44,938 nucleotides of DNA from Lewinellaceae bacterium (GTDB lineage: Bacteria > Bacteroidota > Bacteroidia > Chitinophagales > Saprospiraceae). The position numbers were made by a program, and so were the translations under genes. The stretch is from NCBI GenBank assembly GCA_947459655.1, contig CANHEE010000010.1:1-44938 (forward strand). Direction: 5' to 3'. Shown here piece after piece: positions 1-44,938 of this stretch (position 1 is the first letter of the stretch; each line of letters opens with the position of its first letter). Under the pieces are notes generated by a model, which had not been told where the DNA came from, did not search any database, and worked only from the letters and a program-made list of their open reading frames with translations.

Positions 1-3000
1 ACCTGGCATCCAGGTAATTGCCCTCAAGCTTGCCATTCCTTGACGCATATGTATTACCCGGAAGAACATACAATCCTTCCAGCATGATCTGCTCATCATT
101 TCGGGTAATGGAAAGGGCTGCTTTCACAGGGCTTTTCAGGTCTTCCAGACTTGCGTCGAGACGGACTTTTCCCCAGTCTCTTTTGTTCCAGTTCAGCGTA
201 TCTGCGTTGACCACTGCACTGATGTTTTTCAGTTCAAACAAGTCCTCTACACACAAATCAACTTCAAAATCACCCAGAAAAGCAAATCGATCATCATTCA
301 GCAGCCGATCAATCAGATTGAAATTATAGCCCTTCACATTCAGATTGATGCCTTTTCTGCCTATGCTCTCCAGAGAAATATACTTTTTGCCGCTTTGAAT
401 TTCAAAATTCCTGGTCTCGATGTAATTTTTATCAAAACGCAAGTAGTTGTCCTCATTAACTGTCCACCGTTCATTAAACAGGGAAAACTGTGATTGCAAA
501 AAGTTGACCTGGAAATAATCCGGATGGACACTAAACATGCCGTTTAGATTGAGCGAATCAAGATCAAGGGCTACTTTATCGCCGTTGAGGTCAAAACGCA
601 GGGAATCTCCGGTCATTCTACCCAGAATGGTTATCAAATTTACGTGATATTTGTTATCAATAACGGTGTGGTACAACTGTACGTCAACATCGCCCCTACC
701 GGCCTGCAGATTGATGTTGTAACCGAAATCCGTCAGTTTTACATTCTGAAATTGGGCATCCTGCAACAATGCAGACATACCCAGGGAATTGCTGATGTTG
801 TCAAAATGTCCCGAAAGATGCAATCCGCGCAGCGTGTCCAGTTGGGGATGAATCAAGTGGGAAAAATTAGCGCTATTGTCTATGTCAAACTCAAAATCGA
901 TGTTGTCATTGCCCACTACAAGTGGGTTGATTTCAAGTCCGAGCCGCCGCGCGATGTTGTTGTGATGATTGACCAGGTAATTGTTCAGGCTTTTGGGCAG
1001 TCGCGCAAAATCAAATGCTCCGTCGATATACCCTTGCAGTATGTTGGAATCAAAATCAATCCTACGACTGCCGGAACCGGATATTTTCGACTGTATATTC
1101 AAGGCATCCAACCGGTACTGCTCTCCTCTGTATGATGCGAAAATATCGTTGAATTTTGCCGACCCCTGAAGGTTGTCAATATTATTTCCGTCAAAAACGA
1201 TTTCAAAATTCCCGCCCACTTCGATGTCCTCAGATGACAAATTCAAGGGTTTGAGATGAATATAATTGATGGTTGAGCGAAAATCATAGTGTGGCACGAA
1301 ACCCCTCAGGTCTATCGCTCCCTGAAAAGTGAAGTCTATATTTTTATCCTTTGCAGTCAGTTGCCCGTCAAAAAGCTTACTATCCAACTTGCCTTTATAG
1401 GTCAGATTTTCGTAGGTGTAGTCCTTGAAAACGAACGATTTCACTCTTGCCGTCAAATCAGCCTCTGCATCCGCGGCATTGAACCCCGTACCGTTGCTTA
1501 CATCAGCTTCCAGCGTTACTTTTCCAAAATCTGAATTTCCTGTAAACGCCCGCAGATCAAAATCGGTCAGGTCAATACCCCCGTTATAGACACTTTTTCC
1601 GCGACTTTCATCGGGTTTATAAACAATGTCCATGTCCGCTCTTCCGAGGTCGGTGTGCAGGTGACCTTGTGCAGCAAAGTCGTATGGAAAACCGTAAAAA
1701 AAGCCTGTAAAATCGATATTTCCAAGTTTTTCCACCCCTTCGGGAAAAGCCTTCACTCCGGCAAACAATTTAATGGTCGCCATATCTGAAACCATACGAT
1801 TGACCTTAAAACCGATGAATACATTGTCCGGATCGGTCACGTCGTTGAGGTTCAGGTCTCCCTGCAGACTGAGACCCTTGGTTTCCACTGACAGACTATC
1901 TGCCGAGAGCCTGTCTACCTTGCCCATGATGTTACCGCTGATTCTGAATTGTTCAGTCTGGTTCTTTACGATGAAAGGATTTCCGGCAATCTGTCGGTCA
2001 AATGGTATAAGATCCTTGAAGGCTAGGTGGCTGTCCCGCAATTTTGCAACAATCCTGACTTTTGAATTGAAATCATTAAAATCTGCCCAGTCCCTGAACT
2101 GCAACTGGAAGGTGTCCCTGATTTCAGAAAAAGGTGTTTTCAACTCAAAGCCATTCAATTCAATACGCCTTGGACTCAATTTAAAATGTTCAGCAGTCAG
2201 ATTGTCGAGAACAAAACCGCATTTCTCCCGAGCAGCGATGCCGCTCAGCGTCGCATTGATTTCATCTCCAAGCATGTCCAGGTGATCCAGATCAAAATTT
2301 ACCTGGCTGATGTCCAAATGATTGAAATCCATCAGATAAGGCTCCTTTCTGGCCGATGCCCCAGTGCTGTTGTTTTCATAAACAAAATGACCACCGCTGA
2401 GACGAAACCTGCCGAGGGTCAGGTGTAATGGAGAATAAGTTGATTTGTCTGCATCCTCGTCGTTTGATGACTCATCCTCGTAGGATAGCTGGTTTTTTGG
2501 TGGATGGGAATCCAGGTCCTTGAGTACTATTGAAGGCTGTATGAATTCCGCATTTTTTACTTGAATGCAGTTTTCCCGGAGGTTCATTTCGCCAAGTGTA
2601 ACGGCACCTTCATCGAGGTAAAAATACAATTCCTGCCCCGCAGCTTTATCGACCTGATGCAAGTCAATTTTCCTAAAAGACACATAATGCATTTTCAGGT
2701 CGAAAGGCTTCGACACAGCATCTGGGTCACGTGGTTTATCGTTGCTGAAATAATCAATTAAAAACTGCAGATTATTGTCTTCTTCATATGCATCCCGCCG
2801 CAGGTAAACCTTTGCGTTTTCCAGCATCAGGCCATTGATTTTGAGACCCTTCCCGGTAATCGCCTGCCAGGTCAGATCGTAATCCACCCGCAGCTTTTGT
2901 GCATAGAGAAGGGTGTCGCGCCTCAAATCCTCAATGTAAATGCCATCAAGTGTAAGGTTACTTAGAAGATCAATTCCGATGTGTTCAATGGATACCCTGG

Positions 3001-3142
3001 TATTCAATTCACGGGAGAGCAGGGCCGTAACTTTTTGAATGGCCCAGTTCTGAAACCAGTAGGATTGCAGCAAGGCGAGCAAAAAAAGGATAAAAAACAC
3101 GAAAGTGCCCAGCGAGGTCCGCATAAAGCGGCTGAACTTCAT
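1..3142 (-). CDS. TamB/AsmA-like envelope protein (C-terminal part outside window)
   Basis: An uninterrupted reading frame runs from an ATG at 3142 to the window edge, about 1047 codons; the codon register at 37-35 agrees with the start. After a short basic N-terminus there is one membrane anchor (FVFFILFLLALL), then repetitive beta-rich sequence with phrases such as VSIEHIGIDLL and RRDTLLYAQKLRVDY. These are typical of Bacteroidota TamB-type proteins. The family forms long periplasmic grooves thought to carry lipids, or to help barrel assembly, between the membranes. The defining C-terminal TamB domain (DUF490) would lie beyond position 1, so TamB rather than another AsmA-like protein is an inference. 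An in-frame TTG at 3190 is an alternative start; an in-frame stop at 3232-3230 limits further extension. It is divergent from malQ. Confidence 0.8.
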   Translation of the reverse strand, partial: MKFSRFMRTSLGTFVFFILFLLALLQSYWFQNWAIQKVTALLSRELNTRVSIEHIGIDLLSNLTLDGIYIEDLRRDTLLYAQKLRVDYDLTWQAITGKGLKINGLMLENAKVYLRRDAYEEDNNLQFLIDYFSNDKPRDPDAVSKPFDLKMHYVSFRKIDLHQVDKAAGQELYFYLDEGAVTLGEMNLRENCIQVKNAEFIQPSIVLKDLDSHPPKNQLSYEDESSNDEDADKSTYSPLHLTLGRFRLSGGHFVYENNSTGASARKEPYLMDFNHLDISQVNFDLDHLDMLGDEINATLSGIAAREKCGFVLDNLTAEHFKLSPRRIELNGFELKTPFSEIRDTFQLQFRDWADFNDFNSKVRIVAKLRDSHLAFKDLIPFDRQIAGNPFIVKNQTEQFRISGNIMGKVDRLSADSLSVETKGLSLQGDLNLNDVTDPDNVFIGFKVNRMVSDMATIKLFAGVKAFPEGVEKLGNIDFTGFFYGFPYDFAAQGHLHTDLGRADMDIVYKPDESRGKSVYNGGIDLTDFDLRAFTGNSDFGKVTLEADVSNGTGFNAADAEADLTARVKSFVFKDYTYENLTYKGKLDSKLFDGQLTAKDKNIDFTFQGAIDLRGFVPHYDFRSTINYIHLKPLNLSSEDIEVGGNFEIVFDGNNIDNLQGSAKFNDIFASYRGEQYRLDALNIQSKISGSGSRRIDFDSNILQGYIDGAFDFARLPKSLNNYLVNHHNNIARRLGLEINPLVVGNDNIDFEFDIDNSANFSHLIHPQLDTLRGLHLSGHFDNISNSLGMSALLQDAQFQNVKLTDFGYNINLQAGRGDVDVQLYHTVIDNKYHVNLITILGRMTGDSLRFDLNGDKVALDLDSLNLNGMFSVHPDYFQVNFLQSQFSLFNERWTVNEDNYLRFDKNYIETRNFEIQSGKKYISLESIGRKGINLNVKGYNFNLIDRLLNDDRFAFLGDFEVDLCVEDLFELKNISAVVNADTLNWNKRDWGKVRLDASLEDLKSPVKAALSITRNDEQIMLEGLYVLPGNTYASRNGKLEGNYLDAR

Positions 3143-3447
3143 AAAGTAGTACCAGAACGGTTTTCGCTCGTCGGGCTCTATACTGGGCAATATGTCATCA
3201 ACCTCTATGATGGTTCTTTTTTCTGCAAATTACGCCATTTATTTGTTTTTACAGAAATTTTTAACGATTTGTTAATTGACTGGAAAGCCTGTGGACTTGG
3301 AGTCAATAAACGCCTTGTAACCGATATCAAAAAGCATAGTTAACGCGATTTTTATCAGCATTTATTTTTGTTTGCGCTTGTTTTCAAAATGCATTTGGCA
3401 TCTGAAAAAAATAGTAGATTTGCCATTGCGTATAAAACGGACTACCG
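3143..3447. other. Divergent intergenic region between the tamB-like gene and malQ
   Basis: This 305 bp, AT-rich region separates two divergent genes. The only element I can support is the malQ promoter near 3394-3422. I see no hairpin terminator and no convincing small gene. No TAnnTTTG box was found for the minus-strand gene. Confidence 0.5.
3394..3422 (+). promoter_or_regulatory. Predicted Bacteroidota promoter for malQ
   Basis: TTTG at 3394-3397 is followed after 17 bp by TAGATTTG at 3415-3422. This fits the Bacteroidota -33/-7 pattern TTTG...TAnnTTTG. The malQ ATG lies 25 bp downstream of the -7 box. Confidence 0.55.
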
Positions 3448-6120
3448 ATGATCCTAAACTTCCACATCCACTATAAAACTGCTTTCGGAGAGAAGGTAAA
3501 ACTGCTTATCAAAAACCCGGAAAGCGAGAATGCACTAAATTGCCAAACCTATGATGGCGAGAATTGGACTGCGTCCCTCGAACTCGAAAAAGACCAGAAC
3601 CTTGAGTACAAATATGCACTCGAGAATACAGATGGGACTTTCGAAGAGTGGGGCAGCTGGCGGTATACCGGTGCATTGAAAGGTGCAGCTCAGGCATTCA
3701 TGCAAGACATCTGGCGGAGCCACTCCAATCCCGGCAATGCATATTTTTCAACGGCCTTTAAAGATGTTATTTTCAGGAGACATCCATCGCCTTCAACTCC
3801 CGCAGCATTTCAGGCAGGCGCCAACCGAGTTACCTTTCGTCTGTATGCGACCGCGCTGGAAAAACACCAGAAATTTTGTATTCTGGGTAATTGTGACGCA
3901 CTTGGCAATTGGGTCAATCCGATCGTGATGCAGGATACGGGATTTCCGCTCTGGGAGACCAGCGTAGACATATCGGAAGCCGATGTTCAGATTAGGTACA
4001 AATACGCCATCTATGACGAGAAGGAGGAAAAAATTGTGGCCTGGGAAAAAGAAGACGACAGGATTTGTTACTTCAATTTACCAGACCATAAAGGTTATCA
4101 GCTCATCAGGACAGATGAAAATTTCCGCTTTCCAAATGCACCGTGGAGGGGTACTGGGGTAGTCATCCCGGTTTTTTCCCTGCGGTCGGAACAGGGTCTT
4201 GGCATAGGAGAATTTACCGACCTACACCTGCTGACGGACTGGGCAGAATCCTGCGGAATCAACCTGGTTCAGGTCTTGCCGGTCAATGACACCATAGCAG
4301 CCAGGACCTGGACAGACAGCTATCCATACGCTGCAATTTCCGTTTTCGCATTAAATCCGTTGTATGTCAACCTGCAGTCTATCGCCCTGCTCAAAGATAA
4401 ACAAGCAAGCAAGAAGCTCCACAACAGTATCGATAAGCTAAACGGGGCAGACGAAATTGATTTTGATAGTGTTATTAGGCTAAAATTTGAATTTTTCAAA
4501 GCACTTTACCAACAGGAGAAAGATCAATTCTGGAAAAATAGCGAAGTAAGATCCTTCATGACCTCCAACGAAGAATGGTTGCGGCCATACGCGGCTTTCT
4601 GTTACCTTCGCGACCTTTACGACACCGCCAATTTCGCACTCTGGAAAAAACACCGCGTTTTTTCAGCTAAAGTATTGACAGAAATCTGCAACCCGTCTGC
4701 GGAACACTTTGACGAAGTAGCACTTCATTACTTCATACAATACCACGCACATCGGCAACTTTGGACGGCTACCCAATACGCGCGTTCTAAGGGAATCGTA
4801 CTAAAAGGCGACCTCCCTATCGGTATCTATAGGTACTCCTGTGATGCATGGGTGGCACCCGAACTGTACAATATGGACGAACAAGCAGGAGCGCCACCGG
4901 ATGATTTTGCTGTTTCCGGACAAAACTGGGGTTTTCCGACCTACAACTGGGAAGAAATGGCAAAAGACAATTTTTCCTGGTGGAAAAAACGAATGTCAAA
5001 GCTCAGTGAATATTTTGACGCCCTGCGAATAGACCACATTCTGGGATTTTTCAGAATATGGCAAATTCCTCTGGAGCAGATTGATGGAACCCTCGGCATG
5101 TTCAATCCGAGACTACCCTACAATCTGCAGGAATTGGAAAACTTCGGACTGCGTAGGATGGTGGAACGCTGCACGAAACGTTTTATTTCAGATCAAATGC
5201 TCAGCGACTCGTTTGGGGAAAACAAAGAGTGGGTGAAAAAAGAATTCCTGGAAGAAACCGGCAATGAAGTGTACAGGCTGAAGGAACACTGCAACACACA
5301 GGCTAAAATCAAGGCTCTTTTTCAAAACGGGAATAAGTATAAGGACAAACTGTTCCTGGAGCACAATTTATCCAATCTGGTTGCGGAGGTTCTTTTGTTG
5401 GAAGAGCCGGGAACCGAAGGAAAAGAATTCAATCCTCGAATTACCCTGTTTCGGACAAAGTCCTTCGAAGCACTGGACGAATTCAACAAACACGCCATCA
5501 TGAAATTGTACAACGATTACTATTTCAGCAGGCATGATGAATTCTGGAAAAAACAGGCACTTTGGAAACTGCCGGCACTGCTGAAAGCAACCAACATGCT
5601 GATCTGCGGAGAAGATCTCGGAATGATACCCAACACCGTGCCAGGTGTGATGCGTGATCTCAATATTATTTCGCTTGAAATACAGAGAATGCCAAAAGGC
5701 AGCCATACATTCGGTGACACAGGCGGTTATCCATACATGAGCGTATGCAGCCCTTCCTGCCATGATATGTCAACCATCCGTGGCTGGTGGGAATCCGATT
5801 TTCAGATGGCACAACGCTTTTTTAGGGAGGTGCTTCGGCAGGAAGGTTCGGCACCGAAAGATTGCTCGCCGCAAATTGTGGAAATGATCAATAGCCTTCA
5901 CCTTAATTCACCGAGTATGTGGGCCATATTTCCAATACAGGACCTCGTCGGCATGGATGAAACCCTTCGGAGAAAGGAAGCTGCATCGGAACAAATCAAT
6001 GACCCTTCCAATCCGAAACATTGCTGGAATTACCGTTTTCATATTCCGTTGGAGAGCCTGAACAAGGAGAAAAACCTCGCTTTGCAAATAAAAATAATGA
6101 TACAAAATGCAGGTAGATAA
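3448..6120 (+). CDS. malQ: 4-alpha-glucanotransferase (amylomaltase, GH77) with two N-terminal CBM20 domains
   Basis: This 890-residue protein is the long, DPE2-like form of amylomaltase, which transfers alpha-1,4-glucan segments between malto-oligosaccharides in the cytoplasm. Two starch-binding CBM20 modules occupy roughly residues 1-105 and 120-225; the second carries FCILGNCDALGNW. The GH77 catalytic domain follows from about residue 240 (VFSLRSEQGLGIGEF). Predicted catalytic residues are Asp529 (ALRIDHILGFFRIW, nucleophile), Glu722 (ICGEDLGMIP, acid/base) and Asp773 (CHDMSTIRGWW). There is no signal peptide, so it should be cytosolic and act in maltodextrin or glycogen metabolism. No other glycogen or maltose genes are adjacent, and it appears to be a single-gene transcription unit. 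Confidence 0.96.
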   Translation: MILNFHIHYKTAFGEKVKLLIKNPESENALNCQTYDGENWTASLELEKDQNLEYKYALENTDGTFEEWGSWRYTGALKGAAQAFMQDIWRSHSNPGNAYFSTAFKDVIFRRHPSPSTPAAFQAGANRVTFRLYATALEKHQKFCILGNCDALGNWVNPIVMQDTGFPLWETSVDISEADVQIRYKYAIYDEKEEKIVAWEKEDDRICYFNLPDHKGYQLIRTDENFRFPNAPWRGTGVVIPVFSLRSEQGLGIGEFTDLHLLTDWAESCGINLVQVLPVNDTIAARTWTDSYPYAAISVFALNPLYVNLQSIALLKDKQASKKLHNSIDKLNGADEIDFDSVIRLKFEFFKALYQQEKDQFWKNSEVRSFMTSNEEWLRPYAAFCYLRDLYDTANFALWKKHRVFSAKVLTEICNPSAEHFDEVALHYFIQYHAHRQLWTATQYARSKGIVLKGDLPIGIYRYSCDAWVAPELYNMDEQAGAPPDDFAVSGQNWGFPTYNWEEMAKDNFSWWKKRMSKLSEYFDALRIDHILGFFRIWQIPLEQIDGTLGMFNPRLPYNLQELENFGLRRMVERCTKRFISDQMLSDSFGENKEWVKKEFLEETGNEVYRLKEHCNTQAKIKALFQNGNKYKDKLFLEHNLSNLVAEVLLLEEPGTEGKEFNPRITLFRTKSFEALDEFNKHAIMKLYNDYYFSRHDEFWKKQALWKLPALLKATNMLICGEDLGMIPNTVPGVMRDLNIISLEIQRMPKGSHTFGDTGGYPYMSVCSPSCHDMSTIRGWWESDFQMAQRFFREVLRQEGSAPKDCSPQIVEMINSLHLNSPSMWAIFPIQDLVGMDETLRRKEAASEQINDPSNPKHCWNYRFHIPLESLNKEKNLALQIKIMIQNAGR

Positions 6121-6459
6121 GCTGTAACAAAACCACAATTTCATCTTTAATTGAAACGTTTGTTGTATATGTAATCAACTGAAAAATAGATTTGACCCGA
6201 CAACTGAGCCACTGACGCTAATCCTAAAAAGTACATTTTGTCATGAAGCACACGCATTTTGTCAGTTAATTAGCAAATGGCACGTTTTTCCATGCTGTTA
6301 AAATATAATCAGGTAATTTTTTCAAAATGCTTGATTCAAAAGTAAATTATACGTATTATTGTTTTGGATTAAAGATGCACTTTTGAGCCTATTGTTATTT
6401 CACCAACAATCAATTTAAAAAAGTGTATTTTATATTGCTGAAACGCCAAGTAGCAAAAA
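6121..6459. other. Intergenic region upstream of clpC with a 10-bp direct repeat
   Basis: This 339 bp AT-rich leader separates malQ and clpC. The sequence CATTTTGTCA occurs at 6234-6243 and again at 6255-6264, a 21-bp period. I found no clear malQ terminator. TATATTGC at 6431-6438 is only a weak match to the -7 box TAnnTTTG. No small gene is convincing. Confidence 0.4.
6234..6264. repeat. Direct repeat CATTTTGTCA x2, candidate operator upstream of clpC
   Basis: Two identical 10-mers, CATTTTGTCA, begin 21 bp apart, which is two helical turns and puts them on the same DNA face. They lie about 200 bp before the clpC start. No known Bacteroidota heat-shock operator was recognised, so an operator role is a guess. 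Confidence 0.3.
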
Positions 6460-9003
6460 ATGAACAAAAAATTTTCACCGAAAGTAAAGGAAGTCATCAC
6501 CAAAAGTCGCGATGAAGCGATTCGTTTGGGACAAGACTATATAGGAATTGAGCACTTATTGCTTGGTATACTGCAGGACACGGATAGTTTGGCTGTGAAA
6601 GTTCTGGTATCACTGGAGGTTGACCCCCTCGAGGTTCGCCAGGCTGTTGAGCGTTCTATCCAACGGTTGCCTGTCGGCAAAGACTCACTGAAGATAGGGA
6701 ATCTGCCCCTCAACAAGGCTGCGGAAAAAGTATTGAAAGTGATTTTCCTGGAAGCCAAGACATTGAAATCCAATGAGCTTTGTCCGGAGCACCTCATGTT
6801 GTCGATTTTGAAGGAAGAGGCCAACATTGCTTCCAGAATTCTGAAAGAATACGATGTGGACTACGATGTGTACAAATCAGAACTGGAGTACGTCCGCCAG
6901 GAACTGGAGATGGACGGCTCTGGAAATCCATCGATTTTTGACCAGGCACCGGATGATGATTCTTTTGATGACGATGAACGCGCATACAGAGGAAGTTCGG
7001 GTTCGTCATCAAAACCAGGACAATCAAAGTCCCGCACACCAGTACTCGACAACTTTGGCCGCGACGTGACCAAGCAGGCCGATGAGGGAAAATTGGATCC
7101 TATTATCGGCCGCGAGACCGAAATTGAAAGGGTTTCGCAGATCCTCAGTCGTAGGAAGAAAAACAATCCGATCCTCATTGGAGAACCGGGAGTGGGAAAA
7201 ACTGCCATCGTTGAAGGACTGGCACTGCGCATTATCCAGAAAAAAGTCTCCCGCACCCTGTTCAACAAGCGCATCATCATGCTGGACATGGCTGCTCTTG
7301 TCGCTGGCACCAAATATCGTGGCCAGTTCGAAGAGCGCATGAAAGCCATAATGACTGAACTCGAAAAAAATCGCGATGTCATTCTTTTCATTGATGAAAT
7401 CCACACCATCGTAGGTGCTGGTGGAGCTACCGGTTCGCTGGACGCATCCAACATTTTCAAACCTGCCCTCGCCAGAGGTGAGCTTCAGTGTATCGGAGCC
7501 TCTACCTTGGATGAATACCGTCAGTTTATTGAAAAAGACGGTGCACTCGACCGCAGGTTCCAGAAGGTGTTGATTGAACCTCCTTCAGCAGAAGACACCA
7601 TACATATCCTGAACAATATCCGTCCGAAATACGAGGAGTTCCATAATGTAGCTTTCTCTGATGAAACGATACATGCCTGTGTCAGATTAAGCGATAGGTA
7701 CATCACCGATCGTTTCCTTCCGGACAAGGCCATTGATGTGATGGATGAAGTCGGCGCAAGGGTACACCTCAAGAATATTCATGTTCCGAAGCACATTGAA
7801 GATACCGAGAAAAAAATCGAGGAAATCAAAGAGCAGAAAAATCAGGCTGTAAAAAATCAGCAGTATGAGCGCGCAGCCGATTTGAGGGATGATGAAATGA
7901 AGCTCACCCGACAACTGGAGGCTGAGAAACAGCGCTGGGAAGAAGATTCCAAAACACAGCGGTACCCTGTGACCGAAGAGGATATCGCAGAGGTGGTATC
8001 CATGATGACCGGAATTCCTGTTAAAAGGGTCGGTCAGAGCGAAAGCAAAAAACTGGTCAAGATGGGCGAAGACTTGAAAGGATCGGTCATTGGTCAGGAC
8101 GAAGCAATCGCCAAGATAACCAAAGCGATACAGCGCAATCGCGTGGGACTGAAGGATCCAAAAAAGCCTGTGGGCTCATTCATTTTCCTCGGACCAACAG
8201 GTGTGGGAAAAACAGAGTTGGCGCGCACCATCGCCCGCTACCTGTTTGATTCAGAAGAATCCCTGATCAGAATAGACATGTCTGAGTACATGGAAAAATT
8301 CTCTGTTAGCAGATTGATTGGAGCCCCTCCGGGTTATGTAGGATATGAAGAAGGCGGGCAATTGACAGAAAAAGTTCGTCGCAAACCATACAGTGTCATT
8401 CTGCTGGATGAAATTGAAAAAGCACATCCTGACGTGTACAATATTCTGTTGCAGGTCCTCGATGATGGTCAGCTGACAGATGGACTGGGCAGAAAGGTAG
8501 ACTTTAAAAACACCCTCATCATCATGACCTCCAACATTGGAGTCCGTCAGTTGAAAGATTTCGGTACGGGTGTCGGCTTCCAGACCAAATCCAGGGTTGA
8601 TGCTTTCGAAGAAAACTCCAAAACAGTGATTCAGAACGCATTGAAACGCACCTTTTCACCTGAATTTCTGAACCGAATCGATGATGTCGTGGTGTTCAAT
8701 ACACTTGAAAAAGAGCAGATTTATAAAATTATCGACATCACGTTGCAAGGACTACACCGCCGTCTTGAGGGAATGGGCTTCAAACTTGTCCTGAGTGCAG
8801 AAGCCAAGGATTTCGTCACAGAAAAAGGTTACGACCCCCAGTTCGGTGCAAGGCCACTTAACCGCGCCATACAGAAGTACATTGAAGACCCACTCGCTGA
8901 GTTTATACTGAATGAAAATCCTACAGAGGGCAGTGTTTTCGAAGCGGTTATGAATGATGAGAAGGACGGACTGAAAATAACTTATCAAACCGTCAATGCA
9001 TGA
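6460..9003 (+). CDS. clpC: ATP-dependent Clp protease ATP-binding subunit ClpC
   Basis: An 847-residue HSP100 AAA+ unfoldase that should feed substrates to ClpP in the cytoplasm. The double Clp-N domain spans residues 1-145. AAA-1 has its Walker A at 241-248 (GEPGVGKT) and Walker B VILFIDEIH. A UVR motif lies in the middle domain (QQYERAADLRDDE, around 468). AAA-2 has its Walker A at 578-585 (GPTGVGKT) and Walker B VILLDEIEKAHPD. The short middle domain with UVR, together with a GVGF loop matching the ClpP-docking position, separates it from ClpB. A strong terminator follows directly after the stop codon. clpP is not in the window. Confidence 0.96.
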   Translation: MNKKFSPKVKEVITKSRDEAIRLGQDYIGIEHLLLGILQDTDSLAVKVLVSLEVDPLEVRQAVERSIQRLPVGKDSLKIGNLPLNKAAEKVLKVIFLEAKTLKSNELCPEHLMLSILKEEANIASRILKEYDVDYDVYKSELEYVRQELEMDGSGNPSIFDQAPDDDSFDDDERAYRGSSGSSSKPGQSKSRTPVLDNFGRDVTKQADEGKLDPIIGRETEIERVSQILSRRKKNNPILIGEPGVGKTAIVEGLALRIIQKKVSRTLFNKRIIMLDMAALVAGTKYRGQFEERMKAIMTELEKNRDVILFIDEIHTIVGAGGATGSLDASNIFKPALARGELQCIGASTLDEYRQFIEKDGALDRRFQKVLIEPPSAEDTIHILNNIRPKYEEFHNVAFSDETIHACVRLSDRYITDRFLPDKAIDVMDEVGARVHLKNIHVPKHIEDTEKKIEEIKEQKNQAVKNQQYERAADLRDDEMKLTRQLEAEKQRWEEDSKTQRYPVTEEDIAEVVSMMTGIPVKRVGQSESKKLVKMGEDLKGSVIGQDEAIAKITKAIQRNRVGLKDPKKPVGSFIFLGPTGVGKTELARTIARYLFDSEESLIRIDMSEYMEKFSVSRLIGAPPGYVGYEEGGQLTEKVRRKPYSVILLDEIEKAHPDVYNILLQVLDDGQLTDGLGRKVDFKNTLIIMTSNIGVRQLKDFGTGVGFQTKSRVDAFEENSKTVIQNALKRTFSPEFLNRIDDVVVFNTLEKEQIYKIIDITLQGLHRRLEGMGFKLVLSAEAKDFVTEKGYDPQFGARPLNRAIQKYIEDPLAEFILNENPTEGSVFEAVMNDEKDGLKITYQTVNA

Positions 9004-9009
9004 TAACAG

Positions 9010-9046
9010 TCCCGGATTCTACCAAAGATCCGGGATTTTTCTTTTT
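9010..9046 (+). terminator. Rho-independent terminator of clpC
   Basis: A perfect 8-bp stem pairs TCCCGGAT (9010-9017) with ATCCGGGA (9028-9035) around a 10-nt loop. TTTTTCTTTTT follows at 9036-9046. The T tract ends at the base just before the ATG of the next gene. Confidence 0.9.
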
Positions 9047-9463
9047 ATGAAAAAACAATTTCTGATTCTGGCAATCTTGTTGATGTCCCTGGTTGACATG
9101 TCTGCCCAGAAAATAAAGGCCTCAAAGGTTCCGGAAAAAGTCATGATGGCATTTAGAAACGCGCAGCCGACCGTGAGAATTGCTTCATGGAGTCGCGAAT
9201 CGACAGATTTTCGCGTTGACTTTAAAAACGTCCGGGCCGAGGAAGTGTCTTTACTCTTCTCTGCACAAGGCGTATTGCTCGAAACGGAAATCGGCATTGA
9301 CTTTTCGGAACTTCCAAGACCGACACAAAGTACATTCAAAGGTAAAAAGCTCAAGAATATTCGGAAAGTCACTGATCGAACGGGAATGGTAACATATAAG
9401 GTCGGCTCAGGACGAAAGCAATTACGAATCAGTTCCGAAGGCAGAGTACTCAACTCCCACTGA
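9047..9463 (+). CDS. Secreted PepSY-like (DUF2874) protein
   Basis: A 138-residue protein with a clear Sec signal peptide (MKKQFLILAILLMSLVDMSAQ). A short mature domain follows, with the alternating pattern of Bacteroidota PepSY-like/DUF2874 proteins (KVPEKVMMAFRNAQP, WSRESTDFRVDF, then KIRKVTDRTGMVTYKV-like strands). Members are small periplasmic proteins of unknown function. The ATG at 9047 is chosen because it starts the signal peptide; the upstream in-frame ATG at 8996 would put the clpC terminator inside the coding region. With the terminator ending at 9046 there is no room for a leader, so how it is expressed is unclear. Assignment to the family rests on pattern only. Confidence 0.75.
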   Translation: MKKQFLILAILLMSLVDMSAQKIKASKVPEKVMMAFRNAQPTVRIASWSRESTDFRVDFKNVRAEEVSLLFSAQGVLLETEIGIDFSELPRPTQSTFKGKKLKNIRKVTDRTGMVTYKVGSGRKQLRISSEGRVLNSH

Positions 9464-9503
9464 TACTACACGAACTACCGCTCACAGAAATGACCCAAAT
9501 CGG

Positions 9504-9535
9504 TTTACAATCCCTTAATAAATTGTTTACATTTG
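9504..9535 (+). promoter_or_regulatory. Predicted promoter of the LysE-family gene
   Basis: TTTA at 9504-9507 is followed after 20 bp by TACATTTG at 9528-9535, close to the Bacteroidota consensus. The start codon at 9561 is 25 bp past the -7 box. Confidence 0.6.
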
Positions 9536-9560
9536 CCGGAAAATTACTTTTCTCTCCGGG

Positions 9561-10184
9561 ATGATTGCCATATTTTTTCAGGGGTTGATAATGGGAATTA
9601 CACTGTGTCTCATGATCGGGCCGGTGTTTTTCCAGATGATTCAAATCAGCATAGAAAGGGGCTACAGGCACGCACTTTTCTTTGCAGCGGGTGTGTGGGC
9701 AAGTGACTTTTTCCTGATGGTGATGTCAGTACTCGGTGTATCCTCTGTTACTGGAATGCTCAACAACCCGTCTTTTGCTAATTATCAGAATGCCCTTGTT
9801 GGCGGATTGTTTGTAGCCTTTGGAGTTGCGGGTCTGCTACGGCATCACGCTACGAAAAGAAGCACCAAACCAATCATTTTCAAGTCAGACACCTCGCTTT
9901 TTTTCAGTGGATTCATGGTAAACAGCATCAACCCGTTTACCATGGTTTTCTGGATTACGCTGGCCGCGAATTTCAACTTTAGCCAAGAAAACAGCCTGCT
10001 GAAATCCGTCCTGTATTTCGGAACCATTCTCGCCATAACTGTGGGCACAGATATCGGCAAAGCAAGACTCGCAAGAATGCTGACCAGAATGCTAAAGGAA
10101 AAGCATCTACAATTGCTGCAGGTTGTCACGGGACTTACCCTGATAGCCTTTGGGATCGTAATTATTGCAAGAATTTCATCCTGA
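9561..10184 (+). CDS. LysE/RhtB-family amino-acid exporter
   Basis: A 207-residue polytopic inner-membrane protein with about six hydrophobic segments. It opens with the family signature: FFQGLIMGITLCLMIGPVFFQMIQISIERGYRHALFFAAGVW. The family exports amino acids or related small molecules using proton exchange. The substrate cannot be told from sequence. The central loop (HHATKRSTKPI) is basic and probably cytoplasmic. The gene has its own promoter and is convergent with the DUF3078 gene, whose stop lies 24 bp away, with no obvious terminator between them. Confidence 0.88.
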   Translation: MIAIFFQGLIMGITLCLMIGPVFFQMIQISIERGYRHALFFAAGVWASDFFLMVMSVLGVSSVTGMLNNPSFANYQNALVGGLFVAFGVAGLLRHHATKRSTKPIIFKSDTSLFFSGFMVNSINPFTMVFWITLAANFNFSQENSLLKSVLYFGTILAITVGTDIGKARLARMLTRMLKEKHLQLLQVVTGLTLIAFGIVIIARISS

Positions 10185-10207
10185 AGGACCGCTACGCCGG
10201 ATAAAAA

Positions 10208-11248
10208 TCAAAAGCTTGTCGCGTACTTGAGCAGCAATTGCTGAATGATACTGGGTCTGTTGTTAACCAGAACTGGTTTGAGTGTCACGGGATCAATTCT
10301 CACGCCATTCACACCATTTTTATCCGATACCTGTACCAGAATTTCCTCATCGTACAATACATTCACATTTAACCCGAGTTGTAAACCTTTGTACAACTGC
10401 CAGGACAACTGGTTTGACCAGTCAACTTTTACGCCTTTGCCGTTTGCATAAGCACCGACCAAACTGACGTTACTGCTAACAATGAGTTTGTCCTTTAGAA
10501 ACTTATCTGCGTACATGACCCTTAGCATGGAACCCATGTTATAGCTGGCATTTTTGCTTATGTTTACCCCAAAAGCATTGGTTGAGGATCCTGCAGCAGA
10601 AGGCCTGTTGGCAATTGTGTCGCTTTGCACGATTACCGCCCTCATCGTCACGGGAGAGTAGAAAAAGGATAAATTTACGAAGGGTTTATAATCTACTCCT
10701 ACCGCCACCGAAGCTGTTGCAGGCGAGAAAAACCTTGCTTTCAGGTCGCTAACACCAAGATTCTTTACATCGGTCAGGTAGTTGTTGCCATCGCTCAGAC
10801 CAAAGGTTGGTGTGAGTTGAGTTAACAACGCCGCATCTGCTGCTGCATACAACTTACCCCCCTCTTTTAATGCAACACCGAATTTTGAGTTTACCCGTAG
10901 TTCATCTGTGCTTTTCTGGAATGGTCGTTTGTACTTTGTAGCTGAACCCGGCAACGGAGCAACACCACTTCCTAGTTTCTGAACCGCAAAAAGCGCAGCG
11001 GCACTGTTTTCCCATGAATATATACCTTTTTTATAGTTGAAAGCCGCACTTGCTGCTCCTCCCAGATTAACTCTACTCTCTCCAGCTCCGATGCGTGGGT
11101 TAATCAGTGACAATTGTCCGGCATCAATTCCAAGAGAAATCGTCCGCTTCCATGGGCTCAATGGAGAAGTCGGGGTGTTTTTTTCCTGTGCGTTTGTAAA
11201 TGTTGCCACCAAAAGGGCGATGGTCAGTAATGTAAATTGTTTTTTCAT
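10208..11248 (-). CDS. Secreted DUF3078-family protein
   Basis: A 346-residue protein beginning with the signal peptide MKKQFTLLTIALLVATFTNAQ; this ATG at 11248 is preferred over an upstream in-frame ATG at 11362 that would precede the signal peptide. The mature part matches the Bacteroidota DUF3078 family: WKRTISLGIDAGQLSLINPRI, then YSWENSAAALFAVQKLG, KSTDELRVNSKFG and YAAADAALLTQLTPTF. It ends in beta-strand-like sequence with a terminal Phe (QQLLLKYATSF), as outer-membrane proteins do, so an outer-membrane barrel is likely. The function of the family is unknown. It lies 52 bp downstream of the T9SS plug gene on the same strand and may be cotranscribed with it. Confidence 0.75.
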   Translation of the reverse strand: MKKQFTLLTIALLVATFTNAQEKNTPTSPLSPWKRTISLGIDAGQLSLINPRIGAGESRVNLGGAASAAFNYKKGIYSWENSAAALFAVQKLGSGVAPLPGSATKYKRPFQKSTDELRVNSKFGVALKEGGKLYAAADAALLTQLTPTFGLSDGNNYLTDVKNLGVSDLKARFFSPATASVAVGVDYKPFVNLSFFYSPVTMRAVIVQSDTIANRPSAAGSSTNAFGVNISKNASYNMGSMLRVMYADKFLKDKLIVSSNVSLVGAYANGKGVKVDWSNQLSWQLYKGLQLGLNVNVLYDEEILVQVSDKNGVNGVRIDPVTLKPVLVNNRPSIIQQLLLKYATSF

Positions 11249-11300
11249 TGGATAACAAAATTGGTTTATAAATGGGTTTAACGTGTTAAAGTGTGGCATG

Positions 11301-12671
11301 TCAGCCCCTATCAAGAAGGCTATTGAAAGTGCCATAGCCAATGAGACGATCGTACCGGTCACCTACAGGCCGGAAATATACCAGAATGGTATAGTTGTCT
11401 TCTGTCTCAAACCAGTTGGTATCTATGAAAATCAATCTGCCCGAGCCGTTTTTGGGCCAGAGCGCATAGGTATAGTCATAGTAACCCTGCTTCATTTCTA
11501 CATCAAGGAAATAGGCTTTTTGCTTATCGTTGTAATTCATTTTGAATGGTGCGTAGGCCTGCCAGTCGGTAAGTTTGCTGATAACATACACGTCGTAATC
11601 ATCGTAGGCCTGTCTGGTTCTGAGCGTAAAAAGCACATTTGCGTATTCTGAGCGGGTATCCGGATCATCGATATCGGGTATGTCAAAATTATTGATGACA
11701 AAACCTCCATTGATGTCGTAATAGAAACGGTATGGCTCATTAATTCTGGGCCGATCCTCGCGAAGTGTTACATCATATCCATCCTTGAAACTTTCGACAC
11801 TGCGTACTCCAATACGGTTGGACAAGAGTGAGCGCGTATCAAAAGGTCTGAACTCCTGACCTGCCGGAAATACAATGCTGTCCTGGTAATCAAACGTCAA
11901 TACCCCACCCATACTATAGCTTGGGGGCAAATTACATTTGGCAGTATTCCAGTTGCTGTTCTGCACAACGGTCACCTTTATTTCACGCTGGGAATTTCTT
12001 ATGTTCAGATTTTTACAATTTACCGAAAAATCAAGTTCGTGGTGGGTATCTGTTTTTTCCGTAAGTCCGGTACGGGTAAATCTGGCGTTAATGGGATACT
12101 GACTCTCGTAAATGCAGAATCTCCGGGTAAGCACAGGGGTCCTGTCCTGATCGTCAATGTAAATGTGCAGCAAATAATTGCCTGATTTGGTCCATCGGGT
12201 GCTGGCTGTAGGCAGTTCAAGTTTGTAATTGGTGTACAGTGCAGCCACACCAAAAGAAGGAGATCCATTCGGTAGTCTGTCATCATTGTAGCCATGCAGG
12301 TATTCCAATTCGCTGAGTGATGATGGCGTCCAGTCTGCATTACAGTGCGCCAGTCTGTAGCGGTAATACTTGTAGTCCCCATCCATATCATCGAAAGAAA
12401 GGATTACTTTACCCCCGGTCAGAGCGATTACAGGAATATCATTTACCTGGTTGCGCTGCTTGAGTGAATCCACTTGACCACCTTTAAGGGAAACACTCGA
12501 ATTCGATTTTAAAACGCCCCGGGTGCTACTGACCACCCCCACAACCTGCTCCGGCTGAAGCATGACTGTTCTGATATTTTCCAAATAAATGTAGTCGATG
12601 TTCTTTAATCCCTCCTGTGCATTGCTTTGCAGGAAAGAAATCAAACAAACAATAAGTGTAAGGTACCTCAT
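11301..12671 (-). CDS. Type IX secretion system plug protein (DUF5103)
   Basis: A 456-residue protein with signal peptide MRYLTLIVCLISFLQSNAQ. The N-terminal domain shows the DUF5103 pattern (DYIYLENIRTVMLQPE, then LSFDDMDGDYKYYRYRLAHCNADWTPSSLSELEYLHGYND). The C-terminal half is beta-sandwich-like (YAPFKMNYNDKQKAYFLDVEMKQGYYDYTYAL) and ends in EDNYTILVYFRPVGDRYDRLIGYGTFNS. In Flavobacterium, a DUF5103 protein closes the periplasmic side of the SprA translocon of the type IX secretion system. The same role is inferred here from family membership. No other T9SS core gene is adjacent; porT is about 8 kb away. Confidence 0.88.
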   Translation of the reverse strand: MRYLTLIVCLISFLQSNAQEGLKNIDYIYLENIRTVMLQPEQVVGVVSSTRGVLKSNSSVSLKGGQVDSLKQRNQVNDIPVIALTGGKVILSFDDMDGDYKYYRYRLAHCNADWTPSSLSELEYLHGYNDDRLPNGSPSFGVAALYTNYKLELPTASTRWTKSGNYLLHIYIDDQDRTPVLTRRFCIYESQYPINARFTRTGLTEKTDTHHELDFSVNCKNLNIRNSQREIKVTVVQNSNWNTAKCNLPPSYSMGGVLTFDYQDSIVFPAGQEFRPFDTRSLLSNRIGVRSVESFKDGYDVTLREDRPRINEPYRFYYDINGGFVINNFDIPDIDDPDTRSEYANVLFTLRTRQAYDDYDVYVISKLTDWQAYAPFKMNYNDKQKAYFLDVEMKQGYYDYTYALWPKNGSGRLIFIDTNWFETEDNYTILVYFRPVGDRYDRLIGYGTFNSLLDRG

Positions 12672-12919
12672 ATGATTTTCTGCAGTTTCACATCAAAGAA
12701 ACGCTAACAGCACAGGAATATTACCAACCCGGTATTGCAGTCCATTTTTCATGCAATGTAGAAAAAAATAGCCTAAATATTGCTGCTGTGCCGATAAAAA
12801 GTCGAAAATCAGGCTCGAGTTCAGCTTTTAACCATTGCAAAAAAAACATATTCCACTTTTTTACGTTCTCAAATCTCTACGATTATATATAAAAACTACA
12901 TATACAAAGTTTCCGAATC

Positions 12920-15511
12920 GTGTTTGCCAAGATCAAAGAATCAATCAGTCCCCGGATTGGCAGATTATTGCTGCTAATAGGCGGCTGCTTCTTTTTGCTC
13001 ATTACACTGGCTTTTTTCCTTGAAGATGTTATCGGCAAAAAAATTGTTGCAGAATTACAGTCGAACATCAGAACCGAACTACAGGTCGGTGATGTCAGTT
13101 TTTCGCTGATCAGTTCCTTTCCATATGCCTCACTCAATCTGAAAAATATCGTCATCAAGGGTAACGACCAAAGCAATATGCTGAAGGCCGGCTCACTTCG
13201 CTTCAAAATCAACATCCTGAGTCTGTTTGATGATCCCATAAAAATCAAAGCCATAAGTATCAGGGATGGTGTACTTTTGATGAAAACAGATGAAAATGGC
13301 GCGACCAACTATGACATTATCAAGCCCGGGAACAACAAAAACAATGACCAGGTCGCATTCGTACTGGAGAAGGCTACTTTAAAAAACATTATCGTTGGAT
13401 ATCAGCACGAAGGCAATAGAGAAGATGCAGGCTTCACCATCAAAAATGCTACATTCAAGGGAGCACTCAGTGAGAAAAAATTCAACCTGAGCAGTAGCGC
13501 AGATCTCGTTTGCCACGGAATCAGCAGAAACGGAAAGTCTTTTCTGGTGAAGAAGAATATTTCCTACAAAACCGATCTGAAGGTCGACAGAATCCGCAAT
13601 AAGTACAATATCGGAAAATTTTCACTTGCATTGGAAGACAACAAATTTGATGTTCAGGGCAAAGTTGCTGTTTCGAAAAAAACAACTGACTATCATCTGC
13701 GTTTCAGGGCTACCGACTGCAATATCGGTTCCCTGCTTGCTATCTTTCCACAGGCACGCATCAGCGATCTGAGCAGCGAAGGTAACCTTTCCGTCAGCGG
13801 CACAGTCATAGGTGTTCAATCGGCTGCAAGCCAGCCCGATATAAATGCCGAAATCCGGCTTGTGAATGGTACGCTAAAAAGCCCAAAACTCAGTAATGCA
13901 CTTGAAAGCGTGAATTTTACCGCCAGGCTCAATACTAAGAAAGGCGAATCGTATCTGGCACTGGATAATTTCAGCGGTTTTTTTGGCAAACAGCCCCTCC
14001 AAATGAAGTTAAACATTAAAAACTTCAGCAACCCATATGTTAATTTTTCAGTGGATGGAAAATTGCCATTGGCATCAACCTATAAAGCAATGGGACTGAA
14101 AAACATGCAGTCGGCAAGCGGATTCATAGCACTGAAGCAAGTGCAGGTTTCAGGTTTTCTTGCAGACATGAGAAGCCCAAACAGCGTTTCAAGGGTTAAT
14201 ATGTCCGGCACATTGGGAGCTGAGCACATTTCCATGGTGTTAAACAACGAAAGCATCTCTCTGCCCGTAGGATTACTTCGTTTCAACAACAACACAATAT
14301 CAGCCGAGGGACTTGACATTGCAGTTGCAGGGAGTCGCTTCACCCTCACAGGTTACATCAACAATCTACTGCCCGCTTTGCTGAGGGACTCACCGCAGCA
14401 GAGCAGCAAACTGGGTTTCAGACTTAAGCTACAGGCGGGAAATCTGGATGCACAAAGAGTGGCTGCGTTATTCCAGGAGAAATCGCCAAAAACAACTCCG
14501 AAAACGGAACAGGGGCAAAACGCAAAACCCCAGCAGCCAATCACATCACTACTTAGTGGTGTATTTGAAGCAAAGATTGAAAACCTCAGCTACGGAAAAA
14601 TAAAAGGTAAACATTTTGACGGCAGTATCGGCTTTCAGCAGGATGGGTTAACTCTCAACGGAAAAATAGAAACGATGCGGGGAAAGGTAACAATGAATGG
14701 CAAAATCTCTGTCTCGTCTACCCCCTACCTTACTGCAGTGATTGACGGAAACAACATAGATACAGGAACACTGTTTGAGCAATGTGAGGATTTTGGCCAG
14801 CAGGTCATTCAAAGCCGCAACATATCAGGTCGGATGGATTGTCAGCTCGCTATAAACGTACTCTGGGACCGCAACTGGAATGTACGCGATGACAAGTTGA
14901 ATGTATTGGCCTATCTCAGAATTAATGATGGCCGGTTGCAAGGACTTAATATGATGGACAACTTATCCAAATATGTAAAAACCGAAGATCTCAGGAACAT
15001 CAGATTCAATACACTTGAAAACTGGTTCGAGGTCAGCAACAAAACCATCAGGATACCGGCAATGAACATCAGGAGCAATGCACTCAACCTGACCCTCAGT
15101 GGCACGCACACCTTTGACAATTATATCGATTACAACATAAAACTGAATGCTGCAGATGTGGTATTGTCAAGATTTAAAAAACCAGCCGCAGAGCGCGAAA
15201 ACCGAGAAGATGCCGGGCAGTTCGGGTTACTCAACGTATTTTTCAACCTGAACGGACCAATCGACAATTACAAAGTGCAGATGTCAAGAAAAGTGGTTAA
15301 AAATGATTTTGAAGAAAGCAACCTCCTGAAAAGTAAAATTCAATCCAGGCTAAAGGCCCTCCACAACGGGAAGGAAATACCCTTTGCAGACTTGCCTACA
15401 GAAGCTGCCACACAAACAGAATTCAAGACTGTTTCCAGCAATCCAAAAACAGTAAAAAAGAAGATACAGGAAAGAGCTGAAGAGAAACTGGAGTACATTG
15501 AAGGATTTTGA
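12920..15511 (+). CDS. AsmA-like inner-membrane-anchored periplasmic protein
   Basis: An 863-residue protein starting with GTG at 12920. It has one N-terminal membrane segment (LLLLIGGCFFLLITLAFFL, about residues 16-34). The AsmA motif follows: VQVGDVSFSLISSFPYASLNLKNIVIKG, LRFKINILSLF and IRDGVLLMKTDENGATNYDI. A long beta-repeat body leads to an AsmA C-terminal-like region (INDGRLQGLNMMDNLSKYVKTEDLRNIRFNTLENWFEVSNK and TLSGTHTFDNYIDYNIKLNAADV). AsmA proteins are related to TamB and are thought to bridge the periplasm for phospholipid traffic. It is divergent from the plug gene. The last 20 or so residues are charged and coil-like. The GTG is preferred because no ATG precedes the membrane segment. 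Confidence 0.87.
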   Translation: MFAKIKESISPRIGRLLLLIGGCFFLLITLAFFLEDVIGKKIVAELQSNIRTELQVGDVSFSLISSFPYASLNLKNIVIKGNDQSNMLKAGSLRFKINILSLFDDPIKIKAISIRDGVLLMKTDENGATNYDIIKPGNNKNNDQVAFVLEKATLKNIIVGYQHEGNREDAGFTIKNATFKGALSEKKFNLSSSADLVCHGISRNGKSFLVKKNISYKTDLKVDRIRNKYNIGKFSLALEDNKFDVQGKVAVSKKTTDYHLRFRATDCNIGSLLAIFPQARISDLSSEGNLSVSGTVIGVQSAASQPDINAEIRLVNGTLKSPKLSNALESVNFTARLNTKKGESYLALDNFSGFFGKQPLQMKLNIKNFSNPYVNFSVDGKLPLASTYKAMGLKNMQSASGFIALKQVQVSGFLADMRSPNSVSRVNMSGTLGAEHISMVLNNESISLPVGLLRFNNNTISAEGLDIAVAGSRFTLTGYINNLLPALLRDSPQQSSKLGFRLKLQAGNLDAQRVAALFQEKSPKTTPKTEQGQNAKPQQPITSLLSGVFEAKIENLSYGKIKGKHFDGSIGFQQDGLTLNGKIETMRGKVTMNGKISVSSTPYLTAVIDGNNIDTGTLFEQCEDFGQQVIQSRNISGRMDCQLAINVLWDRNWNVRDDKLNVLAYLRINDGRLQGLNMMDNLSKYVKTEDLRNIRFNTLENWFEVSNKTIRIPAMNIRSNALNLTLSGTHTFDNYIDYNIKLNAADVVLSRFKKPAAERENREDAGQFGLLNVFFNLNGPIDNYKVQMSRKVVKNDFEESNLLKSKIQSRLKALHNGKEIPFADLPTEAATQTEFKTVSSNPKTVKKKIQERAEEKLEYIEGF

Positions 15512-15530
15512 CAAAAAAAATATTTAGATA

Positions 15531-15562
15531 TTAGTTATTTTTTGAATAAGTTTTTACCTTTG
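15531..15562 (+). promoter_or_regulatory. Predicted promoter of the structured RNA
   Basis: TACCTTTG at 15555-15562 is a perfect -7 box. TTAG at 15531-15534 lies 20 bp upstream as a weak -33 element. The same TACCTTTG octamer is found before cdsA, clpX and rpmI. Confidence 0.55.
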
Positions 15563-15876
15563 GGGCTGTGCCACGAAAAGCAGTATTCAGACTTTGATGT
15601 ATTTACGGATTCTTTATTAATTCAATACATTGAAAATCATAAGAATACGACTTTCCCAATCTGTTCTTTTAATAAAGCACCCTATTGCTTTTGCAGTATA
15701 CAGAACATCAGATTGAGAAAGCGCGAGAGGCACCCTGCCGGCCATTACAAGGAAAAGCAACTTTTTAAGATTAGGTCTATTTAAATATATACCCTCCACC
15801 TTGGAGAAAAAAAATGTTCATGGGATTATAATTTGTTGTTGAAAAGTCGTATCAAAAGAGATACGACTTTTTTTTT
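15563..15876 (+). ncRNA. Candidate structured non-coding RNA, class unknown
   Basis: No credible protein is encoded between the AsmA-like gene and cdsA, yet the interval has a consensus -7 box and a strong terminator. Within it a three-way fold can be drawn. The closing stem pairs GTGCC (15568-15572) with GGCAC (15729-15733), extended by GGC/GCC. Arm 1 pairs GTATTC (15583-15588) with GAATAC (15643-15648) and ATGTATT (15597-15603) with AATACAT (15624-15630). Arm 2 pairs 15651-15663 with 15709-15721 (one mismatch), GTTCT (15663-15667) with AGAAC (15702-15706), and AAAGC/GCTTT at the tip. The core is about 180 nt, the size of 6S RNA, but the large one-sided arm does not fit 6S well. The 3' end could be the terminator at 15876 or an earlier processing site. 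Confidence 0.5.
15842..15876 (+). terminator. Strong Rho-independent terminator after the structured RNA
   Basis: A 12-bp perfect stem pairs 15842-15853 with 15860-15871 around the loop AAAAGA. A run of T continues to 15876. No gene ends just upstream, which argues that a separate transcript is terminated here. Confidence 0.9.
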
Positions 15877-15920
15877 GCCTCCCGGATATCCATCAATTAC
15901 CCTATCAGACGCTTATTTCT

Positions 15921-15950
15921 TTTATTATACGTCAGTTTATAGTACCTTTG
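15921..15950 (+). promoter_or_regulatory. Predicted promoter of cdsA
   Basis: TTTA at 15921-15924 is followed after 18 bp by TACCTTTG at 15943-15950. The cdsA ATG at 15989 is 38 bp downstream of the box. Confidence 0.6.
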
Positions 15951-15988
15951 CTGCTGAGCATCAGAAATTTCCGCTGTTTCACCGCACA

Positions 15989-16846
15989 ATGAAGAAAAGA
16001 CTTATCACTGCTATTATTTTCGTCGCTGTCATGTTTGCAGGCATGTTGAGTGGTAAGCAGTCTTTTGCTGCACTTTTCGGAGTAATTACCGCTTTGTGTC
16101 TCTGGGAATTTTTTGATATGGTATTTGAAGACGGTCTGAAACGTGACCTGACCCGGAAAATCATTGCGATTTCATTCGGTATGCTTCCTTACGCTGCCGT
16201 TTCGTTGCTGCACCTCAATGCCTGGGGACTGGCACCCCAGCAACTTTTTCTGGTGTCATTTGCTTTACTGCCACTGGTTTTCCTCTGCTTCATTTTTGAA
16301 CTATTTTCTAAATCGGAACACCCATTTCACAATGTCGCGCTTACTTTGCTGGGAATGACCTATATCTCGGCGCCATTTTCCATGCTTAACCTCATTGCTT
16401 TTAACGGCGACAGTTTCTCACCAAATATTGTGATGGGACTGCTATTCCTGATTTGGTCCAACGACACCGGTGCATATTTGGTGGGTTCCAGATTTGGAAG
16501 AACGAAATTGCTGTCCAGAATATCACCCAAAAAAACCTGGGAAGGATTTATCGGAGGCATGGCACTCACCTTCCTCGTGAGCTGGGGTCTGAGCAGTTAC
16601 TATACTGAAATCCGCACCACAGATTGGCTAGTATTGGCGGGGATTTCGTCAGTGTTCGGGACCATCGGCGATCTGGTAGAGTCTATGCTGAAAAGAAGTT
16701 TTGAAGTAAAGGATTCCGGCACTTTATTGCCCGGACATGGTGGATTTCTTGACCGCTTTGATGCTTTCATGTTCCTTATCCCTTTTGCCACCGCCTATCT
16801 GCTGTGGATTAGATATACGGGTCAGGACTTTATCATTACTCCATAA
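15989..16846 (+). CDS. cdsA: Phosphatidate cytidylyltransferase (CDP-diglyceride synthase)
   Basis: A 285-residue inner-membrane enzyme that makes CDP-diacylglycerol from phosphatidate and CTP, the branch point of phospholipid synthesis. It has about eight hydrophobic segments. The C-terminal family signature is complete: SMLKRSFEVKDSG followed by LLPGHGGFLDRFDAFMF. The start MKKRLITAIIFVAVMF at 15989 matches the usual N-terminus; an upstream in-frame ATG at 15833 would span the terminator and promoter. A lipoprotein gene follows 9 bp after the stop, suggesting cotranscription. Confidence 0.95.
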   Translation: MKKRLITAIIFVAVMFAGMLSGKQSFAALFGVITALCLWEFFDMVFEDGLKRDLTRKIIAISFGMLPYAAVSLLHLNAWGLAPQQLFLVSFALLPLVFLCFIFELFSKSEHPFHNVALTLLGMTYISAPFSMLNLIAFNGDSFSPNIVMGLLFLIWSNDTGAYLVGSRFGRTKLLSRISPKKTWEGFIGGMALTFLVSWGLSSYYTEIRTTDWLVLAGISSVFGTIGDLVESMLKRSFEVKDSGTLLPGHGGFLDRFDAFMFLIPFATAYLLWIRYTGQDFIITP

Positions 16847-16855
16847 TTACCCGCA

Positions 16856-17713
16856 TTGAAAATTCAATTTGCCGCCATTTTACTGCTAACCCTGTTGCTT
16901 TTAGCTGCTTGCTCGACACCCAAACGCGGTTGCAGCGATATTCGTGCGGTCAATTTCTCATTTGATGCAGACGAACCCTGCTCAGGTTCGGTCATCCAGG
17001 GAGATTGTCCCTGTGTGTACCCGAAACTCGTTTTTTCTCCTTCCGCAGATTATACCATAAAAACGGCAAAGGGTGACAGTATCGTACAGTGGAAAACCGA
17101 TGGACTGCTGATCAATAAAGTCGGTCAAAAGTATTTTCTGAAACGCTATTCCTTTTACCTCTCTGACATCCGAATGAGCGATGCCGCCGGATCTGTATTC
17201 ACAATAGCAGACTCCATTTCTGTCCCTGTTAAACAAACTGCGTCTGATAGCGGTACTATTACCTTGTTAAGTGATATCATCCTGATTGGCGAAAACAGTG
17301 GCAGCATCACCGTCGGCAATTTTCTACACTCAGGTTTTTTCAGAAATCTGGGCTTTACCTTTGGTCTTGAAGGTCCGCAAAATCAGGCCAACATCACCAG
17401 CATCAAAATGCCTGACAGTCCGCTCAATACTGACACCATGTACCTTAGGAACGAGTACCGGCTGCTTGGAGGAAAATTTTTCTATGAAACCGAAGCAGGA
17501 AAGGCAGGAGCTCTGGAGATCGGGCAAAGCAAGAAAGTCAACATCCCTATTCCCACAGACCTGTTTTTTGAACCTGCAACCAACCTTACGGTTAAGTTAA
17601 AAATAGATTTCCGAAAATTTTTTGACGATATTGACTTTGAAAAGCACTCGCCAACACAGATGGAAAGCCTTTTGCTCGAAAATTGCCGCGCACTCTTCTC
17701 TGTTTCAAAATAA
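16856..17713 (+). CDS. MbnP-like lipoprotein
   Basis: A 285-residue lipoprotein with the lipobox LLAAC (Cys19) directly after the signal segment. The start is TTG at 16856, because no ATG precedes the signal peptide. The mature protein shows an MbnP-like pattern: VGQKYFLKRYSFYLSDIRMSDAAGSVFTIADSISV and later FFRNLGFTFGL. MbnP-family proteins are periplasmic metal-binding partners found in copper-handling loci. The resemblance is to the generic fold pattern, and no copper ligands can be assigned with confidence. Four Cys cluster near the N-terminus of the mature part (GCSD, EPCSG, GDCPC). It lies 9 bp after cdsA. Confidence 0.6.
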   Translation: MKIQFAAILLLTLLLLAACSTPKRGCSDIRAVNFSFDADEPCSGSVIQGDCPCVYPKLVFSPSADYTIKTAKGDSIVQWKTDGLLINKVGQKYFLKRYSFYLSDIRMSDAAGSVFTIADSISVPVKQTASDSGTITLLSDIILIGENSGSITVGNFLHSGFFRNLGFTFGLEGPQNQANITSIKMPDSPLNTDTMYLRNEYRLLGGKFFYETEAGKAGALEIGQSKKVNIPIPTDLFFEPATNLTVKLKIDFRKFFDDIDFEKHSPTQMESLLLENCRALFSVSK

Positions 17714-17931
17714 CAGATTAATTGTTACCCAATCGCAGTTGAATTGAGTTTGCAATTGCTAATCAGCCGATTAAAAAAAAGCGTTCTGTGCAATTGCCAG
17801 GAGGACCAAAATAAAATGTATTGAAATTCAAAAAACATGATTGAAAACTTGCAAATATGAACAAGAAATGGTGAAATTTGCCGAATTTACATAACACCCC
17901 AAAATATTATATAACAATAAAAATTACCTAT

Positions 17932-18579
17932 ATGTCTAATACCGTAATCCGTTACAGTGACGAGGATTTGGCTGAATTCAAAGCGCTGATAGAGACAAAA
18001 CTAGAGAGAGAACGAGATGAGGTGACTTTCATGAGAGATCAGATTGTGGAACTCAATGAAAATAGTGGTGACCAGCAGGGAGGTGATTGGTTTGACGACA
18101 GCAGTATCCACTCAGAACTTGAGATGCTCAATAATCAGGTTATCCGCAAACAACAATACATCAATAACCTTGAAAACGCTCTGATCAGGGTGCAGAACAA
18201 AACCTATGGCATCTGCTCTGTAACGGGACAACTGATCGATAAAAAGCGTCTTCTACTGGTTCCTCATGCCACCAAAAGCGTTGAGGCAAAAGAAGAAAGA
18301 CCTGCGCCAATCCCAATCATCGACAAGCGTGATGACCTTGATGATATGCGTAAAACTACTGAGGTGACAAAAGGGCCTAGAATTATTGACCGCGTTATCC
18401 GAAAGGTTTCTACCAGACCGGCAAACAAACCGCGTATGGAAGACGAAGAAGAATTCGAATGGGATGACCTTACTGATGATCTTCCGGTAGAGGACATCGC
18501 AGATGATTACGAGGTTGGCGAAGAGGATTATGAACGCATTCCACTCCGCAACAACAGCGATGATGATGAGGTGGACTGA
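17932..18579 (+). CDS. DksA/TraR-family protein with degenerate zinc finger and acidic tail
   Basis: A 215-residue protein. Residues 1-90 form a charged coiled-coil-like region, followed by TYGICSVTGQLIDKKRLLLVPHATKSV, which is the DksA/TraR zinc-finger position. Only Cys95 of the four zinc ligands remains. DksA-like proteins reach into the RNA polymerase secondary channel to modulate initiation, often with ppGpp. An extra C-terminal extension (residues 120-215) is first basic and then strongly acidic (EDEEEFEWDDLTDDL, ADDYEVGEEDYE). ATG 17932 is chosen over an upstream in-frame TTG at 17878 because it starts the recognisable domain. It converges with the DoxX-type gene across a shared terminator. 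Confidence 0.8.
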   Translation: MSNTVIRYSDEDLAEFKALIETKLERERDEVTFMRDQIVELNENSGDQQGGDWFDDSSIHSELEMLNNQVIRKQQYINNLENALIRVQNKTYGICSVTGQLIDKKRLLLVPHATKSVEAKEERPAPIPIIDKRDDLDDMRKTTEVTKGPRIIDRVIRKVSTRPANKPRMEDEEEFEWDDLTDDLPVEDIADDYEVGEEDYERIPLRNNSDDDEVD

Positions 18580-18623
18580 TACATCAAATAGATAAAAGCA
18601 GCAGACTGGCTCCATCTGCCATA

Positions 18624-18659
18624 AAATAGACCGGATTTTGATCAAAATCCGGTCTATTT
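18624..18659. terminator. Bidirectional terminator, 36-bp near-perfect palindrome
   Basis: A 16-bp stem pairs 18624-18639 with 18644-18659 around GATC. A-rich and T-rich flanks on each side allow termination of both converging genes (DksA-like on plus, DoxX-type on minus). Confidence 0.9.
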
Positions 18660-18663
18660 ATTT

Positions 18664-20172
18664 CTACTTCATAAAATTGTTTTTAATCTCCTCGAAGTCC
18701 GGCAGCCTTTTGATGTGCCACATGTTGACCACGGTACCATTTTTCATCAGCATCACGCCAGGGTTCGAGCGTATCATCGTCTTCAGCAGGATATCATCAG
18801 CCTGATACAATGGATATTCAGCACCAATCGTTTTGGCGAACTGACGAATGACAATCGGCTGGTCATGCGTGATGACGGCAACTTTGTTGCCATTTTTCGC
18901 TGCCGCTGCCGCAAAAGGGTTTACTTTGGACTTATACAGTTCAAGATAATCCTTGTCCCAGTCAACTTCCACAAAAGGTATTTCCTTCTGCTGAACGGAA
19001 TCTTTTTTAACAACAGTCACATTTTTGCCATTTCGCATCGTATCTATGATGTGCAATGTGTCGTACCTCATCAGCGACTTCTCAGTTACTTTGCCGTGAG
19101 GTAGTTTATAGGCTATAATCATAAAACTGTATTCTGGGTCGCTGAGCAGAGACTCCGTTACATCAGACTCTGATTCGGTGGTGTCATATACCTGAAATTC
19201 CGACACTTTGGTATGGCGTACTTCAGGCTCTGACTTGATTAGATCCTGAACTTTCCAGCCGTCCTCCTTGGTGTATTCCTTGAAAATGACATCAACATAG
19301 AATTTTGCATAATCCTGTCCTTCAGGAATAACCAGCTTTTTCTTTTCTCCCGTCTTCTCATTTTCCATGACCACAGCGGTAATTTTGACTTTTGCTGCAG
19401 CTTCTTCCTCAAGTCTCTTGCGCTCCGGCAAATTTGTTCCAACCTTGAACGGACGGAAGTCTACCATAGGCAAATCCCAGTAAAAATTACGGAAACAAAA
19501 TATCAGGGACAACAGGATAGCCAGCGTCCCCGCCGTAAATCTGAATCGACGGGTAAACAAGCGATGCATCCAACTAGATCTGATTACAAAAAACAGGGCT
19601 GGTAGCATCAAAAACAGATCCTTGAAAAAGGATATTTTGGGCTCCAGAATGATGAAATCACCAAAACATCCACAGTCGGTGACACGCATATTCGTTTTTA
19701 CATAGGGACCCCATTTGGAAAATTCAAAGAAGTTGATTCCGGAAGGAACATAACCGGTAAGATAGGTAAAACCTGTAAGCGCTGTAAAAAACAACATTAG
19801 TCCGAAGAACAGCCAGGCAGTCAGACGGTTTCTTATACCAAACAGCAACATAAAACCAAGTAGAATTTCCAGGATAATCGTGAATACAGCCAACCAGATA
19901 CTGTATTTACTCATCAGTGGGAACAAAGCGCCCAACTGCTTCCAGCCCGCACCGGCAAAGGTTCCTTCAAATTCTGCGAAATACTGCTCCAGCTTGTAAG
20001 CTGTTCCAATCGGATCAATCGCTTTTACCAGTCCGGAGAATACAAACCAAACCCCACAAAAACATTGAAAAAAAGTCATGGCTATTTGCCTGTGCCAACG
20101 GAGATAGTAAATCAGCCCGGATAGCAATGCACCTGAGAGCGCAAAATAAATAATCAATGTCGTTAATTGCAT
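18664..20172 (-). CDS. DoxX/MauE-type membrane protein (BT_3928 family)
   Basis: A 502-residue protein. The N-terminal half has several membrane segments of DoxX/MauE type (FFQCFCGVWFVFSGLVKAIDPIGTAYKLEQYF, LLGFMLLFGIRNRLTAWLF). It includes the motif TDCGCFGDF, seen in MauE-type proteins linked to disulfide or redox processes. From about residue 250 a soluble region begins. It ends in a thioredoxin-like stretch (KVAVITHDQPIVIRQFAKTI, then NPGVMLMKNGTVVNMWHIKRLPDFEEI) without a CxxC pair. The family is common in Bacteroidota, but its function is not established; a role in envelope redox chemistry is inferred. It starts 27 bp after the porT terminator hairpin. Confidence 0.8.
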   Translation of the reverse strand: MQLTTLIIYFALSGALLSGLIYYLRWHRQIAMTFFQCFCGVWFVFSGLVKAIDPIGTAYKLEQYFAEFEGTFAGAGWKQLGALFPLMSKYSIWLAVFTIILEILLGFMLLFGIRNRLTAWLFFGLMLFFTALTGFTYLTGYVPSGINFFEFSKWGPYVKTNMRVTDCGCFGDFIILEPKISFFKDLFLMLPALFFVIRSSWMHRLFTRRFRFTAGTLAILLSLIFCFRNFYWDLPMVDFRPFKVGTNLPERKRLEEEAAAKVKITAVVMENEKTGEKKKLVIPEGQDYAKFYVDVIFKEYTKEDGWKVQDLIKSEPEVRHTKVSEFQVYDTTESESDVTESLLSDPEYSFMIIAYKLPHGKVTEKSLMRYDTLHIIDTMRNGKNVTVVKKDSVQQKEIPFVEVDWDKDYLELYKSKVNPFAAAAAKNGNKVAVITHDQPIVIRQFAKTIGAEYPLYQADDILLKTMIRSNPGVMLMKNGTVVNMWHIKRLPDFEEIKNNFMK

Positions 20173-20198
20173 ATGCTTATAATCTTGATTAGGTTAAT

Positions 20199-20239
20199 AA
20201 AAAAAACTTGCTTTTGAAGCTAAAAACTCCAAAAGCAAG
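20199..20239 (-). terminator. Terminator of the porT transcript
   Basis: Read on the minus strand, a 10-bp perfect stem pairs 20239-20230 with 20216-20207. A run of T follows at 20206-20199. It lies between the porT stop and the next minus-strand gene. Confidence 0.85.
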
Positions 20240-20327
20240 ACCAAAAATCATACTTTTAAGTGAAAAAAAGAAGGTTTTTGACAAATTGTAACAAAATATT
20301 AAGGTTTGCACCAGCGTAGCCGACCGT

Positions 20328-21044
20328 TTATCCCTCAAAATGAAAGGATAGGGTCAGACCCTGAGAAATCACCTGATCAAGCACCGTAGATTTCGGTAGC
20401 GCTGCGTTGTAAATCAGCTGATTGGTCAGACCCCTCGAAAACTTGATCTCCGGAGAGAATATAAAAAACGGGAAGTAAATTTGGATTCCTGCACCTATTT
20501 CAAAGGAGAAATCGGTAGGTGACACCCTGATGATCTCCCCCCTTCTGGACTGTACAGTGCGGGCATTAGTGGCTACATCGTACGCATACTTGACCCCTGC
20601 AACCATAAAGAGTCGCTTATCATGATAAGGAGCCGATTTGTACCTCAGCTGAAAGGGCATTTCTACAAGTACCGAACTGAAAGTTTCGCGTAGCAATGGC
20701 CTGTCGTCTTTGTCTCTGACTTTCCTATAGTAAAGATTGCGCTCAGCAAATGAAAGGGTCGGCAAAAAACGAACGTCAAAATATTCACCGATTTTTAGGT
20801 TTGACACTACTCCAAGGTTGAAACCGGGTCCGTTCCGACTTTGCACCATACGGAATGTATCGTTCAGGATAAAATTGCTCGATCTCTTGACCAGGAAATC
20901 AGACTGGTTATATGCCAGCGTGATGCCAAAATAATAAGGCTTCTGATTGAAATCCATGTAATTGTAATTCTCCCTTGCCGATTGAGCGGTGGCATGCTGA
21001 ACCAGCAGCAGCAAGACGATAATCACTGAAAATAATTTATTCAT
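20328..21044 (-). CDS. porT: Type IX secretion/gliding protein PorT
   Basis: A 238-residue predicted outer-membrane beta-barrel with signal peptide MNKLFSVIIVLLLLVQHATAQ. The body matches PorT: KPYYFGITLAYNQSDFLVKRS, FNLGVVSNLKIGEYFDVRFLPTLSF, MPFQLRYKSAPYHDKRLFMVAGVKYAYD, and a final strand GLTLSFHFEG. PorT is required for T9SS-dependent secretion in Porphyromonas. Its position directly after ubiE is conserved in many Bacteroidota, which supports the call. ATG 21044 is preferred because it starts the signal peptide; an upstream in-frame ATG at 21122 would overlap ubiE. Confidence 0.9.
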   Translation of the reverse strand: MNKLFSVIIVLLLLVQHATAQSARENYNYMDFNQKPYYFGITLAYNQSDFLVKRSSNFILNDTFRMVQSRNGPGFNLGVVSNLKIGEYFDVRFLPTLSFAERNLYYRKVRDKDDRPLLRETFSSVLVEMPFQLRYKSAPYHDKRLFMVAGVKYAYDVATNARTVQSRRGEIIRVSPTDFSFEIGAGIQIYFPFFIFSPEIKFSRGLTNQLIYNAALPKSTVLDQVISQGLTLSFHFEG

Positions 21045-21105
21045 TCCGTCTATTTTGGGTGACTGAGCATCGGAAGGGTATATTCTCCCGCTGTTCCTGT
21101 CATTT

Positions 21106-21840
21106 TTATTTTGAACCAACATAACAGCAAACTATACCAGCCGTCCATGCTTCATAAACCGGGTTCTGAAATCCGGATTTTTCCATTAGTACCGTAAACC
21201 GCTCCCTATCGGGAAACGCCTGCACTGATTCGTAGAGGTAGGCATATGCCCTTGGGTCTTTTGAAGTTACCCTGCCGATAAACGGCAAAATATACCTAAA
21301 ATATATATTGAACAACTGTTTTAACGGAAATACCCTCGGTCGGGAGAATTCGAGCACAATTAACTTTCCACCGGGTTTTAATACGCGCTTGAACTCCTGC
21401 AGGCCTTTCTCAACATTTTCGAAATTTCTGACCCCGAAGGAAACGGTAATGGCATCAAAAGCATTATCGGAAAACTGCAAATCTTCGGCGTCACCTATCT
21501 GAAGATGAATCACTCCTTCAGCACCGGCGCGGATCACTTTCTTTCTACCCAGCTCCAGCATCTTCTCTGAAATATCGATACCCGTTATCCTTTCAACTTT
21601 CAATTGCCTGAAAATTTCCAGCGCCACATCAGCAGTGCCGGAGGCGACATCCAGTACAAGTCCGGGTTGAAGATTACGCAATTTCGCGATGGCCTTTTTC
21701 CTCCAGTAAACATCAATCCCCAGCGATAGCAAACGATTTAGAAAGTCGTATGAGCCGGCTACCTGATCAAACATCCGCGCTATCTGCTTTTTCTTCCCGT
21801 CGTTTTCGTTATATGGTTTTACTTTTTCTACATCTATCAT
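21106..21840 (-). CDS. ubiE: Demethylmenaquinone methyltransferase
   Basis: A 244-residue SAM-dependent C-methyltransferase that carries out the last step of menaquinone synthesis, expected in a menaquinone-using Bacteroidota member. Motif I is GLVLDVASGTADVALEIF. The UbiE/MenG signatures MFDQVAGSYDFLNRLLSLGIDVYWRKKAI and DAITVSFGVRNFENVEKGLQEFKRVLKPGGKLIVLEFSRP are intact. It sits 23 bp downstream of yicC and just before porT, so clpX-yicC-ubiE-porT may be one transcript. Confidence 0.96.
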   Translation of the reverse strand: MIDVEKVKPYNENDGKKKQIARMFDQVAGSYDFLNRLLSLGIDVYWRKKAIAKLRNLQPGLVLDVASGTADVALEIFRQLKVERITGIDISEKMLELGRKKVIRAGAEGVIHLQIGDAEDLQFSDNAFDAITVSFGVRNFENVEKGLQEFKRVLKPGGKLIVLEFSRPRVFPLKQLFNIYFRYILPFIGRVTSKDPRAYAYLYESVQAFPDRERFTVLMEKSGFQNPVYEAWTAGIVCCYVGSK

Positions 21841-21863
21841 GTCGACAATCTCTTTTGATGAAA

Positions 21864-22745
21864 TCAGGCGATGTTTGCCAGCAATTCCTTGATTTTTTCC
21901 AGATCCTCCTTCATTTTCACAACGTAATGCTGAATGTCAGAATCATATGCCTTGGCACCAAGCGTATTGATCTCGCGGCCAATTTCCTGACTGACGAAGC
22001 TTAGCATCCTGCCTTTGTAAATGGGATCTGCCTTTTTCATCTGCTCAATGAAATATTTGCAATGCTGCTCCAACCGCACTTTTTCCTCGGCGATATCTAT
22101 TTTTTCAAGGTAAAATAGCACTTCCTGCTCAAATCGATTCTTGTCCACATTTTCCTTACCCATAAATTCATCCAGATTCTGGCTGATGCGTTGCCTGACC
22201 TTTTCCTGTCGTCGCATTTCATAAGGAAGGAGGCTGGAGAGATTTTCAAGTATGGATGATGCGTGAGATATGAGTGCGTTTTCCATCGCTTCTCCTTCCC
22301 TTCTCCTGAAACTGATGAAATGCTCAATTGCCTCATCGAGGGTGCGGGTAACCACCGACCATTCCTCTTCATCGATTTCGGTTTCGTCCATCATAATTAC
22401 ATTGGGCATCCGAAGAACCGACTGCATTAAATCTGTGGTACCCAAACCAAGCTCCTGACTAAGTGCTGTAAGTTCATTGCAGTACTTTTTAAATAGGGGT
22501 ACATTGAGTCCAAATCCGGATTCTTCGCCCGTCATGGAAGTGACGGTGATCACCAAATCAACTTTCCCACGCTCTGCCCTTTCGGTCATGATTCTGCGTA
22601 AATCAAGCTCTTTTTCTCTAAAATAAGACGGGACTTTCAGACGGAGGTCAAAAACCTTGCTGTTTAATGAGCGCAACTCAACGGAGATGTTTTTATCTCC
22701 TATACTGGAAGACGCTTTGCCGAAACCGGTCATGGATAATAGCAT
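21864..22745 (-). CDS. yicC: YicC-family protein (putative endoribonuclease)
   Basis: A 293-residue protein of the normal YicC length. The N-terminus LLSMTGFGKASSSI and the block VELRSLNSKVFDLRLKVPSYFREKELDLRR are diagnostic. So is the C-terminal DUF1732 region (GREINTLGAKAYDSDIQHYVVKMKEDLEKIKEQLLANIA-like). In Escherichia coli, YicC affects decay of the small RNA RyhB and has been reported to be an endoribonuclease. The role here is inferred. It is 52 bp downstream of clpX on the same strand. Confidence 0.93.
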   Translation of the reverse strand: MLLSMTGFGKASSSIGDKNISVELRSLNSKVFDLRLKVPSYFREKELDLRRIMTERAERGKVDLVITVTSMTGEESGFGLNVPLFKKYCNELTALSQELGLGTTDLMQSVLRMPNVIMMDETEIDEEEWSVVTRTLDEAIEHFISFRRREGEAMENALISHASSILENLSSLLPYEMRRQEKVRQRISQNLDEFMGKENVDKNRFEQEVLFYLEKIDIAEEKVRLEQHCKYFIEQMKKADPIYKGRMLSFVSQEIGREINTLGAKAYDSDIQHYVVKMKEDLEKIKELLANIA

Positions 22746-22797
22746 AGAACAGTGGTTTAAGGCCGCCGGGAATCAGATTTGTGGTCAAACCAAAAAA

Positions 22798-24081
22798 CTA
22801 AGCAGCATTTTTAATCTGGTTCATTAATTTAGAACTTTCCAGCTTGCGCATGGCGTATTTCATGGTCACTTCAAATGACTTCACATTGCCTTCAGAGGGG
22901 AGTTCATACATGGCATCGGTCATAATGGCTTCACATATTGACCGCAGACCTCTTGCGCCAAGTTCATATTCCAATGCTGTTTTTGCGATGTAATCGAGAA
23001 CCTCCTCGGAGAAGGTCAACTTTATGCCCTCTAATTCAAACAATCTTTCATATTGTTTAACCAGCGCATTTTTGGGGGTCGTCAGGATGGCCTTTAGGGC
23101 GGCTGCGTCAAGTGGCTCAAGATGTGCAACTACAGGCAATCTACCGACAAGTTCAGGAATCAGACCGAAAGTTTTCACATCGTGCTGGTTGATGTACTGG
23201 AGCAAATTTTGCTCGTCAATATTCTCCTTATCTGCCCCTTTGAATCCAATGACCTGCGTATTTAGTCTTCGGGCAATCACTTTTTCTATACCATCAAATG
23301 CACCTCCACAGATAAACAGAATGTTTTCCGTATTTAGTTTGATGAGTTTCTGCTCAGGATGTTTGCGACCACCATTAGGTGGCACACTCACTTCACTTCC
23401 TTCCAGCATTTTCAAAAGACCTTGCTGTACACCTTCGCCTGACACATCGCGCGTGATGGAAGGATTATCGCTCTTTCGTGCAATCTTATCTATTTCATCG
23501 ATGTACACAATCCCCCTTTCTGCTGCATCTACATCATAGTCACATGTCTGCAGCAATCTGGAGAGGATGCTTTCTACATCTTCACCCACGTAGCCTGCCT
23601 CAGTAAAAACAGTGGCATCAACGATGGCAAACGGAACATTTAAAAACTTTGCGATGGTCTTGGCAATCAGCGTTTTACCAGTTCCCGTCCTTCCGACAAA
23701 TAGTATGTTTGACTTCTCAATCTCTACATCGTCCTGCCGTTTCGGCTGATTCAGTCTTTTATAGTGGTTGTAAACAGCTACCGACAACACTTTCTTTGCT
23801 TCATCCTGTCCGATAACATATTGATCAAGATGGGCTTTTATGTCTTTTGGCTTTACATTTTCCGGAAGCCTTGCTGATGCACCTTTCGGTTGCTTGTCTC
23901 CCTGTGAAGCATCTTTGTGCGTTTTCTTCCTCCCCTGCGGGAGTTCCTGATCGATAATGTCCTGGGCATGTCCCACACAGGTTTCGCAAATGTGCGCTTC
24001 CAGACCCGCTATCAACAGTTGCGCATCTGCTTTGTTTCTACCGCAAAATGAACAGTGAAACTCTTCTGTTTTTTTAGCCAT
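22798..24081 (-). CDS. clpX: ATP-dependent Clp protease ATP-binding subunit ClpX
   Basis: A 427-residue AAA+ unfoldase that recognises tagged substrates and feeds them to ClpP. The N-terminal zinc-binding domain has Cys10, Cys13, Cys32 and Cys35. Walker A at 130-137 is GRTGTGKT, with Arg in place of the more usual Pro. The pore loop GYVG follows, with Walker [12 protein letters not shown] and the RKHPEQ loop. Sensor-2 sequence ([17 protein letters not shown]) is present. clpP is not nearby, although in many bacteria clpP is next to clpX. It is first in a likely clpX-yicC-ubiE-porT unit with a strong predicted promoter. Confidence 0.97.
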
Positions 24082-24134
24082 TTTTGTGTTTATTTGCTGT
24101 TTGAGGAGACATCAACCCGATGATTAATTATCCA

Positions 24135-24166
24135 CAAAGGTAAGACTAATTTGAGCAAATGACAAA
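24135..24166 (-). promoter_or_regulatory. Predicted promoter of clpX
   Basis: On the minus strand TTTG (24166-24163) is followed after 20 bp by TACCTTTG (24142-24135). This is an essentially perfect match to the Bacteroidota consensus, with the ATG 53 bp downstream of the box. Confidence 0.7.
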
Positions 24167-24170
24167 TAAT

Positions 24171-24208
24171 TGGGGGATTAGTCCTGGTCCAGCAGGGCGC
24201 CCCGGCAA
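24171..24208. other. Short GC-rich block resembling a tRNA 3'-half remnant
   Basis: A G/C-rich stretch lies in otherwise AT-rich DNA between the clpX promoter and the end of the GH3 gene. Read on the minus strand, it encodes a peptide of the type GAPCWTRTNPP. That resembles known spurious translations of reverse-strand tRNA genes. No cloverleaf can be drawn, so this is at most a decayed fragment. Confidence 0.25.
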
Positions 24209-27112
24209 CTACATCATCGCATCGTAAATGGCCTGCTGAATTTTGATTCTGTAATCGAGATTCATTAGTTTGTTGTTCTCCATAGAGGGATAGGTTCTGT
24301 TGGACAGGAAAATGTAAATGAGGTTGTACTTTGGGTCTACCCACACGCATATTCCCGTGAATCCAGTATGTCCAAAGGTCAGTTCGGAGGCGGAAGCTGC
24401 GACAGTCTGAGTTTTTGCCGGATCCAGTTCCTTCATGTCGAAGCCGTAACCCCGGCGGGTCGATCCTGCCTGCCTGCTGGTAAATTGCTGAACGACGTCC
24501 GGCTGAAGATAGCGCACACCCGCATAACTACCCCCATTGAGGAGCATCTGGTACAATTTGGCCAGGTCTCCGGCATTGCTGAAAAGTCCTGCGTGACCAC
24601 TGACGCCTCCCAGCATAGCCGAGGCCATATCGTGAACATACCCCTGAACGCGCTGCATCCTGTAATAATCATCCTCCTCTGTAGGTACAATCTTTTCAAC
24701 CGGGAGCGATCGCAATGGCAAAAATCCAGTAGTCTTCATGCCAAGCGGCTCATAGAAACTCGCTTTTGTAAATTCGTCCAGTGACTTTCCTGTGATTTTT
24801 TTAATCATCCTGGCACTGAGGATTAGCCCAAGGTCACTGTATTTGTATTCTTTTTGAGGCCTTAGCTCTGATTTGATGATTTCTTTGTAAATCTCCTTGT
24901 CGTAGTCTTTTTTTAGGTACAGGTTGGCAGCCACAGGTGTCGGAAAGGCATCTGTGCAGATGGCACGATAAAAATCTAGGGATGGTTTTATTTTATCGCC
25001 GGATTTGTCCAGGGTTTTCTCGTAAAATTTCAACCAGGGCTGAAGCCTCGCCTGATGCGTGTAGATATCCTCCAGTGTTATGCCCTCCTTGTTGCTTTTT
25101 TTGAGTTCAGGAAGGTATTTCGCCATGGGTTGTTTCATATCCAGCAACCCTTCTCCCTGAAGCTTCATCAGCGAAAGTGTCGTGGCCGAGATTTTGGTCA
25201 CCGATGCCAGATCAAAAATATCTCCTGTACTCATTGGGACCTGTTTTTCGTAAGTGTGGTAGCCAAAGGCCTTGTTGTAAATGACTTTGCCGTTTCGGGC
25301 AACCAACACCACGCATCCCGGGGCGGCTTCTTTGGCTATCAAATCATTACATAACTCGTCCACTTTGGCAAGTCTTACAGAACTCATTCCTACGCTTTCA
25401 GGATAATCTGAACCCAAACGACTGAGCGACGATGTAGTAACACCTGAACCGACCTTGCTTTTGTCCGATGCAGTAACCGGCAGTCTTCCGTTGGTTCCAG
25501 AAACACCCATAATGGCGTGCGCTGCAAGCTCCTGGTACAATGGCGAGTCTTCGTATGCTTCCATCACACAAGGATTGTTGTCAAAATATTTGAGAACATA
25601 AGGTGTCCCGAATACCACCAGAATGACATTGGTTTTAGATGCGAGCGCAGTTGCCACCTCAACCATCTGGTCGGTGACACCAAAATTGCTTTTGGGTCTC
25701 CCATTCAGTTCATGAAGACTCAGAATGACGAGCTTTTCTTTTGACAGAGCCGCAATTACAGATTTAACAGTCGTATCCGCTGCCGTTTTTGACATGAAAA
25801 GGTGTTTCATCTCGGCAAACTGATCCAGAGTCGTCTGAAATACAGTATTTTCATTTTTTCCGATACTAAGGGTCGCGATACCCTTGAGCGAGTGAACAGG
25901 AATGAGATTATCATGATTCCGCACAGTGGTCAGGGCATTGGCAATCAACCTTCTGTTGAGCGACAAATCTGTCGACAGATTCAAGTCAGCATTGATGTTT
26001 TCCACCTTTATTTTTTCCCTATTCAAATGCAACTGTAGGGCATATTTTGCTGCAAGCACACGCTTTACACTCCCGTATACCTGAGCCGTATCAATTTTTT
26101 TTGCAGCAAGAAAATCCTTGATTTTTGCAAATGCAAGCTGGATATTTTCCGGCAAAAGAATGATATCATTGCCAGCCGCCAGTGCCATCGCCTCAGCATC
26201 CCCATCCTTGAAGTACTTTACCACGCCCTTCATCTCCATCCCGTCTGTAAATATCAAACCCTGAAAACCAATATCTTTTCTTAAAAGATCGCTGACTACA
26301 TACCTGGAGAGCGTCGTGGGCAAATTGGCTGTAGTATCCAGACAAGGTACATTGAGGTGCGCCACCATTGCGCTTTGGATACCATGCTGAGACAGGGCCC
26401 GGAAAGGGGCAAGTTCGAGACTATCGAGCTGAACACGTCCATGACAAATCAGCGGAAGATCATAATGAGAATCTACATCAGTATCGCCATGTCCGGGAAA
26501 GTGTTTCATACAGGCCATCACGCGATTATCCTGCAGGCCTTTCATGTACTGATAGGATTTTCTGATAACATTGTAGGAATCTTCTCCAAATGACCTCAGA
26601 CCGATTACGGGATTGAGGGCATTGTTGTTGATGTCGGCAACGGGAGCAAAATTGATATTCACACCCAGCCTGCGACAGTGCCCAGCAATGACTGACCCGA
26701 CTTCATAGAGCATTCGGTTGTCCTGAATGGCTCCCAATGCAAGTGAGCGCGGAAAACTAATGGTGTTGTCCATCAGCCGCATGCCAAGGCCGTGCTCTGC
26801 ATCCATTGCGACAAACAGGGGTACTCGGGAAGAAATACCTTGATAATAATTGGTAAGCTGTGCCTGTTTTTCAGGAGTACCCTGAAAAAAGCAAAGTCCT
26901 CCGACGTGGTAGTCTCTGATTTGAGCAGCGACCATTTCTTCATAAGCAGCATCCTTATTGGAGTGTGCCCTGATCATGAACAACTGGCCCAGCCGCTCAT
27001 CAAAGGACATGGAATTAAAAACAGAATCTACCCAGTGACTGGATAGATTCTGCTTCTGTGCCTGTGCCATTTGAAAAAAACACAGCATTACAAACATTAA
27101 CCGAAATGACAT
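24209..27112 (-). CDS. GH3 beta-N-acetylhexosaminidase fused to a beta-lactamase-type serine hydrolase
   Basis: A 967-residue two-enzyme protein with signal peptide MSFRLMFVMLCFFQMAQAQ, so probably periplasmic. The GH3 domain (about 30-370) has the NagZ-type motif KHFPGHGDTDVDSH, with the Asp214-His216 pair, and nucleophile Asp290 (IFTDGMEM). A GH3 C-terminal-like region follows to about 570. From about 590 comes a class C beta-lactamase/transpeptidase fold: S637-V-T-K640, Tyr758-S-D in place of Y-x-N, and H915-T-G. Such fusions occur in Bacteroidota. A role in trimming peptidoglycan glycan and peptide parts is inferred; a penicillinase role is unlikely. Confidence 0.93.
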   Translation of the reverse strand: MSFRLMFVMLCFFQMAQAQKQNLSSHWVDSVFNSMSFDERLGQLFMIRAHSNKDAAYEEMVAAQIRDYHVGGLCFFQGTPEKQAQLTNYYQGISSRVPLFVAMDAEHGLGMRLMDNTISFPRSLALGAIQDNRMLYEVGSVIAGHCRRLGVNINFAPVADINNNALNPVIGLRSFGEDSYNVIRKSYQYMKGLQDNRVMACMKHFPGHGDTDVDSHYDLPLICHGRVQLDSLELAPFRALSQHGIQSAMVAHLNVPCLDTTANLPTTLSRYVVSDLLRKDIGFQGLIFTDGMEMKGVVKYFKDGDAEAMALAAGNDIILLPENIQLAFAKIKDFLAAKKIDTAQVYGSVKRVLAAKYALQLHLNREKIKVENINADLNLSTDLSLNRRLIANALTTVRNHDNLIPVHSLKGIATLSIGKNENTVFQTTLDQFAEMKHLFMSKTAADTTVKSVIAALSKEKLVILSLHELNGRPKSNFGVTDQMVEVATALASKTNVILVVFGTPYVLKYFDNNPCVMEAYEDSPLYQELAAHAIMGVSGTNGRLPVTASDKSKVGSGVTTSSLSRLGSDYPESVGMSSVRLAKVDELCNDLIAKEAAPGCVVLVARNGKVIYNKAFGYHTYEKQVPMSTGDIFDLASVTKISATTLSLMKLQGEGLLDMKQPMAKYLPELKKSNKEGITLEDIYTHQARLQPWLKFYEKTLDKSGDKIKPSLDFYRAICTDAFPTPVAANLYLKKDYDKEIYKEIIKSELRPQKEYKYSDLGLILSARMIKKITGKSLDEFTKASFYEPLGMKTTGFLPLRSLPVEKIVPTEEDDYYRMQRVQGYVHDMASAMLGGVSGHAGLFSNAGDLAKLYQMLLNGGSYAGVRYLQPDVVQQFTSRQAGSTRRGYGFDMKELDPAKTQTVAASASELTFGHTGFTGICVWVDPKYNLIYIFLSNRTYPSMENNKLMNLDYRIKIQQAIYDAMM

Positions 27113-27385
27113 GCTTTGCAGATTTTACTGAGCTGTAAATGACTTTGACGATTGGCCACTGTACAAACAGCCGGTAAGGGGATAATTACAAGTTTGTCAG
27201 GATAATAAGTATTATCGAAAACCGAACAATTAAATGACTTTTCAGACGTTTTTAATGAAAACCAGAAACATGTTAGCGACAATAACCTATACTTTCATAC
27301 TAGCAGCAATTTACGCCATAAAGAAGTTGCACACTAACCAGACCAATTCAATCAGAAGATCACCGGATAACTTTCGAAAACATAA

Positions 27386-28774
27386 TTAGCTAGCCTTCAT
27401 TTCATTGACCAGTTCAGCCAGCATTTTCTTGGCATCCCCAAACAGCATTCTGGTTTTCTGATTGTAGAAAAGTTCGTTTTCAATGCCGGCATAACCGGAT
27501 TTCATACTTCTTTTCATCACGATGATGTTGGCTGCATCTTCCACCTCTAAAATAGGCATACCATAGATAGGAGAACCTGGATCGGTCTTTGCCGCAGGAT
27601 TCACTACGTCATTTGCCCCGACAACCAGTACTACATCAGTATTCTTAAATTCAGGATTGATGACATCCATTTCAAGCAACTTATCATAGCTCACGTTGCT
27701 CTCTGCGAGCAGGATGTTCATATGTCCGGGCATCCGGCCGGCTACAGGGTGGATGGCGTATTTCACTTCTACACCTTCCGCTTCGAGCACAGTTTCGAGC
27801 TCTTTGGCGATGTGTTGCGCCTGAGCAACTGCCAATCCGTATCCTGGAACAACAACCACTTTTTTACTGTATTTCATCAATGCCGCTGCATCTGAAGAGC
27901 TAATTTCCTTGATGTTGCCCGAAATAGATTTCCCGGAACCTGAAGAAGCACCGCCACCAAAGTTGCCCAGCAGCACATTGGTCAGCGAGCGGTTCATCGC
28001 TTTACACATTACAACGGTCAGCAATGTTCCTGCAGATCCGACCAGGATACCACCAAAAAGCATGACCTTGTTGTCGTATAGAAAACCGCCGAAGGCAGTT
28101 GCTACTCCGGTAAACGAATTGAGCAAAGAAATGACAACCGGCATATCAGCACCACCAATCGGAAAGACAAAGAACAGTCCATAGATGAAACTTATACCAA
28201 GAACCGCATAAATCAACTCATGGCTTTGTGTATAACCATGCGCAAGACCAATCGTGATCGCAAGAGTTGACCCAAGCAGTAGGACGTTAAAGACCTGCTG
28301 GAACGGAAGGTAGAAGTCTTTGATTTTTTCCTCCAATTTGCCGTAAGCAATCATTGAACCTGAAAATGAAATCGTTCCGATAATCAGCCCAAGCAACAAG
28401 ATTACTGTCTTTGTCGGAGAGCCGGTATTCGTGTGTAACATGTGGTTGTACTCTACAATGGAAATGATGGATGCACATGCACCACCCATTCCATTAAAGA
28501 AAGATACCATCTGTGGCATTTTGGTCATCATAACCTTTTTGGCCATGACAGTACCCACTACAGATCCCAAAACCAAAGCCCCGAATATCCAGGGGTAGTT
28601 GCTCATTTTGACCGTATCATTCAGAAAAATAGTTCCAAGTATGGCTATGGTCATACCCGCCGCTGCAATCAGATTTCCCTGTTTGGCCGTTCCTGGCTTG
28701 GACAAAAGCTTGATTCCAAAAATGAAACTCAGCGATGACAAGATGTATAAAAAATCGAGGATATTATGTGACAT
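27386..28774 (-). CDS. pntB: NAD(P) transhydrogenase subunit beta
   Basis: A 462-residue subunit with about nine membrane segments in residues 1-260 (domain II) and a soluble NADP-binding domain III at the C-terminus. Domain III has VVVVPGYGLAVAQAQH, RMPGHMNILLAESNVSYD and VVLVVGANDVVNPAA. With the PntA subunits it couples proton flow to hydride transfer from NADH to NADP+. Its ATG directly abuts the stop of the preceding gene (TAA then ATG), which points to translational coupling. The gene is the last in the operon. Confidence 0.97.
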   Translation of the reverse strand: MSHNILDFLYILSSLSFIFGIKLLSKPGTAKQGNLIAAAGMTIAILGTIFLNDTVKMSNYPWIFGALVLGSVVGTVMAKKVMMTKMPQMVSFFNGMGGACASIISIVEYNHMLHTNTGSPTKTVILLLGLIIGTISFSGSMIAYGKLEEKIKDFYLPFQQVFNVLLLGSTLAITIGLAHGYTQSHELIYAVLGISFIYGLFFVFPIGGADMPVVISLLNSFTGVATAFGGFLYDNKVMLFGGILVGSAGTLLTVVMCKAMNRSLTNVLLGNFGGGASSGSGKSISGNIKEISSSDAAALMKYSKKVVVVPGYGLAVAQAQHIAKELETVLEAEGVEVKYAIHPVAGRMPGHMNILLAESNVSYDKLLEMDVINPEFKNTDVVLVVGANDVVNPAAKTDPGSPIYGMPILEVEDAANIIVMKRSMKSGYAGIENELFYNQKTRMLFGDAKKMLAELVNEMKAS

Positions 28775-29077
28775 TTACTTTTTCTTTTTAAACATTTCCA
28801 ACATTCTATCGGTCACCACAAATCCCCCCACGACATTCAGTGTGCCGAAGAAAACTGCGATAAAACCCAAAACAGTGGCAAAAATATCTTCTGCCTGTCC
28901 CATAATGATGATCGAACCAATGATAATTACCCCGTGGATGGCATTTGCACCGCTCATCAGGGGCGTGTGCAGTACAGACGGAACTTTCTCTATGAGTTCA
29001 ATACCAACGAAAATCATCAGAATGACCAGGTAGATCATCAGCTGATTTTCAGCAATAAATTGAAAAACTGATTCCAT
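28775..29077 (-). CDS. pntAB: NAD(P) transhydrogenase subunit alpha, membrane part
   Basis: A 100-residue protein with three or four hydrophobic segments (LMIYLVILMIFVGIELI, GVIIIGSIIIMG, FATVLGFIAVFFGTLNVVGGFVVTDRML). It corresponds to the C-terminal transmembrane domain of fused PntA proteins, including the conserved ending GGFVVTDRMLEMFKK. It is separated by 11 bp from the soluble alpha part and abuts pntB, giving the three-gene split arrangement. Confidence 0.93.
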   Translation of the reverse strand: MESVFQFIAENQLMIYLVILMIFVGIELIEKVPSVLHTPLMSGANAIHGVIIIGSIIIMGQAEDIFATVLGFIAVFFGTLNVVGGFVVTDRMLEMFKKKK

Positions 29078-29088
29078 ATTTTAACAGA

Positions 29089-30189
29089 TTACGATTTTAG
29101 TATTTTTCCGTCGCGGCAGATGAGCGTTCCGGCAGTAATTTCATCTTCCATGTCCCACTTAAAGCCATCTTTGCTGGCAAGATGTGTTAAAAACGCATAA
29201 ATGTTCTTGGCATATGCTTCACTCGAGTTGGACGGTAATAAGGAAGGAAGGTTAGCGTAACCAACAATCTTTACGCCATTCACTACCTTGACGGTTCCCA
29301 TTTCACTGAGTTCGCAGTTACCACCCTGTTCTACAGCCATATCCACAATAACGCTGCCGTGCTTCATGACCCCAACCATTTCGGATGTTACAAGTACCGG
29401 TGCTTTTTTACCGGGAACCAATGCAGTTGTGATTACTACATCTGCCGCCGCGAGGTGTTTTTTTAGAATTTCCCGCTGCCTTGACAAAGTATCTTCTCCG
29501 GCCTCTTTTACATAGCCGCCTTCGATGACGACATTTCCCGTATCAAATGATATGAATTTTCCACCCAGCGACTCCACTTCTTCCTTGGTTTCCGGACGGA
29601 TATCTGACACTTCCACTACCGCACCCAGGCGCTTTGCCGTTCCTATTGCCTGCAAGCCGGCAACACCAGCACCGAAAATGACCACCTTAGCCGGTGTAAT
29701 GGTACCTGCAGCAGTCATAAGCATCGGGAAGATTTTGCTGGACTCGTTGGCAGCAAGCATGACGGCCTTGTAGCCTGCCAGGTTGCTTTGAGAACTCAAA
29801 ACGTCCATAGACTGAGCACGCGAAATCCTCGGGATAGCATCCATACTGAAAAGCGTGGCACCACGTGCGTTGATTTTTTCGACAGTCTCTCTGTTGACAA
29901 GATGAAAAGCTAGTGACATGACGATTATCCCAGTCCTGAGCCTGGCTATTTCTTCATCACTAAGTGGGTTAACCTTGCAAAGCACATCAACTTTCGACAA
30001 CACATCGTCTGAACTGACTACATGGGCACCTGCCTCTTTGTAGTGCTCGTCAAGGAAATAAGAATTGGCTCCCGCTCCGCTTTCCACATAGCATTCGAAG
30101 CCATTTTTGATCAGTTGTTTGCAAACGTTGGGTGATAGGGCTACCCGGTTTTCATCCTTGCGCGATTCCTTTATCGTGCCTATTTTCAT
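29089..30189 (-). CDS. pntAA: NAD(P) transhydrogenase subunit alpha, soluble NAD-binding part
   Basis: A 366-residue protein, domain I of transhydrogenase. The start MKIGTIKESRKDENRVALSP matches the alanine dehydrogenase/PNT N-terminal family. The NAD-binding Rossmann motif is VVIFGAGVAGLQAIGTAKRLGAVVEVSDIRPETKEEVESLGGKF. The mobile-loop and RQREILKKHLAAADVVITTAL regions are intact. It is the first gene of pntAA-pntAB-pntB. A TACATTTG box upstream on the same strand is a candidate promoter. Confidence 0.96.
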   Translation of the reverse strand: MKIGTIKESRKDENRVALSPNVCKQLIKNGFECYVESGAGANSYFLDEHYKEAGAHVVSSDDVLSKVDVLCKVNPLSDEEIARLRTGIIVMSLAFHLVNRETVEKINARGATLFSMDAIPRISRAQSMDVLSSQSNLAGYKAVMLAANESSKIFPMLMTAAGTITPAKVVIFGAGVAGLQAIGTAKRLGAVVEVSDIRPETKEEVESLGGKFISFDTGNVVIEGGYVKEAGEDTLSRQREILKKHLAAADVVITTALVPGKKAPVLVTSEMVGVMKHGSVIVDMAVEQGGNCELSEMGTVKVVNGVKIVGYANLPSLLPSNSSEAYAKNIYAFLTHLASKDGFKWDMEDEITAGTLICRDGKILKS

Positions 30190-30581
30190 AAAAATCTATG
30201 GTTGAATTGGTTTCCCATAATCTGAAAACCAAATGAATATTGCATAAAAGGTTTGATTCTGCCTCAAAACGATTTGAAAAAAAGCCAACGTGTCTTCAAC
30301 CCAAAAAACAAGTTAAAGTTGTAAGAACAAGCTGCAAATGTAAGGAATTTTATCAATTTAACTTACACTATACCAAAAATATTGCCCGGAATAGTGGGTT
30401 CCGCAAACCTTAAAATTAAAAAATGCGCTGTCCCGAGAGGTACAGCGCATTTTTTAATTTCAGCACCAATTTTTAACCTTTATTCCCCGAGAAAACTATT
30501 GGAGATTGAAATCCATTACTCATGCTTTAGCCAAATGACGCCTTAAGATTCAAAAGAAGAATAACGACCCTAAAATTTGAA
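30190..30581. other. Intergenic region upstream of the pnt operon
   Basis: This 392 bp region holds a TACATTTG box on the minus strand (30342-30335) as a possible pnt promoter, with only a weak upstream element. It also holds the long terminator hairpin at 30413-30460. No coding region is convincing. Confidence 0.5.
30413..30460 (-). terminator. Terminator of the outer-membrane barrel gene
   Basis: A 19-bp perfect stem pairs 30413-30431 with 30442-30460 around a 10-nt loop. The GC-rich core (GCGCTGT) is flanked by A and T runs, so it could work in both directions. The only transcript expected to end here is the minus-strand gene at 30582. Confidence 0.85.
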
Positions 30582-31322
30582 TTATTCGGCTCCGCCTCCG
30601 CCAAGTCTCAGACTAATCCCCATGGAACCAAATGCATACGTATCATTTTTGGCGGGGTTACCCGAAAGACTGACGCCGTCAAGGTAATCATTGTAAATCA
30701 GCCTTAAACCCACCTCTGCGTGAAACAGTAGCTTCTCGTTGATATCCCTCTTCAGTCCCAACACGATAGGCGTGGTGAAAAAACGATTGTTTTTTTCTTT
30801 GGCATTGAATTTATCCGCCGCAATCGGTCCGGCCAAGCGGCTATTACCCAATTCGTTATAGTAAGTGTTTTTCGGCTGCGTAATGCACAAACCAGCTCCG
30901 ATGCCAATGTATGGGGACCAGGTCTGTTCAAAACCGGATTCTCTGTACCGTTTTTCGCCCATAAGGTCAAATTCAGCCATCAACGAAAATTCTTTGAACG
31001 GGGAGTCAAAATAGAACCCCCTGCCGGTATGACTATCTGTATTTTTATCGTTTCCAGAAATGCTTCCACTAACCAGTCCGGCCCTCAACGCAAGCGTTTT
31101 TGTGACATTTTTTCTGATAAATACTGAGCCTGCCGGATGCACTTCCCTCAGACCAACATTTATCATGTCATTCTGTGAAAAAGATCCTCCGGCAAGGACT
31201 CCAAGCTCCCAAGAGAGATGAGGTTTTTTTTCGGCTTTGGCCATTTCTGATTGTGCAAAAATCGGGTTGAAGTTGCAGAAAACAGTAGCAGTGCAGAGCA
31301 GTAATATGAGATTTTTTCGCAT
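30582..31322 (-). CDS. Outer-membrane beta-barrel protein, DUF6089-like
   Basis: A 246-residue protein with signal peptide MRKNLILLLCTATVFCNFNPIFAQ. The barrel-like body has alternating strands: LSWELGVLAGGSFSQNDMI, KTLALRAGLVSGSISGNDKN and FDSPFKEFSLMAEFDLMG. WSPYIGIGAGLC, LLFHAEVGLRLIYNDYLDGV and AFGSMGISLRLGGG follow. The layout matches the small DUF6089/OmpA-like N-terminal barrels of Bacteroidota, whose function is unknown. The upstream in-frame ATG at 31373 is rejected because it overlaps the promoter box. Confidence 0.75.
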   Translation of the reverse strand: MRKNLILLLCTATVFCNFNPIFAQSEMAKAEKKPHLSWELGVLAGGSFSQNDMINVGLREVHPAGSVFIRKNVTKTLALRAGLVSGSISGNDKNTDSHTGRGFYFDSPFKEFSLMAEFDLMGEKRYRESGFEQTWSPYIGIGAGLCITQPKNTYYNELGNSRLAGPIAADKFNAKEKNNRFFTTPIVLGLKRDINEKLLFHAEVGLRLIYNDYLDGVSLSGNPAKNDTYAFGSMGISLRLGGGGAE

Positions 31323-31375
31323 TTTGATAAATAAAAGTCGGTTAATGAAATGATGCTCAACGCATTTGTACATTA

Positions 31376-31403
31376 CAAAAGTAATAATTCCCTATTAATT
31401 CAA
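31376..31403 (-). promoter_or_regulatory. Predicted promoter of the outer-membrane barrel gene
   Basis: On the minus strand TTG (31403-31401) is followed after 17 bp by TACTTTTG (31383-31376). The start codon at 31322 is about 54 bp downstream. Confidence 0.5.
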
Positions 31404-31594
31404 GGCATTAAACATTAAAAAAAGTTGCAACTCTGACAAAAGAGCAGGCCTCATCCTATTGCCTTTTGGTTACACTGAAATACTAAAATGTGGTGGCATT
31501 TCGAACCGTAGTAAGCATCAGGAATAAATAATATTGCGCATCAAAACATGTGTCAACAAATTGCGGAAACCTGACATTAACTATTTGTTTTCTC

Positions 31595-31632
31595 AAAAAA
31601 ATGCCCCCGGGCCAGAAACAGACCGGGGGCAT
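31595..31632 (-). terminator. Terminator of paaA
   Basis: On the minus strand a 10-bp GC-rich stem pairs 31632-31623 with 31610-31601 around a 12-nt loop. Six T follow at 31600-31595. It lies 83 bp past the paaA stop, so paaA ends its transcript alone. Confidence 0.9.
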
Positions 31633-31715
31633 TACCGAATATCTCACTGTAAAAGCTGACTTTTCCCAATTATTTTAGAAATTCAGCACGGAGACCAATC
31701 CAAGCGCATGAAAAA

Positions 31716-32657
31716 TCAAGCCGCCTGAGATTCTTTTCTTGTCTTCATTTTTTCTGCGTGCGCCATTGCTGCTTCCCGAACCCATTTTCCCTCGTCGTAA
31801 GCTTTTTTGCGCGCCTGAATTCTCTGTCTGTTACACGGACCATTGCCGCTGACGATATTATAGAACTCCTCCCAGTTCAGTTCACCAAAATCATAACCCA
31901 TCTTTTCTTCGTTCCACTTTAGGTCAGGATCCGGAATGGTAAGACCAAGGTATTCCGCCTGAGGAACTGTTGCATCTACGAATTTCTGGCGAAGCTCGTC
32001 ATTGCTGAAGCGCTTGATTTTCCAGCGCATAGACTGTTCTGTATTCGGCGAGTCGGCATCTTTGGGTCCAAACATCATCAGCGAAGGTGCCCACCATCTG
32101 TTGAGCGCATCCTGGGCCATAGCCTTCTGCTCTGCACTACCACGACATAAAGTCAGCATGATCTCGTACCCCTGACGCTGGTGGAAACTCTCCTCCTTAC
32201 ATACCCTCACCATGGCCCGTGCGTACGGACCGTACGACGTACGACAAAGCGGCACCTGGTTCATAATTGCGGCTCCGTCAACGAGCCAACCGATGGCGCC
32301 CATGTCCGCCCAGGTCAGTGTCGGATAATTGAAAATGCTGGAGTACTTGGCTTTGCCACTGTGAAGATCGTTGATGAGCGTATCTCTGTCCGCTCCGAGG
32401 GTCTCGGCTGCGCTATATAGGTACAAACCATGGCCGGCTTCATCCTGAACCTTAGCCAGGAGAACTGCCTTACGACGCAGTGAGGGCGCTCGGGTTATCC
32501 AGTTGCCTTCAGGCAACATACCAACTATTTCTGAATGTGCATGCTGAGAGATCTGCCTGATAAGCGTCTTCCTGTAGTGGTCCGGCATCCAGTCTTTCGG
32601 CTCGATTTTATCTTCTGCCGCGATGCGGGCCTCAAATTGTGCTTCCAATGAATTCAT
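31716..32657 (-). CDS. paaA: 1,2-phenylacetyl-CoA epoxidase subunit PaaA
   Basis: A 313-residue protein matching the catalytic di-iron subunit of phenylacetyl-CoA epoxygenase, which epoxidises the aromatic ring. Recognisable blocks are [59 protein letters not shown] and [18 protein letters not shown]. They hold the Glu, EAGH and EESFH iron-ligand regions. It normally needs PaaB, C, D and E, whose genes usually follow. Here a terminator follows at once, and no other paa gene is in the window. A predicted promoter lies upstream, so it is a single-gene unit. Confidence 0.95.
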
Positions 32658-32729
32658 ATCCTAAAATCATTTAAACTTTATCCTCTACTGCAACTTCAGG
32701 TATTCCTGCAGTTGAAATTCTTCGAAGAG

Positions 32730-32762
32730 CAAATATACGGTGTTCACGAAAATAATAGCAAA
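32730..32762 (-). promoter_or_regulatory. Predicted promoter of paaA
   Basis: On the minus strand TTTG (32762-32759) is followed after 21 bp by TATATTTG (32737-32730), matching the Bacteroidota consensus. Confidence 0.65.
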
Positions 32763-32934
32763 TTTAACAGCTGCCTAACACTGATACAGATCAAAAAGTT
32801 GAAACCGACGAGGAGAAAAAAAGTGCAAATTTGCGAATTTACTGGCTTTTCAATACAGAGCGTGCAGAACATCCGGATCATTCTTATCAACACATTTGCA
32901 ACTATATTTCAAGCTGAAGATTTTGTAAAAAAAA

Positions 32935-32966
32935 TTTGTGTCACATGATTATTTACCCTACCTTTG
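32935..32966 (+). promoter_or_regulatory. Predicted promoter of rpmI-rplT
   Basis: TTTG (32935-32938) is followed after 20 bp by TACCTTTG (32959-32966). The rpmI ATG lies 28 bp past the box, leaving a short leader. Confidence 0.7.
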
Positions 32967-32994
32967 CACCTCATTTTAAAAATTTATTTTCATC

Positions 32995-33189
32995 ATGCCG
33001 AAAATTAAAACACACTCGAGTGCGAAAAAGCGCTTCAAAGTGACTGGTAGCGGCAAAATCAAGCGTCCTCGCGCAAACCACAACCACCGTTTCGATGGTA
33101 AAAGTAAGCGCAGCAAAGCCGTAAACGGCGAATGGGGAATGGTTGATAGTGCTAATCTGCCACGCGTAAAAATGATGCTTGCACTCTAA
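32995..33189 (+). CDS. rpmI: 50S ribosomal protein L35
   Basis: A 64-residue basic protein with the full L35 pattern: [20 protein letters not shown] and [13 protein letters not shown]. It is a small structural protein of the large subunit. It precedes rplT as usual, but infC is missing upstream, where paaA is divergently transcribed. Confidence 0.97.
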
Positions 33190-33353
33190 TTTGCAGCACG
33201 AAAACCCAATTTCTTTAACGAGAACGAAGATGAAAGCAGCCGATTTGTGAACATGCATTCATTTGTGGGAGTAGGAAACGGTCAAAATGCATTGCGCTAC
33301 CGTTACTCTTTCGCTTAAAAAGGCTCACTTCGTTGTACTAAAAACACCCTATT
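33190..33353 (+). promoter_or_regulatory. Structured rpmI-rplT spacer, possible L20 regulatory site
   Basis: The spacer is 164 bp, long for these two genes. A hairpin pairs GAGTA (33269-33273) plus ACGGT (33278-33282) with ACCGT (33299-33303) plus TACTC (33304-33308), with a 4-nt bulge. L20 represses its own operon in several bacteria by binding mRNA that mimics its rRNA site; whether this is such a site is a guess. Confidence 0.35.
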
Positions 33354-33698
33354 ATGCCTCGTTCGGTAAATCACGTGGCGTCGCGCAAAAGACGCAAAAA
33401 AATTCTGAAGGCTGCCAGAGGTTACTTCGGAGCCCGTTCAAAAGTTCTTACCGTTGCTAAGCACACCCTTGACAGAGGTATGGCTTATGCTTTTGTTCAC
33501 CGCCGTGCGAAGAAGCGCGCTTTCCGACGTTTGTGGATTGCCCGTATCAATGCCGCAGCAAGAATGGAAGGCTTAAGCTATTCCCGTTTCATGCACATGC
33601 TGAACACAAAAAACATCGGTCTGAACCGCAAAGCATTGGCTGACCTCGCGATGAATCACCCTGAAACATTCAAGGCGATCGTCAATTCAGTCAGATAA
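33354..33698 (+). CDS. rplT: 50S ribosomal protein L20
   Basis: A 114-residue protein with the L20 signature: [30 protein letters not shown], then [25 protein letters not shown]. It is an early assembly protein that binds 23S rRNA and can repress its own operon. A strong terminator follows. Confidence 0.98.
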
Positions 33699-33725
33699 TA
33701 CATTTAAAGGCTATGCCTTAAAAAC

Positions 33726-33776
33726 AAAGCCACGCATTCACAAGCAAACTGCCCGAATGCGTGGCTTTTTATTTTT
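33726..33776. terminator. Bidirectional terminator between rplT and the TPM genes
   Basis: A 14-bp stem pairs 33726-33739 with 33755-33768. T runs continue to 33776 on the plus strand, and an A-rich flank on the other side serves the minus-strand operon, whose last gene stops at 33834. Confidence 0.9.
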
Positions 33777-33833
33777 GAGTCATTTACATTGTATTCAACC
33801 CGGAGCATAACAGATAAGATACCTAAAAAATGA

Positions 33834-34598
33834 CTACCAGCTGCCGCTGGCGCCACCGCCACCGCCATCGCCACCACCGAATCCACCAAAATCAAAACCG
33901 CCTCCACTGCCGGAATCTCCACCGCCACCACGGTTACCCGGCATATACCACCAACCACCGCCATCCCATCCTGTGTAACCGCGTCTGCTGAGTATTGTTC
34001 CGTTTCTTTGACCCCTTCGCGCCATGGCAGACACAAACAGAAAAATACCAATCATGATAAGTAGTATAACCCAAACAGAAGCGTCAGCATCTCCCTCACC
34101 CGCATCATCCGAGTACTCGTTTGCAGAAATGCTGATAATGCTATCAGTGGCTTTGTCCAAACCTTCGAAGTAATTTTTCTGCTTATATGCCGGAACGATA
34201 TGACGCGTGATAATCCGCTTACAAATCATGTCGGGCAACACACCTTCCATACCCAAGCCCGTCTGGATGTTTACCTTTCGATCCTCGATGGCGCTGAGTA
34301 TAACGACACCGTTATTCTTTTCTTTTTGTCCAACTCCCCAGTCGCGCAGAAACTTGTGGGCAATTTCCTCGACTGTGTACCCTTCCAGTGAGCGGATGGT
34401 AATGACCGCAACCTGCGTACTTGTGGAATCTTCAAAGCTAACGAGTTTCTTTTCAAGCGCAAGTTCTTCTTCATCACTCAGTACATCCGCAAAATCATTG
34501 ACCAAACGCGGAGGGTCGGGGCGGGCTGGCAGGCTTTGAGCAAGACCTATCCGACACAACAACACCAAAAATATTATTCTGAATAGTGGTCTTTTCAT
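33834..34598 (-). CDS. TPM-domain (YgcG-type) membrane protein with Gly-rich tail
   Basis: A 254-residue protein. A signal peptide (MKRPLFRIIFLVLLCRIGLAQ) precedes a TPM domain: LVNDFADVLSDEEELALEKKLVSFEDSTSTQVAVITIRSLEG, then RDWGVGQKEKNNGVVILSAIEDRKVNIQTGLGMEG. One membrane segment follows (WVILLIMIGIFLFVSAMA). The tail is a Gly/Ser/Asp-rich low-complexity stretch ending in GASGSW. This is the standard YgcG architecture, a family often found beside lemA and of unclear function. The ATG at 34598 starts the signal peptide; the upstream in-frame ATG at 34727 lies inside the preceding gene. Confidence 0.88.
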   Translation of the reverse strand: MKRPLFRIIFLVLLCRIGLAQSLPARPDPPRLVNDFADVLSDEEELALEKKLVSFEDSTSTQVAVITIRSLEGYTVEEIAHKFLRDWGVGQKEKNNGVVILSAIEDRKVNIQTGLGMEGVLPDMICKRIITRHIVPAYKQKNYFEGLDKATDSIISISANEYSDDAGEGDADASVWVILLIMIGIFLFVSAMARRGQRNGTILSRRGYTGWDGGGWWYMPGNRGGGGDSGSGGGFDFGGFGGGDGGGGGASGSW

Positions 34599-34608
34599 AG
34601 GTTTCAAA

Positions 34609-35067
34609 TCAAAATCTCCCAAAAACAATGTCGTCCGGGAGCTCATTTTTATTGGCAGAAACCGGCGGGAAAAATGTGGCGAGTGCATCTCCGATATCTT
34701 GAATACAGGATTCAATTCCGGCGGCATATGCTCCTCTGCTGAAATATTCTTTTAACATGCCGCCCTTCTGCTGCCAGAATGCCTCACCGGCTTTTTCATA
34801 AATTCCTCTATCGCCAAAAATCGCGTATTTTCGGTCATTGGTGGCAATGTAGAGCAGTACTGCGTTGCGTTCTTTTGTAAGGTGCATGCCCAAGTGCGAA
34901 AACAAATCTCGACATCTCATCATAGCATCTTCCACGGGACATTCCCCTTCCAGATAAATGCGAATTTCACCGGAAGTCTTTTGCTCCAGCACCCTGACAG
35001 TGTCCAAAAGTTTGTCTTTCTCCTGTTGACTGAGCCAATCCTGATTTTTTTCGAAAAAAGGTAACAT
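34609..35067 (-). CDS. Soluble TPM-domain protein
   Basis: A 152-residue protein with a second, shorter TPM domain: LPFFEKNQDWLSQQEKDKLLDTVRVLEQKTSGEIRIYLEG, RNAVLLYIATNDRKYAIFGDRGIYEKAGEAFWQ. There is no signal peptide, so it may act on the cytoplasmic face. It sits between lemA and the YgcG-type gene, with spacing of 10 to 40 bp, giving the known lemA-TPM-TPM operon. A GTG at 35070 is one codon upstream of the ATG used. Confidence 0.87.
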   Translation of the reverse strand: MLPFFEKNQDWLSQQEKDKLLDTVRVLEQKTSGEIRIYLEGECPVEDAMMRCRDLFSHLGMHLTKERNAVLLYIATNDRKYAIFGDRGIYEKAGEAFWQQKGGMLKEYFSRGAYAAGIESCIQDIGDALATFFPPVSANKNELPDDIVFGRF

Positions 35068-35104
35068 CACCTGCTGTTTTATAGGTAGTTTCTATGAGAA
35101 ACAA

Positions 35105-35698
35105 TCAATTATTGAAAAGATTGCCAACATTTGGATTGGCCTTGCTTCCGGCCTCCGCCTGGAAATAAGCGCGCTCTCTAAAGCCAAACATTCCCGCGAA
35201 AATGACTGCAGGAAAACGCTTTACAGAGGAATTATACGCCAATACAACAGTATTAAAATCTTGCCTGGCCACCGCCAGACGGTTTTCTGAACCTGCAAGT
35301 TCAGCGCTAAGGTCTGAAAATCCCTGAATAGACTGCAACTGCGGATATTTTTCAGAAACTACCAACAGCCGACCCAGTGCGGATCCCAACTCCCCTTGAC
35401 GTCTTTGAAATTCAGCCAATTGCTCCGGCGTTGCATTGGTCGGATCTATTTTTATTTGTGTGGCTTTTGAACGAGCCTCTACTACCTGCGTAAGAATTGC
35501 CTCCTCTGTGCTGGCAGCTTGTTTGACGGTGGCAACCAAATTGGGAATCAGGTCGGAGCGACGCTGGTACAGGTTTTCGACATTTGCCCACTTAGCCGTG
35601 ACGGCTTCAGAGCCGTTCACCATGCCGTTGTAACTGTTACAGCCCATAAATAGCAGGAGAGCTAATACGCCGAAAATAATCAGAATGCTTTTTTTCAT
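35105..35698 (-). CDS. lemA: LemA-family lipoprotein
   Basis: A 197-residue protein. The N-terminal membrane segment ends in a lipobox-like LLFMGC. The LemA coiled-coil core then reads NGMVNGSEAVTAKWANVENLYQRRSDLIPNLVATVKQAASTEEAILTQVVEARSKA, with KRFPAVIFAGMFGFRERAYFQAEAGSKANPNV at the end. LemA proteins are conserved envelope proteins of unknown function. It heads the operon with the two TPM-domain genes and is divergent from a small lipoprotein gene. Confidence 0.95.
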   Translation of the reverse strand: MKKSILIIFGVLALLLFMGCNSYNGMVNGSEAVTAKWANVENLYQRRSDLIPNLVATVKQAASTEEAILTQVVEARSKATQIKIDPTNATPEQLAEFQRRQGELGSALGRLLVVSEKYPQLQSIQGFSDLSAELAGSENRLAVARQDFNTVVLAYNSSVKRFPAVIFAGMFGFRERAYFQAEAGSKANPNVGNLFNN

Positions 35699-35822
35699 CT
35701 GCGAATTGATTTAATAATTGTTGATATAATTTTGAGCTAAAGATAAAAGCTTTTCATTAAACCGGGCATAATGTGAATTGGTTCCTGATTTTATTACTTT
35801 TGCAAGGCTAAAGAAAAATCCG

Positions 35823-36233
35823 ATGCACCTATTGACCAAATTCAGCTGCTTATTTTTGCTGTCAGCGATTTCGTGCTCGCAAGATGCGAAGCAGACGCAA
35901 AATATGCAAAAAAACGAGCAATTAACAGATAAAACTGTAGAATATAGTGCCCTTGCCACCGAATATTGCAGCTGTTCGGCCGAACTAATTGCCTTGAATA
36001 AAAAAGCCAAAAACCTGGCAGCTCACCCCGAACTCATCAAAAGTCCGGAAGAAATGTCAGACCTCCTCATGGAAAGCGAAGCGCTTCAGCAAAAACAGAT
36101 TGAATGCCAGTACACCCTTGAAGAAAAGTACCATACAGGCATTTACGAAAATCCTGATGTGCTTTCTGCGATACAGCGAAGTTGTCCGGATCTGGCAGAA
36201 CTGATGGTGAGTGCCAAAAAAAATGACGACTGA
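35823..36233 (+). CDS. Small Cys-containing lipoprotein, function unknown
   Basis: A 136-residue protein beginning MHLLTKFSCLFLLSAISC, with a lipobox at SAISC. The mature part is mostly helical and charged. Conserved-looking cysteines occur in EYCSCSAEL, IECQ and RSCPDL, which could form disulfides or bind metal. I do not recognise a named family. ATG 35823 starts the signal peptide. It overlaps no neighbour and stops 5 bp before a PhnP-like hydrolase gene, so the two are probably cotranscribed. TACTTTTG at 35795-35802 is a possible -7 box. Confidence 0.7.
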   Translation: MHLLTKFSCLFLLSAISCSQDAKQTQNMQKNEQLTDKTVEYSALATEYCSCSAELIALNKKAKNLAAHPELIKSPEEMSDLLMESEALQQKQIECQYTLEEKYHTGIYENPDVLSAIQRSCPDLAELMVSAKKNDD

Positions 36234-36238
36234 ATCTC

Positions 36239-36997
36239 ATGAAGATTACCCTGCTCGGCACCGGTACTTCACAGGGTGTTCCGGTTATCGGATGCAATTG
36301 TGAAGTCTGCAGATCAACTGACCCAAAGGACAGCCGACTGAGGGTGTCCATTCTGGTTGAACACAGGGAAGATGCCTTGGTCGTAGATGTAGGACCCGAC
36401 TTCAGGCAACAAATGCTCAGAGCAGGTGTAAAAAAACTGGACGCCGTTCTCCTTACACACGAACACAACGACCATATTGTCGGACTCGATGATATTAGGC
36501 CCTTCAATTTCCGGCAATTGACTGATATGCCCATCTACTGTATGAGCAGGGTGCTGGACGACCTGAAAATTAGGTTTGCATACACTTTTGCAGAAAGCAG
36601 ATACCCAGGCGTACCAAGGTTTGACTGGAAGGTCATTGACAGCAGCAGTGCATTCAAAATCGGCCACATTTCTGTGGAATGCATCGGACTAAAGCATGGC
36701 AGTCTCGACATTCTGGGATTTCGCTTCGGAGACCTAGCCTACTGTACTGACGTCAAAACGGTCACAAACGAACAGAAAAAAAAGCTGCACAACCTAAAAG
36801 TGCTGATTATTGGTGCACTTCACCATGACGCCCACCATGCACACATGAATTTGCACGAAGCCCTCGAATTTATTGAGGAGATAAAACCCGCCCGAACTTA
36901 TCTGACCCACATCAGCCACCATATGGGAAAAGCGTCTGCGGTAAAACTCCCGGCCGGAGTGGAGATGGCTTGGGATGGCCTTTGCATTGAATTGTAG
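36239..36997 (+). CDS. PhnP-like metallo-beta-lactamase-fold hydrolase
   Basis: A 252-residue MBL-fold protein. The N-terminus MKITLLGTGTSQGVPVIGCNCEVC carries Cys19, Cys21 and Cys24, the extra structural zinc site seen in PhnP-type proteins. The catalytic zinc motif is H74-E-H-N-D-H79. Later histidines (ALHHDAHHAHMN, THISHHMGK) complete the site. Members cleave cyclic phosphodiesters; the true substrate here is unknown, and no phosphonate genes are adjacent. The stop is 4 bp from the stop of the converging minus-strand gene. Confidence 0.92.
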   Translation: MKITLLGTGTSQGVPVIGCNCEVCRSTDPKDSRLRVSILVEHREDALVVDVGPDFRQQMLRAGVKKLDAVLLTHEHNDHIVGLDDIRPFNFRQLTDMPIYCMSRVLDDLKIRFAYTFAESRYPGVPRFDWKVIDSSSAFKIGHISVECIGLKHGSLDILGFRFGDLAYCTDVKTVTNEQKKKLHNLKVLIIGALHHDAHHAHMNLHEALEFIEEIKPARTYLTHISHHMGKASAVKLPAGVEMAWDGLCIEL

Positions 36998-37000
36998 CGG

Positions 37001-37546
37001 CTATTTTTGGGGAGCGCTGACAATTATTGTGGTAAAAGCCAGCGCAAGTCTGATGGCCTGAGAAACTTCATCATCCAATTCATCAAAAACTTCCCAGTCG
37101 CGGGGATCCTGCTCATAGTACTCTGACATAGCAAAGGACCCATAGCCTTTCGAGGTGACCAACCAGTCTTCTGTTTTGTAAGAATACTTGGTTGCGTAAT
37201 CTAGCGAAATGTCATCATCAGTGATAATCCAGTGGAAAGGATCATTGGGGTACTGCATTTTCATAGTGATGGTCTGGTCATTGATGCGCAACTCCCACCT
37301 GCTGTTGTCGTTTTTCCATTTTTGTCTGACCGAACCAACTGCGTCTGCGTAGCGGACATCCCATTCGGTAAAATCACCTGTTTGCTTCCAGCGCTGTACA
37401 AACTCCCCAATGACCGACTGACTGTCGTCATAAATATCCCATTCGCGGAAGGAGTTGTCGTAACGTGCCGAAACGCCTACAATCACCTGCGCCTGTAGAA
37501 ACAGCGAAACGTGCATCGCAAGAAATAAAAGGGCGGTCTTTTTCAC
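37001..37546 (-). CDS. Secreted protein with six Trp-anchored 22-residue repeats, function unknown
   Basis: A 181-residue protein with signal peptide MKKTALLFLAMHVSLFLQAQ. The mature part is built from short tandem repeats anchored by Trp36, 62, 84, 106, 128 and 151, spaced 26, 22, 22, 22 and 23 residues. Each has W-x-[IVL] followed by acidic or polar residues. A second aromatic falls 15 residues after the Trp in repeats 2 to 5 (Trp77, Tyr99, Tyr121, Tyr143) and 17 after it in repeat 1 (Trp53). This suggests stacked beta-hairpins. I do not recognise a named family. It starts 75 bp after the alpha/beta hydrolase stop and may share its transcript. Confidence 0.75.
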   Translation of the reverse strand: MKKTALLFLAMHVSLFLQAQVIVGVSARYDNSFREWDIYDDSQSVIGEFVQRWKQTGDFTEWDVRYADAVGSVRQKWKNDNSRWELRINDQTITMKMQYPNDPFHWIITDDDISLDYATKYSYKTEDWLVTSKGYGSFAMSEYYEQDPRDWEVFDELDDEVSQAIRLALAFTTIIVSAPQK

Positions 37547-37620
37547 TATGAAATTTGATTTTTCAATGGGGTAATATCATTTAAACTCAGCAAGAGGTTT
37601 TTTTTCTTTCATGACAATGT

Positions 37621-38391
37621 TCACTTTTGAAGAAATTCCAGCAATAACTCCATGAGTACCCGCGGTTGTTCAGCATGCAGCCAGTGTCCCGCATTTTGTA
37701 CAGTTTCGAGCCTCATCTTAGGAAATCCTTCACGCATAACGGGTATATCTGAATCGATAATGTAATCTGATTGATCGCCCCTGACAAACAGGGTTGGGCC
37801 TGAGAAGACACCCGAGTCAATTTCACTCATTATCTTGTGGATTTCCCGGCTGAGTACACTGAGATTCATTTTCCACTCCAGTTTTCCATTGTTCTCGTTT
37901 CTCGTCAGGTTTTTCAAGAGAAATTGTCTTACTCCAAACTCCGGAATGGTTTCCATCATCTGGCTTTCCACTTCCTTTCGGTCGCCGACTTTTTCCAGAT
38001 CAATTCCCAGCAGTGTATTGATGATGCGCTCCTGTCCTCCATGGTACGCCTTCGGGGCTATGTCCAGCACGACGAGTTTTTCCACCCGGCCCGGATAAGT
38101 CCAGGCGAATTGCATTGCTGCCTTTCCTCCCATGGAATGCCCTATAATGATGGCTTTTATTATTTGGTGACTATCCATAAAATGTGCCACATCATCTGCC
38201 AGAATCGGATATGAAAATGCTTCTGTATGGGGAGATTTGCCGTGGTTTCGCTGGTCAGGAACGTACACTTTATAATACTCACCAAGCTGCCTGGAAATGG
38301 TCTGCCAGTTGTCCAGTGTGCCGAATAATCCGTGAAGTATTATCACCGGAAAACCTTCACCGAAAACCTTGTAGTTCAATTCTATCTGCAT
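37621..38391 (-). CDS. Alpha/beta hydrolase (YbfF-like esterase)
   Basis: A 256-residue hydrolase. It opens MQIELNYKVFGEGFPVIILHGLFGTLDNWQTISR, with the oxyanion HGLFG. The nucleophile elbow is GHSMGG (Ser86), and catalytic His236 lies in NAGHWLHAEQP. The acid is probably the Asp of FVRGDQSDYI. It resembles YbfF-type esterases acting on small esters or thioesters; the natural substrate is unknown. ATG 38391 is preferred over an upstream in-frame ATG at 38481, which would place the start within the scpA promoter region. TAATTTTG at 38426-38419 on the minus strand is a possible -7 box. Confidence 0.88.
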   Translation of the reverse strand: MQIELNYKVFGEGFPVIILHGLFGTLDNWQTISRQLGEYYKVYVPDQRNHGKSPHTEAFSYPILADDVAHFMDSHQIIKAIIIGHSMGGKAAMQFAWTYPGRVEKLVVLDIAPKAYHGGQERIINTLLGIDLEKVGDRKEVESQMMETIPEFGVRQFLLKNLTRNENNGKLEWKMNLSVLSREIHKIMSEIDSGVFSGPTLFVRGDQSDYIIDSDIPVMREGFPKMRLETVQNAGHWLHAEQPRVLMELLLEFLQK

Positions 38392-38482
38392 ATCTGTGAG
38401 CCGTGCTGAGTTGGGTGGCAAAATTAAGCAATTGACACATAATTTTATTTGAATTTTGCCGAGGGCAAGCTCAAAAATCACC

Positions 38483-38490
38483 TATCTTTG
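38483..38490 (+). promoter_or_regulatory. Predicted -7 box of scpA, very close to the start codon
   Basis: TATCTTTG ends only 7 bp before the scpA ATG at 38498. A TTTG at 38455-38458 lies 24 bp upstream, slightly long for a -33 element. Transcription from here would leave almost no leader. Confidence 0.45.
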
Positions 38491-38497
38491 TCTGCCT

Positions 38498-39250
38498 ATG
38501 GCTGTAACTGCAACATATACCATAAAGTTGCCCGTCTTTGAGGGCCCGTTTGATTTACTGCTTTTTTTCATAGAGCGGGATGAACTTGACATCAATAATA
38601 TCCCCATTGCGCAAGTGGCAAATGACTTTTTGGATTACATCAGGGCGATGGAAGAAATGAATGTTGACCTTGCCAGTGAATTTATACTCGTCGCCGCTAC
38701 CCTAATGCGCATAAAGGCGAGAATACTGCTCCCTCGAAAACAAGTTGATGAAGAGGGAAATGAAATTGACCCGCGTGAAGAACTTATCCAGAAACTTCTC
38801 GAATACCGCAAATACAAAAGTATCCTTGAGGAAATGCGGGCTTTTGAAGAGGACCGCTCCAACAGGAATTATCGCGGAAACATCAGCCGCGAGCTCAAGG
38901 AGATTGCCACAAAGGCGCTGGTAGATATAGAAATGGAATCCGTGACGCTTTACAAGATACTACGGGCGTTTGAAAATGTCATGCACCGCTTTGAATTCGA
39001 GCACGAAAAGGAGACCGTTCACACCATTATCAACTACAACTATACCATTCAGGAGCAGCAGGAATTCCTCTTGTCCAGACTGGAGAAAGGTAAAAAACTG
39101 GATTTCAAAAACGTTTTTGAAATTTGCAAGAACCGCATACACGCCATCGTGACGTTTCTGGGCATACTTGAACTGCTGAATGCCGGTGAAATTACCATAT
39201 TGCAGGGCGAGGGAAACAACAATTTCTGGCTCTCCCTTCCTGAACTGTGA
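38498..39250 (+). CDS. scpA: Segregation and condensation protein A
   Basis: A 250-residue kleisin subunit of the SMC-ScpAB condensin that compacts and separates chromosomes. The N-terminal pattern YTIKLPVFEGPFDLLLFFIERDELDINNIPIAQVANDFLDYIRAMEEMNVDLASEFILVAATLMRIKARILLP is diagnostic. A winged-helix-like C-terminus follows (RIHAIVTFLGILELLNAGEI). ATG 38498 is used because an upstream in-frame TTG at 38456 overlaps the promoter region. scpB and smc are not in the window. Confidence 0.95.
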   Translation: MAVTATYTIKLPVFEGPFDLLLFFIERDELDINNIPIAQVANDFLDYIRAMEEMNVDLASEFILVAATLMRIKARILLPRKQVDEEGNEIDPREELIQKLLEYRKYKSILEEMRAFEEDRSNRNYRGNISRELKEIATKALVDIEMESVTLYKILRAFENVMHRFEFEHEKETVHTIINYNYTIQEQQEFLLSRLEKGKKLDFKNVFEICKNRIHAIVTFLGILELLNAGEITILQGEGNNNFWLSLPEL

Positions 39251-39358
39251 TCCCAAACTACGCTCAACTGCGCATTATGTTCAGGTTCGCCTGAGAGTGT
39301 TCAGGGGCTCAGCATTTTGCAGTCGCTGCATTCAATTCTTTTAAAAAATAATCCAAAT

Positions 39359-39391
39359 TTTAACCACCGTTCGAGAAACACCGTATATTTG
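39359..39391 (+). promoter_or_regulatory. Predicted promoter of acpP
   Basis: TTTA (39359-39362) is followed after 21 bp by TATATTTG (39384-39391). The acpP ATG at 39435 is 43 bp further on. Confidence 0.6.
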
Positions 39392-39434
39392 CGGCAAATT
39401 TTTTACAAACTCAAATTATTTCAAAAGAGTAAAA

Positions 39435-39671
39435 ATGGCAAGTATTTCCGAAAGAGTAACAAAAATCATCGTTGACAAATTAGGTGTTGACGAAAGCGAG
39501 GTTAGACCTGAAGCAAGTTTCACAAACGACCTGGGAGCAGACTCCCTTGACACTGTGGAACTTATCATGGAATTTGAAAAAGAATTCGGCGTGAACATTC
39601 CGGACGACCAAGCTGAAAAGATCAGCACCGTAGGCCACGCAGTTGAATATCTGACTGCAAACGCGGCTTAA
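39435..39671 (+). CDS. acpP: Acyl carrier protein
   Basis: A 78-residue acidic protein carrying acyl chains on 4'-phosphopantetheine at Ser37 in [19 protein letters not shown]. Length and motif are typical. It stands before fabF and rnc, the classic fatty-acid-synthesis and RNase III cluster. Confidence 0.98.
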
Positions 39672-39827
39672 GAAACGTTGACCTGAGGGGCATTAAACAA
39701 AGATTACAACAATCTGTTTCCAGCGTAATTCTGCACCTGAAAAGGATGTCGGAATACATTCAAGATTTTGTTTTTTGTTTATTGCCCTTTATTTTTTCCC
39801 ATATTACTATCACTTTTAAGAAATTAT

Positions 39828-41069
39828 ATGAGAAGAGTTGTAATTACCGGTATCGGAGCCCTCACACCCATCGGGAACAATGTACCTGAGTACCTTGAAG
39901 GATTGAAAAACGGCGTAAGCGGGGCTGGAGAAATTACCCATTTCGATGCCAGCCAATTCAAAACGCGTTTTGCCTGTGAAGTCAAAAACTTCAATCCCGA
40001 ACTGTATTTCGATAGAAAAGAGGTGCGCAAAAATGACCGTTTTACACAGTTTGCCATCGCCTGCACGCATGAGGCGATTGAAAACTCCAGACTCGACCTC
40101 GAATCTATTGATAAAAATAGGGTTGGTGTGATCTGGGCATCCGGTATCGGAGGGCTCGGAACACTGGAATCTGAAATCGCAGACTTCGTAAAAAATCCTG
40201 AATTGCCGCGTTTCAACCCTTTCATGATACCCAAGATGATTGCCAACATGGCAGCAGGAATGATTGCCATACGCTGGGGCTTCGGGGGTGTCAATTACGC
40301 TCCAGTTTCAGCCTGTGCCAGTTCGTCACATGCATTGATCAATGCATTTGATTACATAAGAATGGGACGTGCAGATGTCATCATATCTGGCGGTTCTGAA
40401 GCGGTGATTACCACTACCGCTGTTGGCGGATTCACTTCCATGAAAGCCATGTCTGAACGCAATGATGACCCAAAAACAGCTTCACGACCTTACGACAAAG
40501 ACCGTGACGGATTTGTCTTGGGTGAAGGCGGCGGTTGTCTTATACTTGAAGATTACGAGCATGCAGTAGCCCGGGGCGCAAAAATATACTGCGAGGTAGT
40601 TGGTGCAGGAATGACTTGCGATGCTTACCATATGTCTGCTCCACATCCTGAAGGAATCGGTGTCATTCGTGTGATGAACGAGGCACTCAGAGATGCAGGA
40701 ATTGAACCCTCTGCCGTCGATTACATCAATACACATGGAACCTCAACACCGTTGGGTGATGGTGCAGAATTGATTGCCATCAAATCTGTTTTTGGCGAAT
40801 ACGCCTACAAACTGAACATCAGCTCGACGAAATCAATGACCGGCCACCTGCTGGGTGCAGCAGGTGCGATAGAGTCTGTTGCCACCGTGCTTGCAATTGA
40901 GCACAGCTTCATACCACCGACCATCAATCACTTCACCGACGACCCTGAACTGGAACCCGGCTTTAACCTGACCTTCAACACTATGCAGTCAAGAGATGTA
41001 AAGTATGCCATGAGCAATACTTTCGGATTTGGCGGGCACAACACCTCGGTAATTTTCAAAAAGCTATAA
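39828..41069 (+). CDS. fabF: 3-oxoacyl-ACP synthase II
   Basis: A 413-residue condensing enzyme that elongates acyl-ACP with malonyl-ACP. The triad is Cys163 (SACASSSHAL), His303 (NTHGTSTPLGD) and His340 (TGHLLGAAGA), the same numbers as in Escherichia coli FabF. That supports the start MRRVVITGIGALTPIGN at 39828 rather than an upstream in-frame ATG at 39768. It is 156 bp after acpP and 6 bp before rnc. Confidence 0.98.
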   Translation: MRRVVITGIGALTPIGNNVPEYLEGLKNGVSGAGEITHFDASQFKTRFACEVKNFNPELYFDRKEVRKNDRFTQFAIACTHEAIENSRLDLESIDKNRVGVIWASGIGGLGTLESEIADFVKNPELPRFNPFMIPKMIANMAAGMIAIRWGFGGVNYAPVSACASSSHALINAFDYIRMGRADVIISGGSEAVITTTAVGGFTSMKAMSERNDDPKTASRPYDKDRDGFVLGEGGGCLILEDYEHAVARGAKIYCEVVGAGMTCDAYHMSAPHPEGIGVIRVMNEALRDAGIEPSAVDYINTHGTSTPLGDGAELIAIKSVFGEYAYKLNISSTKSMTGHLLGAAGAIESVATVLAIEHSFIPPTINHFTDDPELEPGFNLTFNTMQSRDVKYAMSNTFGFGGHNTSVIFKKL

Positions 41070-41075
41070 TCGGTA

Positions 41076-41831
41076 GTGAGAGTAATCAGACAATTTTACG
41101 CGTATTTTTTATCGCCTGACAAAAATCTGGCCCGCAGACTGCGTGATATTGTCGGTTATACCCCCACCCGTTTGTCGCTGTATAAATTGGCTTTTTACCA
41201 TAAATCAAGCAACAGTAATGGCAGCGCCCAATTAAACGATAAAAATGTTGCCTACAAAAACAATGAGCGGTTGGAGTACCTCGGAGATGCAGTCCTCGGT
41301 ACAATTGTCGCAGAATATCTTTTCAAAAAATACCCGCATGGAGACGAAGGTTTCCTGACCAAAATGCGTTCAAAAATTGTCAAACGGGAGACCCTGAACA
41401 AGATCAGTGAAGACATGGGACTGGACGTAATCCTGAGCGAATACAACAGCACCAGACTGAGTCAGGCCATGTTGGGCAACGCTTTGGAAGCACTTACCGG
41501 TGCAGTTTACCTTGAGGTTGGATACGTCGGAACTAAGCGCTTCGTCATTTCCAGAATTCTGAGGAAATTTGTAGACATCCATGAGCTGGAGACCTATGAT
41601 GATAACTACAAGAGTCAGCTGCTTGAGTGGAGCCAGAAAAACGGCAAAGCCATCGCCTACAAGGTTATAGCAAAATACAAAGTCGACAAGAGGGACCGCT
41701 TCAAGGTTGCCGTTTTAATGGACGGCGAGAAAATCGCCACTGCTGATGATTTTAACAAAAAGAGTGCAGAGCAAATTGCATCTGAAAGGGCAATCCTAGC
41801 CCTGGGCATCAAAAACGAAGAATTGGATTAA
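41076..41831 (+). CDS. rnc: Ribonuclease III
   Basis: A 251-residue double-strand-specific endoribonuclease for rRNA and mRNA processing. The signature NERLEYLGDAVLG holds Glu64, Glu67 and Asp71. The second metal-site helix is GNALEALTGAVYLEVGY, with Asn where E. coli has Asp114. A C-terminal dsRNA-binding domain follows (DDNYKSQLLEWSQKNGKAIAYKVI, KSAEQIASERAILAL). The start is GTG at 41076, 6 bp after fabF. Its stop overlaps by 4 bp the stop of the converging flippase-like gene. Confidence 0.96.
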   Translation: MRVIRQFYAYFLSPDKNLARRLRDIVGYTPTRLSLYKLAFYHKSSNSNGSAQLNDKNVAYKNNERLEYLGDAVLGTIVAEYLFKKYPHGDEGFLTKMRSKIVKRETLNKISEDMGLDVILSEYNSTRLSQAMLGNALEALTGAVYLEVGYVGTKRFVISRILRKFVDIHELETYDDNYKSQLLEWSQKNGKAIAYKVIAKYKVDKRDRFKVAVLMDGEKIATADDFNKKSAEQIASERAILALGIKNEELD

Positions 41832-42883
41832 TCCTTCTCAGTCTTGTTGATCAAGGGCAGTAAAACCAATGCCATCAGCCCGAAGGCAATACTACCGAAA
41901 ATATTTACCGAAAAGAAAAAGATGTTGGCAAATGAAAAACTGTCTACACTGTTTACGCCGTAGATAGACAACGCAGCCATTACCAGCACGTGGTATGTTC
42001 CCATCCCGCCAGGTGAAGGGATAAGTATGCCGAAGGCCCCGAAAGTATAGACCATCAGGGCGACAACCGGCGACAATCCGTCTGTTGGTGCGAAGGAGAA
42101 GAAACAAAAATAGGCCATCAGGTAGTACATTAGCCAGATGTTGAAGGTATGCAGCAAAAATAGTGGTGGATTACTGGTTGACTTTACTGTTAACAGCCCC
42201 TCAGAAAACCCCTTCGCAAGCGACATAATTCTCGCTGCTGCAGCTGATTGCATCAGCTTTTTTCTGAAAACCATCAGAAAAACGATAGCGAGAACGGCTA
42301 ATAAAAGCGCAACTTTAAAGACTAAATGTCCAAATAACCCTCCTGATACGCTAAGATTTCCTGATTTTTCACTGACAAAAGCATATAGGGTATCAAACTC
42401 CAACGCAAATGCCAGTCCGATTACGGCGAGCAGACAAAGAACATCGAGGGTTCGGTCTACAACGATGGTTCCAACAAGTTTTTCAAAAGGGATTTTTTCA
42501 TATCGCGACATAGACGCCGCCCTGACCACTTCTCCGATTCTCGGCAGACCAAGATTGGCGAAGTACCCGAGGTTAATTGTCCAAAAGGCATTTGATGCAG
42601 AAACTTTGTGCCCCAAAGGCTCAATCAGCATTTTCCAGCGCATTGCGCGACTCCAGTTGCTGAACATAAAGCTGGCGATTACCGTCGCTATCCAGCCGTA
42701 ATGGACCCGACCAAAGTCGTTCAATATTTTGTTCCACAGGCTGCATTCTGCACTGCTGATGCCATCGATTGCACATTGCGCCTGATATGCGTCGTTCTGA
42801 TTGCGGTATACCAGCCAAAGAATTCCCATTCCCACACTCAGGAACAGTAAAAATTTTAGAAAGTCAAAAAGTCTTTTTTTCAA
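41828..42883 (-). CDS. Lysylphosphatidylglycerol-synthase-type membrane protein (UPF0104, flippase-like)
   Basis: A 351-residue protein with about eight membrane segments. The family motifs NWSRAMRWKMLIEPLGHKVSASNAFWTINLGYFANLGLPRIGEVVRAASMSRYEKIPFEKLVGTIVVDRTLDVLCLL and IPSPGGMGTYHVLVMAALSIYG are clear. It has the integral flippase domain of MprF-like proteins without the synthase domain, so a lipid-translocation role is inferred. It is probably last in a minus-strand unit after the pappalysin-like and DUF721 genes. The 3' ends of this gene and rnc overlap by 4 bp. Confidence 0.9.
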   Translation of the reverse strand: MKKRLFDFLKFLLFLSVGMGILWLVYRNQNDAYQAQCAIDGISSAECSLWNKILNDFGRVHYGWIATVIASFMFSNWSRAMRWKMLIEPLGHKVSASNAFWTINLGYFANLGLPRIGEVVRAASMSRYEKIPFEKLVGTIVVDRTLDVLCLLAVIGLAFALEFDTLYAFVSEKSGNLSVSGGLFGHLVFKVALLLAVLAIVFLMVFRKKLMQSAAAARIMSLAKGFSEGLLTVKSTSNPPLFLLHTFNIWLMYYLMAYFCFFSFAPTDGLSPVVALMVYTFGAFGILIPSPGGMGTYHVLVMAALSIYGVNSVDSFSFANIFFFSVNIFGSIAFGLMALVLLPLINKTEKD

Positions 42884-42971
42884 AATTCGTTGAAAATGCT
42901 GTTCGGCGAAAAAATAAAGGAGTCAATCACAAGATAGCTAAAAGATGGTTACCTAACTGGCTCAGGAAGCG

Positions 42972-43262
42972 CTACAAGATGATGATTTGTGTTACGTAGT
43001 TTTCTTCATTAATGGCTCTATTTACGAACTCCAACATCTTATCTCTGGAAAAGCGGAGTTCCTGCTTAAGCGAAGCGGAAGTAATCTTGATATACAGTAT
43101 CCTGTTTCTGAGAAAAATATCCTGAGTATAACGATCTATTGTGGAGCCCATTTCCTTTCTCCAGGCTAGTTCTATTTTGGTCTGAAAGAAAATCGGCTTT
43201 GTCTTCTCATCCGTGAAGAGTCGTTTCAGCAACTCCCCAACGGAATGCTCTCTGTGTTCCAT
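42972..43262 (-). CDS. DUF721-family protein (DciA-like)
   Basis: A 96-residue basic protein matching DUF721: HSVGELLKRLFTDEKTKPIFFQTKIELAWRKEMGSTIDRYTQDIFLRNRILYIKITSASLKQELRFSRDKMLEFVNRAI. Related DciA proteins recruit the replicative helicase in many bacteria. Whether this short Bacteroidota version does so is not shown. It sits 12 bp after the pappalysin-like gene on the same strand. Confidence 0.85.
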   Translation of the reverse strand: MEHREHSVGELLKRLFTDEKTKPIFFQTKIELAWRKEMGSTIDRYTQDIFLRNRILYIKITSASLKQELRFSRDKMLEFVNRAINEENYVTQIIIL

Positions 43263-43274
43263 CTTCGAAAGTCG

Positions 43275-44063
43275 TTACCAGAGTTTATCCGTAGAATTGA
43301 TATAATTTTCAGCCATTAGTCGCAGCTGTTCCTGCGAAAACGAACAATAACACGGATAATACATTGACATGATATTGCCTACATCTGGGACATAGTATTG
43401 GCCTTTGAAGTCTTTTGTCTTGCCGGTAAAGCGGCAAAAATCAACAGTGGAAAGATCATCCAATGGATTGCTTCCCTCTTCAAAGGGATCTGCAGGCGTG
43501 TCGCAAATCTTGTCACCGGCCGTCTTGCAATTTGATCCGTCAACAAACTCACCTTTCATATCAAATGTGTGCACAAGACCAAAGAAATGTCCCATCAGGT
43601 GGGCCATTTTTGCCGCTGTAGCATGATTGTACAATACCATTACATTTGCAGAGTCGGGCTTTGCAATACCTTTGAATTTGGCATCACCGAAGAGTTCACC
43701 GTCAGGATATGACTCTAAAAAATACATGTTGATCCGCTTGTCAACGCGATTCTGGTTGATGAGCTCTCCGTATTCCTTTTTGTCTTTCAGCGCAAAAAAA
43801 GTATAATTGGGTATATAATTTACCTTGCAAACCTCAAATTTCACCCCTATCGGACTGAAATATCCGTTCATCAGCGCAAGCTCTTTTTTCAACCTATTGG
43901 TGTCAATTGCACGTATGCCATTGGTATCTGATACGATGTGCGCAACTATTGAAAACGTCTTTCCGAGGTTCGGTAAAGGCCTGTTGGTATTCACCAGACT
44001 GGTCTGCGCAGCCGCGTTGTAAAAGGTGCAAAAAGCGAAAAAAATATAAAAAACAACCCTCAT
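43275..44063 (-). CDS. Pappalysin-like (M43-type) protein lacking the catalytic Glu
   Basis: A 262-residue secreted protein (signal peptide MRVVFYIFFAFCTFYNAAAQ). The C-terminal half resembles M43 cytophagalysin/pappalysin proteases. The zinc motif HExxHxxGxxH appears as H155-L-M-G-H159-F-F-G-L-V-H165, and the Met-turn as NIMSMYYPCYCSFSQEQ. The codon for residue 156 is CTG, so the general-base Glu is Leu while all three His ligands remain. Cys pairs (SNCKTAGDKICDTPAD) are typical of the family. Zinc may still bind, but normal peptidase activity is unlikely. There is no T9SS C-terminal sorting domain. TACATTTG at 44094-44087 on the minus strand is a candidate promoter. Confidence 0.8.
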   Translation of the reverse strand: MRVVFYIFFAFCTFYNAAAQTSLVNTNRPLPNLGKTFSIVAHIVSDTNGIRAIDTNRLKKELALMNGYFSPIGVKFEVCKVNYIPNYTFFALKDKKEYGELINQNRVDKRINMYFLESYPDGELFGDAKFKGIAKPDSANVMVLYNHATAAKMAHLMGHFFGLVHTFDMKGEFVDGSNCKTAGDKICDTPADPFEEGSNPLDDLSTVDFCRFTGKTKDFKGQYYVPDVGNIMSMYYPCYCSFSQEQLRLMAENYINSTDKLW

Positions 44064-44086
44064 AGATTAACGTCAGTGATTTATTA

Positions 44087-44094
44087 CAAATGTA
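44087..44094 (-). promoter_or_regulatory. Predicted -7 box of the pappalysin-like gene
   Basis: TACATTTG on the minus strand lies 24 bp upstream of the start codon at 44063. No clear -33 element was found in the AT-rich DNA above it. Confidence 0.45.
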
Positions 44095-44139
44095 GATGAA
44101 AATACAAGAATAATAATAATTATTTATCTTATTATTTTA

Positions 44140-44147
44140 TATTTTTG
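44140..44147 (+). promoter_or_regulatory. Predicted -7 box of the PKD-repeat gene
   Basis: TATTTTTG fits TAnnTTTG and lies upstream of the PKD gene. The -33 region is too AT-rich to call. Confidence 0.4.
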
Positions 44148-44222
44148 CTTGAATCTACGGATTGCGCCCTCTTACTCAGGATGCACAATCCGAAAAAACA
44201 AAATCAATTAACGCTGACGATA

Positions 44223-44938
44223 ATGAAGAGCAAAATCTCAATGATGCCTCGCTACTCTTTTATTACATCTTTTCTCATCATATTCTTTTTCTCACTGAAA
44301 ATATCGGCTCAGAGGGCAGATATTACACAAGGATGCGCCCCACTGACCGTCAAATTTACCAACAAGCCTGGAGTGGTAAAACCCTACTGGAATTTTGGCA
44401 ACAATGTCAGTTCAGAACTAACCGACCCAGTTAATCTGTACACAAAACCAGGAGATTATGTCGTCGAACTGAAAGACGGCGGCCCCAACGGCGCATTGCT
44501 TGGAACCGTTAGAATTTCGGTCTATGCCCAGCCTATTGCCGGATTCAAGGGAGCACCGCTCAATGGTTGTACGCCATTGAAGGTTCCTTTTACGGCCGAT
44601 GTTGTCAAGGACAATGCAATAAACATTACATCCTACAAATGGCTTTTTGGTGACGGCGGAAGAGATACCATTGCGAATCCGGTTCACAGCTATATTTATG
44701 CAGGTAAATTTACCCTTTCGTTGGCCATCACCACCAATTTTGCGTCCTGCGATGTCACCGGAATTTACAAGGATACCGTCAAAACGTTTGCAAGTCCGCT
44801 AGTTATTTTCAACACCAATCCGGACATCCTAACCAACTGTACCGCTCCTTTCCCCGTTATTTTTACCAACAGTTCAGACCCCCGTGATGCAAGCGTCACC
44901 TTCAAATGGGACTTTGGTAATGGTTCCACCTTCAATGG
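44223..44938 (+). CDS. PKD-domain secreted protein (cut by the window edge)
   Basis: The frame is open from 44223 to the end, 238 complete codons. A signal segment (YSFITSFLIIFFFSLKISAQ) is followed by Ig/PKD-like repeats. Examples are CAPLTVKFTNKPG with YWNFGN, CTPLKVPFTADV with YKWLFGDGG and NPVHSYIYAGKFTLSLAI, and CTAPFPVIFTNSS with FKWDFGNGS. PKD arrays with WxFGDG and HxY turns are common in large Bacteroidota cell-surface proteins, often with a C-terminal T9SS sorting domain. That end is outside the window. In-frame ATGs at 44181 and 44241 are alternative starts. Confidence 0.88.
   Translation, partial: MKSKISMMPRYSFITSFLIIFFFSLKISAQRADITQGCAPLTVKFTNKPGVVKPYWNFGNNVSSELTDPVNLYTKPGDYVVELKDGGPNGALLGTVRISVYAQPIAGFKGAPLNGCTPLKVPFTADVVKDNAINITSYKWLFGDGGRDTIANPVHSYIYAGKFTLSLAITTNFASCDVTGIYKDTVKTFASPLVIFNTNPDILTNCTAPFPVIFTNSSDPRDASVTFKWDFGNGSTFN

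Follow-up and report, generated by a model that had tools for sequence, protein, structure and literature searches.

The known systems closest to the locus reported here are small RNAs (sRNAs) of Bacteroidota. In Bacteroides thetaiotaomicron, the family of paralogous sRNAs (FopS) is described as multicopy, with a conserved seed and housekeeping-type promoters, and as pairing around the start codons of genes for outer-membrane and surface proteins; the same description includes one member derived from a 3′ UTR and a phage-borne homologue (PMC11697453). For Rfp18 of Flavobacterium psychrophilum, the predicted targets are described as secreted proteases and an adhesin, with one pairing region for all of them (PMC9723704). 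Saprospiraceae are described as common and abundant in wastewater plants (PMC9304909), and in the titles and listings of the literature searched we met no small-RNA regulator for this family.

The locus lies in a stretch of 44,938 nucleotides, called the window below, from contig CANHEE010000010.1 (assembly GCA_947459655.1) of a Lewinellaceae bacterium belonging to Saprospiraceae. An earlier note on this DNA had proposed an unannotated structured RNA gene at 15531–15876, between an AsmA-like gene and cdsA. A real RNA gene is indeed present in this interval, recognised earlier on partly wrong grounds. Its 3′ end, 15794–15876, is a member of an RNA family without an Rfam match and apparently undescribed, here called family A, which is laid out as a small hairpin, a near-invariant core (TGTTCATGGGATTATAATTTGTTG), a long covarying hairpin and a U-tract; the conserved core at 15815–15838 had been overlooked in the earlier reading. 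With a probability of about 72%, we consider that this is a lone copy from a multicopy, lineage-specific family of base-pairing sRNAs that would control the translation of surface proteins. The features of the locus are as follows.

12920–15511, + strand: AsmA-like gene (upstream), 863 aa; Pfam DUF748 at 38.8 bits, under its cut-off of 50
15555–15562, + strand: TACCTTTG, candidate −7 promoter element; the RNA start would fall near 15569; not the family promoter
15565–15793, + strand: 5′ part (leader), containing the three-arm fold proposed earlier; without relatives in 40 genomes, stability not significant
15794–15806, + strand: small hairpin 1 (CUCC-ACCUU-GGAG), placed as the weak hairpin 1 of family A
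15815–15838, + strand: conserved core TGTTCATGGGATTATAATTTGTTG, the proposed seed; first 15 nt exact in 231/298 family genomes
15841–15876, + strand: hairpin 2 and T run, an intrinsic terminator; the stem covaries across family A
15943–15950, + strand: second TACCTTTG, candidate cdsA promoter element
15989–16846, + strand: cdsA (downstream); CTP_transf_1, 205.7 bits

Both the promoter-like box and the terminator read earlier are present. The terminator, given as 12 bp, was found as a 13-bp stem at 15841–15872 with a T run to 15876, and is the sole + strand terminator-like site in 15400–16050. The TACCTTTG box is at 15555–15562, but the promoter typical of family A is missing there, the best score of the family promoter model upstream of the window core being 1.7 bits. 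By our own estimate from base composition, about 0.25 occurrences of TAnnTTTG are expected by chance per 346 nt. A second occurrence ahead of cdsA makes TACCTTTG a plausible promoter word in the window genome; it also precedes the gene beside a paralogue on contig 20 (L023, ~953), apparently as the −7 word of this genome.

The proposal of a lineage-specific RNA gene is supported for the 3′ third, part of an RNA family that hardly occurs outside Saprospiraceae; the reasons given for it are mostly unsupported. The closed three-arm structure is predicted for 15565–15755, yet it is no stabler than shuffled sequences (z = −1.24, with 28/200 shuffles equal or better), and the same applies to 15569–15770 (z = −1.50, 13/200). 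A longer stretch reached z = −2.63, with 0/100 shuffles as good, but this stretch includes the terminator. When the interval was compared by blastn with 40 genomes, its own included, matches appeared in 21 of them, often at least two per genome; besides the own copy they covered 15804–15876, the last 73 nt, barring three stretches of the 5′ part (23–31 nt, E 0.003–0.005) that are taken for chance. 6S RNA consists of one closed stem, interrupted by a central bubble and conserved among relatives. The predicted fold of the 5′ part is three-armed, and no homologues of this part were found in the 40 genomes. A 6S RNA, of which the earlier note was reminded by the size, is unsupported: a search of the own genome with RF00013 at E ≤ 10 gave no match, and the family is multicopy. 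In a control search this model matched 8/14 named control genomes, above cut-off in 4, and may be weak for the phylum. Only the length class is shared with 6S RNA, family A being multicopy, without a model match and equipped with a seed-like core. Rfam 15 returned 0 families at gathering score for the whole window, and at 15300–16100 only five weak matches, all far under cut-offs. Taken together, a 6S-like or other RNA working through the 180-nt three-arm fold at 15565–15755 is a very unlikely explanation: two long arms do appear in the predicted fold, but it gains no stability over shuffles, its matches in 40 genomes are three, short and weak, there is no 6S match in the own genome and no Rfam match, and the conservation detected sits in the last 80 nt. 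Rfam scans for weak matches in ten family A loci and five loci of RNAs complementary to the core (anti-core RNAs) gave one match above cut-off, a piece of a group II intron (group-II-D1D4-3, L024:215–343 on the − strand, 34.4 bits against a gathering score of 32), at least ~120 nt from the family A array.

The blastn matches, once extracted, have TGTTCATGGGATTATAATTTGTTG in common, followed by a hairpin of variable sequence. The exact 15-nt core is present in 231/298 genomes of the window's family, Saprospiraceae (166/217 of those of good quality), and its reversed-pattern control gave 0 throughout the same family genomes. An order-level scan found the core in 32/37 family genomes versus 3/161 other genomes, and a class-level scan in 2/198 genomes, both belonging to Saprospiraceae. 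At least 118 stretches carried the core in a scan of contigs; among the matches listed, most are titled Saprospiraceae, Saprospirales, Chitinophagales, Lewinella or Phaeodactylibacter, and some only Bacteroidetes, Bacteroidia or bacterium. Three odd matches (L081, L103 and L107) lie inside open reading frames (ORFs), and sister variants of the core, e.g. CATTCGTGGGATTACAATTG and CATTCGTGGAATTATAATC, occur at L084 and, read on the opposite strand, at L260 and L271–L273. Many family genomes have at least two copies of the core, in keeping with multicopy sRNAs with a conserved seed of the FopS/GibS type, and the own genome has a second copy on contig 20 with 2 mismatches in 21. The genes neighbouring family A arrays vary from group to group, so the family A RNA looks like an independent gene. 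Family A was not met in the titles and passages of the literature on small RNAs of Bacteroidota and Saprospiraceae, and literature searches with the sequences themselves gave nothing on bacterial small RNAs, judged by title.

A coding role for the core finds little support. A conserved reading frame across the interval, which the earlier note had named as evidence against an RNA gene, was looked for and not seen, the core variants not being synonymous codon changes. A short coding sequence in the core was likewise rejected, as the synonymous pattern is absent. In many copies ATGTTCATGGGATTATAA would be translated as M F M G L and then a stop, but variants drop the first ATG or the stop and a synonymous pattern was not seen, so that a core encoding the five-residue peptide MFMGL is hardly credible.

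Family A units frequently stand in tandem, with two or more exact units in 98/161 arrays, a maximum of seven, and distances of 80–199 nt between units in 140/188 cases. T runs of at least 6 lie behind 125/156 last units versus 37/188 other units. The hairpin-2 region has z < −2 in 215/229 non-redundant units versus 25/229 for a control stretch; the hairpin-1 region is weaker (63/229 units). In an alignment of 26 last units, taken as every fourth of 104, all consensus pairs of hairpin 2 (9/9) show two-sided changes, with pair counts from RNAalifold. A hairpin of terminator type adjoining the core in 215/229 units, the multicopy nature of the family and its presence in nine viral contigs would also suit an element that does not regulate as an RNA, whether a mobile repeat or a lineage-specific element acting in transcription termination or as DNA. 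This is highly improbable, however, as a conserved promoter lies upstream, inner units are mostly without long T runs, the core is kept far beyond the needs of termination, and its antisense counterparts have promoters.

The promoter is bipartite, TTTTTGTCTTTG-N19-CATATTTGTATCGTGA, with a TTTCACAAT box before it, and was found at ≥8 bits in 131/148 non-redundant arrays, against 12/444 shuffles, by a model trained on the same arrays as were scored. Model-free 9-mers of the promoter were enriched beforehand (39–50/137 versus ~0.3–1.4 expected); a search for TAnnTTTG at a fixed position before the core had shown no clear peak, and k-mer enrichment then gave the actual promoter. The spacing is exactly 19 in 127/131, and the distance from promoter end to first core is 40–79 nt in 92/131 arrays. 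Its elements resemble the −33/−7 promoter of Bacteroidota. In most arrays the TTTCACAAT box lies a few nt 5′ of the −33 element and is likely an activator or UP-like site. The own contig-20 paralogue has a weak family promoter of 6.2 bits (24/444 shuffles reach 6). These data establish family A, the promoter in most of its arrays, its covarying hairpin and its taxonomic range; what we infer from sequence is the mechanism, not the existence of the family.

The window copy is an atypical, solitary member of family A. It keeps the 15-nt core, hairpin 2 and the T run at 15815–15876, as well as hairpin 1. A point against a seed role is that its core is only about half open, at 55–59% unpaired in the ensemble predicted for this RNA. 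The window RNA would come either from the TACCTTTG promoter near 15555 or from processing of the 3′ end of the AsmA-like mRNA. Instead of being a separate gene, the window copy could be the 3′ UTR and terminator of the AsmA-like mRNA carrying a core module, possibly released as an sRNA by processing. It lies on the same strand, 303 nt past the stop codon, with no other + strand terminator-like site between, and the family promoter is missing. In 7/9 viral contigs a frame of at least 60 codons stops 4–39 nt before the core, and one FopS RNA is described as 3′-UTR-derived (PMC11697453). On the other hand, most arrays have their own promoter, 40–79 nt before the first core in 92/131, and TACCTTTG lies between the AsmA-like gene and the window core; we consider this origin unlikely, though a serious possibility. 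The nine viral contigs (L191–L199) have the core followed by a hairpin of −9.5 to −19.3 kcal/mol, and these copies are possibly a phage-borne mimic; in L191, TATATTTG stands directly before the viral core.

In the preferred reading, a base-pairing sRNA, family A RNAs would start at the promoter's GTATCGTGA and end in a U-tract, with the near-invariant core UGUUCAUGGGAUUAUAAUUUGUUG displayed just 5′ of a strong hairpin in each unit; in the last unit of an array this hairpin usually runs into a U-tract. The core would serve as an antisense seed: by pairing with AACAAAUUAUAAUCC...AUGAA(C) around start codons it would block ribosome entry and lower the synthesis of secreted and surface proteins.

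Among the genomes searched, the rare complements of the 3′ half of the core are over-represented right at translation starts, and most of these starts belong to proteins that look exported. The search pattern AACARATTATARTCCD, whose last letter rules out exact sense copies of the core, gave 83 matches in 398 genomes versus 13 for the reversed pattern (hand count). All 83 sites were classified, with start sites defined as lying within 46 nt upstream of the ATG of an ORF of at least 100 aa: 17 are at translation starts, 11 in ORFs, 3 antisense to ORFs and 52 intergenic. Thirteen of the 17 start sites lie 0–8 nt before the ATG. The share of start sites, which include two pairs of congeneric copies, is 17/83 versus 2.3% at random positions (p = 9e-12), and 17/72 versus 5.6% at AT-rich non-coding positions (p = 4e-7). 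By a crude hydropathy rule, 13/17 start-site proteins look exported versus 30/81 ORFs (p = 0.003). A domain scan of nine candidate targets, of which five come from the 17 and four from other searches, yielded Big_9/cadherin, HYR, dockerin, OMP beta-barrel, thioredoxin-SPOR, SprB and DUF1361; two MKGKKLF-type proteins among them had no or a weak domain match. A second pattern, TTATAATCCN{2,9}ATGAA, matched in 144/199 genomes, mostly by chance in the 30 loci fetched; of its eight start sites, five (judged by eye; two are congeners) continue into AACAAA or a word very close to it. AACAAA is the complement of UUUGUU and no part of the pattern.

The excess is not a general one. In an unselected screen of 645 translation starts in the fetched loci, the core did not pair above shuffled cores (8/40 as good at −13 kcal/mol and 11/40 at −15), and in a similar sample type-IX and signal-peptide genes as classes showed no better pairing (p = 0.43 and 0.99). 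Any target set must therefore be small. Among the 645, a DUF4382 lipoprotein has the best-pairing start. In three genera the predicted pairing at DUF4382 starts reaches −17.3, −18.1 and −22.8 kcal/mol, values equalled by 9, 4 and 0 of 3000 shuffled cores; the first was chosen as the best of 645, and the other two are relatives in two more genera, whose start regions pair despite differing sequence. Fifteen other DUF4382-type genes (17 entries, three of them one gene) had no start at −13 or better, L207 and L211 being read on another ORF. Anti-core sites also lie between a type-IX-secreted gene and a core-pairing DUF4382 gene at L203:1110–1400 (five or more sites; the secreted protein is dockerin-like) and L026:1510–1590 (three). 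A further group of proteins of ~480 aa, MKGKKLFHLLSSL... and MYNSKLFAILQHF... (L261, L284 and L135), alike by eye and with no or a weak Pfam match, have starts that pair with the core at −19.1 kcal/mol (two genomes of genus g15) and −15.1 (L135), and are not exported-looking.

In the window's genome, 37 sites matched ACAAATTATAATCC when 2 mismatches were allowed, versus 20 for the control, and 1/29 classified near-sites, from 30 loci, was at a translation start (−11.5 kcal/mol). The best of 122 starts in the own-genome DNA examined, by 7 kcal/mol, belongs to a large protein on contig 23 (AACAACAAATTATATAATCC...TTGAACATGG); a small insertion had kept it from matching the pattern. It pairs with the 27-nt window core at −26.5 kcal/mol, with 0/5000 shuffled cores as good, with a longer window piece at −29.2, and with the contig-20 copy at −18.8. 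The protein has 2641 aa, a signal-like N terminus and Ig_7, lamin-tail (LTD) and Por_Secre_tail domains; with its type-IX secretion tail, it is a predicted target in this genome.

Repeated motifs can also titrate an RNA-binding protein, as in CsrB. A near-invariant motif repeated beside hairpins would fit such a role, in which the core would be a protein-binding site and the tandem arrays would titrate the protein instead of pairing with mRNAs. Complements of the core, in part relying on G-U pairs, are nevertheless concentrated at start codons and in promoter-bearing RNAs of a second family, here called family B. Protein binding would not lead one to expect this, and titration of a protein is improbable.

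Some of the 52 intergenic anti-core sites lie in family B RNAs and some before terminators. Ten precede a terminator-like hairpin, five of them 7–57 nt and five 232–279 nt behind a stop codon. In L253, L254, L280, L281 and L308, AACAAATTATAATCC stands directly before the terminator CCTTTCC...GAAAGG-T, 232–279 nt behind the gene and without a family promoter; these sites are perhaps a third kind of anti-core RNA. Among 22 of the 52 intergenic sites, picked by eye, nine have a family-type promoter on the anti-core strand (17.7–26.1 bits, 19-nt spacing) and 13 do not. The promoter-bearing RNAs that were read carry one or more anti-core sites and, at their end, a second module, GGTATGTAGATAGCCTCTCAAAGCTC, with a terminator. 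This second module, the family B core, is a near-invariant 26 nt present in 46/248 family genomes (24/112 genera), with 77/83 matches exact when 3 mismatches were allowed and 0 for the control; it was not found in the window's own genome. The family B loci are L273, L272, L271, L263, L283, L323 (~500 nt around the anti-core site) and L333–L362, and the gene next to family B in L273 and L323 is rpe (Ribul_P_3_epim).

Taken one per genome, the family B loci fetched have the family A type of promoter in 30/30 (15.7–33.2 bits) and anti-core sites in 22/30, 41 in total, while 8 have none; the null is 0.04 per locus (150 shuffled cores). A single candidate has up to four strong sites, and the duplexes predicted between family B RNAs and family A units from their own genomes have −37.7 to −43.2 kcal/mol in the three pairs tried. 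From these sequences we infer that family B is a sponge for family A in the genera that have it: its RNAs, with anti-core sites behind a similar promoter, would titrate family A. Enterobacteria have sRNA–sponge pairs, for instance GcvB and SroC, in which the sponge titrates the sRNA through complementary sites. The candidates here differ in having the promoter architecture of the sRNA itself, up to four strong sites and a second near-invariant core.

By analogy, family A most likely works like FopS. Both belong to Bacteroidota and are multicopy, with a conserved seed and pairing at start codons, which is predicted in family A; the likeness is one of published description. It extends to the housekeeping type of the promoters, to a member from a 3′ UTR, a possible origin of the window copy, and to copies borne by phages or viral contigs. 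With respect to FopS-type pairing at the starts of surface-protein genes, the 17/83 enrichment and the target in the own genome agree with it, yet there is no general excess in the 645 starts. Family A is unlike FopS in its tandem arrays, which hold as many as 7 exact cores, its lineage, its upstream TTTCACAAT box, its predicted targets, which include type-IX-secreted proteins and DUF4382 lipoproteins, and the second RNA family with anti-core sites. Rfp18, again compared by description, is likewise a Bacteroidota sRNA with a single pairing region and secreted or adhesin proteins as predicted targets, but it is described as one sRNA conserved in its genus, with tandem arrays or a sponge unmentioned in the passages compared (PMC9723704).

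A wider reading of the same sequences, which we hold to be evenly balanced between right and wrong, is a circuit spanning Saprospiraceae, in which tandem sRNAs would repress secreted and surface proteins via one seed and family B would be a built-in sponge with its own core GGTATGTAGATAGCCTCTCAAAGCTC. Through the anti-seed or seed modules present at the 3′ ends of some mRNAs and in viral contigs, mRNAs and phages would join or hijack this network. If true, a large post-transcriptional network would control adhesins and secreted proteins in these bacteria, and its seed, promoter, target word and sponge would offer sequence handles for testing it straight away. It would also suggest that multicopy sRNAs pairing at start codons are a recurring strategy of Bacteroidota, to which tandem arrays and dedicated sponges would be extra design elements.
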